DNA from: a virus
Virus record (IMG/VR): IMGVR_UViG_3300020420_000026
Coordinates: 1-46,274 of that record
Length of the DNA: 46,274 nt
Strand: one strand, 5' to 3'
This document shows, piece by piece, positions 1-46,274 of this stretch. A program made the position numbers and the translations under genes. The first letter of the stretch is position 1. Each line of letters begins with the position of its first letter. The notes below the pieces were generated by a model, which saw nothing but the letters and a program-made list of their open reading frames with translations, was not told the origin of the DNA and made no database searches.

Positions 1-77
1 GCTGCTCTTGTTGTTGTTTCTAAACTCCATGGATTTGCTGTGTTAGTTACAGAAAATGTTGTACCACTGGTAGCAAT
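1..77. repeat. 77-bp exact repeat of 43980-44056 at the left edge
   Basis: Bases 1-77 are identical to 43980-44056. The first mismatch is base 78 (g here, a in the other copy), after which the two copies remain similar but clearly diverged. A repeat of exactly this length at a contig edge is what a 77-mer assembly graph produces, so I infer that the left edge is an assembly break and not a biological end. The repeat itself is part of a genuine paralogous gene pair. Confidence 0.9.
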
Positions 78-275
78 GTCTGCCGACGGAGTTACATTTG
101 TTCCAGACCAAGTGTTTACGGCTGCACCGAATACTTGCACTTGCTCTGTCTCGACGATAGTTTGAGTTGTAGTTGTTGTACTGTTCATTGACCCTGTTGT
201 AAACTGAGGGGTGACAGTGTTTGCTCTTGCTACTGCGGGTGATAACAGGGCTAAGAGTATGATTAGTTTTTTCAT
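1..275 (-). CDS. secreted small protein, copy 1 (3' end cut off by window edge)
   Basis: It starts at ATG 275 and runs off the window, leaving 91 codons. The N-terminus is a signal peptide: MKK, a leucine-rich core to about residue 16, then a likely cleavage site after an ARA-N region. The rest is Thr/Ser-rich and would be exported. It is paralogous to the complete 118-residue protein at 43898-44254. ATG overlaps the stop of the upstream two-TM gene (ATGA), so translation is probably coupled. It is the last visible member of a three-gene membrane cassette that follows a fibre gene. Function unknown; a role in lysis or the virion surface is only a guess. Confidence 0.75.
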   Translation of the reverse strand, partial: MKKLIILLALLSPAVARANTVTPQFTTGSMNSTTTTTQTIVETEQVQVFGAAVNTWSGTNVTPSADIATSGTTFSVTNTANPWSLETTTRA

Positions 276-559
276 ACTTTTGGTTGTTTGTCTTTTTCGC
301 CTTTTGTTCTACCTGTGGATAGACCAAAGGTTGCTAGGGCTCCAGTAAAAATTGAAGCCACGAACGTGATATCGGATGATGCTCCAGTCTTCTTGACCAT
401 AGGTAGCTCTACATAGTTTAGTGTAATTATAAAACCAGACCAAATGACTACACCTAGACGCACTATTGCACCTAGAACTGCCATCTGTTCATCATGGTCA
501 TCTATGTTTTCTTTGAGTTTTCTGAGCATGTTTTTCTTTTCTGGCGGTTTTGTTTCCAT
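272..559 (-). CDS. two-TM small membrane protein, holin-like, copy 1
   Basis: 95 residues with a charged N-terminus, hydrophobic segments at about 28-50 and 64-81 and a basic tail. It is paralogous to the 104-residue protein at 44251-44565; both keep RLGVV(I/V)WSGFIIT and SDITFVAS(I/V)FTGALATFGL. Size, two TM helices and charged ends fit a phage holin, and no other holin is recognisable, but I see no family signature, so holin is a topology-based inference. It overlaps the Pro-rich TM gene upstream by 58 bases, which suggests coupled translation. Confidence 0.75.
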   Translation of the reverse strand: METKPPEKKNMLRKLKENIDDHDEQMAVLGAIVRLGVVIWSGFIITLNYVELPMVKKTGASSDITFVASIFTGALATFGLSTGRTKGEKDKQPKV

Positions 560-894
560 TTGTTTATCTTGCCTTGTAAGAACTTTTGTATTCTATCCTT
601 TAACGCATTAATTACAGGTTGTGTAGCAGTCGCAGCTGCCACAGCCGTTACAGCTGTAACTGACGCAGCAACTAGGACTTCTTGCGAGGGTAAAGGGATG
701 CTAGGTAAAGGTGGAAAGTGTATTTTTGGAGGTGGGTTTTCCGTTGTTTGCACCTCTTTTGTACCTTCGGGTCTTCGTAAATCGCTCGGAGGTACGACCA
801 AAGGTTGATATGAGGGAACATTTCCTGTAGGTAAAGGTATTTCTACTGTTTTTATTGTAACAGCATTTGGTAGTTTTATGGTGGGTAAGTCCAC
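502..894 (-). CDS. Pro-rich single-TM protein, copy 1
   Basis: 130 residues. The N-terminal ~70 are rich in Pro with a PSYQPLVVPPSDL motif. An Ala/Val/Thr-rich hydrophobic segment follows at about 73-95, then a Lys/Arg-rich tail, giving one TM helix and a basic cytoplasmic end. It is paralogous to 44526-44906, with the motif PSY-x-PLVVPPSDL kept in both. It begins one base into the end of the collar-fibre gene, so it is translated directly after a fibre. I do not recognise a characterised family. Confidence 0.75.
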   Translation of the reverse strand: MDLPTIKLPNAVTIKTVEIPLPTGNVPSYQPLVVPPSDLRRPEGTKEVQTTENPPPKIHFPPLPSIPLPSQEVLVAASVTAVTAVAAATATQPVINALKDRIQKFLQGKINKWKQNRQKRKTCSENSKKT

Positions 895-2618
895 TAGGTC
901 TTCATTATATAGCAGAGTGCATAGTATGGAGATAGTGTAGATACACTTACTGTATCAGTACCTGTTATATTTACTGTATCAGTACCAGAAACACTTACAG
1001 TATCTGAACCAGATCCAGAGAAAGAGTGAGTATGAGAACTGTTAGTAAAGTACTGATAGTTTGGTACAAACTGTACGCCAAGGTGTTGAGAGTTACCGGG
1101 TTGACGACCAGAAAAGGTAGAAATCTCATTGTCATTTCCTGTAGTACCAGATACAGTTATAGAAGCTGTACCAGATGCAGATATACTAACTGTATCAGAA
1201 CCAGAAACACTGACGTTATCTGTAGACACTAGAGCACCACCTGTAGCTCCTACAGAGTAAGTGTTACCAGCACCAACAACAAATCTATCTCTTAAGTCAG
1301 GTGTACTGTTTGAACCATTACATAGTACAAATCCAGATGGTATGGCGTTTACAGCACCAGACCATAATATAATCATACCAGATACAAAGGACTCTACACC
1401 AGTTAAGTTACCACCACCACCAACAAAGTTGTCAGCATATACGTTTGCAAATCTTACAGAGTTTGTTCCTAAGTTTCTGCTGCTATCTCCGTCAGGTGTG
1501 ATATTATGAGAAGTAACATCACCTGTAAACTCACCACCAGCCAAAGGCATTTTGGTAGCTATTGAGTTTGTAACTGTAGTTGAAAAACTAGCATCATCAT
1601 TTATAGCCGCTGCTAACTCATTAAGAGTATTTAGAGCACCGGGGGATGAGTCTACTAAGTTTGATATAGCTGTATCTGTATACGCAGTTGTAGCAACTTT
1701 TGTACTGTTATCAGATGCAGACTGTGTAGTTGCAGTTACACCGTTAAGTATAACACCATTTGAAGTTGTTAGTGCATCTAGTTTTGCATGGTCAGCATCT
1801 GTAAATACATTACTGTCTGAAGCAGCTGCTACGGCTGATCTGATTTCTGCATTACTTTGATCTCCTGTTGCACCACTTTCTATACCGTTAAGCTTAGAAT
1901 GGTCAGCATCAGTAAACACATTACTATCAGATGCAGATTCTACAAGTGTTCTTATTTCAGAAGCGGTTTGATCTGCGGTAGCTGCTGTTTCTATACCATC
2001 TAATTTAGTTCCATCTGTCTGTAAGTCTCTACCGTCAACTGTTCCTGTACATGTAATATTTCCTGTTACGTCGACACCAGAGCTAGCATTAAGGTTGCCA
2101 GTTACTATAGTATCACCACTACTATCTATAGTAACTCTATCTGCTGAGTTTGTATTATCTCTAATCTTAAATACTCCATTTAAGTTTTCAATCTGATAGT
2201 CTGAATTATTATTGCTATCATTAAAAACAACTTTAGGTTGAGTATTTGTTAGTGTAATATCACCAGAACCTATAGTTCCAGTAGTTGATATTTGTTGAGA
2301 TCCAAAGTCAGGATCTATTTTAGTTCCAGCTATTGCAGCAGATGAGGTAACGTTTGCATTAGCAACTGTTACATCTGAAGGTAATGCTCCAGCTGCAATC
2401 TTAGATGTTGCAATAGAGTCATTAGATAATCTACCAGCAATAGATGCGGAAGATACGTTTGCCATATCTTCTGCTGCTACTGGGTGTCCACCAGCTGTCG
2501 AGCCATCGTGTACGACAAGCGTTTCCTTGTCTGTATCTACTGTAACTTCACCTTCGGCTCCAGTAAAGCTACCATGTTGTGAGGTTGTACCTCTTCTTAG
2601 TTTTAATTGTTTTGCCAT
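894..2618 (-). CDS. tail fibre with Mtd-type N-terminus and C-terminal tail collar domain
   Basis: 574 residues. Residues 1-50 (KLRRGTTSQHGSFTGAEGEV, then a DTDKETLVVHDG motif) match the N-terminal domain of Mtd-like phage tropism determinants. Residues about 215-290 hold two tail repeats of the DQT/SNAEIRxxVxxASDSNVFTDADHxKL type. About 405-455 is a phage tail collar domain (SGMIILWSG, GFVLCNG, TPDLRDRF). The C-terminus has short GSDTVSVSGTDTV repeats and a single HTH tripeptide. It abuts the gp17-like fibre gene with no gap and is followed by the Pro-rich TM gene. Probable role: adhesin or receptor-binding protein at the distal end of the tail. Receptor unknown. Confidence 0.85.
   Translation of the reverse strand: MAKQLKLRRGTTSQHGSFTGAEGEVTVDTDKETLVVHDGSTAGGHPVAAEDMANVSSASIAGRLSNDSIATSKIAAGALPSDVTVANANVTSSAAIAGTKIDPDFGSQQISTTGTIGSGDITLTNTQPKVVFNDSNNNSDYQIENLNGVFKIRDNTNSADRVTIDSSGDTIVTGNLNASSGVDVTGNITCTGTVDGRDLQTDGTKLDGIETAATADQTASEIRTLVESASDSNVFTDADHSKLNGIESGATGDQSNAEIRSAVAAASDSNVFTDADHAKLDALTTSNGVILNGVTATTQSASDNSTKVATTAYTDTAISNLVDSSPGALNTLNELAAAINDDASFSTTVTNSIATKMPLAGGEFTGDVTSHNITPDGDSSRNLGTNSVRFANVYADNFVGGGGNLTGVESFVSGMIILWSGAVNAIPSGFVLCNGSNSTPDLRDRFVVGAGNTYSVGATGGALVSTDNVSVSGSDTVSISASGTASITVSGTTGNDNEISTFSGRQPGNSQHLGVQFVPNYQYFTNSSHTHSFSGSGSDTVSVSGTDTVNITGTDTVSVSTLSPYYALCYIMKT
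930..1225 (-). repeat. Ser/Asp/Thr/Val short repeats in the fibre C-terminus
   Basis: Two blocks (about 930-1015 and 1150-1220) encode 6-8 residue repeats of the form (S/T)G(S/T)DTVSV, visible at DNA level as recurring tgtatcagtacc/tgtatcagaacc units. They flank the segment containing SSHTHSFSG. Such repeats fit a fibrous trimeric beta structure. Confidence 0.7.
1770..2010 (-). repeat. fibre repeat units shared with the neighbouring fibre
   Basis: Two tandem protein repeats of about 36 residues with ATADQT or SNAEIR, SDSNVFTDADH and KLxxIE. The same unit recurs four to five times in the next fibre gene (4190-4700), so the two genes share a repeat module and could exchange sequence by homologous recombination. 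Confidence 0.8.
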
Positions 2619-5327
2619 TTATAGGGTTCCGAAGTCAAGTTGTAAGTTAGCACCATCTATAGTACCGATGTTTGTTAAGTTGTTGTTTTGACCATCTAAA
2701 GTAGCTGCTAACTGTGGTGACGTATCGTCTGCCACATTCTGGATACCAGAGTTAGATGTAATACCTAACCAAGCAGATCCATTGTAGTTTTTTAAAGTGT
2801 TAGTAGTCGTATCAAACCAAAGATCACCAGCACTAGGAGATCCCGGTGCAGATGCAGAAATCTGATACTCGTTAGCATATCTGTTTACATCATTGATTGA
2901 AGCACCAACTGTATTAACATTGCTGATAGAACCAGCTGTAGTATTTACGTTAGTGATACTTGTAGCTGTAGTATTGACACTTGTGATGTTATCAGCTACG
3001 AGTTTGATTGGGTCTTCTACAACAGTTATAGAGTTACCCATGCCACTGTGGTTTGTACAGTAGTATATAAAAGTTGTTGGCTGTGACTCAGGTACTACAA
3101 GTTGGACTTTTGCACCAGCTTGTCCTTGAGTGCCAGTAACAGTAACACCAGTATTATAAGCACTACCGCCGCTTGAGAAGCGTAGTGGATGGTTTGCGTT
3201 CGATGCGTCACTTACGTCAAATGTATATGTCCAGCCTTTGTGTAGTGTTAGTGCAGGCTTATCTACACCATCAATAATAAATTTACCTGTGGCTGCTGTA
3301 ACAGTAAAAGTAATCTCGTCTTCTATTAAGTCTGCAACTATATCAAGAGATCCATTAGAGCTGCCTGTAGTTGTTGCCGCTGTAATTAGACCTAAATCTT
3401 CTTGATATGTTATAGCACCAGATACGATAGCTACGTCATCAAGAACTGACTGAGACGGTGTAATAATAGAAAACGCACTACCTGTATAAACTTGTAGGTT
3501 GTCATTAGAACTATCAAACCATAAGTCACCTTCTTGTAAAGCTGAACCATCATTTCTAGTACTAGGTTGACTTGCAGATATAATGTATATATCAGCAAAG
3601 TTGTTAATATCTACTACGTTTGCACCAGCGTTAACAATGTTAGTAATGTTAGAAGCAACAGTGTTAACTTGTGTTGCTACAGGTACTAATCTATGAAAAC
3701 TATATGTATGTAATGTAGATGTTGACTCTACTAAAAAACCAAAGCCTGTAGGTATGGCAGCAGACACACCTGTAATAGTTACAGTATTGCCTGTCCCTGC
3801 ACCGTTTGCTATAGTTACAGTAGTGCCACTAGGCGTTAGTGTTGTGCTTGCAGCTTGTATACTTAGTATAGCTGACTGACCTGTAGCTCCTTGTGGGTTA
3901 GTTGCTGGAAAGCTGGTCTCATTAGTAATAGCTGTAAAACCACCGACCTCATCTATAAGGTCAATAATTCTAGCGTTGATAGCAGCTGTAGTAGCAACAA
4001 ATGCGTCAGAGTTAGACCAAGTAGCTCCACTAGCAATAGTTTCACTAGAGTCCTGTCTAAGGAATTTAGCTTCAGCTTCTGTTTCAGTATAGTATCTACC
4101 ATCTAGTGCACCACCTGTTAGTTCAGTTTCTGTAAAATATCTGCTGTCTGTAGATGTAGTATTAATCTCAGACAAAGTTAGCTTGTCAGATTGTAATAAT
4201 GTTTTGATTTCACCAGAAGTCTGATCTGCTGTAGCTGCTGTTTCTATACCAGCTAGCTTGCTTTGCTCTGCATCACTAAATTCATTTGTATTAGCATTTG
4301 CTTCATACGCTGTTTTTATTTCTGCATTAGTCTGGTCAGCTGTAGCACCGGCTTCTATAGCGTTCAGCTTGCTGTGGTCTGCATCTGTAAAAACATTACT
4401 ATCACTAGCAGCTTCTACGGCAGCTCTTATCTCAGCATTAGTTTGATCTGCTGTAGCCCCAGCTTCTATACCATTTAGTTTGGTATGGTCAGCGTCAGTA
4501 AACACATTACTGTCTGCTGCTGCTTCTACTGCTGCTCTGATTTCTGCGTTTGTTTGGTCTGCGGTTGCTCCTGACTCTATACCAGATAGCTTTGTTTTTT
4601 CAGCATCTTGAAAGGCATTGGTGTCAGCGTTAGCTTCATATGCAGTTTTAATCTCTGCATTAGTCTGATCTGCCGTGGCTCCTGACTCTATACCGTCAAG
4701 TTTTGTACCGTCAGCAGCTACATCTCTACCATCTACTGTACCACCTACAGTTATATTACCAGTTGTAGCTATAACTTGTGATCCAAAGTCAGGACTTATT
4801 TTAGTACCAGCTATGGCAGCTGACGCATTGACATCAGCATTTACTATAGTACCATCTACAATGTTTGCACTTGCTACTGTAATGTCAGTAGGTAGAGCAC
4901 CACTGTTCAGCTTGTCCATTGTGACAGCATCGTTTCGTATCTTAGCTGTGGTTACAGCATCGTCACGAATATCAGCAGTTTGCTCTAGTTGATTTTGCTC
5001 TTCTTGTGCAGCATACAAGAGCTGTGTAATATTATTATTTAAGTCAGCTGCTTTGACTGATGACCCCGGTGTAAATGTAGCCTTAGCACTATCTACATCA
5101 GTGTCACGAAAAATACGAATGAGGGCGGGACTGGTGGGAATATTGCCTGACGTAAAGACTACGTTACCACCACCTGTTGTAGTGTAGCCAGTAATATTGT
5201 AGTGTGTACTTGCTGTTTTAGTTGTACCATCTACTGTTACCTTTATGTCAGTTTGTTGATATGAAGGAAAGGTAAATTGCTTCGTCGCATTACCGTCCCC
5301 AGTATATTCTACGAAGGTTGTTGCCAT
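2619..5327 (-). CDS. T7 gp17-like tail fibre with embedded cupredoxin-like domain
   Basis: 902 residues. Residues 1-110 match the T7 tail-fibre N-terminal domain that attaches to the tail (VEYTGDGNATKQFTFPSYQQ, IRIFRDTD, AADLNNNITQLLYAAQEEQ). About 200-385 are tandem repeats of about 36 residues (TADQTNAEI, SNVFTDADHxKLxGIE). Two later segments carry an ASQPS/SAPGSPSAGDLWFDxxxxxLxxYxGSAW-type module. Residues about 665-775 look like a cupredoxin: THKGWTYTFD-like strand, H713 in NHPLRF, then C757, H760 and M763 in YYCTNHSGMG, the ligand pattern of a type-1 copper site. It follows the gp16-like gene as gene 17 does in T7. Fibre role is well supported; copper binding is inferred from motif only. 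Confidence 0.92.
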   Translation of the reverse strand: MATTFVEYTGDGNATKQFTFPSYQQTDIKVTVDGTTKTASTHYNITGYTTTGGGNVVFTSGNIPTSPALIRIFRDTDVDSAKATFTPGSSVKAADLNNNITQLLYAAQEEQNQLEQTADIRDDAVTTAKIRNDAVTMDKLNSGALPTDITVASANIVDGTIVNADVNASAAIAGTKISPDFGSQVIATTGNITVGGTVDGRDVAADGTKLDGIESGATADQTNAEIKTAYEANADTNAFQDAEKTKLSGIESGATADQTNAEIRAAVEAAADSNVFTDADHTKLNGIEAGATADQTNAEIRAAVEAASDSNVFTDADHSKLNAIEAGATADQTNAEIKTAYEANANTNEFSDAEQSKLAGIETAATADQTSGEIKTLLQSDKLTLSEINTTSTDSRYFTETELTGGALDGRYYTETEAEAKFLRQDSSETIASGATWSNSDAFVATTAAINARIIDLIDEVGGFTAITNETSFPATNPQGATGQSAILSIQAASTTLTPSGTTVTIANGAGTGNTVTITGVSAAIPTGFGFLVESTSTLHTYSFHRLVPVATQVNTVASNITNIVNAGANVVDINNFADIYIISASQPSTRNDGSALQEGDLWFDSSNDNLQVYTGSAFSIITPSQSVLDDVAIVSGAITYQEDLGLITAATTTGSSNGSLDIVADLIEDEITFTVTAATGKFIIDGVDKPALTLHKGWTYTFDVSDASNANHPLRFSSGGSAYNTGVTVTGTQGQAGAKVQLVVPESQPTTFIYYCTNHSGMGNSITVVEDPIKLVADNITSVNTTATSITNVNTTAGSISNVNTVGASINDVNRYANEYQISASAPGSPSAGDLWFDTTTNTLKNYNGSAWLGITSNSGIQNVADDTSPQLAATLDGQNNNLTNIGTIDGANLQLDFGTL
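3000..3330 (-). other. cupredoxin-like domain within the tail fibre
   Basis: Codons for His (3189-3191), Cys (3057-3059), His and Met give an H-x43-C-x2-H-x2-M layout. Amicyanin and related type-1 copper proteins use the same C-x2-H-x2-M spacing, and the His lies about one domain length upstream as in plastocyanins. The segment is flanked by fibre modules on both sides in the same frame. Confidence 0.65.
4190..4700 (-). repeat. tandem ~110-bp repeats in the tail fibre
   Basis: About five imperfect units, each encoding roughly 36-37 residues that end in GIExGATADQTNAEI or close variants. Unit boundaries are easiest to see at the recurring tctgcattagtctg/gtttgatctgc strings on the plus strand. 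Copy number could vary between relatives. Confidence 0.85.
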
Positions 5328-8300
5328 TTATTTGTATATGTTGAGGAGGTCATTTGACTGTACCTTTTTAAGATACTTTTGACGTTTTGTTTCTTTTTGT
5401 TCAGCAATAACTTCAGCCACCTCTGGCATTTCCATTATTGATGCCCAAGCTTTACGTCTTGCTTCTTGAAATATTTGATCTATCTTACCATTGTGCCAGT
5501 AGTTACGAGCATCATACTGAGCTCTTTTACCGTCACGTATATCTTTACGCATAAGTTGTAGTGATGCAATAGCTTTGGGATCTTTTGCTAACTTGTTGAG
5601 TTCAAGTTCAATATTTTGATCTCCTATAGCTTTTTGAAATAATGATCTAATACGTGGTGTGTCAGTTAAGTTAGTGCTGTCAGGAGCATAGTATGTAGAA
5701 AGTCGTAAGTCATAACCACTGTTAAATAAGAACGATCTACCCTCGCTTTGCTCTAGTGTCAAAGTAACAGGACTGAACATATTAAATGCTCTAGTTAAGA
5801 AGTCCCAGTTATTGATAGGCTTACCGTTTAGCATATCATACTTGATAGGAAGCTGCTCACTTGTTAGAGTTTCACTAATTAGGTTTCGGTTTCTTAATGA
5901 CTGATCTATACCAGACCCAATCTCACGCATGTATGGTACAAATAATTTACCCATTTCATTACGTAGACCAGCTAGAGGTACAGAGTTGTTTACTAAACCA
6001 GCTATGATTCTATCAAACTGTCCCGGTCTACCAGCAAACAAATCAACAAATGACTGTATACCAGCAAGATAAGACTTACTTGTAATTGCTTGTGCAACTA
6101 CTAATGATATTTTTTGTAGCTCTCTTTCTGTCCACTCTTCACCCATAAGTAAACTTGCGTCACCTACGTCAGCGATCGTAGACATAATTAAGTTGAAAGG
6201 TTCAAAAGTATCATAGCCTATACGTACAGCTCCAAGCTTTATAGTTCTTGGTTCAAACTTAGAGTCTATCCATAGTTGTCTCTTTTGTCTGTCAACTGGC
6301 CCATTACCTGTAAGATCACCACGCATCCATGCCATTGATGCCATAAACACGAGAGCAGAGCCCATCGCCAATCGGCCTGTTTGTAGTGCCTTTGCGTTAG
6401 CTAGTTCGACTGCGTTTGTAATACCATAGCGTTCTACATTTTTTAGATTGCTAGGTGATGCAAATGCAATATCATTGAACTCTTTGACTAAGAAGTTAAA
6501 ACCGGGTGTATGCTTTGCTGTAAGTGCAAGACCATTAACACCAGTTCTCGCAAATAGAAAGAATGGTTTTGCCCAAGGGTTAGCACTAAACACATCGTTT
6601 AGACCTTTTGCAAAGCCTGTAAGCTCTTGTGTAAGTGTTACTTCTCGTCTAGCAAATTTAGTAGCTTCGTCTACAATATTACCTTGTGAGTCAAATATCT
6701 GTGCATAAAAGTCATCTTCGTATGCTTTTAAAACTTCTCGATTTATTTCTGGTAGCTTGATGCCATCAGCAGCTTGTAAGTCAAGAACATTACGCAAAGC
6801 TTTTTCACGCATCTTAGCACGACCTATGATGTATGCAAACGCATCGTCAGTTGCCGCCATAATCTTAGTAGAGTATGTAAGCAAGTTACTGTTGTTCATA
6901 GACCTAGCCATGTTTGCTATTGAAAATGCTGCACGATCACCAAAACTAGCTCTACCACTGTCTTCTGCCCATCTACGTATAAGTTCCCAGTTCTCGTCAC
7001 CACGAGTAAACTCAGAGTAACGTGTCTTAATAGTTGCTATATCACCTTTCCAGTATGAGTTTAGTTTTTCTCTAAACAATGTAAAGGACTCAGGTATAGC
7101 TTCTATCATAGCGTTCATAGATGCCAAGCCTGCACGTACTGTAGCACTGTCACCTTTGAACGGATAACGCATAGCAGCTCCTAGTGTAGTAGCCATAGGA
7201 CGCATGAATGTCGCAATGGATGTACCTGTAATTGCTCGCATTGGTGTTTTAGGGCCAGATAGAACACTATGAGTAAGTACACCTTCCAGCTCACGTATTA
7301 GCACACCTGTACGATCTGCACCTTTTGGATCTAGTTGCCCACCTTTTATTATCTTTCTAGCAAAGTTATCAAAGTCATCAAGTGTATTGACATCTTTCAT
7401 CATAGAAAAAGCTTCAAACAAGGCGTTGAGTAGATCATCATTCTTATCATCCTTAGCTATTTTTAGCACTGACATGATAGATTCTTTTGCGTCTGCTACG
7501 TCAGCCTTGACTGCATCTTCTATATTCTTAGTTCTGTTTTTACCAGCACCTAATGCTCTAAATGAGTCAGACTTTACAAATCTAGCTTTCTTTGTATGGT
7601 ACAATGCAGTTAGCATAGTATCTACAATCTGTTTAGCTGGGCCATCTATATCATCTAGTGACACTAAGTCTGCGATTTCTCTACCAGCTATACCAGTATC
7701 TCGTAGCTGTTTAAGTAACGAACCTACAACAAGGTCAGTTACAACTACATTCTTAGATGTAAACACTTCGACACCATCTACAATATCTTTGTTTGCTTCT
7801 AGCAACTCTTTGAGATATTCGTTAGATGATAGCTCTGCTGCATTTCTACCCTGTGTTATAGATTGATGTCCGTCTACAGCTTCTTTAAATGTCTGAGCTA
7901 ACTTAACTCTGTCACCCTTTGCTGCCTTAAGTTCTTTTGCAAACCTTTCACTACTCATCAAACCTTTGAGTACACGCTCTACCTGTTTAACATCTGTGCC
8001 ACCCTTGAGAGCTATACGCTCACGTTCTACAGGTGTAGTTACAGAACCAGTAGCTCCCTCTTCTTGTCCCCACTCTTTACGAGTTCGAGATAATTGTTGA
8101 CGAGCAAGGTCAGGATCTACCTCTGATGGATATGCACCTTGATAAGGTTGAGATACAGGTGCGTTTTTATCTGCACGAAACTGTATTTCGCCTTCACGTA
8201 TTTGTGCAACAGCAGCTTCTGTGCTTTGTTTAGACACACTGGCATTTCTATCTTGTATCTGTTTTATTACTTTTTGCGATCCTTTACCTAAAGCATAGGT

Positions 8301-9032
8301 CATACCGTCAAAAAATAAACCAATACCCATACCCTCTACAATGTTTTTAATTTTCATTACAACAGGAGAGTCGGTATCTCTAGTAGATAGTGGTGTGTCA
8401 AACCAGCCGTATCTATCACGTACAGCACCGAGAGCGTTCTGACCATCAGACTCCTTAGAGATAAGGTCAGATGCAGCTCCAATACCAGCAGCTCTGATAA
8501 AACTGTTTGCACCTAGTAATTTTGTAGCACCAGTTGCGAGCAATGGAACACCAGTTGCAGCCAATGCTTTGGCAGATAGTACAGTACCAGCAGCTAATGA
8601 ACCAAAATGTACAAGTCCACGTAGCTGTCTACCCCACCATGTTTTAGTTTCGATAGGATTATCATAGTTTGTAAATGGATCCCAGTCAGGTTTATAGTAA
8701 CCTTGTTCTTCGATCTCTCTTTGCATTGTGCCGTCCAATGCTTCTTTTGTTCTTTCGGCAAAGGTGGTTACAGAGGATGCAGTATCCTGTAAGCCACCTG
8801 ATACGATAGACTGACCTTCTTTGACTAATGCTTTGAAGCCCCACTTTTCTGCATCACGTGGGTCAGCTTGTTCAGCGACAGCCTGTTCTTCTTCGGTCTG
8901 CTCTTGTTTTGCAACCTGAGCTTTTGCTTCTTCATCTTGTTCGATTGTATCAGCTAGTTGATTGACTTGATCGTTTACATAGTCAAAAGCTCGTTGGTCT
9001 ATCTCAAGTTTTACACTTGGATCTTCACTCAT
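5328..9032 (-). CDS. internal virion protein, T7 gp16-like (ejection protein)
   Basis: 1234 residues, close to the 1300 of T7 gp16. It sits between the gp15-like gene and the fibre, the T7 gene 16 position. The N-terminus is acidic and Gln/Glu-rich, about 150-190 holds hydrophobic segments ([33 protein letters not shown]), and a long mostly helical remainder follows. I could not find the lytic transglycosylase motifs that T7 gp16 carries near its N-terminus. Expected role: core protein ejected to form the trans-envelope DNA channel. Assignment is from position, length and composition more than from motifs. Confidence 0.82.
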
Positions 9033-9047
9033 AATTATACCTTAGTA

Positions 9048-11468
9048 TTAAATGTTCAACTTTAGCATCGCATTGATTGCCGCAGTTGACAGTGTGTTTG
9101 GATGTAAGAAGGGTGCTTCTTTCAACTCTGGCACAGCTTCCAATAACTTATCATTGTCTTCTTTTGACAGAGTTGTTTTTTGTTTATGTGGTATATTAAC
9201 ACCGCCTATAAACTGTTGACGCTGTATGTTTGTTTCTAGCTGTCGTATAAACATCTCAGCATTTAGTCCGCTAACGCTAGGTTTAGTTGTTACCATCCAC
9301 TCTATGTTGTTATCCTTAGTTGCAACATCTAGAGTTTTAGTAGCGTTATTTTTATTAAGAAGTTTGTTTTTATCATCAACGTTGTCCAGTTCTTTACGTT
9401 CTGGTAACTCTTCTATTTTTTCTTCTTTCTTATCTACTTTAGCTATTCTTGCTTTAAATATTTCTTCTGGTGTAAGATACTCACCATCAGCATTTTTTAT
9501 AAAATTAAACCGCATGTAGTATGATGGATAGCGAGTTTTACCACCACTTCTATCATATTCACGTGCTATAGCTAAATGTGGTGCTTCGCCTGCCCACTCT
9601 TCAGAACTATATATTAGACTTGGATCTTTACCAATAGCATCTAGTGTAGCTGCTAGATCTTTTGTAGCTTGTGTATTGATTGGTAGTATTTCTTCTTTAT
9701 CAAATGTACCATCTTTTACAAGTGCTTTTGCTTCTTTTATAGCATTTGTCATAGCAGTCTTTCTAGACTGGCCACCTACAACAAGCTCTTTAAATCTTTC
9801 AGTAATATATTCTTTTGCATTGTTTCGTGTAACAATGTATTTATCAGTCTTAGCTTTATCTAGATCTCTAAGTTGTTTAGCTTCTTTTACAATAGCAATC
9901 ACTCTTTCATCCATGTTCTCAGCTTCGTCTTCTGTAAATGCACCTAGTTCTGGTGTGTTTACATACTTAGACTGTTCCTCACGTATGTCAGGATCTGCTA
10001 TTTTATTTATCATACTTTCAGTTATAGGAAGATTGTTACGTCTTCTACTTCTGATTTCAACGACGATAGCTTCATCAGCAAACTCTCTAGAAGTTATAAA
10101 GTTTTTCATAAACTCAGGTAGAGCTTCATCATCAGTAATGTTAAATCGCTTTCTAAAATCAAGAATATACGTATCAACCTCATCTGCTATCTGTCTTGGG
10201 TCTGTCATCTTAGCAATCTTAGCTTCAAACTCAACGTGGTTTGTTTCTTCCCACTTACCCATTTCTAGTTTGGTTGTTTCGTTCTCTCTTTCTATAGCTT
10301 CTTCATCATACTTGTTTGCAGCAGCTGTTAACCTTGCATGTAGTCTTTGTGCTCCTTTTGGTGCTCGTTCATCATCCATTCTCATTGCCCCACCGGGAAA
10401 CTCAAACACTTGATCTAACAAAATACGTACATCACCAGCGTCTACACCACTACCAACATCATCTAACATTGGCTCAACTATATCACCAAACCCATCAAAA
10501 GCTAATTGGCTAGCCGATGAAGCATCTAAGCCTCTTGCTTCTAGTTGAGCTTTTTTGCTAGTAATCCAACCTTCATTACCTAAGACATCATTAGCTAAAG
10601 TAGCCTTGTTCTGAAACATAGAGCTAACTTCATCATTGTCTCTGATAGCTTGAGCTTGATCTAGTAAAGCTTGCCTACCTTCTTTCCATTCGTTATATAG
10701 CTTTTGTCTCTGTTTATAGACTTCTGGTGCTACATATTTTAAAATTTCTCCATCTGTAGCATCTCTTAAACCTTGAGCACGTCTTGCACGAATCTGATTT
10801 TGAAAGATTACACCAGTATAAAAATCAAAAAGTTCGTTAAACTCATCTGTAGTAGCAGCATCTTTTAATACTCTGTTGTCAATAGCTGCAAATCCATCAT
10901 ATTTAGTTGCACTTTGAAAATAACTACCAAGATTTTTGTCAAACTCTTTAAGATTATTTCGAGAGTTTAGACCATCCTGATATGTAAAACTACCTTGACC
11001 AAAGATAGCACTAGCATCACCAGCTATTTCTCTTTCTTCTCTAGTCTTTGTAGGGTCTTTTGCATCTTTGTCAGCGTTTTCTTTAAACTCTTGTTCTTCT
11101 TTTCTTGTTTGTTTTTCGGCTGCTTCTATTTCATTTTGTTCTATCAAAAGGTCATCGTCTAAATCAGACTTTGCACCTTTATATCTTGTAAGAGTTCCTT
11201 TGTATCTATTTCTATCATCGTTAGCGTCCCGTACTTGTTGTACTATTGGCCCAACTGATTGAGCAAACTCAGCAATCTCGCCTAAAAGATTAAGTGGTCT
11301 TTCAGCTCTTTGTTTTTCGAGTTCTGCCATTTGGTTGAAGAACTCTTCTGTATCTGAAATCTGAGCATTTTGCTCCTTTATCATTGCCTCTGATAAGTCA
11401 GCTCCAGTTGCAAGATAGTTAGTGGAACCCATAGCATATGGATCCCGTTGTCTAAATGATGATGACAT
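9048..11468 (-). CDS. internal virion protein, T7 gp15-like
   Basis: 806 residues (T7 gp15: 747), lying between gp14-like and gp16-like genes. It is strongly charged and predicted helical, with Glu/Lys-rich stretches at about 85-165 and 660-715 (KARIAKVDKKEEKIEELPER). It begins at ATG 11468, overlapping the last base of the gp14-like stop. Expected role: inner core ring and periplasmic tunnel during DNA ejection. I see no enzymatic motif. Confidence 0.82.
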   Translation of the reverse strand: MSSSFRQRDPYAMGSTNYLATGADLSEAMIKEQNAQISDTEEFFNQMAELEKQRAERPLNLLGEIAEFAQSVGPIVQQVRDANDDRNRYKGTLTRYKGAKSDLDDDLLIEQNEIEAAEKQTRKEEQEFKENADKDAKDPTKTREEREIAGDASAIFGQGSFTYQDGLNSRNNLKEFDKNLGSYFQSATKYDGFAAIDNRVLKDAATTDEFNELFDFYTGVIFQNQIRARRAQGLRDATDGEILKYVAPEVYKQRQKLYNEWKEGRQALLDQAQAIRDNDEVSSMFQNKATLANDVLGNEGWITSKKAQLEARGLDASSASQLAFDGFGDIVEPMLDDVGSGVDAGDVRILLDQVFEFPGGAMRMDDERAPKGAQRLHARLTAAANKYDEEAIERENETTKLEMGKWEETNHVEFEAKIAKMTDPRQIADEVDTYILDFRKRFNITDDEALPEFMKNFITSREFADEAIVVEIRSRRRNNLPITESMINKIADPDIREEQSKYVNTPELGAFTEDEAENMDERVIAIVKEAKQLRDLDKAKTDKYIVTRNNAKEYITERFKELVVGGQSRKTAMTNAIKEAKALVKDGTFDKEEILPINTQATKDLAATLDAIGKDPSLIYSSEEWAGEAPHLAIAREYDRSGGKTRYPSYYMRFNFIKNADGEYLTPEEIFKARIAKVDKKEEKIEELPERKELDNVDDKNKLLNKNNATKTLDVATKDNNIEWMVTTKPSVSGLNAEMFIRQLETNIQRQQFIGGVNIPHKQKTTLSKEDNDKLLEAVPELKEAPFLHPNTLSTAAINAMLKLNI

Positions 11469-12007
11469 TATCCGAAGAATCCTCCATATATACTTGCAAC
11501 AGAGCTAGCAATACTCAAAGCACCACTAAGTCTATCAGTAGGAGGCATCATTACAGGTGCACCGTAAGCAGCTGGTACGCCTAGACTCTCTCGAGCTTTA
11601 GCATTAGCAGCTAAGAATCGACGTTGGTTGACTGTTTGCATCATAGCCAGATCACGACCAAACGCATTATCTACAGCTCTTTGTATTTGTGCTTCTTTTT
11701 GAAGTAATGATTGGTATTGGGCTCGACCATACTTTCTTGATCTACCACCCTCGTTTACTTTTTTAGTTCTAAAATACTTGGCAACAGCGTTCTGTCTTGC
11801 AGCCCTACCTTTACCCTGTATTTGATTAGCTCTACTTCTCGCATCAGCCTGAGATCGACTGTATCCAATGATATTTCTATCTAGAGTTCTTGCGAATGTA
11901 GTTTCTTTGTTGAAAAACTGTAATCTTTTTTGATTAAAATTAGCATCTTTTTCAAGCTTCTTTTGTTTAGCAGCAGCTCTAGCCCCTGCATTAGCGTCTA
12001 CGCACAC
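11468..12007 (-). CDS. internal virion protein, T7 gp14-like
   Basis: About 180 residues, Ala/Arg/Gln-rich and helical, ending in an Ala/Ser/Gly-rich hydrophobic tail (SGALSIASSVASIYGGFFG), as expected for the ejected protein that inserts in the outer membrane. The GTG at 12007 gives an MC-xDA start like related gp14 proteins; a TTG at 12019 would add four residues. The gene overlaps the preceding acetyltransferase-like gene by 17 bases. No good ribosome binding site marks either start. Confidence 0.78.
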   Translation of the reverse strand: MCVDANAGARAAAKQKKLEKDANFNQKRLQFFNKETTFARTLDRNIIGYSRSQADARSRANQIQGKGRAARQNAVAKYFRTKKVNEGGRSRKYGRAQYQSLLQKEAQIQRAVDNAFGRDLAMMQTVNQRRFLAANAKARESLGVPAAYGAPVMMPPTDRLSGALSIASSVASIYGGFFG

Positions 12008-12431
12008 GGCAAAATTCAATAAATGTTACATTGTTTGGCCCATGTTTTAACTTGCGTAAAAACTTGAAGCCTAGAAACTTAAGCAATCTAAGATGTGCCT
12101 TATTTCTACTATCGACTATATTCCAAAGGAGTTGCTCTTCACGGCTATCGACATACCGTTTGGCTTCTCTTGCAAATGTAATCGGATATCGGTGAATCTC
12201 TGGAGTGCAAAGCATCCATATGTCACCTTCTTTTCCTACTCCGGCCATGCCAGCAGTCTTGCCGTCAGGCACTGTAAAATACACGTAGGATCGGTTCTGA
12301 GACATCAGAAATGGTAGGAGGGTAGGATCTATCCCATGCCCTTCTTCAACCTCTCTGAGGTCATCTGGACGGAGATTAGAGGCCACTTCTGTAGCAGCCT
12401 CCAAAGTAATTGGGTGTATATAATTAGACAC
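11991..12431 (-). CDS. GNAT-like / T7 gp13-like internal protein
   Basis: About 146 residues from GTG 12431, giving a start MSNYIHPITLEAATEVASNLRP; an ATG at 12476 would add 15 residues but overlap the tail gene by 53 bases. The pattern (IT..A..A..LR..D..E near the N-terminus, central TVPDGKTAGMAGVG, then NKAHLRLLKFLGF) is that of GNAT acetyltransferase folds, a form common at the gene 13 position in marine T7-like phages. Position after tubular protein B and before gp14 supports a virion-assembly role. Catalytic activity is unproven. Confidence 0.75.
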   Translation of the reverse strand: MSNYIHPITLEAATEVASNLRPDDLREVEEGHGIDPTLLPFLMSQNRSYVYFTVPDGKTAGMAGVGKEGDIWMLCTPEIHRYPITFAREAKRYVDSREEQLLWNIVDSRNKAHLRLLKFLGFKFLRKLKHGPNNVTFIEFCRVRRR

Positions 12432-15210
12432 GTTGATAAAATCTGGGTGAATAGTCACCTTCCCAAGATAACGCATGTAGCGTGGCTGGGGCTGGGTGAG
12501 ATGATCGTAGAATTACATCTACGTTTGTGTTTTTTTCGTAGACTGGGACAGTCTTGATAAACTCTTCGAGATATGGTGCATCAGAGACTTTATACTCGTC
12601 GAGCTGTGTTGACTCATAGACTTCTGTGTAGTCAGTTTTGCCAACTCGTTGAAGTGTTGTTTCATAAAGTCCTATTTTACCAAAATGTAATTTAATTCTA
12701 TGTACCACTAACGAAGAGTTTACATCAGCTTCAGTCTTTTCGCCTGCCATTTTCAGAGGATAAAATGTAGGAAACTGAACTTCGTAAGGGTATATGTAAC
12801 CTATAGTAAGTGTAGCACTAGACCAGTTACCGGGTAAGGTAAAGTTTGTGCCACTGACTGTAGGTTTTGCATATCTACCAACTCGTACTGAGTTAGTATT
12901 TGTATCAATCACAACTAAATCGTGATTAGGTGTGGTGACTGTATTCAGCCAACCCACACTACTGAAGGTTGTGGTATTTGTAGTTGCGTTAAAGCTGCCA
13001 CCGCTAACAGTAGTATGATTATCCACATGAAGTAAGAAGTCGACATTGTCTTGTACTATACTAGGGTCTTCTGTTGTTTGTACTAATCTTATCTTTTGCA
13101 AATAGTAATCTGCATCTAGATAGTAGTATTCGTCATCTATAATAAAATGATATAGTATTGGCCTATTTAGCTTCCATTTGAACCATGCAGCTTGCTGCCT
13201 TTTGTCACCAATATTTAGATACTTGTAGCCATATACTAAACTATCTGTAGCACTTGACTTAGCAAATAGAATAATACTGTTTTCTCTTGAGTTAGTGAGT
13301 AAGTCTATATCTTTTGTTAGCATTGTTGGCACAATCTTACTGACCTCTACAACACTCGGTTGACCTTCTCTACTTATGTTTGCCATCTCATTGAATCGAC
13401 TAAACTTACCAGAGTTATCCACATAACCTATGGTAGTGCCTAATGAGATAGGTGCAATATCTTTATTATAATTAAATGTAGATATACTACGTAATTTAGC
13501 AGTATCAGGATTTAGGACTGTATCATCTGATGCAAGTAAGAATTGTTGGTTTGTGCTAAATACTACCAAACCAGCATTGATTGCTATACCATCAAACAGT
13601 TCTGATGGGAATGTAGATGCAGATGATATATCAATAGGATCAGATGCTGATACAGTTAGTGCTGACTCAGCAAAAAAGTCTGGTTCAGCAATCGAACCGG
13701 GTCTAGATGTTATAACGTTTGACCCTGATAGAAAAGCTAATCTATTACGAAAGAATAACACTTTGTTTATTCGTTGACCTACAAACGAAGGTAAAGGGTT
13801 TGTACGTTCGTCTCCTATTAATCTATCAGAATAAGTAAACTGTCTGATTGTAAAGGTAGCTATTTCGCTAGACGTGCCTTTGTTAGCTAGTGCTGTTCTT
13901 TGAATAACCAAAGGCATATTAGTAAGAGTCTTTGGTATACCGGGTTTAGCACACTCAGACCAAGAGCCAGATCCGTCTCTGTCATTCTCACCATCAAAAC
14001 GTACATAGTAGTCATCCTCTTCTGACATACGAGAGTTTGATACTTTAACTATATAACCATGCTTACATTGATTAGGTAATCTTGTTACATCGTTTACAGA
14101 ACTTTGCATAACTCTCATCAAGTCATCTTCTACTACCTCTATATTAAATGCACTAGAGCTAGATAGATACATTCCTGTGCCTATAATTGTACCAGTAATA
14201 CCTGTTGGTAGTTCTGCTAATATACCACCAAGAACTGTGTCAGCAGTAACAGCTGTATCAGCATCAAAAGGTGTGGGCTCTGGTCTAATAAGTTTGAGGT
14301 TAGCTTTTACTGCTGTGCTTTCGTGATCTTCTACCCTGATAGTATAGTTAAAACCTTCCATAGTTACAGTAGTTGTATCACCTGTAACCCAGCCTTCTCC
14401 ACCATGTAGTAGAACTATATCTGGCTGATAGCTACATCTGTAGTTATTACCACCCGGCCCATTAGAGTTAGCACTGTAGTTAGGACTAACACCTTGTTGA
14501 CCTAAAGTTGTAAGTCTAAATATAAGATTGGTTTTACTACCAGAGTCAACACTAAATACCTCAGTACCAATACCGGGACAATGCCCTGTACCATCACTTT
14601 CATCAAGTGTATGACTCTGTATTTTTATACGTGTAGCACGATTAAGTGTCGTTGTAGTAGAGTTGTTATATAAATTTATACCATATTGCCTACCGTTTTC
14701 AGTTCTAGTTAGTTCTAGAAATGCGAAGTGAGCATCTGGTGTAGCATCTGTAGTTCCCGTTGTCCCAACGAGAGTGTTAGCATTATCAACATCACGACTA
14801 CTAACAAAGGTGGTATCATTAATTGTAAGGAACTGGAGGTTTTCTGGGTCATTAGTTGCTAGATATGCTTGTAATGTGGACTGTCCGCCTGTGCCATACA
14901 CAATGGTTTGTGCTGCACCGGGGTTATCTCCGTCAGCTTTCCATACTCTAAGCTGACCGTCTGAGGCTATCTGGCCTATGTAAGAGCCTTCGTCGTCGTC
15001 CCGATAGTAATGAAAGTACGCACCACCACTCTGAACATTAGCTAAAGCATCAGTTCCTATTCTAGCTGCACCCGGCCTTTTAAATAGACCCTTGGTTACA
15101 TCTGGTATTGCGTTAATAGATTCTACTACCTGACCCGGAAATTTTAGATTGTCAGGCTGTTCTGATATGCCTGCTGAATATTGTGGAATGGTTTGTGTTA
15201 CGCCTGCCAT
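12424..15210 (-). CDS. tail tubular protein B (T7 gp12-like nozzle)
   Basis: 928 residues (T7 gp12: 794). The N-terminus MAGVTQTIPQYSAGISEQPD, followed by VVESINAIPDVTKGLFKRPG, is the hallmark of podoviral gp12 (Q..G.S.QP...  ..QV..  N...P....GL..RPG). Later motifs include NRLAFLSGSNVITSRPG and DPIDISSAS. It forms the distal hexameric nozzle of the short tail. It overlaps the 83-residue gene upstream by one base. Confidence 0.92.
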   Translation of the reverse strand: MAGVTQTIPQYSAGISEQPDNLKFPGQVVESINAIPDVTKGLFKRPGAARIGTDALANVQSGGAYFHYYRDDDEGSYIGQIASDGQLRVWKADGDNPGAAQTIVYGTGGQSTLQAYLATNDPENLQFLTINDTTFVSSRDVDNANTLVGTTGTTDATPDAHFAFLELTRTENGRQYGINLYNNSTTTTLNRATRIKIQSHTLDESDGTGHCPGIGTEVFSVDSGSKTNLIFRLTTLGQQGVSPNYSANSNGPGGNNYRCSYQPDIVLLHGGEGWVTGDTTTVTMEGFNYTIRVEDHESTAVKANLKLIRPEPTPFDADTAVTADTVLGGILAELPTGITGTIIGTGMYLSSSSAFNIEVVEDDLMRVMQSSVNDVTRLPNQCKHGYIVKVSNSRMSEEDDYYVRFDGENDRDGSGSWSECAKPGIPKTLTNMPLVIQRTALANKGTSSEIATFTIRQFTYSDRLIGDERTNPLPSFVGQRINKVLFFRNRLAFLSGSNVITSRPGSIAEPDFFAESALTVSASDPIDISSASTFPSELFDGIAINAGLVVFSTNQQFLLASDDTVLNPDTAKLRSISTFNYNKDIAPISLGTTIGYVDNSGKFSRFNEMANISREGQPSVVEVSKIVPTMLTKDIDLLTNSRENSIILFAKSSATDSLVYGYKYLNIGDKRQQAAWFKWKLNRPILYHFIIDDEYYYLDADYYLQKIRLVQTTEDPSIVQDNVDFLLHVDNHTTVSGGSFNATTNTTTFSSVGWLNTVTTPNHDLVVIDTNTNSVRVGRYAKPTVSGTNFTLPGNWSSATLTIGYIYPYEVQFPTFYPLKMAGEKTEADVNSSLVVHRIKLHFGKIGLYETTLQRVGKTDYTEVYESTQLDEYKVSDAPYLEEFIKTVPVYEKNTNVDVILRSSHPAPATLHALSWEGDYSPRFYQRV

Positions 15211-15461
15211 TAACTTATATCCTGTAATTTTTGTACTACTGTTTGTTTTTGTATTGGTGCTATATCATTTAGTCCCTCTGCATTATACCAAGGTGCTGTT
15301 TCCCAATCAAAACCTTCACCAAAAGTATTATCTGCATTTGCAACATACCAATGACAAGCAGCATCAGGAACGTCTACAGCACAGACCTCCCAATCATCAG
15401 ACCATTGTGGAACTTGTACCCACATGACTGCTACCATTAGTAAGTTAATAAGTCCTATCAT
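15210..15461 (-). CDS. small protein with N-terminal signal anchor, between tail tube genes
   Basis: 83 residues. Residues 1-17 are hydrophobic (MIGLINLLMVAVMWVQV), then an acidic, Trp-rich region with two Cys (CAVDVPDAACHW). It is packed between tubular proteins A and B with 1-4 base overlaps, so it is co-translated with tail genes. I do not recognise a family. It may be an exported or membrane-anchored morphogenesis factor. Confidence 0.7.
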   Translation of the reverse strand: MIGLINLLMVAVMWVQVPQWSDDWEVCAVDVPDAACHWYVANADNTFGEGFDWETAPWYNAEGLNDIAPIQKQTVVQKLQDIS

Positions 15462-16069
15462 CGTCTAAGGTTTCTAAATGGTTGATATGTTTGATATGCA
15501 GTGCCTTCTGGGAATCCCATCATGCTGTGATCTCCTTGATTGCACTCATACTCTTGTAGTGCTGCTCTTGCTTGTTGCTCCTGTACTCCTAGTAATTTTA
15601 CCAAACCGGGATTAGCAACGAGTTGTGTAGCTGCAACTCTAGATGCTTTATATATAATAAAGCGTTTGAAAGGGACAGGTAGATCTTCAAACTCATAAAG
15701 TCTAACAATGTCAAGATCTATGTCACCATCAAATTCATCTGTATGATCGGTCTTATCGTACAAAAATCCATTACGACGTACGAGATCGTGGTGTCTACGA
15801 GCTTGATTATCATGCAAGTCCATAGCAACTATGTCATTACTTATTGCAATCTTTTTGTTTATATTAGGTGTAAACTTTACATGATATTCTGTGTTGAAAT
15901 GCCAGCCTTCTGACTGTGTATCAACGTTTGCATCACGTAATAAATTAAATATGAAGGACACCTCTGGGTTGTCAAAGTTAAGAGATGTTAGAGGTGATTG
16001 TCCGATAGCTCCCAGTATAGAGTTCACTGCGGATAGTTCGGTATCGGTGTCAATAGTTGTGGTAGCCAT
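15458..16069 (-). CDS. tail tubular protein A (T7 gp11-like adaptor)
   Basis: 203 residues from ATG 16069 (T7 gp11: 196). The start MATTTIDTDTELSAVNSILG and the following IGQSPLTSL are typical of gp11 proteins (ELSAVN..L..IGE.PV). The open frame extends upstream to 16180 but crosses the terminator and the end of the capsid gene, so the internal ATG is preferred. It forms the ring joining portal and nozzle. Its ATG lies just past the poly-T of the terminator that follows the capsid gene. Confidence 0.92.
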   Translation of the reverse strand: MATTTIDTDTELSAVNSILGAIGQSPLTSLNFDNPEVSFIFNLLRDANVDTQSEGWHFNTEYHVKFTPNINKKIAISNDIVAMDLHDNQARRHHDLVRRNGFLYDKTDHTDEFDGDIDLDIVRLYEFEDLPVPFKRFIIYKASRVAATQLVANPGLVKLLGVQEQQARAALQEYECNQGDHSMMGFPEGTAYQTYQPFRNLRR

Positions 16070-16072
16070 AAG

Positions 16073-16094
16073 AAAAAAGGGAGCCGAAGCCCCC
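16073..16094 (-). terminator. intrinsic terminator after the capsid gene
   Basis: Read on the minus strand: a GGGGGC stem, TTCG loop, GCTCCC stem (one G-T pair), followed at once by TTTTTT. It lies 15 bases after the capsid stop and ends 3 bases before the tail tubular A start codon. T7 has its main terminator T-phi at the same place, after gene 10, where partial readthrough sets the high capsid to tail ratio. Confidence 0.9.
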
Positions 16095-16109
16095 GTATAA
16101 AAATAAAAA

Positions 16110-17300
16110 TTAAGCGTTAGCTGGGTATGTAGTACCAAACGCAGATGGCTTAGTTGTTGTTCCAGCGAACAATTCAACACAAGCGGCTGGGTTTAGGAAG
16201 TCTGCTCCCATAGCTAATCTTCCAAGGATTACGTCACCTTGGTATACAACAGAAACGTCGCCTGAAGTTACCTGAACCTGTGGGCCGATAGCTTCAACAA
16301 CACCAGCAGCTTCTCTCTGGAAGATAAGTCCGCAACTCTGACCGAAATCAGTTGAGTTTCCGTAGTTGTTGTTGATACCAGCAACTGAAGCTCTTGCGTC
16401 TTCTGTAGAAACTTCTACGAAAGAACCTGTGTTACCGGGGTCAGCTACTGCTAGGTCACTACTTGCAGATGCACCAGAAGATGGAGCATACTTTGTACCA
16501 TATCTGCTGAAGAATGGAATGTTCATTGACTTGAAGATCTGGATGCCTGCAATTTCAATGATGCCTTGTCCACTCTGTAGAGCTGTACCTTGTACGTCTC
16601 TATTTACAAGACCGTTAGAACCAATAGCTTGTATAAGTTCGTAGTACTGTCTTGGGTTCAACACAGCAACTCTGCCGTCAGAGCTTACGCCTTTCTCGTC
16701 GAGAGCAGCAGCAGCATCATAGAAAGCTGAGATTAAGTGTGTTGAGTTGTATGCGTCGTCAGCGTCTGAACCAGCTCCAACTTGGATCTGTGTTCCACCG
16801 GGCTCTACAAAGTTTGTCATAGAAACAGGAGAAGCCTGTCTAGCACCCTTTGCAATAGCTCTGAAGATGAGTCTGTCATACTTCTCTGCAAGAGCGTATC
16901 CGATCTTAGCAGAAATTTCACCACGTAAATCGTAGTGTGCTAGTGTCTCGTCTAGCTCATATACAAACGCAGAACTAATTAATAGGTCGTCGATTGTAAT
17001 AGTTTTTTCAGCAACTGGAGGAGCCTTTTGGTCGTTTCCAAGTATGCTTTGGCCGGGTACGTGGTACTCAGCTGTTGTGCGACCAGTGTAGATGAACTGC
17101 ATAGACTTACCTGATGTAAGTGTTCTCTTCTGCACTAAGTCTCTAGCGATTGTGTTTCTCTGGAATCCTTTAAACATCTCTCCTGAGAAGAGTTTAAGAT
17201 AAAGGGCTCTAGGATCGGAACCGCCGTTTAACGCACCTTGTCTTGTAAGCTGCGTTGGGTTTACGTTCGACTGATGGTCGAAACTTCCGGGGTATGCCAT
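16110..17300 (-). CDS. major capsid protein (T7 gp10-like)
   Basis: 396 residues from ATG 17300 (MAYPGSFDHQSN), about the size of cyanopodovirus capsid proteins. Motifs include ALYLKLFSGEMFKGFQRNTI, YTGRTTAEYHVPGQSILG and DRLIFRAIAKGA, typical of T7-like HK97-fold capsid proteins. The frame stays open to 17390 but that extension has no family resemblance. A tail tube gene and an intrinsic terminator follow directly. The translation start is preceded by only a weak ribosome binding site (TTAGAA), odd for what should be the most expressed late gene. Confidence 0.93.
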   Translation of the reverse strand: MAYPGSFDHQSNVNPTQLTRQGALNGGSDPRALYLKLFSGEMFKGFQRNTIARDLVQKRTLTSGKSMQFIYTGRTTAEYHVPGQSILGNDQKAPPVAEKTITIDDLLISSAFVYELDETLAHYDLRGEISAKIGYALAEKYDRLIFRAIAKGARQASPVSMTNFVEPGGTQIQVGAGSDADDAYNSTHLISAFYDAAAALDEKGVSSDGRVAVLNPRQYYELIQAIGSNGLVNRDVQGTALQSGQGIIEIAGIQIFKSMNIPFFSRYGTKYAPSSGASASSDLAVADPGNTGSFVEVSTEDARASVAGINNNYGNSTDFGQSCGLIFQREAAGVVEAIGPQVQVTSGDVSVVYQGDVILGRLAMGADFLNPAACVELFAGTTTKPSAFGTTYPANA

Positions 17301-17374
17301 TTCTAATAAGAATGTATTGTTTGTACGTTCTTCAGATCTGAAAATTTTTTGGCCATGTTTGTGGTCTATCCCAC

Positions 17375-17386
17375 CGTCTAGACGGC
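17375..17386. promoter_or_regulatory. perfect 12-bp palindrome CCGTCTAGACGG
   Basis: CCGTCTAGACGG equals its own reverse complement and lies about 75 bases before the capsid start codon. In RNA it could only form a weak, loop-less stem, so a protein binding or nuclease site is as likely as an RNA structure. No second copy was noticed. Confidence 0.45.
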
Positions 17387-17418
17387 TCAAGGTATCTGCC
17401 TTAGCAGGCTCTCGCCAA

Positions 17419-17459
17419 TAGAGATGGGAGGACTTGAACCTCCCTGTACGGCCTTAACC
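17419..17459 (-). other. 3' tRNA-like fragment (T-arm and variable arm)
   Basis: Minus strand: CGGTTAAGGCCG could be a long variable arm as in Leu/Ser tRNAs; GGAGG-TTCAAGT-CCTCC is a perfect T stem and loop; CATCTCT plus A would be the 3' acceptor strand and discriminator. No matching 5' acceptor (AGAGATG), D-arm or anticodon arm lies upstream, which is the end of an oxygenase gene, so it is a fragment. Some cyanopodoviruses (P-SSP7) carry a 42-base match to a host tRNA-Leu as a presumed attachment site next to an integrase; no integrase is seen here. Confidence 0.5.
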
Positions 17460-17461
17460 GA

Positions 17462-18025
17462 TTACTCTTGTGAACGGACGATTAAATTAAATGAAACAGA
17501 AACCCTATCGTCTTGAGTTTTGTTTGGTTCTACTCCGTGCATTAAATGTGCCGGAAAAATACAGCATAAACCTGTTGTTGGTTTTACTTGCATCTGCATA
17601 TGCTGTGTTAAATCATTATCTTTTCCGTATGCCTCTGCCTCTTCAAAAATTGAGTAGGCATTTGGATGATAGAATACTAGATCACCAGAGTCCTCTGATG
17701 CCTGTAAGTAAACTACACCAGCTAGCACTGCTCCGGGATGAGAATGGTAGACATTGTAGCTATCACGACTATTAACATTTACCCAATAACCTTGTATTTC
17801 AAGTTTAAATTGACATACTTTCTGTATGTTTTCATCAATAATTTTTTGTATCAGATCTTTGATAATAGAATCTTCGTTGGTATTTAAAGATTGTTTTCCA
17901 CCTCTATTTGATCTGGTAGCTCCTTCAGGTCTAGTAAGACAATATTTTAAGAGCTCATCTGAAATACGTATATTATCTATGCAGTGTAAATAGGTGGGGA
18001 ATAGTTTGTGTATTTGATAGGTCAA
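17462..18025 (-). CDS. 2OG-Fe(II) oxygenase-like protein 1
   Basis: 187 residues matching the putative 2OG-Fe(II) oxygenase family common in cyanophages: YWVNVNSRDSYNVYHSHPGA, AGVVYLQ, then GDLVFYHP, LCCIFPAHLMHGV and DDRVSVSFN. Likely metal and cosubstrate residues are H94 and H96, H163 and R174. It lies directly before the capsid leader and after a small basic protein, inside the insert between scaffold and capsid genes. Substrate unknown; hydroxylation of a virion protein is possible from context only. Confidence 0.82.
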   Translation of the reverse strand: MTYQIHKLFPTYLHCIDNIRISDELLKYCLTRPEGATRSNRGGKQSLNTNEDSIIKDLIQKIIDENIQKVCQFKLEIQGYWVNVNSRDSYNVYHSHPGAVLAGVVYLQASEDSGDLVFYHPNAYSIFEEAEAYGKDNDLTQHMQMQVKPTTGLCCIFPAHLMHGVEPNKTQDDRVSVSFNLIVRSQE

Positions 18026-18027
18026 TG

Positions 18028-18264
18028 TTACTTCTTTCGCCTTTTGTGATTATAGTTTATACGTCGACTACTTGTCTTAGTTCTGTTGAACTTGGCCTTC
18101 TCGCCACTCGACATCTCACCTGTAGTCTTAGGTGTCTTAGATGACACACGTCTAGATGGTCTGCAAGCTGGGTAGCCTTTACGCTTCTCACCTTTCTGTC
18201 TGCCACAGGGCTTACCAGTTTTGGTATCAACCCACTTCTCTTGGAACCATCTACGTAAGCTCAT
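18028..18264 (-). CDS. small basic Cys-containing protein
   Basis: 78 residues, strongly basic. The motif WVDTKTGKPCGRQKGEKRKG, followed by YPACRPSRRVSSKTPKT, is widespread in cyanophages and marine phages, with no function known to me. Two Cys (in GKPCGRQ and PACRP) are conserved-looking. The start ATG overlaps the stop of the 54-residue gene (ATGA). It could bind nucleic acid or be packaged, given its charge and its place among head genes. Confidence 0.75.
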   Translation of the reverse strand: MSLRRWFQEKWVDTKTGKPCGRQKGEKRKGYPACRPSRRVSSKTPKTTGEMSSGEKAKFNRTKTSSRRINYNHKRRKK

Positions 18265-18425
18265 CTTCTTTTCTTTTTAGTGTAGCCGGGTGCAGTCTTC
18301 TTTTTACCACCAGCTTTGACTTGACCCTTACATACTTTAACACCGTATGCGTTTGCATATGCAGAGGGGTATACTTTAAATTTTCTTTTAGCAGCTGCTT
18401 TACCACGAGGACATAATTTACCCAT
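18261..18425 (-). CDS. 54-residue basic protein (CPRGKAAAKRKFKVYPSAYA family)
   Basis: The sequence starts MGKLCPRGKAAAKRKFKVYP and continues SAYANAYGVKVCKG, a small conserved phage family. It has a strong ribosome binding site (GGAGG about 12 bases upstream, inside the preceding micro-ORF), an ATG that overlaps the upstream stop as TAATG, and an ATGA overlap with the next gene. Lys-rich tail. Function unknown. Confidence 0.8.
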   Translation of the reverse strand: MGKLCPRGKAAAKRKFKVYPSAYANAYGVKVCKGQVKAGGKKKTAPGYTKKKRR

Positions 18426-18484
18426 TAGCGTTTCTTACCTCCTTTATGGCTACAGCCACATTTTTTTCCTTTCTTGTGTGCCAT
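18425..18484 (-). CDS. 19-residue Cys/His/Lys micro-protein
   Basis: It reads MAHKKGKKCGCSHKGGKKR. Its stop overlaps the start of the 54-residue gene (TAATG), and it starts two bases after the stop of the oxygenase gene upstream. Its 3' end supplies the GGAGG used by the next gene. The CGCSH cluster could bind metal. It could also be just a translational leader. Confidence 0.5.
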   Translation of the reverse strand: MAHKKGKKCGCSHKGGKKR

Positions 18485-18485
18485 G

Positions 18486-19115
18486 TTATTTTACTGTTAA
18501 TCCACAGAACGCTGAATCATCACCGATGCTCCCATAAGGAAAACAGTTAAAAGATAGTGAGATTCTATCGTCAGTGCTTTGTAGTGGTGGGACGAAGTGC
18601 CCCATAGATGAGTGGAATAGAAGAAGCTGCCCCTTACGAACTTTTTTTGTCCATGCTTGGGCGTTAAAGTCATTAAATTTTTTTGGTAAAATTACAATGG
18701 TATCTGTTGATTTACCATCGTCAAATTGTATAACGTCAACTTCTTCATTTACTTGAATATAAAATACTCCAGATATAAAACTGTTTGCATGTGTATGTCG
18801 ATGATGTCCCATCGCTGATCCTTTACATAAGTTTATCCAAGATTGTGTAATCCTAAAATCATATTCACTCTTGTCAAACTTATCACCAACAATTAGATGC
18901 TGAGCATATACCTGTATAGCATCTTCTATAAACTTCCTAAGATCAGGAAAATGACTATTTAAAATATAACGATCTTTGCTGTTCCAGTTGTATACTCCGG
19001 CGCAAGCACCGTCTAGTAATTTTATAGCTAGGGCTGTATCTTCTTCTCGCCAGCCAGTATACTGTGTCTCCATAACAGCGGATGGAAAAAGACGGTTTAT
19101 TTTATACTCTGTCAT
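18486..19115 (-). CDS. 2OG-Fe(II) oxygenase-like protein 2
   Basis: 209 residues of the same broad family as the protein at 17462: SWINLCKGSAMGHHRHTHAN, SFISGVFYIQ, GQLLLFHSSMGHFV and DDRISLSFN. Candidate ligands are H107 and H109, H173 and R184. Sequence similarity to oxygenase 1 is confined to these motifs, so they look like separate acquisitions or old paralogues. Overlaps the 66-residue gene upstream by four bases. Substrate unknown. Confidence 0.82.
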   Translation of the reverse strand: MTEYKINRLFPSAVMETQYTGWREEDTALAIKLLDGACAGVYNWNSKDRYILNSHFPDLRKFIEDAIQVYAQHLIVGDKFDKSEYDFRITQSWINLCKGSAMGHHRHTHANSFISGVFYIQVNEEVDVIQFDDGKSTDTIVILPKKFNDFNAQAWTKKVRKGQLLLFHSSMGHFVPPLQSTDDRISLSFNCFPYGSIGDDSAFCGLTVK

Positions 19116-19312
19116 GCTTTTGGTATCTTTTTCTTGAATCTAATTTTGTCATCGTTTAGCCTACCACCACCTAGATTAGGCATGTATTTATTCATACCTT
19201 CATCAAACTTAATAGGTGTGCTTGGCCCATCATTCATGGCTATTGGTGTTTTATCACCCCTCATTTCCCTTTTCTTTCTAGGGTCATTTTCATCATAAAA
19301 AAGTTGTGCCAT
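19112..19312 (-). CDS. 66-residue basic protein with RGDKTPI motif
   Basis: It contains KREMRGDKTPIAMNDGPSTP and a Lys-rich end. The RGDKTPI motif recurs in the protein encoded just upstream (19312-19545), suggesting an old duplication or a shared binding surface. It overlaps both neighbours by 1-4 bases. Function unknown. Confidence 0.72.
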   Translation of the reverse strand: MAQLFYDENDPRKKREMRGDKTPIAMNDGPSTPIKFDEGMNKYMPNLGGGRLNDDKIRFKKKIPKA

Positions 19313-19545
19313 TATACTTGACCTTTTTTCTTATTCTTTTTATTTAATAATCTATCGAGAATTGCTTTGCCATCTTTTGGTTCCATAGGATCACCAGACA
19401 TATCATTGTCAGCATCCATCTTAGCCTTTCTTCGATAGAAATTACCGGGGTCTTTATTTACGGCTATATTTATTGGTGTCTTATCACCTCTTGATTCCGT
19501 AATTCTCATTCTGCCTTTTTCATCAGGCTCGTGGTATGTTTTCAT
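19312..19545 (-). CDS. 77-residue charged protein with RGDKTPI motif
   Basis: It starts at ATG 19545 (MKTYHEPDEKGRM), which overlaps the upstream stop as TAATG; a longer open frame to 19638 merely shadows the upstream gene. It contains ITESRGDKTPINIAVNKDPG and ends in NKKNKKKG. Shares RGDKTPI with its downstream neighbour. Function unknown. Confidence 0.72.
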   Translation of the reverse strand: MKTYHEPDEKGRMRITESRGDKTPINIAVNKDPGNFYRRKAKMDADNDMSGDPMEPKDGKAILDRLLNKKNKKKGQV

Positions 19546-19793
19546 TAGCACTTCCATCTGCGTAGGGCAAGTGCCTTTCGTGTGGGCTTGCCGTTTGGTT
19601 TTTTCATTGGGCCTTTTACACCTTTCATACGGGCACAAAAGGACTTCTTTCTAGCCCCTCCTCCGGGCTGTGGAGCTTTGAGATTAGAGCCAGTGGCACG
19701 ATTGTACTTGGCTCTTCCCTTAGCTGTCAGGCCGCCTTTGCGACTCTTCTCACCTCTTCCGAGAGACAGGCTTACTCCCTTTCTTTTTGCCAT
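19545..19793 (-). CDS. 82-residue basic protein (GGLTAKGRAKYNRATGSNLK family)
   Basis: It contains GGLTAKGRAKYNRATGSNLK, then APQPGGGARKKSFCARMKGV and GPMKKPNGKPTRKALALRRW. This is a well-spread family of small phage proteins, often near structural genes; I recall a DUF6321-type annotation but cannot confirm it. High Arg/Lys content suggests nucleic acid or capsid binding. Confidence 0.8.
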   Translation of the reverse strand: MAKRKGVSLSLGRGEKSRKGGLTAKGRAKYNRATGSNLKAPQPGGGARKKSFCARMKGVKGPMKKPNGKPTRKALALRRWKC

Positions 19794-19908
19794 TCTTACC
19801 TCTTAGTTTTTTGAAGTCAGCTCCTGTGATCTTATCTCGGGGTGGTGCTACTCTGGCAATCTTCATCTGACCGGCAGAGTATTTCTTCTTACCAGCTGGC
19901 TTAGGCAT
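19750..19908 (-). CDS. 52-residue basic protein (KKYSAGQMKIARVAPPRDKI family)
   Basis: It reads MPKPAGKKKYSAGQMKIARV, then APPRDKITGADFKKLRG and a Lys/Arg-rich tail. Conserved small phage protein. Its ATG overlaps the hli stop (TAATG), and its 3' end overlaps the next gene by 44 bases in another frame. Function unknown. Confidence 0.78.
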   Translation of the reverse strand: MPKPAGKKKYSAGQMKIARVAPPRDKITGADFKKLRGKNGKKKGSKPVSRKR

Positions 19909-20042
19909 TACAATATACCGGGTATGATTTGTCCTGTAGTGATGTATGTGCCGATAGCTATTACGAATCCTATCATAGCTAGTCTTCCGTTAAGCTCCTC
20001 TGCTGGATGCCATTTTTGATTTTCGTGGTTGTGGTGTGTCAT
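19908..20042 (-). CDS. hli: high-light-inducible protein
   Basis: 44 residues with a short His/Asn-rich N-terminus, then WHPAEELNGRLAMIGFVIAI and GTYITTGQIIPGIL. This is the single-helix Hli/SCP core with the chlorophyll-binding ExxNxR motif (E15, N18, R20) and the phage-typical TTGQIIPGI end. Hli proteins bind chlorophyll and carotenoid in the thylakoid membrane and protect photosystem assembly under stress. It is an auxiliary metabolic gene embedded among late head genes, so it should be expressed with virion genes. It is the strongest evidence for a cyanobacterial host. Confidence 0.93.
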   Translation of the reverse strand: MTHHNHENQKWHPAEELNGRLAMIGFVIAIGTYITTGQIIPGIL

Positions 20043-20046
20043 AATT

Positions 20047-20238
20047 TTATACTGGGTAGTTGTTGTTTTCTTTGAAGACATCTCTTGTCTTGTTGTTGTT
20101 TTTGGCTAAAGGATAAATTAGTCCCGGTATCGGGAGCTGTCTGGTATACTCTTTTTTCTCTGGTACAAAAAGATCTTGAGGGTGTCGTGTATCAGAGGTT
20201 CCAGAACCAGATTTCTTTTTACCGTTCTTTTTAGTCAT
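20047..20238 (-). CDS. 63-residue hydrophilic protein
   Basis: It reads MTKKNGKKKSGSGTSDTRHP, then QDLFVPEKKEYTRQLPIPGL and an Asn/Lys-rich tail. Its start overlaps the stop of the JmjC-like gene by eight bases, and hli begins five bases downstream. Short and basic like its neighbours. No recognised family. Confidence 0.65.
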   Translation of the reverse strand: MTKKNGKKKSGSGTSDTRHPQDLFVPEKKEYTRQLPIPGLIYPLAKNNNKTRDVFKENNNYPV

Positions 20239-20701
20239 AATAATAAATTAGCGGAAAGCTAACTGATAATCTTGGATCTTGTAAGGTGGTTGCTAAATGT
20301 GGATAAAATCTTGGTATACATATAGCATCACCCGGTCTGAGAACTTTGTCAATAATTGGTTCTGACTTGATATCCATTTGGTAAGGATTCATTCTTTCAT
20401 AATCCTGTATGGATTTAATATTCTCAGTTCCTTCTACTTTATCCCAGACCTTGAAGTTAGTTACTCCTTCACATTGTACAATAATATTATCTGCTAAGTC
20501 AAAGTGAACTCCGAATGGATGTGGTTTATCTTTATCTAAACACATATACACGTGAGCATCGACATTCATGTTGTACTCTTTTTCTAAATCATTTGCCAGT
20601 GCATTGAGTTTTTTAGTCATGCTAGCCATACCTCTAAAATAACAGGTAGAGCCATCTGCACCGTAAGGAATTAGTTTTGTCAACACATGAGTCTTAAACA
20701 C
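20231..20701 (-). CDS. JmjC/cupin-type 2OG oxygenase-like protein 3
   Basis: 156 residues from GTG 20701. The double-stranded beta-helix pattern is clear: HVYMCLDKDKPHPFGVHFDL, IIVQCEGVTNFKVW, LRPGDAICIPRFYPHLATTL, and RLSVSFPL. H66-x-D68 and H135 fit the Fe(II) triad of JmjC/Cupin_4 hydroxylases, which modify ribosomal proteins and other targets. The frame is open upstream for about 25 more codons that look protein-like (KDQYYQDLLSWSELENVF) but contain no ATG, GTG or TTG early enough, so a rare start codon is possible. Confidence 0.72.
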   Translation of the reverse strand: MFKTHVLTKLIPYGADGSTCYFRGMASMTKKLNALANDLEKEYNMNVDAHVYMCLDKDKPHPFGVHFDLADNIIVQCEGVTNFKVWDKVEGTENIKSIQDYERMNPYQMDIKSEPIIDKVLRPGDAICIPRFYPHLATTLQDPRLSVSFPLIYYYD

Positions 20702-20760
20702 ATTTTCTAGTTCACTCCAACTAAGTAGATCCTGATAGTACTGATCTTTATATTCTGCTT

Positions 20761-20880
20761 CTATTTTTTTCCTTTCTTAAGTTTCTTTAGCTTTTCTAGA
20801 GCCATCTTTTTCTTCATGGCTGCTGTCATTTTCTTACCTTTTTTAGCTGGCATTTTGCCGCCACCGTAATGTCCGGGCAT
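20761..20880 (-). CDS. 39-residue Lys-rich protein
   Basis: It reads MPGHYGGGKMPAKKGKKMTA, then AMKKKMALEKLKKLKKGKK. The MPGHYGGGK start is recurrent in small cyanophage proteins. It lies two bases after the scaffold stop. It is highly basic and probably helical at the C-terminus; it could neutralise DNA or contact the scaffold. Function unknown. Confidence 0.7.
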   Translation of the reverse strand: MPGHYGGGKMPAKKGKKMTAAMKKKMALEKLKKLKKGKK

Positions 20881-20882
20881 AG

Positions 20883-21674
20883 TTAGAACTCCAAATTAGA
20901 TCTGTCAAGTTTTTCAATTACGTCTTGTCTGTAAGCTGGGTCTCTGTCGTAGCGAACATCGTTCATTGCTGCGACTAGCTCTTGCTGACTGCGGAAAACG
21001 TCACCGCTGTTTGTAGGTGCTTTACCTGTTACCATTCTACCTTCTACTCCATTAGCGTTATCGTACTGTGCCTTGAGTCCGGCTACCGCAAGATTGATAG
21101 CCTGCACACTACCTGTATTTACAACATCATCAAACGCATTTATCTGTTCAGCTTCGAGATTGCTCTTAGCCCAGTTAATAATGTTTGAATAAGCTGCTTC
21201 ACCACCAGCTGCATTTTTGATCTGATTAACTTGTGATTCAGAAATCTCAACTGGTGTTTGCTGTGCTTGTTGATACTCAGGTAATTGTTGTACCTCCATG
21301 TAAGCCTTGATTAGATCTTGGCTAGACATAGAAGAGAACTTTTGTAATGTCTCAGGAGAGAGTTCATTGCCATTGGCATAGTACTCATCGGTAGCAGAAG
21401 TTATAAGAGTAGCTCCCTCGGACAGCGTAGGCTTATCCTCGGGTTCTTTCTCTGCTACTTCTGTTTCACCTTTATCTTCTTGTTCCCCAAGTTTACTCTG
21501 TAACTCCATGTAAGCTTTCTCAAGCTCTTGAGCACTCTTATACTTACCAGCATAGACTTGCTCTTCTTGTTGAGATATCTGTTCACCAACCTGTAGAGAG
21601 TCTTGCTCCTCTGCTGTCAGGTTGTCCATGGTTGTTACGTTCTGAGGTTCTTGGTATGATAATGTTTCTGACAT
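20883..21674 (-). CDS. scaffolding (capsid assembly) protein, T7 gp9-like
   Basis: 263 residues, acidic, Gln/Glu-rich and low in hydrophobic residues, with AGKYKSAQELEKAYMELQSK at about 42-61, the characteristic motif of podoviral scaffolds. The C-terminus (AAMNDVRYDRDPAYRQDVIE) resembles the capsid-binding end. It follows the portal gene directly, as in T7. Unlike in T7, the capsid gene does not follow at once but about 3.4 kb later. Confidence 0.9.
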   Translation of the reverse strand: MSETLSYQEPQNVTTMDNLTAEEQDSLQVGEQISQQEEQVYAGKYKSAQELEKAYMELQSKLGEQEDKGETEVAEKEPEDKPTLSEGATLITSATDEYYANGNELSPETLQKFSSMSSQDLIKAYMEVQQLPEYQQAQQTPVEISESQVNQIKNAAGGEAAYSNIINWAKSNLEAEQINAFDDVVNTGSVQAINLAVAGLKAQYDNANGVEGRMVTGKAPTNSGDVFRSQQELVAAMNDVRYDRDPAYRQDVIEKLDRSNLEF

Positions 21675-21675
21675 A

Positions 21676-23256
21676 TTATTGTGGTGGTTGTTGTAATCCT
21701 TGTATCACTGCTGATGCCTGCTCTGCTAACTCTGGGTTCTTCTCAGGATCCATCAGAGGTGTGCCTGCAATCTGACCTGTTTGATTAACAAGTGATTGTT
21801 GTGCTGCTTGAGCTTGCTGCATCTGCTTCATCTGTTCTAACTGCTGTGGTGTACGTACAAGATTAAGTACATCTATACCTTGTGCAGCTGCAAGACGTTT
21901 GATTGCTTCAGATGGGTCTACAAACTTCATCAGTGCTTCTGGCCCTAAGACCTGACCGATGGTTTGTATAAATCTAGTCAAGGCTTCATTGTCTTGGCCT
22001 CTACCTAGACTGTTGATACCAGCTACAATCTTTGGTCTAACGACATCTTTTGGTAGTCTGGGTATCTGGTTCGATCTCTGTAGTATTAACAGAGTTCTAT
22101 TGAGGTAGGGTATTAAGAACTCTACCGTTAACAAGCTGAACAGTCCGCCAAGGGATTGCTCTAGCTCTAGCTGTGTGAGGCGTACCTCTTCAGCTGTTAC
22201 TCTCTCTGCGTTCCTGACATTCATAACCAAGAAAGCTTCGAGTATTCTCTTTTCTAACTGTGCTGCTAAGTTTGCAGCTGTAGCAAAGTCCGCTGTCTTA
22301 CCGACTTGCACGACTCCTACATCTTCTGGTCTACCCTGTATGATAGCTCCGTTTCCAGCTTTGGCTAGAGTACCCGGCTTGGTGGTTGCAGATGGTGATA
22401 CAAGAAAGACAACTTTACTTGCCACACTTGCTCCTTCTACAAGAGCTTGGGATAATCCATCGAGACTTCTTAGATCTCCGATAAACTCTTCTACTCTACC
22501 ACGTCCGTAGTCTTCTCCGTCTACTGTATTGAATCGAAGCACTAACCATGGTGAGGCGTTTTTGGGTGCTGTGCTCTGGCTTCCGGCTAGTATCATATCG
22601 TCTACCTCCTGATGCCATCTCCAGCTACCGCTACTCTCATCCATCTTAACACAGGTGTATACCTCAGCGTCGTCTTCATAAGAATCTGGTTTGTTTACCT
22701 CATCGGTAGGCATAGGCGATTCTAGACCTAGTACCTTTCTGCTAACCATTTCTTTGGTTATTATTTCTATAACATTACCGTTACCGTCTCGTTCGACGAC
22801 GTATCTGTTTAGTGGATAATGTTTTAACCCATCTTTTGCCATAAAGATTAGGGCATTACCAGATACAATTAGGTGTTTGAACGCTTGGTGGACAACGACT
22901 CTATCACTTGATGCAGCGATGTAGTCCATAATCAATCTCTCAATCTTTGAGAATGATAAGTCTAACTCACTACGCATCATAGGATCTAGTGTATCTCCTA
23001 GCTTGTCATCCCTGACCTGTAGTTTGAAGAAGGCTGTCTGTGGTGGTAGCATAGCAAGCATAAGTTTTGCTGCAAGTGTAACCACTGCCTTTGCTCCTAC
23101 TGATTGGTAGGGTTGTAGTAGAGTCCGTTTGCCTGACGCATCATCGTCTTGCCTAACGAGATAAGGTAGGGTAAGTTCTGAGCACTCAACTGCTGTATCA
23201 AGAAACTGTGTTCTTCCTGATGTTAGCATTGAATACTTTTCCCTAGCCTTATACAC
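21676..23256 (-). CDS. portal / head-tail connector (T7 gp8-like)
   Basis: 526 residues (T7 gp8: 536). Motifs of the Head-tail connector family: YKAREKYSMLTSGRTQFLDT, CSELTLPYL, LLQPYQSVGAKAVVTLAAKL, MLAMLPPQTAFFKL, and VVEFIGDLRSLDGLSQ-like text in YGRGRVEEFIGDLRSLDGLS. The C-terminus is Gln-rich (EQMKQMQQAQAAQQ). It forms the dodecameric vertex through which DNA is packaged. Confidence 0.94.
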   Translation of the reverse strand: MYKAREKYSMLTSGRTQFLDTAVECSELTLPYLVRQDDDASGKRTLLQPYQSVGAKAVVTLAAKLMLAMLPPQTAFFKLQVRDDKLGDTLDPMMRSELDLSFSKIERLIMDYIAASSDRVVVHQAFKHLIVSGNALIFMAKDGLKHYPLNRYVVERDGNGNVIEIITKEMVSRKVLGLESPMPTDEVNKPDSYEDDAEVYTCVKMDESSGSWRWHQEVDDMILAGSQSTAPKNASPWLVLRFNTVDGEDYGRGRVEEFIGDLRSLDGLSQALVEGASVASKVVFLVSPSATTKPGTLAKAGNGAIIQGRPEDVGVVQVGKTADFATAANLAAQLEKRILEAFLVMNVRNAERVTAEEVRLTQLELEQSLGGLFSLLTVEFLIPYLNRTLLILQRSNQIPRLPKDVVRPKIVAGINSLGRGQDNEALTRFIQTIGQVLGPEALMKFVDPSEAIKRLAAAQGIDVLNLVRTPQQLEQMKQMQQAQAAQQSLVNQTGQIAGTPLMDPEKNPELAEQASAVIQGLQQPPQ

Positions 23257-23515
23257 TTAGTCCTCCTGTTCCAGTGCCACCTGTGGCTCCTGTATTTACA
23301 TTTATTTTAAGTGCATCTGTACCTGTAGCTTTGGCTACGTTTACAGCATCACCTTTTTTGGCTGTTGTTCCATACTCCACTCCGGGTACTTCATCTGGAT
23401 CTGTTAGATCCTTCTTAGTTGGTAGTGAAGATTGTTCTATTTTATCTTGTTTCTTCGCAATGATAGGTGCAGGGGTTGACTGCGGTGTTGGCGAAGGTGA
23501 TCTAAATAGGCACAT
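23249..23515 (-). CDS. small tail-assembly-like protein upstream of the portal gene
   Basis: 88 residues: MCLFRSPSPTPQSTPAPIIA, then a charged middle and a Gly/Thr-rich end TGGTGTGGLSV. Marine T7-like phages carry a small MCxF...P-rich protein with a GxGLxI end at this position, often annotated as a T7 gp7.3-like tail or assembly protein. Only position and these end motifs support the link. It overlaps the portal start by eight bases. Confidence 0.68.
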   Translation of the reverse strand: MCLFRSPSPTPQSTPAPIIAKKQDKIEQSSLPTKKDLTDPDEVPGVEYGTTAKKGDAVNVAKATGTDALKINVNTGATGGTGTGGLSV

Positions 23516-23705
23516 TGTTATCGTCTTCTAAAATTGATTTTACATATTGTACAACTGACTCTTGGCCAGCTCTATACATAATGGAGGCATGATCCTCCTT
23601 GGGGTGGACTGGATACCAAGCGAACTTGGATTCCAGATCCTCTACAAGTTTCTCAAGTTTCTCTGAATAAAATTTAAGCGTATTGTGGGAGGTTTGTATT
23701 TGCAT
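23502..23705 (-). CDS. 67-residue protein between RNR beta and the head module
   Basis: From ATG 23705: MQIQTSHNTLKFYSEKLEKL, then a predicted helix and KEDHASIMYRAGQESVVQYV. It overlaps the RNR beta end by 32 bases and the next gene by 14. Longer in-frame starts (to 23768) lie wholly inside the RNR gene. No recognised family. Confidence 0.65.
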   Translation of the reverse strand: MQIQTSHNTLKFYSEKLEKLVEDLESKFAWYPVHPKEDHASIMYRAGQESVVQYVKSILEDDNNVPI

Positions 23706-24387
23706 GTTCAAAGAACGCTGGCATACGAGCTGCTTTTGTGTCGGCAAACTGTGGTGCTTTGCCTTCATACATCAACCGGTCGCTCGCATCTAGCCAGAAT
23801 GATTTGTCTAAGTGTTTGTCCGGTGAAGTTTTTAGGGGTTGTAGTACCCAAGATATAGTTGCCTTCCGAAGCTTATCCAAGCTAGAGCTAGGACGAAGAC
23901 CAAGCTCGGCACAAACCAAGCTATTAGTCGCCACGTGAATCTGTTCGTCTCTGGATATATCAGCTGATACTGTTCTAAGAGCTGCATCACCAAGAAAACG
24001 AAACATAGGCAATAAAACAAAGAATATAGCTCGCTCGGCCACGAGGGCTTTTGCGATAGTGTGGTCAGGGTGTTGTATCCAAGCATCTCTTAATCGTATC
24101 GCCTCCATTTCAGCAATGGGATCAGCCCCATGGGATTCAACAATGAAGCCAAGAGCGAGATCATGCTTAATCTCATCTTTAACGTTTGACTCAAGAAGTG
24201 TCCTCGCTGACTGCGGGACTTCTTTCTCCAAGCCTTGTGTAATAAATTCTCCAACTGGTAGCTCCATATGACGTATTGCGAGAGCACGCTTGATGGTTTC
24301 TTCAGCACCAGATCTTACCTCCCCTTTGGTGGGTTTTACGGGAGTCCATGTTCTTTTCCTTTCTAATAATTTTTCGTATGGGTTCAT
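23674..24387 (-). CDS. nrdB: ribonucleotide reductase small (beta) subunit, short cyanophage type
   Basis: 237 residues of ferritin-like helices. E72-I-K-H75, E118 and E148-Q-I-H151 match the metal ligands of class I RNR beta subunits. The residue four after H75, which is the radical Tyr in E. coli NrdB, is Leu79, so the classical tyrosyl radical is absent. P-SSP7-type cyanophage RNRs were once called class II and later reassigned to class I with such an unusual small subunit, and this gene fits that picture. It overlaps the alpha gene by four bases (ATGA). It supplies dNTPs with the alpha subunit. Confidence 0.82.
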   Translation of the reverse strand: MNPYEKLLERKRTWTPVKPTKGEVRSGAEETIKRALAIRHMELPVGEFITQGLEKEVPQSARTLLESNVKDEIKHDLALGFIVESHGADPIAEMEAIRLRDAWIQHPDHTIAKALVAERAIFFVLLPMFRFLGDAALRTVSADISRDEQIHVATNSLVCAELGLRPSSSLDKLRKATISWVLQPLKTSPDKHLDKSFWLDASDRLMYEGKAPQFADTKAARMPAFFEHANTNLPQYA

Positions 24388-25757
24388 TGTTCGCAGTCAC
24401 ATTTGATTTTGTTGTCAAGAATACCATCCAAATAATCCTGTATGTCGGTATCCCCAAGTGCTGCGTAAGCGTCAGACTTATCTTGGACATCGCCCATAAC
24501 TTGTAATGAATAGTACAAAGAGGTTTGTGAACTTCCAAGCCACTCCTCTATAAATGCTTCATCATATCGTACAACATCACTCCAAGAGTTGAAGCTGTAT
24601 CCATGAAGCAATCCTGTCCTATCGAGCATTGTCATAATTTCGTCTGCTACACGCTTGTATGCGTCCCATCCTACTTCACTTGCAATCTCAACGTTACCGT
24701 AGTTGACTCTTTCTACTCCGAACTCGCCAGAGTCTCTGTCAACCATTCTAGCTATTGGTGGTGCTATCTCGGGTGTGCATGTAAAGCCGTCTAGGTCTCT
24801 ACTGCGATAGCTGCAACTGGCAGTGGGTGCAATAGCGAACGCCCTTACCATGTTATGTTCTCTTGCAATCTGAGCTGCTTCAAAGATTGCATTGTTTAGT
24901 GCCCAAGCGGCACAGCCTGCTTCGTTGTTTGCGGAGTGGCCAAGGTTTACCAAGCGGAGTGCCTCTCCGAATTTCTCGTACGTGATGTTATACTTTCTGA
25001 GGAAGTTGGCAAGACCGAGCACTCCAAGCCCCACTTGTCTGTCAACTTCTGGGGTAAGGTACTCTCCAGATTCTCCAACACCTGTCCGGCCATGGAGATC
25101 ACACAACTCGGACATACCTGTAACGAAAGCCTCTTGTAAATCGTCGAGTGTACAGGCACCGAGATTGACATGCTGTAACAAGCAAGTCCCACGTGAGGGC
25201 AAGTATACCTCAAGACAGACGTTCCCATAGATACGCTCCCCGGATTCGGTGTATTTGATTTTGTTGAGCCAGATGTCTCCTGATTTGATTCCATAAAGTA
25301 AAGCGTCCTTAACGTCTTGTTCTGCAAACTTCCACATGTCATCGTCAATGTCGATGCAACGCTTGACCCAAGGCAGTTCTGATCTGGAAGCTGTAATAAA
25401 GTCCACCGCATCTGGGTGGCATAGGTCTAGGTGCAATACGATAGCACCATTCTTGTAAGCTCCACCTCTTCTCAAGGTTTCATTTAGAGCTGAATATATT
25501 TTGCCGAAGCTGACTGGGCCAGTGGCCACAAGTCCTTTGTCATTTTCATGACCGGCTGGTCTAAGCTTAGATAGGTGGATTGCACAGCCTGCACCAAATC
25601 TTAGTGCGTGACTTGCGAATCTCCAGCTAGCTTCGATGCCGTTGTCCCCTTCCATGCTGTCTTCAACAACGAAGGTTGTGCATGATACAGGTAGTCTTGA
25701 TTCAGGATCGTCGATCCAAGACTGTACCCGTCCAGTGCGGGAGATTAAGTTAGACAT
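24384..25757 (-). CDS. nrdA: ribonucleotide reductase large (alpha) subunit, short class I-like
   Basis: 457 residues, much shorter than typical NrdA and without an N-terminal ATP cone. Key residues are visible: C26 (PVSCTTF), N179-V-C181-L-E183 with the thiyl Cys, C192 (GTCLL), the adjacent Tyr pair Y415-Y416 used for radical transfer in class I, and a C-terminal C453-x-C455 for re-reduction. The Tyr pair and the neighbouring beta gene argue for class I and not class II. The missing ATP cone suggests loss of overall activity control by dATP. It follows gene 6-like exonuclease, the usual cyanopodovirus place. Confidence 0.9.
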   Translation of the reverse strand: MSNLISRTGRVQSWIDDPESRLPVSCTTFVVEDSMEGDNGIEASWRFASHALRFGAGCAIHLSKLRPAGHENDKGLVATGPVSFGKIYSALNETLRRGGAYKNGAIVLHLDLCHPDAVDFITASRSELPWVKRCIDIDDDMWKFAEQDVKDALLYGIKSGDIWLNKIKYTESGERIYGNVCLEVYLPSRGTCLLQHVNLGACTLDDLQEAFVTGMSELCDLHGRTGVGESGEYLTPEVDRQVGLGVLGLANFLRKYNITYEKFGEALRLVNLGHSANNEAGCAAWALNNAIFEAAQIAREHNMVRAFAIAPTASCSYRSRDLDGFTCTPEIAPPIARMVDRDSGEFGVERVNYGNVEIASEVGWDAYKRVADEIMTMLDRTGLLHGYSFNSWSDVVRYDEAFIEEWLGSSQTSLYYSLQVMGDVQDKSDAYAALGDTDIQDYLDGILDNKIKCDCEQ

Positions 25758-25758
25758 T

Positions 25759-25893
25759 TTAAATAAAGTTTATTAAATTTTTTAGATTGTTACTTAGTAT
25801 AAAGTTTTGTTTTTGTAAGGCAAGGAAGACAGTGATTACATCTTCCTTATTTGTTTCGTATCTTTCTCTTATCTTAGTCTCAACTAACTTCAA
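25759..25893 (-). CDS. 44-residue protein downstream of exonuclease (TTG start)
   Basis: The start TTG 25893 is favoured because AGGAG lies six bases upstream; it gives (M)KLVETKIRERYETNKEDVIT, then VFLALQKQNFILSNNLKNLI. An ATG at 25971 in the same frame would overlap the exonuclease gene by 92 bases and lacks such a site. Similar small helical proteins occur between exonuclease and RNR genes in cyanopodoviruses. It stops two bases before the RNR alpha start. Function unknown. Confidence 0.68.
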   Translation of the reverse strand: MKLVETKIRERYETNKEDVITVFLALQKQNFILSNNLKNLINFI

Positions 25894-26644
25894 TTTGAAC
25901 TCCTGTTCCAGAGTCAACTTGGTACTCGGGCGTAGGTGTCCAGAGTCTTGGTTCTTGCTTTTGGGAATCATAGTCCTCGTTTGTAAGTATTCTGGCTAGC
26001 CTTGCATTGCAAAGAGCATCTTGTTCTGTGAGCCCCTTGTCTTCAAAAGCTTTGACAACTGTAGCCCAGCTGTAGCCTTCTTTCTCGAAAAGAGTAGTCG
26101 CTCTCTTCACTCCAATCCCGGGAACTCCACTATAGCCATCTGTCTGGTCGCCTGCTAGCGTCTGTATCAGATGCCACTTTGCACCCTCTTCTGGCGTGAT
26201 CGTGGTGGTGTCTTCGAGATTGTATAGCTTGCCGGGGATCTGTCTCATGTCTTTGTCAGGAGAAACAATGATATTCCCTTCAAACTTGGTGGCAAAGATG
26301 CCCATAGCATCATCGGCCTCCAGTTGTGGCATGACAATAACGTCATACTCAATTTTAAGTCCTGATATGACACGTTTGTATCCACAGGGCTTCTTTCTGT
26401 TTCTGTGACCCTTATAATCTGGGTAAATTTTTTTCCGAAAATTTTTAGAGTCGCTAAAAAACAGTGTTGGCTTCGCAAAAGAGCCAAATTGCATTTGTAT
26501 GTTAGATATGTCACGTTTTACGGCATTATAAGCTTCTGAAAAGTTAGAAGTCACTAATATTACGTCTTCTCCGTAGTCTATCTCTGTTTCACAGGCTGCA
26601 CAGCACTTATATACTATGTAGTCTGCATCAATTAGTAATTTCAT
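25880..26644 (-). CDS. 5'-3' exonuclease, T7 gp6-like
   Basis: 254 residues with the FEN/5'-nuclease motif set: MKLLIDADYIVYK (D6, D8), FRKKIYPDYKGHR, QLEADDAMG, VSPDKDMRQIPG and LAGDQTDGYSGVPGIGVKRA (metal-binding Asp residues plus helix-hairpin-helix). It degrades host DNA ends, removes RNA primers and aids concatemer formation. Follows the polymerase gene by six bases. Confidence 0.92.
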   Translation of the reverse strand: MKLLIDADYIVYKCCAACETEIDYGEDVILVTSNFSEAYNAVKRDISNIQMQFGSFAKPTLFFSDSKNFRKKIYPDYKGHRNRKKPCGYKRVISGLKIEYDVIVMPQLEADDAMGIFATKFEGNIIVSPDKDMRQIPGKLYNLEDTTTITPEEGAKWHLIQTLAGDQTDGYSGVPGIGVKRATTLFEKEGYSWATVVKAFEDKGLTEQDALCNARLARILTNEDYDSQKQEPRLWTPTPEYQVDSGTGVQIEVS

Positions 26645-26650
26645 GGTGGT

Positions 26651-27913
26651 TTAGTGTACGTCAGCCCAAGTATATCCGATCTTAGCTTCTGCTGCGATGG
26701 GACATCTTAGATTGTAGTGTTCGCCGGCCAATCTGGCGGCTGTTTCGAGCCATTTTGCAAATTCTTCTGCAAATCTTGGGTAACATTCGTAGTTTAGCTC
26801 GTCATGTACGAATGAGAGTTGGTGGCCGTCTGGTGGTAGACATTCATTCACAATCACCATCCATCTTTTGGCGACCGTCGCTGCTGATCCCTGTAGGAGG
26901 TAATTGAGAAACTTATGCCCTTTGTCAACGCTGATACGACGACCGTCGATGGCGTTTGCATAACCTCTTTTGCTAGCTTTCTCGCAAGCGAGTAGCAAAT
27001 CTGCCAGACCCGGAATGGCAGCAATATAAGCTTTACGAATCTCTGCCCCTTTGATAGCGGCTGCTTTTTCGGACAATAACTTATCATAGCTGTATCCTAG
27101 TTTGGTATTGCCAGCCCCGTAGAGGAAGGCATAGGTAACTGTTTTAACTTGTCTTCTGGTAATTCCAATTTTATCGGCATTGGTTTGGTGAATATCCCCC
27201 GTAGTAAGTATTCGTTGATACCGGCCATTATCATACCTCGAAAGGTAATGAGCAAGCATACGGAGCTCAATCCCACTAAGATCGGCAGACACCATTTGAT
27301 AGGTAGGCGTGGCCCGGAATAGTTTTCTGAATCTTTCATCTGATGGTACTTGTGCTAAGTTTGGTTTTCTGTGTGCACATCTGAATGTGCTGGTGGCAAC
27401 CCCGCAGTGGTGATGTATACGATTACACGTCGTAGATAGCTTCTGCCATGCGTTCACGCCTTCCGAGATCATCCCCAATTTCTTGGTAATATCTAGACAT
27501 TTCAGAAACAAGAGGGCTGTCTCCGACCCAATATCTTTCAATACTGTCTCGTCTACGACCGGCTTGCCGGTGGCTGTTCTCTGTGTTGGTTTCCAATTTT
27601 CGTGGGTCTGTAGTATCCATGCTATGTGGTCTCGTGAGGTGGGGTTAAGTTGTTTAAGTTTTGTAAATGGGCATCCTTGTACGTACCCTTGTGTCCGGTT
27701 ATTTCGCTTAGGTGTAAACACTGTTCCAGCAACGAACCCGAATTTTCTGCGTAATACTTCTGTAGCTTCTTCCAGTTCTCCTCTGAGAGTTGATTCGAGC
27801 TCGTAGGCTGCTCGTTCGTCGAAATACCATCCATGTTCTTCTTGTTTTTGTAAGATGTGTGCGACCTGATGTTCTAGTTGTACCCAGTCAGGTAAGGGTG
27901 GAAATGTTGGCAT
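26651..27913 (-). CDS. DNA polymerase, polymerase domain (split T7 gp5-like)
   Basis: 420 residues corresponding to T7 gp5 from about residue 215 on. Motif A D211-LSGIELRMLAHYL, motif B K257-TVTY261-AFLYGAG, and motif C FVH370-D371-E are intact. Y261 matches Tyr526 of T7 polymerase. The 3'-5' exonuclease lies in the separate upstream ORF. The ATG 27913 lies inside that ORF and has no ribosome binding site (AATAAACTATG), so expression needs coupling, a -1 frameshift or an unseen error. The thioredoxin-binding thumb insertion of T7 appears shortened. Confidence 0.9.
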   Translation of the reverse strand: MPTFPPLPDWVQLEHQVAHILQKQEEHGWYFDERAAYELESTLRGELEEATEVLRRKFGFVAGTVFTPKRNNRTQGYVQGCPFTKLKQLNPTSRDHIAWILQTHENWKPTQRTATGKPVVDETVLKDIGSETALLFLKCLDITKKLGMISEGVNAWQKLSTTCNRIHHHCGVATSTFRCAHRKPNLAQVPSDERFRKLFRATPTYQMVSADLSGIELRMLAHYLSRYDNGRYQRILTTGDIHQTNADKIGITRRQVKTVTYAFLYGAGNTKLGYSYDKLLSEKAAAIKGAEIRKAYIAAIPGLADLLLACEKASKRGYANAIDGRRISVDKGHKFLNYLLQGSAATVAKRWMVIVNECLPPDGHQLSFVHDELNYECYPRFAEEFAKWLETAARLAGEHYNLRCPIAAEAKIGYTWADVH

Positions 27914-28416
27914 AGTTTATTTGTAACAATAACGTCTTGTTCGCAATAGTCCTCCATCTCCTTGCTCCATGCTGACCAGTCGGCAGTCTGTCCAAAGTTC
28001 CCTTTGTATTCTCCCAACCTGTGGCCATATGACTCCAAGGAGTGGCGACCATAAAGTTTTGGTGGCATACCGTCAATCCTTGCCTTGCGGTCTACCTCTA
28101 GCATATCGGGGTGGTACAACCTCGACAGTAGTAATGTATCTATAACTCTACCCTCTGGCTTGAAGAATGGGTAGACTTTCTTTATCATCGGTATGTCAAA
28201 GCCAATGATGTTATGGCCAATGATAGTGTCAGCACACATTAGCGTTGTGACACCTCTGCTGATTGGCATTGCAGAGCCTGTATCGTTGTATCTGTAAGTC
28301 TCACCTGTCTCATAGTCGAGAATGACTAAGCAGTGTAGCTCAACGTCCTCTTGACTTAGTGGTGTTGTTTCCAGATCGAACAGGAGGGTAATAGGTTTTG
28401 TCTCTGAATTTTGCAC
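27874..28416 (-). CDS. DNA polymerase, 3'-5' exonuclease domain (split T7 gp5-like)
   Basis: 180 residues. Exo I LLFDLETT (D14, E16), Exo II IIGHNIIGFD and Exo III YCEQDVIVTN are present, as in residues 1-187 of T7 gp5. The frame stops at TAG 27874 after a 40-base overlap with the polymerase ORF in the -1 frame. Together the two ORFs make about 600 residues, a typical cyanopodovirus polymerase. Either a genuine gene split, a frameshifted gene or one missed base in the data. Confidence 0.88.
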   Translation of the reverse strand: MQNSETKPITLLFDLETTPLSQEDVELHCLVILDYETGETYRYNDTGSAMPISRGVTTLMCADTIIGHNIIGFDIPMIKKVYPFFKPEGRVIDTLLLSRLYHPDMLEVDRKARIDGMPPKLYGRHSLESYGHRLGEYKGNFGQTADWSAWSKEMEDYCEQDVIVTNKLCQHFHPYLTGYN

Positions 28417-28448
28417 GTCTTTTCTGTTCTCTGGTGGGTGGGTTTGGT

Positions 28449-30035
28449 CTAAAAATCTGTAGCTGGGTTGAACTCAACTGTGTCTTCGGATTTAGTTTCA
28501 TAGAATTGGCATGTAGATAGGTCATAGCTCAGTGTTGTAGCTACACCTACTTCTCCAGAAAAGCGGTTCTTGAGTACTCGCAAAGTTGTGAGATTAGCAT
28601 TAGCCTCGCCTTGCTGGTCTCTTTCAAGGGCGATGACACTATCGCTGAGTTGAGCGATTGAATGTGATCCTCTAAGTTGTCCGAGTGAGACTCGTCCTCC
28701 TTCTTCGTGTGAGTTACTGTCACTGTTTGTTCTCCGTAGGTGTGATACTAAAAATAGTGCGATACCTGTACGTTCGACTAATGATCTGAGCTTCGTCATT
28801 GTCGAGTCTATCATACGTCTTTCATCGCCGTCAAGACCACTTAATAATATAGAAAGATGGTCAAGAAATATAATACGGCACTCCAGTCCACTGGCAAGGT
28901 ATTCGATCCTGTTGTAAATAACATCTGGGTCAAAGCTACCAAAGCCATCAAACAGAAAAACATTCCACTTTGCAAGAGTATCAGCAAAAGCAAACTCGAG
29001 TTCTTCTTTGTCATGTTCTCCAATGTGATATGGTTTACCTAGTGCAGCAGACATAAGTCCTAGTGCTGTACGTTTGTTGTTTGCTTCAAGCTCAAGGATA
29101 CCAACTGTCTCACCTTTCATAGCAAGATCGGCTGCGATAGCCCTGACCAATGAAGTCTTACCACTACCTGACCCAGCTGTAAGAGTAGTTAGCTCTCCGT
29201 ATCTGATGCCATGTAGTTTTTCATTCAGTCCCTCGAAAGGGTATTCGTGGTCACAAGTTTTGGTAGGCTCTGTAACCAATGCCATGAGATTCTTACCATC
29301 AACAATACCGTCTGGTCTGTATGGCTTGGCATCCCATATGGCTCGCCTTATCGCCTCCCTGTCTTCAGCTTGGAGTGCATCGCTAGCATCTTTGTAAGCA
29401 TCGAGTCTAGCAATCTTAACCCTACCGGCTGGGAGAATACTCGAGGCAGATTCAACGGCCTCACGCCCTGCTTCGTCGTTGTCGAAGAAGAGGACGATCT
29501 CTTGGTAGCCTTGCAAGAAGGGTATGGCTTTCTGCAAGTCTTTCTTGGCTGCTGCCGCACCATGAGGTAGGCTGACCATGGGCCAACCTGACATAACTTC
29601 GTAACAACTGGCAGCATCTAGTTCTCCCTCCGTAATAACAATTCGTTTTCCGCTTGTCGGGAACAAATGCTGCCCAAAAAGGGAGTCTGAGGAAGAACCT
29701 TCGTAGTGGAAGTCCTTTGATTTTGTTTTGATTTTGAAGCCAACAACTTGTCCATTGCTGTCATAATATGGGAAGCGTAAGGTATTGCCATGTCTGTAAA
29801 TCCTATAGAACGCATTTGTTGCTTCACTGATTCTTCGTTTTTGCAGCTGTTCAGCTGATCCGAGGAACTGTACATTTGTATTCATTTGGGTATGGGTGTG
29901 TGTCCAGTCTTCTGCTGGACTGTACGTATGGCACGCAAAGCAGTACGCATGGCCGTCAGAGTAACGTGAGTTAGCATCTGACGAGCCACAGTTATCGCAT
30001 GGTTCGTGTGCCACAAATTCTGATTCTGTGTTCAT
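28449..30035 (-). CDS. DNA primase-helicase (T7 gp4-like)
   Basis: 528 residues from ATG 30035, which overlaps the endonuclease stop (ATGA). The zinc-binding domain has CDNC (13-16) and CFAC (32-35). Toprim motifs are TEGELDA (E137) and FFDNDEAG (185-190). The helicase has Walker A AGSGSGKTS (287-295), Walker B RIIFLDHLSIL and the VSHLRR motif. A Met at residue 51 could give a zinc-less short form like T7 gp4B, but no ribosome binding site precedes it. It unwinds the fork and makes primers. The C-terminus is acidic, as for polymerase contact in T7. Confidence 0.95.
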   Translation of the reverse strand: MNTESEFVAHEPCDNCGSSDANSRYSDGHAYCFACHTYSPAEDWTHTHTQMNTNVQFLGSAEQLQKRRISEATNAFYRIYRHGNTLRFPYYDSNGQVVGFKIKTKSKDFHYEGSSSDSLFGQHLFPTSGKRIVITEGELDAASCYEVMSGWPMVSLPHGAAAAKKDLQKAIPFLQGYQEIVLFFDNDEAGREAVESASSILPAGRVKIARLDAYKDASDALQAEDREAIRRAIWDAKPYRPDGIVDGKNLMALVTEPTKTCDHEYPFEGLNEKLHGIRYGELTTLTAGSGSGKTSLVRAIAADLAMKGETVGILELEANNKRTALGLMSAALGKPYHIGEHDKEELEFAFADTLAKWNVFLFDGFGSFDPDVIYNRIEYLASGLECRIIFLDHLSILLSGLDGDERRMIDSTMTKLRSLVERTGIALFLVSHLRRTNSDSNSHEEGGRVSLGQLRGSHSIAQLSDSVIALERDQQGEANANLTTLRVLKNRFSGEVGVATTLSYDLSTCQFYETKSEDTVEFNPATDF

Positions 30036-30397
30036 CTTAACCAATCTATGGGGATTGCGTGTGCTGCCGCCCATTTGATGTTGTGTTTCTCACACCATTG
30101 GGCGTATGTAGTTTTGGATTTCTTGCTGATCTTGTTGAACGGTGCTTGAAAGACCATACGAATATCAAGGTGTGGGTTGTCACGAATGACGGCCTTGATC
30201 TTGCGTCTGTCTTCTGAGTCCCAATAACCTTTGGTTTCTAGCATGACACCGTTGAGCAGTACGAAATCGGGATTGTAGTTGTGCTGTATGGTATAAGGAA
30301 CTTGCTCGCCCTCATACACATACTTGCAACCAACTGTGTCTAGTAGTTCAGCGACGCTGACCTCTAGCTTAGACTTAAAAGTCTTCTTCTTCTTCAA
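30032..30397 (-). CDS. endonuclease I (T7 gp3-like Holliday junction resolvase)
   Basis: 121 residues from TTG 30397, preceded by GAAG seven bases upstream; upstream ATGs in this frame lie inside the SSB gene. It reads MKKKKTFKSKLEVSVAELLD and contains YNPDFVLLNGVMLETKGYWD. E12, D44, E54 and K56 correspond to T7 Glu20, Asp55, Glu65 and Lys67. It overlaps the SSB end by 23 bases. It resolves branched DNA during packaging and breaks host DNA. A T7 gp3 is 149 residues, so this is somewhat shorter. Confidence 0.85.
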   Translation of the reverse strand: MKKKKTFKSKLEVSVAELLDTVGCKYVYEGEQVPYTIQHNYNPDFVLLNGVMLETKGYWDSEDRRKIKAVIRDNPHLDIRMVFQAPFNKISKKSKTTYAQWCEKHNIKWAAAHAIPIDWLR

Positions 30398-30950
30398 TGC
30401 TATCTTCGTCAGCTTGTTCTGGTGCTGTAGCTTTTGCAACAAAGCCTTCAGTCTTACCGAACAAGTCTGCAACTTCCTTGTCGTCCATGCTATCTGCATC
30501 AACTCCAGCTGCACTGCCAGCAATCTCGACAACCTGTACACCAACTAGCTTGAGTGAACTACCATAAGTAACTCCATCCTTCAAGATGTATGGCTTCTGG
30601 AAAAAGCCTAGCTTTACAGTTGAGCCACCATAGATTGGTGTCTTTGCATCTGTAACTGGTGTGCCTTCTGTGTCGACAACTGGTGGTTTCTTGTCCTCTC
30701 CCCATGAGAACTTGATCTTGAACTTACCATCAGCTACCTCTTCCCATGGTGTAGGCTTGAGTGTAGCTCTCTTTGGGTTCTTCAACTTGGACTCTGCCCA
30801 CTTGAGGACAGCCTGTCTTTCTAATTCAAGTGCGTCAATGATACTTGTACCCACAATAGCTGCGAGTGAGTATCCGAACTTGCCGGGTTCTAGGATAGCT
30901 TGGAAGCCTTCTAGTTTGATAGCGTCTGTGACGTGTACGTTTTTGCTCAT
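30375..30950 (-). CDS. single-stranded DNA-binding protein (T7 gp2.5-like)
   Basis: 191 residues from ATG 30950; the longer open frame overlaps the polymerase gene and is discounted. An OB-like beta region is followed by an acidic tail ending EEEEDF, the gp2.5 signature in which the terminal Phe and acidic residues contact DNA polymerase and helicase. It sits directly after the RNA polymerase gene. Replication and recombination role. Confidence 0.88.
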   Translation of the reverse strand: MSKNVHVTDAIKLEGFQAILEPGKFGYSLAAIVGTSIIDALELERQAVLKWAESKLKNPKRATLKPTPWEEVADGKFKIKFSWGEDKKPPVVDTEGTPVTDAKTPIYGGSTVKLGFFQKPYILKDGVTYGSSLKLVGVQVVEIAGSAAGVDADSMDDKEVADLFGKTEGFVAKATAPEQADEDSIEEEEDF

Positions 30951-30951
30951 A

Positions 30952-33303
30952 TTAACAAAAGAAATAAGTGGATTCAATAACCGACTCTGGCTGTAAGTCG
31001 CCAATGATCGGTGGTTCAGTCTCTGCCTGTATCTGGTCGGCAAAGGTCTGGAGATAGTCATGCTCTGCGAACAGAATCATGTATGTCTCCCTAATTATAG
31101 CAGATAATTTATCCATGTCGCAACATCTGCTTAACACACTGTCATGAATTAGTGCGATTGGCTGATCGAAGCTACGCACAGCGAGGTGTAGCAGTGATGC
31201 GTCCAGACTATGGATTAGGTTAGGTGCAGTAGCAGCCTTGTGCCTGTTGATGTCGACCTCCTTCCCATCTTCTACTGCGACGGATAGATCACAACGACCT
31301 AGCAGCTGTAGCTGGATGCGTTCAACCTTCTTCTTGAAGTAACGCTGTCTGACTACGAAGCCAGAAGGAGTCGTCCATTCCACATACTCTTCACCACGTT
31401 TGATAGTCTTACCTATCTCAGTCTCGATCCATCTCATAACTGACATTGGCCCGGGCACGACTGCCCCCATAGCCGAACGAACTGATGTAACGATCTGAGT
31501 AAGCTGATCTTTGTCAACCTCGACACCCTTCTCTTTGAGAGCATCTTTGATATAAGACCTATTAGAATATGGCTTTGCATTATATGGTATGGTCATGACA
31601 GTACGCTTTACACATTTTCTGTCCCACACACCTCGTACTGTCTCAGGTATGTATGGTTTTGACACATCTGCAATAACTTTGTACGCATCTTGTGGTCTGT
31701 CAGATGGTACAACATTTACGAGAAGTGCTGTGGTCTTATCCCTTGCCAAGCCTGCTAGTATCTGCAAACCAGAACAGGTAGCGTCGGTAGCCACGGGTAA
31801 GGAAGTAGTCAATCTATCTTTAGTAATCGCACAATAATAGTATTCTTCACAAGCTGCGAGGAATAGCCATGGCTCATCTGCACCCTCCCAATCTCCTAAG
31901 TTTGCAATAGGATCTCGTGAGACACGTGAGATTAGTGCCAAGTTATTGTGTGTCCAGTCTAGACGCTCTTGCATCGTAGACTTGTCCAATCCGTATGTGG
32001 TAGCGACTTGGAAAGCGAGCCATTTCTCACTGCTGTCAGTATACTCCGCAGCATCAGCAAACTGTAGCAATGACTTGCCAAAGTCTGTGTCCTGTGGTGT
32101 AAGGAAAGCAGGGATAGGATAAGCTCGCCCCCTGTAGTCAAACGACCATGGTATGTAGAACTCTCTGTCCTTGAAGCGATTGACAGCTTCCATAGTCATA
32201 CGTGTGCGACAGGATCTCTTGAACTCTGCTGCTCTTTTGTTCATTACTTCTGCTGCCTGTCTACGGTAATGCTTCCGTGCCTCTTTGTTATCGGCAATAT
32301 CAACAGGCTTGGGTGGTAGATCGTAATGAACGATAGGTAGGAACTTACCCACACTTACACCTCTCTCTTGTAACAGCTCCGCAGTACGGACGATACAGGG
32401 GTTCAACCTGTATTTAACTTGCTGTATTTTGTTCAGAAAAGCGAGTGGGATTTCCCCCTGTATAAGGGCGTGATCGCCTCTTCTAACAAGCTCATGGCCT
32501 TGCATTACCTCATTGAGTATATACCCACCGACTTCCGTGTTTGACCAGTCTCTAGGTGGTACTAGCATAGGCCACGCTAAAGGGCTGAATAATTCTGCAT
32601 TTGCCATGACTTCATCTTTGATGTCCATGAACTCTGCGGTCGGTGCGATAAACACTTGAGTCTTACGACCTGTGCGTATGCGTTGCTTGTAGAACCAGCC
32701 ACTTGCTGCCATAATGCAATCAAGTAACCAGCCACCAAGTTTGGTACGTATACTTGTACCCCAAGGTCTCCACTGTTCAATCTTGTAGCGGTTCATCAGC
32801 GTCCTGATAACAACTAGCTTCTGTTGTGTACCACAGGCTTTGTGCCAGTAGTTGTCCTTGAGAGTCTTGAGTAAAGCAGGGGCGGCGTGCTCGTAGTGTC
32901 GCATCTGACACTCGTCCTCGATAGCTTTGCCGATGGAACTACATACGTTGGTAGCTGTGTTGCAGTTGTCCTTGTAACCAAAGACATTATCAAATGTAAC
33001 TTTACAAGCGATAGCTGCGGCAGCCAATGCCTCGATACTAGCTAGGTATTCGTGTATATCTTTGAAGGCAGCTCCATACTTGCCTTGGTGTATTTTCTTG
33101 TTAGTGTCTTCGATACGTTGAACTACACGTGGTAGTAACGCATCAATCGAAGCGATACCATATACTGTTGCAGAAGAGTACTGTTGTGCTTCTAGCTTAT
33201 ACGTTTGGTCACGCAGTCTTTTCAGACCTTGTTTGATCTGTGATCTTTCTAAGTTGACCTGTTCCGTGATTTGGTCTTCCGTTATATCTATCTGCGAGTT
33301 CAT
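30952..33303 (-). CDS. phage single-subunit RNA polymerase (T7 gp1-like)
   Basis: 783 residues (T7: 883). Catalytic residues are D507 (VATDATCSGLQ), K566 and Y574 (CVKRTVMTIPYNAKPYS) and D721 (LIHDS), matching T7 D537, K631, Y639 and D812. It ends YFFC, like the T7 FAFA foot. It should transcribe middle and late genes. A candidate copy of the phage promoter lies inside it at 32455-32476. Its 5' end overlaps a 72-residue ORF by 95 bases; no later Met occurs before residue 134, so the start at 33303 is the best guess. Confidence 0.95.
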   Translation of the reverse strand: MNSQIDITEDQITEQVNLERSQIKQGLKRLRDQTYKLEAQQYSSATVYGIASIDALLPRVVQRIEDTNKKIHQGKYGAAFKDIHEYLASIEALAAAAIACKVTFDNVFGYKDNCNTATNVCSSIGKAIEDECQMRHYEHAAPALLKTLKDNYWHKACGTQQKLVVIRTLMNRYKIEQWRPWGTSIRTKLGGWLLDCIMAASGWFYKQRIRTGRKTQVFIAPTAEFMDIKDEVMANAELFSPLAWPMLVPPRDWSNTEVGGYILNEVMQGHELVRRGDHALIQGEIPLAFLNKIQQVKYRLNPCIVRTAELLQERGVSVGKFLPIVHYDLPPKPVDIADNKEARKHYRRQAAEVMNKRAAEFKRSCRTRMTMEAVNRFKDREFYIPWSFDYRGRAYPIPAFLTPQDTDFGKSLLQFADAAEYTDSSEKWLAFQVATTYGLDKSTMQERLDWTHNNLALISRVSRDPIANLGDWEGADEPWLFLAACEEYYYCAITKDRLTTSLPVATDATCSGLQILAGLARDKTTALLVNVVPSDRPQDAYKVIADVSKPYIPETVRGVWDRKCVKRTVMTIPYNAKPYSNRSYIKDALKEKGVEVDKDQLTQIVTSVRSAMGAVVPGPMSVMRWIETEIGKTIKRGEEYVEWTTPSGFVVRQRYFKKKVERIQLQLLGRCDLSVAVEDGKEVDINRHKAATAPNLIHSLDASLLHLAVRSFDQPIALIHDSVLSRCCDMDKLSAIIRETYMILFAEHDYLQTFADQIQAETEPPIIGDLQPESVIESTYFFC
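32455..32476 (-). promoter_or_regulatory. candidate phage RNA polymerase promoter inside the RNAP gene
   Basis: Minus strand reads CGATCACGCCCTTATACAGG followed by GG. It matches the element after the terminase gene (38090-38111) at 21 of 22 positions and the core at 36383-36398. TATA then a G-run at the 3' end recalls T7-class promoters. It lies within codons DHALIQG, so coding constraint could explain part of the match. Confidence 0.42.
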
Positions 33304-33427
33304 CTTGTATTTGTGCTAGTAGGTGTTTTCTGACCTCATCATAGTGAGGGTGATCTTTGTTTAACATGTCTAATGCTTGTTTGTGATAGGTGTAAACGTC
33401 ATCAGACGGAATAGTTCTTTTTGTCAT
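33209..33427 (-). CDS. 72-residue hydrophilic protein overlapping the RNAP start
   Basis: It reads MTKRTIPSDDVYTYHKQALD, then MLNKDHPHYDEVRKHLLAQI and a polar end. Its last 95 bases overlap the RNA polymerase start in another frame. Residues 1-45 look like a normal compact helical protein. An ATG at 33439 would add four residues. Function unknown. Confidence 0.6.
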   Translation of the reverse strand: MTKRTIPSDDVYTYHKQALDMLNKDHPHYDEVRKHLLAQIQDELADRYNGRPNHGTGQLRKITDQTRSEKTA

Positions 33428-33731
33428 TGTCTGTAACATATTTTAGTGGTATCAAATGTTGTATATCATTGTGTGTGCATACAGTGAACTCTGTCTCTGC
33501 ACCAGCAATCAACTCTTTGACCTTTTTCTTTGCAGCTGCACCTGACTTGTACACGTGTTCTGTGACCTTGTTGGTTCTGCGGTTACGTGCACGAATCATG
33601 CAGTGATACTCTGTTGGCATCTCCCAGCCTTCCATCTTCCAGTGCATGAATATCTTGTACTCGATAGGCTCAAACCATTCGGCAGGGCACTTAGCTATCA
33701 TGTTGTAGTTGTTCGGAAATTCTTTCTTCAT
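33402..33731 (-). CDS. 109-residue early protein
   Basis: It contains CPAEWFEPIEYKIFMHWKME, CMIRARNRRTNKVTEHVYKS and GAAAKKKVKELIAG. Mixed alpha/beta with a basic helix; small early proteins of this kind often bind host enzymes, but no family is recognised. It overlaps both neighbours (41 and 26 bases). Met11 (33701) is an alternative start. Confidence 0.65.
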   Translation of the reverse strand: MKKEFPNNYNMIAKCPAEWFEPIEYKIFMHWKMEGWEMPTEYHCMIRARNRRTNKVTEHVYKSGAAAKKKVKELIAGAETEFTVCTHNDIQHLIPLKYVTDNDKKNYSV

Positions 33732-33897
33732 TGTAGTGATGATATTTGTCTAGGTAGATGTCAGTCAGGGTGGTGTGCCAATGCCACTTGGCTATGTGTG
33801 TAGCTCTGTATGCAGCCTCTATGTCGTCACGAGCAAACAGGTGGATCTTCTTGCCCGTGCCCATGACAGCTTCGTAGTAGTAGTACTTGTCGGTCAT
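33691..33897 (-). CDS. 68-residue early protein, Tyr/His-rich
   Basis: It reads MTDKYYYYEAVMGTGKKIHL, then FARDDIEAAYRATHIAKWHW and a polar C-terminus. The pattern (strand, ARDD-E-A-A helix) resembles small phage proteins with a signal-response-like beta-alpha fold. Its start overlaps the upstream stop as ATGA. Function unknown. Confidence 0.68.
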   Translation of the reverse strand: MTDKYYYYEAVMGTGKKIHLFARDDIEAAYRATHIAKWHWHTTLTDIYLDKYHHYNEERISEQLQHDS

Positions 33898-34031
33898 GTC
33901 CTTGATGATGATTGTGATGTGAGCTTTTTGATGAGCATTTTAGTACGCTTGCGGGCAGCTTGTACCATGCGCGGCTTGCTCTTGTACTTGGGCTGCTTGC
34001 GGCTGTGGTGCTGCCAGTTTGGTGTAGTCAT
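33894..34031 (-). CDS. 45-residue very basic protein
   Basis: It reads MTTPNWQHHSRKQPKYKSKP, then RMVQAARKRTKMLIKKLTSQ. GGAG lies five bases before the ATG and the stop overlaps the next gene (ATGA), both supporting translation. It is the first gene after the perfect sigma70 promoter at 34061-34089. Probably nucleic-acid binding. Confidence 0.62.
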   Translation of the reverse strand: MTTPNWQHHSRKQPKYKSKPRMVQAARKRTKMLIKKLTSQSSSRT

Positions 34032-34110
34032 GGTAACTCCAATGTCGTGTTACACCAGCTATTATAAAGCAGTTGGTGATTACTGTCAATAGACTGATGT
34101 ATTTGTTCAT
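33940..34110 (-). CDS. 56-residue overlapping ORF with N-terminal TM segment
   Basis: It reads MNKYISLLTVITNCFIIAGV, followed by a Gln/Ala-rich tail. Its ATG overlaps the stop of the preceding gene (ATGA), which suggests coupling, but it shares most of its length with the 45-residue ORF in another frame and contains the sigma70 promoter. Only one of the two, or both as true overlapping genes, may be real. Confidence 0.35.
   Translation of the reverse strand: MNKYISLLTVITNCFIIAGVTRHWSYHDYTKLAAPQPQAAQVQEQAAHGTSCPQAY
34061..34089 (-). promoter_or_regulatory. consensus sigma70 promoter (TTGACA-N17-TATAAT)
   Basis: Minus strand: TTGACA at 34089-34084, exactly 17 bases, TATAAT at 34066-34061. It is a perfect match to the bacterial housekeeping promoter consensus. 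Transcription would start near 34054 and run through four small genes into the phage RNA polymerase gene, which must be made by host polymerase. Confidence 0.85.
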
Positions 34111-34292
34111 AATTTAATGAATGGGTGCTCTCGTTCACTGTACTTTGTAGGGTAATGATAATCGACCAGCTCATACTCGAGCTTATCACAGTGATTCTGT
34201 GCATAGGTGTGTGCCTTAGCTTGGTTGTGTACAATGTCAGCATCAACGTCAACCTTGATGAGCATGTACAACGGCTTGATAACTCTGGTCAT
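34107..34292 (-). CDS. 61-residue early protein
   Basis: It reads MTRVIKPLYMLIKVDVDADI, then VHNQAKAHTYAQNHCDKLEY and a polar end. The start overlaps the stop of the ferredoxin-fold gene (TAATG). The alternation of a beta strand, an Ala-rich helix and ELVDYHYP suggests a small alpha/beta protein. No family recognised. Confidence 0.68.
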   Translation of the reverse strand: MTRVIKPLYMLIKVDVDADIVHNQAKAHTYAQNHCDKLEYELVDYHYPTKYSEREHPFIKL

Positions 34293-34768
34293 TACAAGTA
34301 CCCCGCTATCTCACAGCCGGGCTCGTCGTAGAACCACGAGATGGATACGTCAGGGTATTGCTCTCTGAGTGCATGGCATATAGCTTCGGGCGGCGACCAT
34401 GCTGTGTTGAACTCAATCTCCACAGACTCAGGGTCGTCATCTGTGACTACTACGTCATAGCAGTCCCACTTGGTATCCCAGTTGTACACACGCCAGTCAT
34501 ACCACCTGTCGTCCGCCTGACCTGTAGACTTGAACACAAGCCTACGCCATGGATCTTCGACGTATTGTGGTAACTCACCAACCTTGCCCTTTGGTTTATC
34601 CCAGTCGTACTTGGGCATATCACTGGACTTGAGTGGTGTGTTGAGCCAGTCAGGTTCTGGTATGATCTGTGTAAAGCAGTTCTCGTCCTCGAACATTTGC
34701 TTGATCTTGGCTACGTCATGCGTGTTAGCTGAGTAGACTGTAACCCTGTTGTGGCAATGGTTTGGCAT
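34292..34768 (-). CDS. YubB/DUF1281-type ferredoxin-fold protein
   Basis: 158 residues. MPNHCHNRVTVYSANTHDVA resembles the MPNWCxNxxxV start of the DUF1281/YubB ferredoxin-like domain found in plasmids and many phages, and the C-terminus (EIEFNTAWSPPEAICHALRE, YPDVSISWFYDEPGCEIAGY) matches its conserved WSPP and YDEPG motifs. Molecular function is not established. Moderately sure of the family. Confidence 0.78.
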   Translation of the reverse strand: MPNHCHNRVTVYSANTHDVAKIKQMFEDENCFTQIIPEPDWLNTPLKSSDMPKYDWDKPKGKVGELPQYVEDPWRRLVFKSTGQADDRWYDWRVYNWDTKWDCYDVVVTDDDPESVEIEFNTAWSPPEAICHALREQYPDVSISWFYDEPGCEIAGYL

Positions 34769-34780
34769 AGTTATCTCCGA

Positions 34781-35677
34781 TTAGTTTTTGTTGTATCTGT
34801 CAAGTAGCTTTGTGTAAGGAGCTTTGTTTGACTCTATAAAAGCATTATAGTCCATTTCTTTGTTGTTGTAAAGGTCTAGTAACTCTTTAAGAAACTTGTT
34901 TTCATCTGCTGATATACCTACAACTCTGCCTGACTTAGAACCCTTAGCTTTAGCTGGTGCTTTCTTGGCTGGTACTAGCTTCTTGGCTACAGCCTTGACT
35001 GCTGGTGCTGGCTGCTTTGCTGCTGGTGCTTTCATAGCTGCTTCTGCATCTTTGATTGCTTGGTTGATAGCTGCCTGTTCTTTGGCTCTGTCCTCTGGTG
35101 ATGTAGAGAAATCATATACTGGTAGTGATGTTGTCATGGTGGTAATAATGAATGATGGTTTACGTGATGGTATGCGTAGATAGTTTGTAGCTAGCCACGG
35201 CTTGGTGTTGAGGTAGCGTTTGTACGCTGTGATAGTGTCGATAGATGTATCGAACTTGATGTGCTCTGGCATGGCACGAGTAAACTCTGTGACCTTGTGT
35301 GATGCAAGTGATAGGAACTCGTCAGGGAATGAGGTGTGGTATATCATCTCTGCCTGACTGATAACGTCAAAGCAGGTATGCACCTTGTTGTAGCGAGCTT
35401 GATACTCATGACACAAAGCATAGCCATGTCGTATGAGCCATGCAAGATTGTACTGGTTGGCGGCAGCCCAGATAGTGCAAGGGTGTGACCGAAATGCACC
35501 ACGCTTGGTAGCATAGGGTGTGCCGTCCTTCTTGTATAACTTGCCCACACCATAATACCAATCGCTGTATATGATAGCAAGCATCTGGCAAGTCTCGAGT
35601 GGCATCTTGACTATGTGCTTGTCGGGTAGGTTGCGAGCCGATTGTATCGGGCAGGGATCTGTTACAAAGATGTTCAT
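34781..35677 (-). CDS. conserved phage protein with Ala/Lys/Pro-rich linker and C-terminal domain
   Basis: 298 residues from ATG 35677. Residues 1-180 (MNIFVTDPCPIQSARNLPDK, HIVKMPLETCQMLAI, HPCTIWAAANQYNLAWLIRH) match a phage family of unknown function with the pattern DP...A..L.DKH..KM..E..QML. Residues about 190-225 form an acidic start; 225-255 is a histone-like APAAKQPAPAVKAVAKK linker; 260-298 is a small C-terminal domain. An ATG between the parts could start a separate protein, but no ribosome binding site is seen. The predicted promoter places transcription start at the ATG, which would make the mRNA leaderless. Confidence 0.72.
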   Translation of the reverse strand: MNIFVTDPCPIQSARNLPDKHIVKMPLETCQMLAIIYSDWYYGVGKLYKKDGTPYATKRGAFRSHPCTIWAAANQYNLAWLIRHGYALCHEYQARYNKVHTCFDVISQAEMIYHTSFPDEFLSLASHKVTEFTRAMPEHIKFDTSIDTITAYKRYLNTKPWLATNYLRIPSRKPSFIITTMTTSLPVYDFSTSPEDRAKEQAAINQAIKDAEAAMKAPAAKQPAPAVKAVAKKLVPAKKAPAKAKGSKSGRVVGISADENKFLKELLDLYNNKEMDYNAFIESNKAPYTKLLDRYNKN

Positions 35678-35683
35678 ATCTAT

Positions 35684-35712
35684 ATTATAGTTCGGGTTTT
35701 TGATTCCGTCAA
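35684..35712 (-). promoter_or_regulatory. sigma70 promoter (TTGACG-N17-TATAAT) with no room for a leader
   Basis: Minus strand: TTGACG at 35712-35707, 17 bases, TATAAT at 35689-35684. Only six bases separate the -10 box from the ATG at 35677, so the first transcribed base would be at or next to the A of the start codon. It lies between the tRNA-Asp gene and the MNIFVTDPC gene. Confidence 0.75.
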
Positions 35713-35733
35713 CGAAATGTGTTGAAATCAAAA

Positions 35734-35805
35734 CGATTCTACGGGGAGTCGAACCCCGACCATGTCCGTGACAGGGACACGTTCTAACCATTAAACTATA
35801 GAATC
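35734..35805 (-). tRNA. tRNA-Asp (anticodon GTC)
   Basis: 72 bases that fold fully: acceptor GATTCTA/TAGAATC, a short D stem GTT/AAC with AATGGTTAG loop, anticodon stem TGTCC/GGACA with loop CTGTCAC (anticodon GTC), variable TGGT, T stem CGGGG/CCCCG with loop TTCGACT, discriminator G. CCA is not encoded. It is in the same direction as all genes. A single tRNA gene in an early region is unusual for a T7-like phage. Confidence 0.93.
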
Positions 35806-35810
35806 AGGGA

Positions 35811-35972
35811 CTACGCTAGTGGTTTAGCGTTGCCGTTGTGTACGACCTTCTTCTTGAGAAAGACATACGTCTCGTAAGGACAGTCAGTCCATGTACCATG
35901 TGATACCATCCAGTCGTAGCCAAGTAGTACTGGTATCATGGCTTTGTCCTCTATGTATGTATTGAATGGCAT
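35811..35972 (-). CDS. 53-residue early protein
   Basis: It reads MPFNTYIEDKAMIPVLLGYD, then WMVSHGTWTDCPYETYVFLK and a basic end. A strong GGAGGT lies eight bases before the ATG, which overlaps the upstream stop (TAATG). It ends just before the tRNA gene. Function unknown. Confidence 0.75.
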   Translation of the reverse strand: MPFNTYIEDKAMIPVLLGYDWMVSHGTWTDCPYETYVFLKKKVVHNGNAKPLA

Positions 35973-36403
35973 TATGACTTACCTCCGTCGATAACTCCAA
36001 GACTCTCCTTGCGTATCTTCAACTCGATAGCTAGTACCTCGTCCTCGATCTGCTTTCTTGGCCTGTTGTGTAAGTCCCACTTGTGTCCAATGTCAGATGC
36101 AAGTACGTCAAGGTATAGATAGAATACGTCTTTGATGTACTCTTTCTGGTCAGCTGCTGTGTGATCTGTCATGGTGTACGCTTTCTGCATGATTGCGTAG
36201 TGATTCCATGCGTCAGGTGAGTCAAGCAAGTAGTGGTGCATATATCCGTCCCACTCCTGATAGTAAGCGAGTACGTTGTCCCAATCCTTGTGTTTGGTAG
36301 CCTTGCGTCTAGCTCCATTGATTAGTATGTCCTTGACCTCAAGCGGATTGTATGCGTTGAGTATCTCTAGAATAGGTTGATCTATAGGTGCGTGATCGGT
36401 CAT
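35972..36403 (-). CDS. 143-residue early protein, helical
   Basis: Starts MTDHAPIDQPILEILNAYNP. Rich in Tyr, Asp and His with motifs WDNVLAYYQEWDGYMHHYLL and KDVFYLYLDVLASDIGHKWD, suggesting a helical bundle. The first codons coincide with the candidate promoter core at 36383-36398. No recognised family. Confidence 0.7.
   Translation of the reverse strand: MTDHAPIDQPILEILNAYNPLEVKDILINGARRKATKHKDWDNVLAYYQEWDGYMHHYLLDSPDAWNHYAIMQKAYTMTDHTAADQKEYIKDVFYLYLDVLASDIGHKWDLHNRPRKQIEDEVLAIELKIRKESLGVIDGGKS
36383..36398 (-). promoter_or_regulatory. third copy of the candidate phage promoter core
   Basis: Minus strand CGATCACGCACCTATA followed by GATC. It differs from the copy at 38090-38111 by one base in the 16-base core but lacks the ACAGGGG initiation part. 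It lies over the start of the 143-residue gene, so it could be coincidence with coding sequence. Confidence 0.3.
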
Positions 36404-36404
36404 G

Positions 36405-36686
36405 TTAAATAAACTCCATTGATGGTGTGATGTATAGTCCGACTGCGTCTTGGTCGAACATCTCTTTGTATTCTTGTATTACGTCATTGATGGCCTGTCT
36501 GTCCTCAGTCTCGATAGATACTTGCTTGGTCTTCTCATGTTCAGACTTCCAACATCCGTCTGCGTCTGTAATTATGTAGCCATCAAAGTATGAATCAAGT
36601 ACCTCCTCGCAGTACATTTGCCAGTCGAGGTCTGTGACTAAGCCACCCGTAGGTATGTTGCGTCCGTAGGTTAGGTGATGTAGCAT
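36405..36686 (-). CDS. 93-residue acidic early protein
   Basis: It contains MYCEEVLDSYFDGYIITDAD, GCWKSEHEKTKQVSIETEDR and YKEMFDQDAVGLYITPSMEF. Acidic small early proteins can be inhibitors or DNA mimics, but nothing specific supports that here. It starts inside the end of the 34-residue membrane ORF. Confidence 0.68.
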   Translation of the reverse strand: MLHHLTYGRNIPTGGLVTDLDWQMYCEEVLDSYFDGYIITDADGCWKSEHEKTKQVSIETEDRQAINDVIQEYKEMFDQDAVGLYITPSMEFI

Positions 36687-36775
36687 AGCTGTGTCCTGTA
36701 TTGATAGGTGTATAGGTTAGTGAACTCCTGTGGTGTGAACAGTAGGAGTGATAGTAGTAATGTTATGAAAAGCAT
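36671..36775 (-). CDS. 34-residue membrane peptide
   Basis: It reads MLFITLLLSLLLFTPQEFTN, then a Tyr-rich tail. AGGAG lies seven bases before the ATG, a good ribosome binding site. The first 13 residues are a hydrophobic helix or signal sequence. It overlaps both neighbouring genes by 13-16 bases. Confidence 0.58.
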   Translation of the reverse strand: MLFITLLLSLLLFTPQEFTNLYTYQYRTQLCYIT

Positions 36776-37080
36776 ATCTTGTCTCCTGATGGTGTGTAGA
36801 TTGTGGCCTTGGTAGTATACTCACTCAGTTCGTGGTTGAGCACGGCTGCGGCAAGTGTCTGCTCGTTAGTCAATGATAGTACTGACTGGTCGAGTACGTC
36901 CGTGGCTTCGTCTGGTTCGAGTGAGATGAGCACCTCGTTCTGTGTGTCGTCGTCCTTGCATTGTGTGTAGTCAAGTCCAATGGCATCAAGCAGCTCCTCG
37001 CAGTCGCAGTCGATCTCGAAGTAGATGTCATACGTAGCTGCGACCTTGGCGAGTCCTGTTCTGTCCTGTACTGTAGTCAT
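36763..37080 (-). CDS. 105-residue acidic early protein
   Basis: It contains ATYDIYFEIDCDCEELLDAI and SLEPDEATDVLDQSVLSLTN. Strongly acidic, with a CDCEE cluster. It is preceded by the promoter at 37137-37170 with a leader of about 50 bases. Unknown function; an anti-host role is only a possibility. Confidence 0.7.
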   Translation of the reverse strand: MTTVQDRTGLAKVAATYDIYFEIDCDCEELLDAIGLDYTQCKDDDTQNEVLISLEPDEATDVLDQSVLSLTNEQTLAAAVLNHELSEYTTKATIYTPSGDKICFS

Positions 37081-37136
37081 GTGTGCGTCCGTCCTTGTGA
37101 TTGTGAAATAGGTTGTAATCTTTGTCTCATACCTTT

Positions 37137-37170
37137 ATTATAGCATCTTATCTTGAGACTGTGTTGAGAT
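37137..37170 (-). promoter_or_regulatory. early promoter 2 (ATCTCAACACA-N17-TATAAT)
   Basis: Minus strand: ATCTCAACACA (37170-37160), 17 bases, TATAAT (37142-37137). The -35 equivalent AACACA is far from TTGACA, but the same 11-base element with the same spacing precedes promoter 1 at 37574-37607. Drives the 105-residue gene and downstream early genes. Confidence 0.7.
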
Positions 37171-37241
37171 GTGTGGAATCTCAGATGAGTATACTGAGTC
37201 GCATGAGACTGATTGTGAAATGATTGTGAGATGTGTGAGTC

Positions 37242-37340
37242 TCAACATACTTTCACTGGTCTTGATTTGACACGCTTGACAAACTGAGACTTACGTCTAC
37301 GATTGCGAGTTGAGCGCATCTTGATATACACATATGTCAT
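37242..37340 (-). CDS. 32-residue Arg/Lys-rich peptide
   Basis: It reads MTYVYIKMRSTRNRRRKSQF, then VKRVKSRPVKVC. AGGAG lies ten bases before the ATG, overlapping the end of the preceding gene. Extremely basic, so nucleic-acid binding is likely. It lies among the GAGAC motifs. Confidence 0.58.
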   Translation of the reverse strand: MTYVYIKMRSTRNRRRKSQFVKRVKSRPVKVC

Positions 37341-37343
37341 TGA

Positions 37344-37541
37344 CTAGACTCCTGCGAATGCAAGCTGAGTCTCAGCCTTGAGATTGACTGCTACACCTAG
37401 TGTCTCAAGGTTCGCAATATCGTTAGCATTGATAGTCTTCTTACCTGTGAGACTTGTGAGAGCAGCAGCATATCTTGGGTCTAACACATAGTGTAGTTCT
37501 CTACCGAAGGCTTGTGTCTTAACTGTCTTGATGTTGGTCAT
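37344..37541 (-). CDS. 65-residue first early protein
   Basis: It reads MTNIKTVKTQAFGRELHYVL, then DPRYAAALTSLTGKKTINAN. A strong AGGAG precedes the ATG by nine bases. It is the first solid gene of the early region, only about 26 bases after the predicted start of promoter 1. Compact alpha/beta composition; no recognised family. Confidence 0.75.
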   Translation of the reverse strand: MTNIKTVKTQAFGRELHYVLDPRYAAALTSLTGKKTINANDIANLETLGVAVNLKAETQLAFAGV

Positions 37542-37854
37542 GTTTGGAATCTCCTTTTCTCTCGTATATACCTATTATAGCCGTCCAATATGAGATTGTG
37601 TTGAGATTTGAGCAGTCCCACACGATGCAAATGAGTCGCACATGAGTGTGAGTCTAAGACTAATACAGCTTGATACTGTCTCGAGACTGGAACGCCAACA
37701 GATGGCGACGCATGAGTCTACAGTTGCGTCCTTGTTGCGCTGAGACTCACGGTTCTTGCGAGACGCAGCGAGACTCAGAAGTCTATAATAACACGGCTGG
37801 CAACGGGGGCAAACCGTCCTGTGTGCATACGTATATCGACCTCTCAAATTTGCG
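37542..37854. other. non-coding region at the head of the early operon
   Basis: Apart from promoter 1 this 313-base stretch has no convincing gene on either strand; the open frames in it have no ribosome binding site and an odd Cys/Ser/Arg composition. It is dense in GAGTCTCA-like motifs and contains a plus-strand TATAAT without a -35 box. It may hold the left genome end, a regulator-binding array or both. Confidence 0.55.
37574..37607 (-). promoter_or_regulatory. early promoter 1 (ATCTCAACACA-N17-TATAAT)
   Basis: Minus strand: ATCTCAACACA (37607-37597), 17 bases, TATAAT (37579-37574). It shares the 11-base upstream element, the following RTCTCA and the exact spacing with promoter 2 at 37137-37170. 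It would be the first promoter met by host polymerase on the incoming genome. Confidence 0.72.
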
Positions 37855-38010
37855 TCATTTTTTCTTGAATAAGGACTCTAAATACTGCTTTTTTAGTTGT
37901 AAACGCTGCTCTTGGAGGTTCAATAACGGCCACTTATTAAGCTTTAGGGCGTATTTGATCTTTCTCCATCGAGCTAGCAAGGCCCTTTCGAGGGCTGCAA
38001 ATAGCTTCAT
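37855..38010 (-). CDS. 51-residue basic amphipathic protein after the terminase
   Basis: It reads MKLFAALERALLARWRKIKY, then ALKLNKWPLLNLQEQRLQLK and a Lys-rich end. Strongly helical and amphipathic, the sort of protein that can bind membranes or a partner helix. T7 has a small gene 19.5 at this place, but no sequence likeness is seen. No clear ribosome binding site, so only moderately supported. Confidence 0.5.
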   Translation of the reverse strand: MKLFAALERALLARWRKIKYALKLNKWPLLNLQEQRLQLKKQYLESLFKKK

Positions 38011-38061
38011 GTTGGTTAGTTGGAGTAGGTTATTAAGGAATATCCACTCATAGGATATTAG

Positions 38062-38098
38062 ATACAGGAGAGGAGTCCACCCTTCTCTTCCCCTGTAT
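38062..38098. other. hairpin after the terminase gene
   Basis: ATACAGG pairs with CCTGTAT, then AGAGGAG pairs with CTTCTCT (one G-T), with a three-base bulge and a six-base loop. No T-run follows on the minus strand, so it is not a standard intrinsic terminator. It could be a phage polymerase terminator, an mRNA stabiliser or part of a packaging signal near the genome end. Confidence 0.5.
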
Positions 38099-38111
38099 AA
38101 GTGCGTGATCG
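38090..38111 (-). promoter_or_regulatory. candidate phage RNA polymerase promoter after the terminase gene
   Basis: Minus strand CGATCACGCACTTATACAGG followed by GG, in the gap immediately after the terminase stop codon. It is nearly identical (21 of 22) to 32455-32476. T7 places promoters at both genome ends (phi-OL and phi-OR), and this site is near the expected genome end. TATACAGGGGAAGAG resembles the T7 TATAGGGAGA initiation region in layout. Confidence 0.5.
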
Positions 38112-38113
38112 AC

Positions 38114-39850
38114 CTAACGCCAGTTATGGTGGTCGTTGTAGTCGTCTAGACCTTGACATTCACGCCTTTGGTCAAGATCGTACCCCATTACGAGGTGATT
38201 TGCGCTTGCTTGAGGGTTATCTAGGAACTCTGCAAGCATATGGCTCCATTCTTCGCTCTTTCTAAGCCTAATTTGGTCTTGTGCAGAGATAGATAGGGCA
38301 TCTATGAAGTATTTCACGCCTTGAGCTAGACAATCTAGCCTATCATCGTGTTTTACAGCCCTTTTGTCCCTACACATACGGCTCATCTGATAAAATAGCA
38401 TATAGAGGAGCCTTTCTTCAGCTGGACTGTCTTTGTTGGACGCATAATCCCAATCAATGACACCACGGTCGACAATAAGACGATGCTGATTAAGAACAGG
38501 CTCAAGGGAGTCGATAATTCTGTCTTCTTTCCGAACATTCGCACGTACCTCTTCAATATTGATGTGTTGTTTTGTGTTGATAAGATGTTTTTTAAATAGT
38601 TCACCTACGATGCCATCTCCAAAGTTTGTCTCAATAACCAAGCTTGTAACTCCATAGTTTCTGCATTTGGAAAGGATGTCGAGCAAGGTACTATCCGAGT
38701 ACCCGTCTCTGTAGGCTGACATCTCATGCAGATAGATGAGTCCATTTCGTTGAGAGAGGAAGGCGGCAGCTGTTTCATCCGTTCCACGACCGCTTGGGTC
38801 AACGCTGCAAATCGTTTCATCATAACTGCTCCACTCTCCCACGAGTTGCATTGGAGAGTAAAAGTAATCACCCGGGAGGCCGACGGTTGGGGCATCTCGA
38901 ATGACTTTACTAGGATCGCTGCACCATATGATGTTTTCGGGAGCAGTGTTAGGGTTAACAGAAGTGACGATAAGATCAGCCATCTTAAGGGGGAATTTTT
39001 GTGCATCTGATAAGGTTGTGTCTAATTGAAACTGAAGCATAAAGTTGCTACGACCCATAGATGCTTCACGTTCTATGAGATCTTCGTCTGTGAATCTATC
39101 ATCTGTTGGAGCCCATTCTTCCGCACCCATATCAACATCTTCTTGGATTTCGGGTGCAAGGATCCCCTCATATTTAGATAGCTTGTCTTGTCTTGGGTAT
39201 CTGGCCGGCCAAACAAGTGGTCGATAATTCCGCTCCGCGAGCCTACGATAAATAGTAAAAGTAGTCTGAGGAGTCCCGAGATACATAATACGAGAATCGC
39301 TTTTCGGCGTAAGGATGGATTCTGCTTCTGTGCAGAGTTGTAAGAGTTTTTCACGCATGAACTCCGTAAGTGAGTTACCCGGTACTTCTACGTCATCCAA
39401 GATCATCAGGTCTGCACGAGATCCTGTCAGCTGTCCGGTGATACCAACTGACTTGACTGATGGTGCTTGGTGTGGGCTACAGTTAACATCAAAGCTTATC
39501 CTTGACCATCTACTGTCGTCCGACTTAGGTTGGAGGTGCTTTAACCAAGGTGTGTCTATGATGAGTTTCTGTAGAAAGATAGACATGTTGTCTGCACGTT
39601 CTTTTGATGCAGAGATTATCATGACTTTTCTTTCTGGGTCGTTAAATAGTGTCCATAATACGAACGCACCAGTAATCCACGATTTACCTACACCACGAAA
39701 CGCCTGCACTTGCAAACGCTTCGGGCCATTTTGTAGGTAGTCCGCAATCGCGTACTGTGCCCTCGTAGGACTAGGCAAGTTCAGCTCCGCCCACAATGCC
39801 TGTAGGAAGAGCTTGAAGTCTTGCTGTAGTAAAACTAGGGAATTTTCCAT
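38114..39850 (-). CDS. terL: terminase large subunit (T7 gp19-like)
   Basis: 578 residues (T7 gp19: 586). Walker A FRGVGKS (51-57), Walker B LMILDD (D152, D153), and the motif MYLGTPQT form the ATPase; D351 (VDPSGRGTDE), E407 (VIETNFGDG) and the KHDDRLDCLAQ motif near 525 form the RNase H-like nuclease. It packages DNA into the prohead and cuts concatemers. It is the last large gene, as in T7. Confidence 0.95.
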   Translation of the reverse strand: MENSLVLLQQDFKLFLQALWAELNLPSPTRAQYAIADYLQNGPKRLQVQAFRGVGKSWITGAFVLWTLFNDPERKVMIISASKERADNMSIFLQKLIIDTPWLKHLQPKSDDSRWSRISFDVNCSPHQAPSVKSVGITGQLTGSRADLMILDDVEVPGNSLTEFMREKLLQLCTEAESILTPKSDSRIMYLGTPQTTFTIYRRLAERNYRPLVWPARYPRQDKLSKYEGILAPEIQEDVDMGAEEWAPTDDRFTDEDLIEREASMGRSNFMLQFQLDTTLSDAQKFPLKMADLIVTSVNPNTAPENIIWCSDPSKVIRDAPTVGLPGDYFYSPMQLVGEWSSYDETICSVDPSGRGTDETAAAFLSQRNGLIYLHEMSAYRDGYSDSTLLDILSKCRNYGVTSLVIETNFGDGIVGELFKKHLINTKQHINIEEVRANVRKEDRIIDSLEPVLNQHRLIVDRGVIDWDYASNKDSPAEERLLYMLFYQMSRMCRDKRAVKHDDRLDCLAQGVKYFIDALSISAQDQIRLRKSEEWSHMLAEFLDNPQASANHLVMGYDLDQRRECQGLDDYNDHHNWR

Positions 39851-39858
39851 TTTTTCGG

Positions 39859-41523
39859 TTATTCGTCTCCTCTTTCAGCTTCGCCTTTTCTGTTAACCAT
39901 ATCTTTCTGTGTTACAAAATCAAGAAAAGCTTGTACTCTTGCTAGACTTTCCTGAGCTTTCCTTTCTTCTTCTGTAATCTCAGTGCCTTCAACATAGTCT
40001 TTTAGAACTTCTTGCATAGCGTTAAGTCTAATTATATTTAAAGTATGCCCACCAACTTGTAATTTAGGGCCATCAAATCCTTCACCTTGAATATCTTTTA
40101 CTTTTCGATTTACTAAATTAGTATACTTTCGACCAAATAAAGGTTTTAAGTCAGGATGAATCATGTTAGCTAGATTCTGGTTAGGAAATAAGAAGTTTTT
40201 AAAGTCTTCTTCTAGACCGTATGCGTTACCATATAATCTTTCAAATACTTTGTCGGCTGGATCTCCACCAGCTTGCTTTGATCTGTTACCTATAACTACA
40301 TCTCTATAGTCTTCGCCTTTAGTTATCTGACCTTTGATAAGTTGCCGTAACTCTACTGGACTAACTAATTGCTGAATACTAGCACGTATTTCTGGTTCTA
40401 GATTTCTAAACATACTTGCATTAGATATTTTATTATCTCTTAATATCTGATCTGCTGCATATACATGTCCTTTATCAAATGCACCATGAGTATTTAAAAG
40501 ATTTAATCTTTCAACGTAAGCTTCTACCAACTGTTCTCTATTTGTAATACTTATAGCAGGCTCGTTACGTCTTTTCATACCATCAGTTTGATATAATATT
40601 TCGCCACCCTGACCTTTTATAATATTATCAATAGTTTCTGGTACTATTGTTTGACCAAATACTAAGCTCATTTCAGCTGCAATATCTTCTATGTTTGCAG
40701 CTGGTTGTGATAGTTTATATTCGTAGTTTAAATACTTTATAGCAGCTTCAATGTCTCTAGTATTACGATTGGCTAATTTAACATACTCTTTTATTTGATC
40801 GTCAGTTGCTCCATATTTATCTTTAAAAGGCTGTAGCATACTAGATCTAATTCTTTTACGGCTTACAGTACTAGCACCAAACTGTCCTAAATACTCTTCA
40901 ATATCTATGGCTGACTCAGCGTTCATTTGACCATATCTAATTCGTTCTTCATCAGTTAAATCCTCTTCGCTCAGTGGCTTTTCTATTTCTTCATTTACAT
41001 TACTGTAAGTAAAATCTATATATAGTTGACCGGGGCTTATTTTTGATTTACGCCTTCTGTTTCTACGAATTAACTCGTTACCTTTAGTAACTTCATCATA
41101 AATCTGTTGATTTTCTCTTTCGTATTGATCTCGTGCTTTTTTTAGTTCCTCTTCAGGATCTGTATTATCTTTTCCTATACTGCTAATTATATTTGAAAAA
41201 AAGTCAGGATTATCTTTTTTTACTTTTAAAATACGTTGAAGGACTACAGGATACTGTGGTACATCTTCGATTACAGGTTGTTCTGGTGTAACAATACTAT
41301 TATCTTTACCGATAGAATCAACTATTGATCCTACAATACCTGTAGCAGTATTATTTAAAGCTCCAATTATTCCAAGAAAGCGTTGATAATTTGTATTAAG
41401 ATCTCTTAGCCCTTGCTGGGCTTCGTCAAATTGTTCTTCAGCTGTCTGGTCGTCCTCCTGTAACTTCTTTTGAGCTTCAAAAGTATCGGTTCTGCCTTCA
41501 TCAGATCCCGGTGTAAATGTCAT
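39859..41523 (-). CDS. large unknown protein between HNH nuclease and terminase
   Basis: 554 residues, hydrophilic, starting with an ATGA overlap after the HNH gene. N-terminal acidic coil (about 15-50), a Gly/Ala/Ile region with GIIGALNNTATGIVGSIVDS, a charged helix (EELKKARDQYERENQQIYDE), then a mostly helical part with TYSNVNEEIEKPL, FDKGHVYAADQILRDNKISN and MIHPDLKPLFGRKYTNLV. The twice-used phrase SIGKDN (about 70 and 116) suggests a short internal duplication. I recognise no family. It could be a virion protein or a packaging accessory, given its place. Confidence 0.8.
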   Translation of the reverse strand: MTFTPGSDEGRTDTFEAQKKLQEDDQTAEEQFDEAQQGLRDLNTNYQRFLGIIGALNNTATGIVGSIVDSIGKDNSIVTPEQPVIEDVPQYPVVLQRILKVKKDNPDFFSNIISSIGKDNTDPEEELKKARDQYERENQQIYDEVTKGNELIRRNRRRKSKISPGQLYIDFTYSNVNEEIEKPLSEEDLTDEERIRYGQMNAESAIDIEEYLGQFGASTVSRKRIRSSMLQPFKDKYGATDDQIKEYVKLANRNTRDIEAAIKYLNYEYKLSQPAANIEDIAAEMSLVFGQTIVPETIDNIIKGQGGEILYQTDGMKRRNEPAISITNREQLVEAYVERLNLLNTHGAFDKGHVYAADQILRDNKISNASMFRNLEPEIRASIQQLVSPVELRQLIKGQITKGEDYRDVVIGNRSKQAGGDPADKVFERLYGNAYGLEEDFKNFLFPNQNLANMIHPDLKPLFGRKYTNLVNRKVKDIQGEGFDGPKLQVGGHTLNIIRLNAMQEVLKDYVEGTEITEEERKAQESLARVQAFLDFVTQKDMVNRKGEAERGDE

Positions 41524-41846
41524 CTTATATGTGATAAAATAGTTTGTTCTCTATCTGTAACACCGAACGTCGACCTCATCCAGTCCAGCCAATCTTTACT
41601 ACCTTTTTCCTGATTGCATCGTTGACAAGAAGGCACGACATTCGCCGTTTCATCTCTACCCCCTTTGCATTTTGGGCGTACATGGTCAATAGTGAGTTGT
41701 TGTAATTCATAAGTTCCTCCACAATAAACGCATTGACAATTAAAGTGCTCTTTGATAGCTCTTCTCCAGAGCCTTTTAGATTCTGAACTCGTCATGGTTA
41801 TTAAGTTGTGTAAATAGTAATCAGGTGTTGGTAGTAATGGGGTCAT
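41520..41846 (-). CDS. HNH endonuclease
   Basis: 108 residues. CQCVYCGGTYELQQLTIDHV, RPKCKGGRDETANVVPSCQR and CNQEKGSKDW form a full HNH motif with two CxxC zinc knuckles. Free-standing HNH proteins next to terminase genes assist cos cleavage or packaging in several phages; homing is the other option. ATGA overlap with the upstream gene supports the start at 41846; Met18 (41795) is an alternative. Confidence 0.9.
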   Translation of the reverse strand: MTPLLPTPDYYLHNLITMTSSESKRLWRRAIKEHFNCQCVYCGGTYELQQLTIDHVRPKCKGGRDETANVVPSCQRCNQEKGSKDWLDWMRSTFGVTDREQTILSHIR

Positions 41847-42085
41847 TTTTTACGACTTTTTCGGTTAATAGATGGCTTTTGTGTTCTGCCCTTGGTTGTG
41901 CTACCCTTATAATGTGCGGCATCGAGTCCGTCACGGTTGCCATATGTACCAAGTTTTTTATTAAGTTTGTTCGCATTGACTCTTATTGCTAAACCTTTCG
42001 GTGTTTTGTTGTATTTAGCCTGTTGCTTGCGACGCTTGGCCGCAGCTTTAGGATTCTTCTTGTAATAACTAGAAGTTTTTGCCAT
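41843..42085 (-). CDS. 80-residue basic protein (KGLAIRVNANKLNKKLGTYG family)
   Basis: It contains KRRKQQAKYNKTPKGLAIRV, then NANKLNKKLGTYGNRDGLDA and a basic tail. A small conserved family of marine T7-like phages near terminase genes. GNRDGLDAAHYKG recalls short phage DNA-binding proteins. It overlaps the small terminase gene by 17 bases. Function unknown. Confidence 0.75.
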   Translation of the reverse strand: MAKTSSYYKKNPKAAAKRRKQQAKYNKTPKGLAIRVNANKLNKKLGTYGNRDGLDAAHYKGSTTKGRTQKPSINRKSRKK

Positions 42086-42335
42086 AGACTTTTCTCTTGA
42101 CTAAAGATGGATCTACAGTTGGTATGATCTTATTAAGTTTGTCCAAGGGGCTACCCTCGAAAGCGACACCTGTAATGTCGTTGGTTTTTAGCCAATCACA
42201 AGCTGCTTTTAGATCTTGTACTGTTGCTTCTCCACTCTTGATTCTGCGTAGAAAGTCCTCTGTAACAAGGTAGTGTAGCTCGTTAAAACTTTCTTCTGTT
42301 GCTTTTTTGGGTATAACCCTTGGATTTTCATTCAT
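42069..42335 (-). CDS. terS: terminase small subunit (T7 gp18-like)
   Basis: 88 residues (T7 gp18: 89). ESFNELHYLVTEDFLRRIKS, GEATVQDLKAACDWLKTNDI and a basic C-terminus are the pattern of marine podoviral small terminases, which bind DNA and recruit the large subunit. It lies upstream of the large terminase, but three genes intervene (basic protein, HNH, 554-residue protein). Confidence 0.82.
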   Translation of the reverse strand: MNENPRVIPKKATEESFNELHYLVTEDFLRRIKSGEATVQDLKAACDWLKTNDITGVAFEGSPLDKLNKIIPTVDPSLVKRKVYGKNF

Positions 42336-42927
42336 AATTTATACGTTCAGAGTCTAACTCGTCATAATTTATATTTAATACGTATCGTAATTTAGTATCT
42401 GTTGTACACACGACTGCATGGGCTGCGTCTACAGGAAACTTTACTAATCTGTTTGCTTTAGATTGTACGAAAGTATTACCATCTTTAAATGCAGTGCCAC
42501 CATTATTAGTGTTTAAATATAGTAAAGCTGTTTTACAATGTTCTGTGCCATAGTTAAACTGATCTACATGATAATCTTCTATATATCTAGTGGTTTGCAC
42601 TGGAGTACAGCCTACTCTTATATTGTAGAATCGTTTAACATTTAAAAGTTCACGTATACAATCAATAGCTTGAAAATGTTCAAAATAGAAATCGCTTACG
42701 ACACATCTATTCTGCTTTGTTAATCTTCGTAGGATTGTCATTTGAAACATAAGTTCGTTAAACTTTGTTTCGGGAGGCCCATCTTCTCCAAAACAGTCTA
42801 TACTACCATCTGCCTCTGATTCTTTAGTTGAAAAATCACACGGCACATAGTACGGAGCTGTCATGGCAGAATGGGCGAAATGTTGAAAGTCGCCGATGGG
42901 TAGAAAGTTATCGACAATTTGTGTCAT
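42328..42927 (-). CDS. 2OG-Fe(II) oxygenase-like protein 4
   Basis: 199 residues with a prolyl-4-hydroxylase-like core: YIEDYH120-V-D122-QFNYG, KTALLYLNTNNGGTAFKDG, LVKFPVDAAH170-AV and LR181-YVLNINY. The HxD...H...R set is complete. Common in cyanophages with no known substrate. Overlaps the small terminase gene by eight bases and lies next to virion and packaging genes. Confidence 0.82.
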   Translation of the reverse strand: MTQIVDNFLPIGDFQHFAHSAMTAPYYVPCDFSTKESEADGSIDCFGEDGPPETKFNELMFQMTILRRLTKQNRCVVSDFYFEHFQAIDCIRELLNVKRFYNIRVGCTPVQTTRYIEDYHVDQFNYGTEHCKTALLYLNTNNGGTAFKDGNTFVQSKANRLVKFPVDAAHAVVCTTDTKLRYVLNINYDELDSERINYE

Positions 42928-43121
42928 TATGCTCTAGGGAATTGTTCGTCATACAAAGCTTTAGCATCAGTATGTTTACCTTCTTTGGTAAGTTTTTTGA
43001 TACTTTTCATAACATCTGATTTAGCTTTCTGTCTAGGTGTCTTAGCTACATTTACACCATCTAACACGCCGTCATTAAATATTTTAACTTTTTTTGCTCC
43101 GTTTGATGCTCCTGATGCCAT
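42927..43121 (-). CDS. 64-residue small protein
   Basis: It reads MASGASNGAKKVKIFNDGVL, then DGVNVAKTPRQKAKSDVMKS. Small, basic in the middle, helical C-terminus (KKLTKEGKHTDAKALYDEQF). Overlaps the oxygenase start by one base. No recognised family. Confidence 0.7.
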   Translation of the reverse strand: MASGASNGAKKVKIFNDGVLDGVNVAKTPRQKAKSDVMKSIKKLTKEGKHTDAKALYDEQFPRA

Positions 43122-43123
43122 AA

Positions 43124-43285
43124 TTATGCCTCTGGTAATAGGTTTTTCTTGACAAGAGCTGTTAGCTTGTCGTCTATTGTATTGTCAGTAGTCTTACTGT
43201 ATGCTTCTAGTAGCTTGACTACAAGTTCTTTTACAGCTTTGCTGCCCATAAACTTGAACAGTATTGGTTTAATAAGTGCGATCAT
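43124..43285 (-). CDS. 53-residue helical protein
   Basis: It reads MIALIKPILFKFMGSKAVKE, then LVVKLLEAYSKTTDNTIDDK. The N-terminus is hydrophobic, the rest an amphipathic helix. The pattern KxxxLLEAYxKTTDNTxDDK is recurrent in cyanophages. TAATG overlap with the upstream gene. Too short to be a clear holin; function unknown. Confidence 0.7.
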   Translation of the reverse strand: MIALIKPILFKFMGSKAVKELVVKLLEAYSKTTDNTIDDKLTALVKKNLLPEA

Positions 43286-43422
43286 TACATTGATGGGGTA
43301 TCTAGGTCTGCTTCATCTTTTACAAAACGTCCAGCGTCATCACGCTTTGCTTTTGTTTTTCTCTTTGGTTTTTTCTTAGCTGCTTCTGCTTCTAAGGCTT
43401 TTAATCTTGTTAGTGTGCTCAT
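43285..43422 (-). CDS. 45-residue Lys/Ala-rich protein
   Basis: It reads MSTLTRLKALEAEAAKKKPK, then RKTKAKRDDAGRFVKDEADL. Predicted coiled N-terminus and basic middle. Overlaps the upstream gene by four bases and the next by one (TAATG). Function unknown. Confidence 0.68.
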   Translation of the reverse strand: MSTLTRLKALEAEAAKKKPKRKTKAKRDDAGRFVKDEADLDTPSM

Positions 43423-44009
43423 CGTTGCCAAAATTTCTTTTTCTTTTTAGGGGGTTGTAGAGCAGATATTGGTACAATGTCTTGGCATAATACTTTCATC
43501 TCTGACTTTGGATGGAATGTAAAACCACGTTGCATCAGCTCTGCACATTTTAATGCACGTACTAGCTCATAGTCTAGACGCATCTTTTCTTCTTGACGTT
43601 TAGCTATATCTCTACATTGCTGTAAACCTTTACGATCTAAGGGAACCATAAAGTTAACTTGAAAGCCCCAGTTCTGAGTGATGTTATAGCTTTCTTCAGC
43701 TTCTGGTCTTGTATCGTTGCCCATGTAGAAAGGGCTAAATGTCATAGTAGACCCATTACATTGTATGTTTGGGCCATATACCTGACGTGACGACGCACCG
43801 TTGTTTTGAAACTGTACGGCTTGGTTCGTCACATTACCCGTAGCTGCTGCCACAGGATTTGATTTATTTACTGTATCTCCTTCTGCAAGTACAGGTGTTA
43901 CTGAGAGAAGACAGAGAGCGATGTAGTAGTAGAGTTTATTGTAAAGTTGCGTGTATAATCTCGCTGTTCTACTATGCCTGCTGCTCTTGTTGTTGTTTCT
44001 AAACTCCAT
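43419..44009 (-). CDS. exported protein with signal peptide, in the membrane cassette
   Basis: 196 residues. After a basic N-terminus, LYYYIALCLLSVTPVLAEGD is a signal peptide; a Thr/Asn/Gln-rich segment follows, then NITQNWGFQVNFMVPLDRKG, QQCRDIAKRQEEKMRLDYEL and ALKCAELMQRGFTFHPKSEM. Ends with PPKKKKKFWQR. Four Cys could form disulfides in the periplasm. A conserved cyanophage protein of unknown function. Its first 112 bases overlap the previous gene, and the region shared with the left window edge begins inside it. Confidence 0.75.
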   Translation of the reverse strand: MEFRNNNKSSRHSRTARLYTQLYNKLYYYIALCLLSVTPVLAEGDTVNKSNPVAAATGNVTNQAVQFQNNGASSRQVYGPNIQCNGSTMTFSPFYMGNDTRPEAEESYNITQNWGFQVNFMVPLDRKGLQQCRDIAKRQEEKMRLDYELVRALKCAELMQRGFTFHPKSEMKVLCQDIVPISALQPPKKKKKFWQR

Positions 44010-44254
44010 GGATTTGCTGTGTTAGTTACAGAAAATGTTGTACCACTGGTAGCAATATCTGCTGACGGAGTTACATTTGTACCTGACCAAGTATTTACAG
44101 CAGCTCCAAAAACTTGGACCTGTTCTGTCTCCACTATAGTCTGAGTTGTAGTAGTCGTACTGTTCATAGACCCAGTTGTGAACTGAGGAGTGACAGTATT
44201 TGCTCTAGCTATGCCGGGTGATAACAACGCTAAGAGTATGAGTAATTTTTTCAT
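43898..44254 (-). CDS. secreted small protein, copy 2 (complete)
   Basis: 118 residues. Signal peptide MKKLLILLALLSPGIARA, then a Thr/Ser/Gln-rich mature part with SMNSTTTTTQTIVETEQVQV and FGAAVNTWSGTNVTPSADIA. Paralogue of the truncated gene at 1-275: high protein identity, with mostly silent DNA differences beyond the exact 77-base block, which points to old duplication under selection. ATGA overlap with the two-TM gene upstream. Confidence 0.8.
   Translation of the reverse strand: MKKLLILLALLSPGIARANTVTPQFTTGSMNSTTTTTQTIVETEQVQVFGAAVNTWSGTNVTPSADIATSGTTFSVTNTANPWSLETTTRAAGIVEQRDYTRNFTINSTTTSLSVFSQ
43980..44056. repeat. second copy of the 77-bp exact repeat
   Basis: Identical to bases 1-77 and diverging at 44057. 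It lies within the 118-residue secreted protein gene and the start of the 196-residue exported protein gene. Confidence 0.9.
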
Positions 44255-44565
44255 ACTTTTGGTTTGTCTTTTTTCATCATTGGGCAGTTTGTTGGTGCTT
44301 TACCATTGCCATTTTTTCCAGTCGTCAAGCCGAATGTTGCGAGTGCGCCAGTAAATACGCTGGCGACGAAAGTGATATCTGAGTTACCAGATTTTTTAAC
44401 CATAGGAATGTCAACATAGTTCATAGTAATAATAAAGCCAGACCAGACAACTACGCCTAATCTAACTACTGTTCCCAGAAATTCTATTTGATGTTCTTTG
44501 TCTTCGGCTATGTCTTTTACTTTTCCTAAGAAACTTTTTTCCTTGACTGGCTTATCTTCTTCCAT
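44251..44565 (-). CDS. two-TM small membrane protein, holin-like, copy 2
   Basis: 104 residues. TM segments at about 28-50 (FLGTVVRLGVVVWSGFIITM) and 64-81 (ITFVASVFTGALATFGLTTG), a charged N-terminus and a Lys-rich end. Paralogue of 272-559, with nearly identical TM segments and diverged ends. Topology fits a class II holin but no direct evidence exists. Overlaps the Pro-rich gene by 40 bases. Confidence 0.78.
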   Translation of the reverse strand: MEEDKPVKEKSFLGKVKDIAEDKEHQIEFLGTVVRLGVVVWSGFIITMNYVDIPMVKKSGNSDITFVASVFTGALATFGLTTGKNGNGKAPTNCPMMKKDKPKV

Positions 44566-44906
44566 CCTGTTTTGAGTATAGGTTTCATTGCAGTTACAAC
44601 GTATTTAAACGCTGCTGTTGCTGTTAGTGTTGCAGCTACAGAAACAACCGCAGTTGTTGTTGCCGTTACTAAGATCTCAGTCTCAGGTACAGGCATTTGT
44701 CTTTCTGTAAAAGGTATGTCTACCTTTCTCATTCCGGGAGACTCCGGCTCTTTTTCAGAGGCATTACCTTCAGGTTCTTCTTCCGCTTGTAGATCACTAG
44801 GAGGTACAACCAGAGGAATGTAAGAAGGTACGTCTGCTGTTGGTAAAGGTATAGATATTGTTTCTATAGTCTCTACTGGTGGTAATACTATGGTGGGTAT
44901 TTCCAC
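44526..44906 (-). CDS. Pro-rich single-TM protein, copy 2
   Basis: 126 residues. PTIVLPPVETIETISIPLPT and PSYIPLVVPPSDL at the N-terminus, an acidic PEGNASEKEPESPG middle, a TM segment at about 79-103 (ILVTATTTAVVSVAATLTAT), and a basic tail. Paralogue of 502-894. The Pro-rich ectodomain with one TM could span the periplasm as a spanin-like protein would, but there is no lipobox or coiled coil. Confidence 0.78.
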   Translation of the reverse strand: MEIPTIVLPPVETIETISIPLPTADVPSYIPLVVPPSDLQAEEEPEGNASEKEPESPGMRKVDIPFTERQMPVPETEILVTATTTAVVSVAATLTATAAFKYVVTAMKPILKTGWKKISQSRKKVS

Positions 44907-45190
44907 TATTTATCTGTATGATCTTCTGCTGCTATTCTTGCTGCTTCTGCTGCTGCTGCTGCATCTATTTCTGTTTTTTTAGTGTCAAACTCATCAACAC
45001 AAGCTTGATATACACCTAATGATGTAATGGTTTCTACAGACAAATCATTTTTTTCAACTTCACCTGTTGATGTTGAAGTGTCCCATTGTACTGCCCAAGT
45101 ATCAGATGGACATGAAGACAAAGTTAAGTTGTCAATTCCTATACCATCTTTGACAACCATTTTATCTTCACGAATTATCGAAATCTTCAT
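44906..45190 (-). CDS. 94-residue fibre-associated small protein
   Basis: It contains DKMVVKDGIGIDNLTLSSCP, SDTWAVQWDTSTSTGEVEKN and ends in an Ala/Glu helix (EIDAAAAAEAARIAAEDHT). This family is common beside fibre genes of cyanophages and resembles small tail-fibre or fibre-assembly proteins. Probably involved in fibre structure or folding. Abuts the Pro-rich gene. Confidence 0.7.
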   Translation of the reverse strand: MKISIIREDKMVVKDGIGIDNLTLSSCPSDTWAVQWDTSTSTGEVEKNDLSVETITSLGVYQACVDEFDTKKTEIDAAAAAEAARIAAEDHTDK

Positions 45191-45464
45191 TTATTTTAAT
45201 TGGTAATTTTTGTATTTCTATAGAAGGTGTGAGCCTATCTACAGTTTCATTTCTTAAGGATTCTATTGCTGCTCCAGTTTGATTAATTGCTTTAGCATTA
45301 TCAACCTGTAAAAAAGGTATCCATGCTACAGCACATCCCCACTCTTCAACTTCTTTTCCAGTTTGAGGATGACATCCTGAAATTTTGGTGTACCAAGCAC
45401 ATTCTAATCCTCTACAATCTTCGCCTATTAATGGGCAAAGTTTGCCTTGTTCAATTTTTGCCAT
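45168..45464 (-). CDS. 98-residue Cys-rich protein
   Basis: It contains GKLCPLIGEDCRGLECAWYT, KISGCHPQTGKEVEEWGCAV and AWIPFLQVDNAKAINQTGAA. Five Cys in the first 43 residues (CPLIGEDC, LEC, GC, GC) suggest a metal or Fe-S site. A recurrent cyanophage protein of unknown function, found near fibre genes. Overlaps the downstream gene by 23 bases. Confidence 0.75.
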   Translation of the reverse strand: MAKIEQGKLCPLIGEDCRGLECAWYTKISGCHPQTGKEVEEWGCAVAWIPFLQVDNAKAINQTGAAIESLRNETVDRLTPSIEIQKLPIKINEDFDNS

Positions 45465-45465
45465 T

Positions 45466-46083
45466 TTATTTTTCTAAATTTGAATATAACCAACCCGTCA
45501 TCAAATATTTAGTTTGTAGGGGTGGATAACCTTGATGTAAATATGTCCAAGTTGCTGGAAATATTATAACTCTTCCAGCTCTCGGTGAAATTTGATTTCC
45601 GTTATAAAACTGTGTCCAGCCTTCATCAACATCATTTAAATATAAAATATATGTTAACTCTCTTGTTTTTTCACTATCGTTAATAGCATCATGATGCCAA
45701 ACATAACCTTTACCGGGATCGGTTTTTTGTATTTGATAACCAGTATCTGTTATATGTGATCTAGTTGGAAAAAATTGATATTTAAGTTTGTCAGTAAAAT
45801 TTATAAAATTATGTTTAGAGTTTAAATGTTCGTAATATTCTTCAAAAACAGAACTAATAAGTTTGAAAAACAAAGTATCTTCTTTTTTCCAATCTGGAAA
45901 ATTAGAAATTGCTAAATCTTTACTATTTTTTGTGTTAAGATCGAGACCCTTACCTGTAATACCTTGAGATGCTTTGTCAATATTTTTTTCAAATTTATTT
46001 ATAATAGCCTTACATTTTTGTTTAGACAGTTTATTATCTACACAGAAAATGTAAGGGTCAGTGATTATGGTGGAATCAATCAT
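45466..46083 (-). CDS. 2OG-Fe(II) oxygenase-like protein 5
   Basis: 205 residues resembling PKHD/prolyl-hydroxylase-type oxygenases: GYVWH130-H-D132-AIN, ELTYILYLNDVDEGWTQFYN, GRVIIFPATWTYLH183-QGYPP, and QTK192-YLMTGWLY. HxD...H is complete, with Lys at the 2OG-carboxylate position. It directly follows a fibre gene (TAATG overlap), so a fibre subunit is a plausible substrate. It is richer in Lys, Asn, Ile and A+T than its neighbours, which may signal recent acquisition. Confidence 0.83.
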   Translation of the reverse strand: MIDSTIITDPYIFCVDNKLSKQKCKAIINKFEKNIDKASQGITGKGLDLNTKNSKDLAISNFPDWKKEDTLFFKLISSVFEEYYEHLNSKHNFINFTDKLKYQFFPTRSHITDTGYQIQKTDPGKGYVWHHDAINDSEKTRELTYILYLNDVDEGWTQFYNGNQISPRAGRVIIFPATWTYLHQGYPPLQTKYLMTGWLYSNLEK

Positions 46084-46274
46084 TAATCTTTGCTTGCAAT
46101 TATTACGTCTAAGTATTGAACAGCCATATCTAAGTTAGTAACAGAGATACTATGGTTGTGTGCTGATCCAGTAAAACTAGCGTTGTGGCTGTGTGCATCA
46201 CCAGAGAAACTTGCGTTGTGGTTATGAGCACTTCCAGAGAAACTTGCGTTAGCATTGTGCCCGTGTGATCCACC
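46083..46274 (-). CDS. fibre C-terminus with HxH repeats (5' end cut off by window edge)
   Basis: 63 codons and a stop remain of a longer gene. The visible part has an 11-residue repeat HxHNASF(S/T)GxA with four HxH tripeptides (HGH, HNH, HSH, HNH), then VTNLDMAVQYLDVIIASKD. HxH repeats coordinate iron in the T4 long-tail-fibre tip, so this is probably a fibre or adhesin tip. It does not join in frame to the gene cut at the left edge. Confidence 0.72.
   Translation of the reverse strand, partial: GGSHGHNANASFSGSAHNHNASFSGDAHSHNASFTGSAHNHSISVTNLDMAVQYLDVIIASKD

Follow-up and report, generated by a model that had tools for sequence, protein, structure and literature searches.

Does a phage tail fibre carry a type-1 copper site, and what would such a site do on a virion? 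To our knowledge, cupredoxins act as electron carriers and enzyme domains and are not known as parts of phage particles. The question is raised by a tail fibre gene in IMG/VR virus record IMGVR_UViG_3300020420_000026, of which we analysed a stretch of 46,274 nucleotides (the window). The original prediction, made from this sequence alone, had placed a cupredoxin-like domain inside the fibre. We searched open-licence PMC papers for cupredoxins or copper binding in phages and their tails and found no description of this domain. In one paper, the only copper-binding motifs mentioned belong to a viral NirK enzyme (PMC8115048), and a paper on the methylophage Melnitz did not mention the domain (PMC9004378).

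The tail fibre gene and its genome

We recognised RNA polymerase, DNA polymerase A, primase-helicase, and head-tail connector genes of a T7-like phage genome in the window, along with ORFs for nozzle, tail tube, and internal virion proteins. The capsid protein shares about 70-75% identity with its counterparts in Synechococcus and Prochlorococcus podoviruses, and the host is therefore probably a marine cyanobacterium. The fibre gene has the following layout:

2619..5327, minus strand: T7-type (gp17-like) tail fibre gene, 902 aa (ORF, Pfam PF03906, PHROG tail fibre families)
4938..5321, minus strand: Phage_T7_tail domain, N-terminal, for virion attachment, residues 3-130 (Pfam PF03906, E 3.6e-10)
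4203..4715, minus strand: fibre repeat region of GIESGATADQTNAEI units, residues ~205-375 (translation; match to the P-SCSP1u fibre protein, 8i4m)
3444..3665, minus strand: first coil and GDLWFD module, upstream of the insert, residues ~555-628 (translation)
3009..3323, minus strand: predicted cupredoxin domain, inserted cassette, residues ~669-773 (AlphaFold2, Foldseek against the PDB, profile search, gap against L377 and L363)
2766..2996, minus strand: second coil (ITSVNTTATSITNVNT) and GDLWFD module, downstream of the insert, residues ~778-854 (kept whether or not a fibre has the cupredoxin)

The ORF begins with ATG at 5327, and its product matched tail fibre PHROGs and the fibre protein of cyanophage P-SCSP1u (8i4m, 18 chains). 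The N-terminus scored 40.2 bits against PF03906, above the curated cut-off of 25.2, indicating a T7-type fibre. The gp17 N-terminus and the fibre repeats of the original prediction were thus both recovered, the former by PF03906 and the latter as GIESGATADQTNAEI units in the translation. The GDLWFD-type module occurs twice, once before the insert and in similar form after it. The N-terminal domain and repeats are shared with the fibres P-SSP7 gp17 and P-SCSP1u gp28, and no match to the window cupredoxin was seen in P-SCSP1u (8i4m). The S-TIP37 fibre shares the C-terminal shaft modules but has no cupredoxin.

Residues ~669-773 are predicted to form a cupredoxin domain

We built two alignments of the domain, one of close relatives only (A1) and one of 44 diverse relatives with 31-95% identity to the window member (A2). 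AlphaFold2 with A1 gave pLDDT values above 90 at most positions of residues ~670-773. With A2, the 105-residue domain was modelled as an all-beta sandwich of nine strands (mean pLDDT 94.7, pTM 0.88). In a Foldseek search of the PDB, the top ranks were held by copper nitrite reductase (2dv6, the best match), rusticyanin, multicopper oxidases/laccase, pseudoazurin, and amicyanin (TM 0.60 in both directions), and plastocyanin was also matched. This list also contained a small number of beta sandwiches without copper (SO1698, titin Ig), so the modelled fold by itself would not be proof of a cupredoxin.

We then compared the A2 profile with the PDB using no structural information. The best match was again copper nitrite reductase (9cck, E 7.5e-5), followed by plastocyanins (9.5e-4 and weaker), and in both alignments the first His, the Cys-His-Met motif, and the Tyr before it were in register. 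Amicyanin ranked below these (E 0.18-0.34) and is not the closest cupredoxin. The diverse alignment was needed, as the A1 profile gave only chance matches to the PDB. The A2 profile search found no phage chain carrying the domain in the PDB, and an NCBIfam search returned nothing. Pfam Copper-bind (PF00127) matched 11 of the 44 A2 members (best E 4.3e-5); the window member itself did not reach the cut-off, its sequence being too diverged. Four A2 relatives matched PF25489 (At5g54830-like domain, best 1.9e-5), suggesting a connection with a domain of plant proteins.

The idea of a cupredoxin-like domain in a T7-type fibre was upheld by the predicted beta sandwich, whose best PDB matches are mostly cupredoxins, by the profile homology to nitrite reductase and plastocyanin, and by the conserved ligands described below. 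On the model and the alignments, residues ~669-773 almost certainly form a cupredoxin domain with an intact predicted type-1 site.

The predicted copper ligands are conserved

The predicted ligands and an invariant neighbour are encoded as follows:

3189..3191, minus strand: His713 codon, predicted copper ligand 1 (97% of 75 non-redundant copies; 44/44 in A2)
3063..3065, minus strand: Tyr755 codon, invariant, two residues before the ligand Cys (copy alignments)
3057..3059, minus strand: Cys757 codon, predicted copper ligand 2 (100% of aligned copies; TGT and TGC both used)
3048..3050, minus strand: His760 codon, predicted copper ligand 3 (100% of aligned copies; CAC and CAT both used)
3039..3041, minus strand: Met763 codon, predicted axial copper ligand (100% of aligned copies)

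Translation confirmed the four ligands at the residues originally named, within NHPLRF and YYCTNHSGMG, on the minus strand, which had gone unstated. Cys757 is the sole cysteine of the 902-aa fibre. In the model, the first His lies just before a strand, the Cys at a strand end, and the second His and the Met in the loop preceding the last strand. We found the C-x2-H-x2-M pattern a single time across the main window ORFs, and 20,000 shuffles of the fibre protein never produced it. A chance motif was ruled out by this result together with the near-full conservation.

An iterative search of 340 loci yielded 367 domain copies, and 360 of them carried H/C/H/M; the exceptions included alignments that ended early. 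Because some capture patterns contained ligand residues, we counted separately the copies that held a ligand-free pattern. All four ligands were kept in 250/250 such copies (25/25 at 70% non-redundancy), showing that the ligand positions do not vary freely among homologues. In A2, the only invariant columns were H713, Y755, C757, H760, and M763. Both synonymous codon forms occur at each His, Cys, and Tyr position, and the invariance is therefore not just recent ancestry. The domain-wide dN/dS was 0.12, no lower than that of the flanks, and did not separate the domain from them.

Copies that have lost the site were also found. In the T4-like cyanophages S-RIM2 and Syn30, the gp7-like wedge protein has two cupredoxin-like domains in tandem (L095, ~residues 500-620; L096, ~490-615); the first copy has all ligands, and the second has lost the Cys, second His, and Met together. 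The same three residues are likewise lost together in one cellular copy (L413). The fold can thus exist without ligands, yet 360/367 copies keep all four, indicating a metal function. The set Cys-His-His-Met in a cupredoxin fold is that of type-1 copper, and Met coordinates Zn or Fe poorly. Because the ligands are conserved, the metal-free alternative in the original prediction, a fold kept for structure alone, is disfavoured at the sequence level. We consider it likely that the virion binds a metal, most probably copper, at this site.

Comparison with known copper and metal-binding proteins

The fibre domain shares its fold, ligand order, and the Tyr before the Cys with amicyanin, plastocyanin, and pseudoazurin (PF00127). 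These small type-1 copper proteins are free soluble carriers, whereas the fibre domain is embedded in a phage fibre, has ~20% identity to them, and has no known redox partner. In plastocyanin and azurin, the first ligand His is usually followed by Asn, whereas the fibre domain has His-Pro. This His-Pro resembles the first His of the multicopper oxidase motif HPxHxH. The fibre loop CTNHSGM has the same seven-residue length and C-x2-H-x2-M spacing as CTPHPFM, quoted in the title of 2vmj, which we take to be the amicyanin loop.

Copper nitrite reductase is the best match in both fold and profile. Nitrite reductase and multicopper oxidases, however, have at least two cupredoxin domains and extra His residues, whereas the fibre has a single domain, eight His in total, and no HxH. 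A multicopper oxidase was ruled out, as the HxH pairs for a type-2/3 copper centre are absent, and the domain itself is not an oxidase. An auxiliary plastocyanin gene was also ruled out, since the domain lies inside a fibre bearing a T7 N-terminus.

Tail fibres that hold the transition metal iron through HxH motifs have been described for T4 gp37 and Alteromonas phage R22Y, leading to the 'Ferrojan Horse' proposal (PMC11705849). No two His lie two residues apart in the window fibre, which therefore lacks the HxH motif of that proposal. The iron fibres differ in fold, metal, and ligands; the T4 iron was seen by crystallography, whereas the window copper site is predicted from sequence. A homologous cupredoxin with the same ligands is present in T4-like cyanophages, in their gp9-like and gp7-like baseplate proteins (PHROG 677, 708, 32294). 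These proteins occupy a different virion position from the fibre, and some have a second, ligand-less copy.

The domain is inserted as a cassette in the fibre shaft

We used the C-terminal shaft (residues 777-902) as a query. Among the 77 relatives with enough upstream sequence, the cupredoxin was present upstream in 68 and absent in 9. A full-length fibre, L377, conserves both sides of the site and lacks the domain. Its junction reads EDLGLITNAVNTGSGNNSVNTVGANITN-VNLVGGSITNVN, compared with EDLGLITAATTTGSSNGSLDIVADLIED-domain-IKLVADNITSVNT in the window. L363 agrees with L377, having matching flanks without the domain. Because these two fibres share the flanks, and because the P-SSP7 and S-TIP37 fibres are also without a cupredoxin, the sequence comparison indicates that the domain is an in-frame cassette between coil repeats of the shaft and not a C-terminal receptor tip.

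Distribution in phages and cells

We searched 50,697 phage records and obtained 354 matches at E up to 10, all from cyanophages, pelagiphages, methylophages, or marine or unnamed records. Among named records, the module thus appears restricted to marine phages. Its carriers are podoviruses and T4-like phages with cyanobacteria, SAR11, and OM43 as hosts. The genes holding the domain encode tail fibres, gp9-like connectors, baseplate wedges, tail spikes, and further virion proteins, or are unannotated neighbours of such genes; the first four of these categories also came up in PHROGs. Among isolates, P-SSM4 and S-TIM5 have copies in virion proteins. Two viral contigs (L186 and L213) have two cupredoxin copies, in tandem or at separate places. 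In podoviruses and T4-like phages alike, selection seems to maintain an intact type-1 ligand set in virion proteins, and the virions of many unrelated marine phages probably carry copper sites. A viral match to a plastocyanin-like profile should accordingly be read with caution, since it may mark a tail protein and not an auxiliary metabolic gene. The marine restriction suggests a tie to ocean copper chemistry or to surface features common to marine hosts.

The domain was not matched in a plasmid search, and a scan of genome contigs gave one verrucomicrobial match. In Verrucomicrobia, the phylum reached through L082, the domain was present in 8 of 195 genomes, and some of the proteins looked secreted. 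Two such secreted-looking proteins (L414 and L416) have the same domain with all four ligands. These bacterial proteins may represent a cellular source or a recipient of the domain.

Possible roles of the predicted copper site

Taken as a whole, it is reasonably probable that the cupredoxin cassette with its type-1 site is a copper-holding adhesion or docking knob on the fibre shaft; whether adhesion or docking, rather than redox chemistry, is its main role is close to an even call. Each fibre chain would bind one copper ion, and three knobs holding copper would project sideways from every trimeric fibre. With six fibre trimers per particle, the number in T7 and the one that fits the 18 chains of 8i4m, a virion would have about 18. 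Copper would lock the C-terminal loop, and the exposed ligand histidine with its surrounding loops would be presented as an adhesion or docking surface. This face may act in adsorption to the host envelope, as the gene context suggests. Because fibres presumably fold in a copper-poor cytosol, copper loading would probably occur after lysis or at the cell surface.

The metal site could instead stiffen a beta sandwich that serves the shaft as a spacer or decoration and makes no host contact. Ig-like domains decorate other phages, and the position of the cassette between coil modules and away from the C-terminal tip, its varied positions in baseplate, fibre, and head-associated proteins, and the fibres that manage without it all fit a structural staple. 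A pure spacer, however, would not need exact retention of four ligands while most other residues change, and ligand-less copies of the fold exist; we regard this role as rather unlikely. The presumed folding of the fibre in a copper-poor cytosol would also suit a site that holds Zn, Fe, or Ni, or that is mostly empty in nature, and sequence cannot reveal the identity of a metal. The ligand set is nevertheless that of type-1 copper and its Met suits Zn or Fe poorly, making another metal or an empty site quite unlikely.

Two further possibilities give the copper an active part in infection. By analogy with the iron-holding HxH fibres, host copper-uptake or copper-binding surface proteins might recognise virion copper as a Trojan horse. 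The complete Cu ligand set on the fibre, the existence of metal-holding fibres and of such a proposal for iron (PMC11705849), and the marine-only occurrence among named phage records are in line with this. But no host receptor is known, the carriers infect cyanobacteria, SAR11, and OM43, whose surfaces differ, and the domain sits in baseplate proteins and not in fibres alone, so copper recognition of this kind seems improbable. The site might alternatively cycle between Cu(I) and Cu(II), triggering a change in the fibre or exchanging electrons with envelope redox proteins, as its ligand set and its loop length resemble those of amicyanin, an electron-transfer protein. No redox partner gene was recognised among the window ORFs scanned, the domain is isolated on an extracellular fibre, and its annotated contexts are structural; redox sensing or electron transfer is accordingly very unlikely, and we favour the docking knob over a domain that transfers electrons on its own. 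In its broadest form, the idea would be that type-1 copper is present in stoichiometric amounts on the fibres and baseplates of several unrelated marine phage lineages and takes an active part in their infections, through docking to host copper-handling surface proteins or a Cu redox trigger. We see this as a long shot. If this were true, marine viruses would together make up a biological pool of copper ligands. Metal use by phages in infection, so far a question about iron, becomes directly testable for copper.

Other genes in the window

Several other window ORFs drew our attention. An 806-aa protein (9048-11468, minus strand) at the internal virion protein position had no PHROG or Pfam match. 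A ribonucleotide reductase-like protein of 457 aa (24384-25757, minus strand) matched the barrel domain profile in its first part only. A pyrimidine dimer DNA glycosylase domain (34781-35791, minus strand; PF03013, 4.1e-14) would suit a phage from sunlit waters. A 2OG-Fe(II) oxygenase-like protein (45466-46083, minus strand; PF13640, 8.1e-14) is encoded at the genome end.

Follow-up and report, generated by a model that had tools for sequence, protein, structure and literature searches.

The window analysed here, i.e., the whole stretch of 46,274 nt, belongs to an ocean cyanobacterial virus and represents a T7-like cyanopodovirus whose genes are encoded on the minus strand. T7-like proteins identified in it are the RNA polymerase, an internal virion protein and the major head protein, and it also encodes a DNA polymerase, a primase-helicase and a T7-type terminase. 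The DNA polymerase is apparently split into polymerase and exonuclease ORFs (26651–28416), as is annotated likewise for P-SSP7 and S-TIP37. TerL of the window is ~78% identical to that of P-SSP7. As the repeat array described here follows terL, it is located at the genome-end junction, at the left genome end.

A direct terminal repeat of 132 bp can be predicted from two boundary marks, TATACG on the left (37835) and A[TC]CTGT on the right (37703), which are kept among relatives. TATACG and ATCTGTTGGC equal the ends of the 206-bp repeat of P-SSP7 and of the 150-bp repeat of S-TIP37, both of which are visible in the respective records, and the 206-bp terminal repeat of P-SSP7 is proven (PMC3350473). 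No end overlap was found in the window's own record, and the 132-bp repeat rests on the marks known from P-SSP7 and S-TIP37. From these, we infer that the physical left genome end lies at ~37835.

Two short ORFs and a gene for an acidic protein follow at this end (Table 1). For the 65-aa product of the first early gene, no match was found in the phage collection searched, and one Foldseek search of the PDB with its AlphaFold model (pLDDT 76) was without hits at E<=0.001. The TGA stop codon of the 32-aa ORF forms part of a TGAGACTCA site. Family searches with the 105-aa early protein gave no family. A further early protein of 336 aa (34781–35791) matches Pyr_excise as well as phrog_624, the annotation of which reads “DNA binding protein” only, and features a lysine/alanine-rich C-terminal stretch.

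Table 1. Features at the left end of the window, ordered from the putative genome end inward (positions are those of the window).
Feature	Position	Strand	Remark
Putative direct terminal repeat, 132 bp	37704–37835	-	Boundary marks as in P-SSP7 and S-TIP37
Candidate promoter P0, weak -10-like TATTAT within the putative terminal repeat	37785–37790	-	Weakest of three promoter candidates
Units TGAGTCTCG, TGCGTCTCG, TGAGTCTCA within the putative terminal repeat	37741–37777	.	Near-tandem, 9-bp spacing
Whole array	37124–37777	.	13 GAGAC; ~21 palindromic units at >=7/9
GTCTCGAGAC, just inside the terminal-repeat boundary	37678–37687	.	Seen in the sequence
Predicted early promoter P1	37574–37663	-	Alignment of P1 in ~68 relatives
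P1 upstream unit TTAGTCTTA	37655–37663
P1 upstream unit TTAGACTCA	37649–37657
P1 upstream unit TGCGACTCA	37632–37640
P1 TCTCA copies	37602–37606 and 37591–37595
P1 -10 TATAAT	37574–37579
First early gene, 65 aa	37344–37541	-	Clade-specific; six array units >=7/9 inside
Second ORF, very basic 32-aa peptide	37242–37340	-	Homologues in closest relatives
Predicted early promoter P2	37137–37244	-	Module conserved in 40 relatives
P2 upstream unit TGAGACTCA	37236–37244
P2 upstream unit TCAGTCTCA	37204–37212
P2 upstream unit TGCGACTCA	37195–37203
P2 TCTCA copies	37165–37169 and 37154–37158
P2 -10 TATAAT	37137–37142		Extended (TGC)
TGAGACAAA where P2 transcripts are expected to start	37121–37129	.	Seen in the sequence
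Acidic early protein, 105 aa	36763–37080	-	Downstream of P2; array stops before it

A palindromic unit and its distribution

A preliminary description of this DNA had reported 13 occurrences of GAGAC/GTCTC in about 650 bases, all of which are present (37124–37774). The density, given there as roughly tenfold above chance, was confirmed: the best 650-bp segment inside the array comprises 12 starts, compared to a mean of 0.79 outside and a maximum of 5 in any sliding 650-bp segment over the rest of the window. A similar density elsewhere, which would have argued against a distinct array, is hence not found. Dinucleotide shuffling of the region yielded 3.0 ± 1.6 GAGAC (max 8 in 300 shuffles) vs 13 observed, and the array segment ranks first among 101 segments of 900 bp. 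In the window as a whole, GAGAC is below chance, with 69 copies vs 87 expected. This deficit of about one third relative to the dinucleotide expectation is alike in the window, P-SSP7 (L090) and S-TIP37 (L092) and is therefore not special to the array; a reading of GAGAC as restriction site was dropped, as the deficit elsewhere in the window is matched by these two phages.

In fact, GAGAC represents only part of the actual, longer unit. The near-palindromes already recognised in the array correspond to the 9-bp palindrome TGAGWCTCA, about 20 imperfect copies of which extend over the left end, and the enriched family also takes in ATCTCA, GACTCA, GTCGCA and GTCTTA variants. Units matching at >=8/9 occur nine times within 37195–37777 vs ten times in the remaining ~45 kb of the window, and shuffles of the array region contained 0.6 such units. 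In 59 related left ends, the set kept after removal of near-duplicates, we counted 97 exact copies, i.e., 1.6/kb vs 0.012/kb in flanking DNA; the enrichment over flanking DNA is 112-fold for exact matches, and the ratio at 8/9 is 43. The spacing of the units is irregular, with peaks at 6, 9, and 11 bp. An EM motif search converged on an uninformative AT-alternation motif and was replaced by counts of 7–9 of 9 matches. The copy singled out earlier, GTCTCGAGAC, is present as well, and some relatives carry AGTCTCAAGACAGTATC at its position. The array had been described as spread over promoters and coding sequence, which holds true with the correction that the putative terminal repeat is also covered.

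Units inside the 65-aa gene are more frequent than its protein sequence would demand: across relatives, 121 were found at >=7/9 vs 70 ± 4.5 in synonymous shuffles and 35 at 8/9 vs 20.7 ± 3.1, whereas the 105-aa gene used as control showed little or no enrichment (52 vs 44 ± 4.8 and 6 vs 7.6, respectively), all of these shuffles taking related sequences as independent, so that kinship inflates the differences. Duplicated promoter and leader modules sharing words could leave such a pattern as a compositional by-product without any binding function; consistently, a module is common to P1 and P2, and the leader-like words CACAATCA and AAGGACG recur in the region. However, the low unit count in region shuffles, the excess over synonymous expectation and the persistence of units in relatives whose 65-aa protein is only 51–67% alike render this option very unlikely.

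The clade defined by the 65-aa first gene comprises 69 IMG/VR loci, across which GAGAC reaches 7.3/kb in the array segment vs 1.8/kb around it. Close relatives carry the array at the syntenic position, where its absence would have spoken against it, and the few members with a low number of units (e.g., L124, L149, and L103) retain a TCTCA by P1. It fades with distance, and relatives with a TerL identity below ~82% mostly do not carry it. Among the matches listed, most other viruses with paired TGAGWCTCA have few further units, and the densest ones feature repeats that differ or are longer, e.g., TTGAGAYTGAGTCTCATTATCA, which we took as a separate phenomenon. About six TTGAGAYTGAGTCTCATTATCA-like copies lie beside a run of C in four viral contigs in which the window's proteins have no close matches (L312:7574–7773, L352:7532–7733, L283:12677–12860, and L324:2025–2134), and this repeat recalls Fur boxes. 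A GC-rich viral contig (L348:1734–1803) carries five exact TGAGTCTCA, some of them directly abutting.

Register of the units to predicted early promoters

P1 and P2 are predicted to be host-type early promoters, which a standard promoter scan missed because of their weak -35. In the aligned relatives, the TATAAT of P1 is conserved and usually preceded by TGC, constituting an extended -10. A TCTCA starts 16–17 nt before this box in 53 of the 59 relatives; a second exact TCTCA precedes it by 27–28 nt in 26 of 59, with ATATCA and ATCTTG-like variants elsewhere. The two copies flank the -35 position, and TGCGACTCA lies farther upstream. This upstream module is common to P1 and P2, and the TCTCA/-10 layout recurs at P2, so that sites fixed relative to promoter elements, as expected of an operator, are found at both. 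At P0, many relatives show TTGCTATAAT followed by TGAGTCTCA, and array units sit just downstream of the P0-like TATTAT. A scan of IMG/VR for the promoter module returned 36 contigs, all of which are clade members by early-gene or TerL similarity.

The combination of a palindrome with a fixed register to the -10 boxes suggests that host-type early promoters are the target of a protein binding as a dimer. Of the three options put forward in the preliminary description, the operator for an early regulator is the one best supported, by the palindrome and the fixed -10 spacing. Based on the computed unit, its enrichment, its -10 spacing and its clade distribution, we infer, with a confidence slightly short of an even chance, an operator array for a putative dimeric, phage-encoded protein that turns down P1 and P2. 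Such a DNA-binding protein would occupy many TGAGWCTCA sites and control whether the host RNA polymerase initiates at the two promoters, turning them down once early products accumulate. Phage origin and repression are preferred due to the clade restriction and to the position of the sites, which lie close to the -35, within the spacer and at the start; alternatively, the sites may serve an activator or a host factor. Arguing against an operator, the array reaches into the putative terminal repeat and the coding sequence, which is beyond the needs of simple promoter control. None of the early genes searched gave a confident regulator match, and a comparison of array density with early gene content among relatives yielded no clear candidate for the binder.

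Two known systems resemble parts of this layout. The MotA box of T4 is a 9-bp box around -30 of middle promoters, joined to an extended -10. The window likewise combines a 9-bp box around -30 with an extended -10, but its boxes are palindromic, present in many copies and placed on the first promoters; no MotA/AsiA relatives were among the matches of general family searches. In PhoB/OmpR-type tandem sites, in turn, a pair of short cores with a distance of 11 bp immediately precedes the -10, and the two TCTCA copies, which are 11 bp apart and end 11 nt before the -10, resemble this activator layout. Their core sequence differs, and no such regulator was found among the early genes searched.

This resemblance is one argument for sites of a host DNA-binding protein, which could be recruited as activator, or titrated, at the first-entering end. 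Moreover, transcription from the first early promoters has to precede the synthesis of any phage protein. Nevertheless, we regard a host protein as unlikely, since the promoter module is restricted to one phage clade and gave no match at 0–1 mismatch in 18 picocyanobacterial genomes, a set which may not include the true host of the clade. A host regulon was rejected on the latter grounds, and for the titration of a host protein, the third of the earlier options, no positive evidence was obtained. Confinement of the module to the clade and its absence from these 18 genomes rather fit a phage-specific regulator.

The units could also serve as lagging-strand primase or replication-start sites, as each contains GTC, which forms the core of the site recognised by T7 primase, and as the window encodes a T7-like primase-helicase. 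Primase sites would, however, require neither a palindrome nor a fixed distance to TATAAT, and a word as abundant as GTC would by itself call for no array, which makes this role highly improbable.

Left-end repeats of other phages

Dense short repeats running inward to early host promoters from the terminal repeat, which in the window is a putative one, are also found at the autographivirus left end of T7, where 11 exact copies of CCTAAAG occur between 17 and 332; this array is known as “SRL”. The T7 unit is 7 bp long, has one orientation, recurs at ~13-bp intervals through much of the array and lies mostly upstream of A1, whereas the 9-bp palindrome of the window is irregularly spaced, fixed to the -10 boxes and continues into genes. 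Top 6-mer excesses within the first 900 bp were obtained for SP6 (ACTAAG), gh-1 (CCATAGG) and phiKMV (AGGGAG), i.e., words other than that of the window and almost all one-oriented. The signal in T3 is weak, and for P-SSP7, S-TIP37, and Syn5 the 6-mer excess test found no comparable left-end repeat. Backgrounds for this test were the first 6 kb only for SP6, gh-1, phiKMV, T3, and Syn5, and that of T3 was used for T7. Inverted CGCTCGC clusters are located near the terminal-repeat marks at the left ends of other cyanopodovirus clades (L044, L036, L077, and L053).

These likenesses would fit an element of the genome end with a role in packaging, genome entry or the processing of concatemers; in this case, the promoters would be overlapped only incidentally, owing to the crowded left end. 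The array runs inward from the putative terminal repeat like that of T7, the differing repeats of SP6, gh-1, and phiKMV demonstrate that the trait recurs, and other cyanopodovirus clades carry CGCTCGC or GATCAATTAACGC repeats near terminal-repeat marks. The replication or packaging element proposed earlier is thus possible, as part of the array lies in the putative repeat and its placement matches the T7 repeats. On the other hand, the copies listed for T7, SP6, and gh-1 are one-oriented, which the palindromic unit of the window is not; only three of the 13 GAGAC fall into the putative terminal repeat, while ten are in the unique left end; a packaging site would not be expected to keep a fixed distance to -10 boxes; and P-SSP7, S-TIP37, and Syn5 are without a counterpart. 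We consider a genome-end function rather unlikely.

To our knowledge, the function of the T7 left-end repeats is not settled, and we know of no operator control by the comparable array in T7. The window shares with these phages a lineage-specific, dense short repeat confined to the left end, and its array seems to be a variant of this recurrent feature that is palindromic and embedded in promoters. From the literature searched for the repeats at the T7 left end and for early promoters of cyanopodoviruses, only the paper on the genome ends of P-SSP7 (PMC3350473) was of use.

Returning to the operator array, it is conceivable, though doubtful, that this uncultured cyanopodovirus clade possesses a palindromic operator system not described before, including a putative DNA-binding protein of its own, which would control early promoters read by the host RNA polymerase, a level of regulation we are not aware of in T7 itself. 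In any case, the array marks a marine phage clade without isolate in the phage collection searched, and it provides a concrete 9-bp bait, TGAGWCTCA, together with P1 and P2 as two named promoters for testing. Considering that several T7-like phages carry different left-end repeats, one of them a palindrome locked to promoters, the ends of these genomes may bind a sequence-specific protein.
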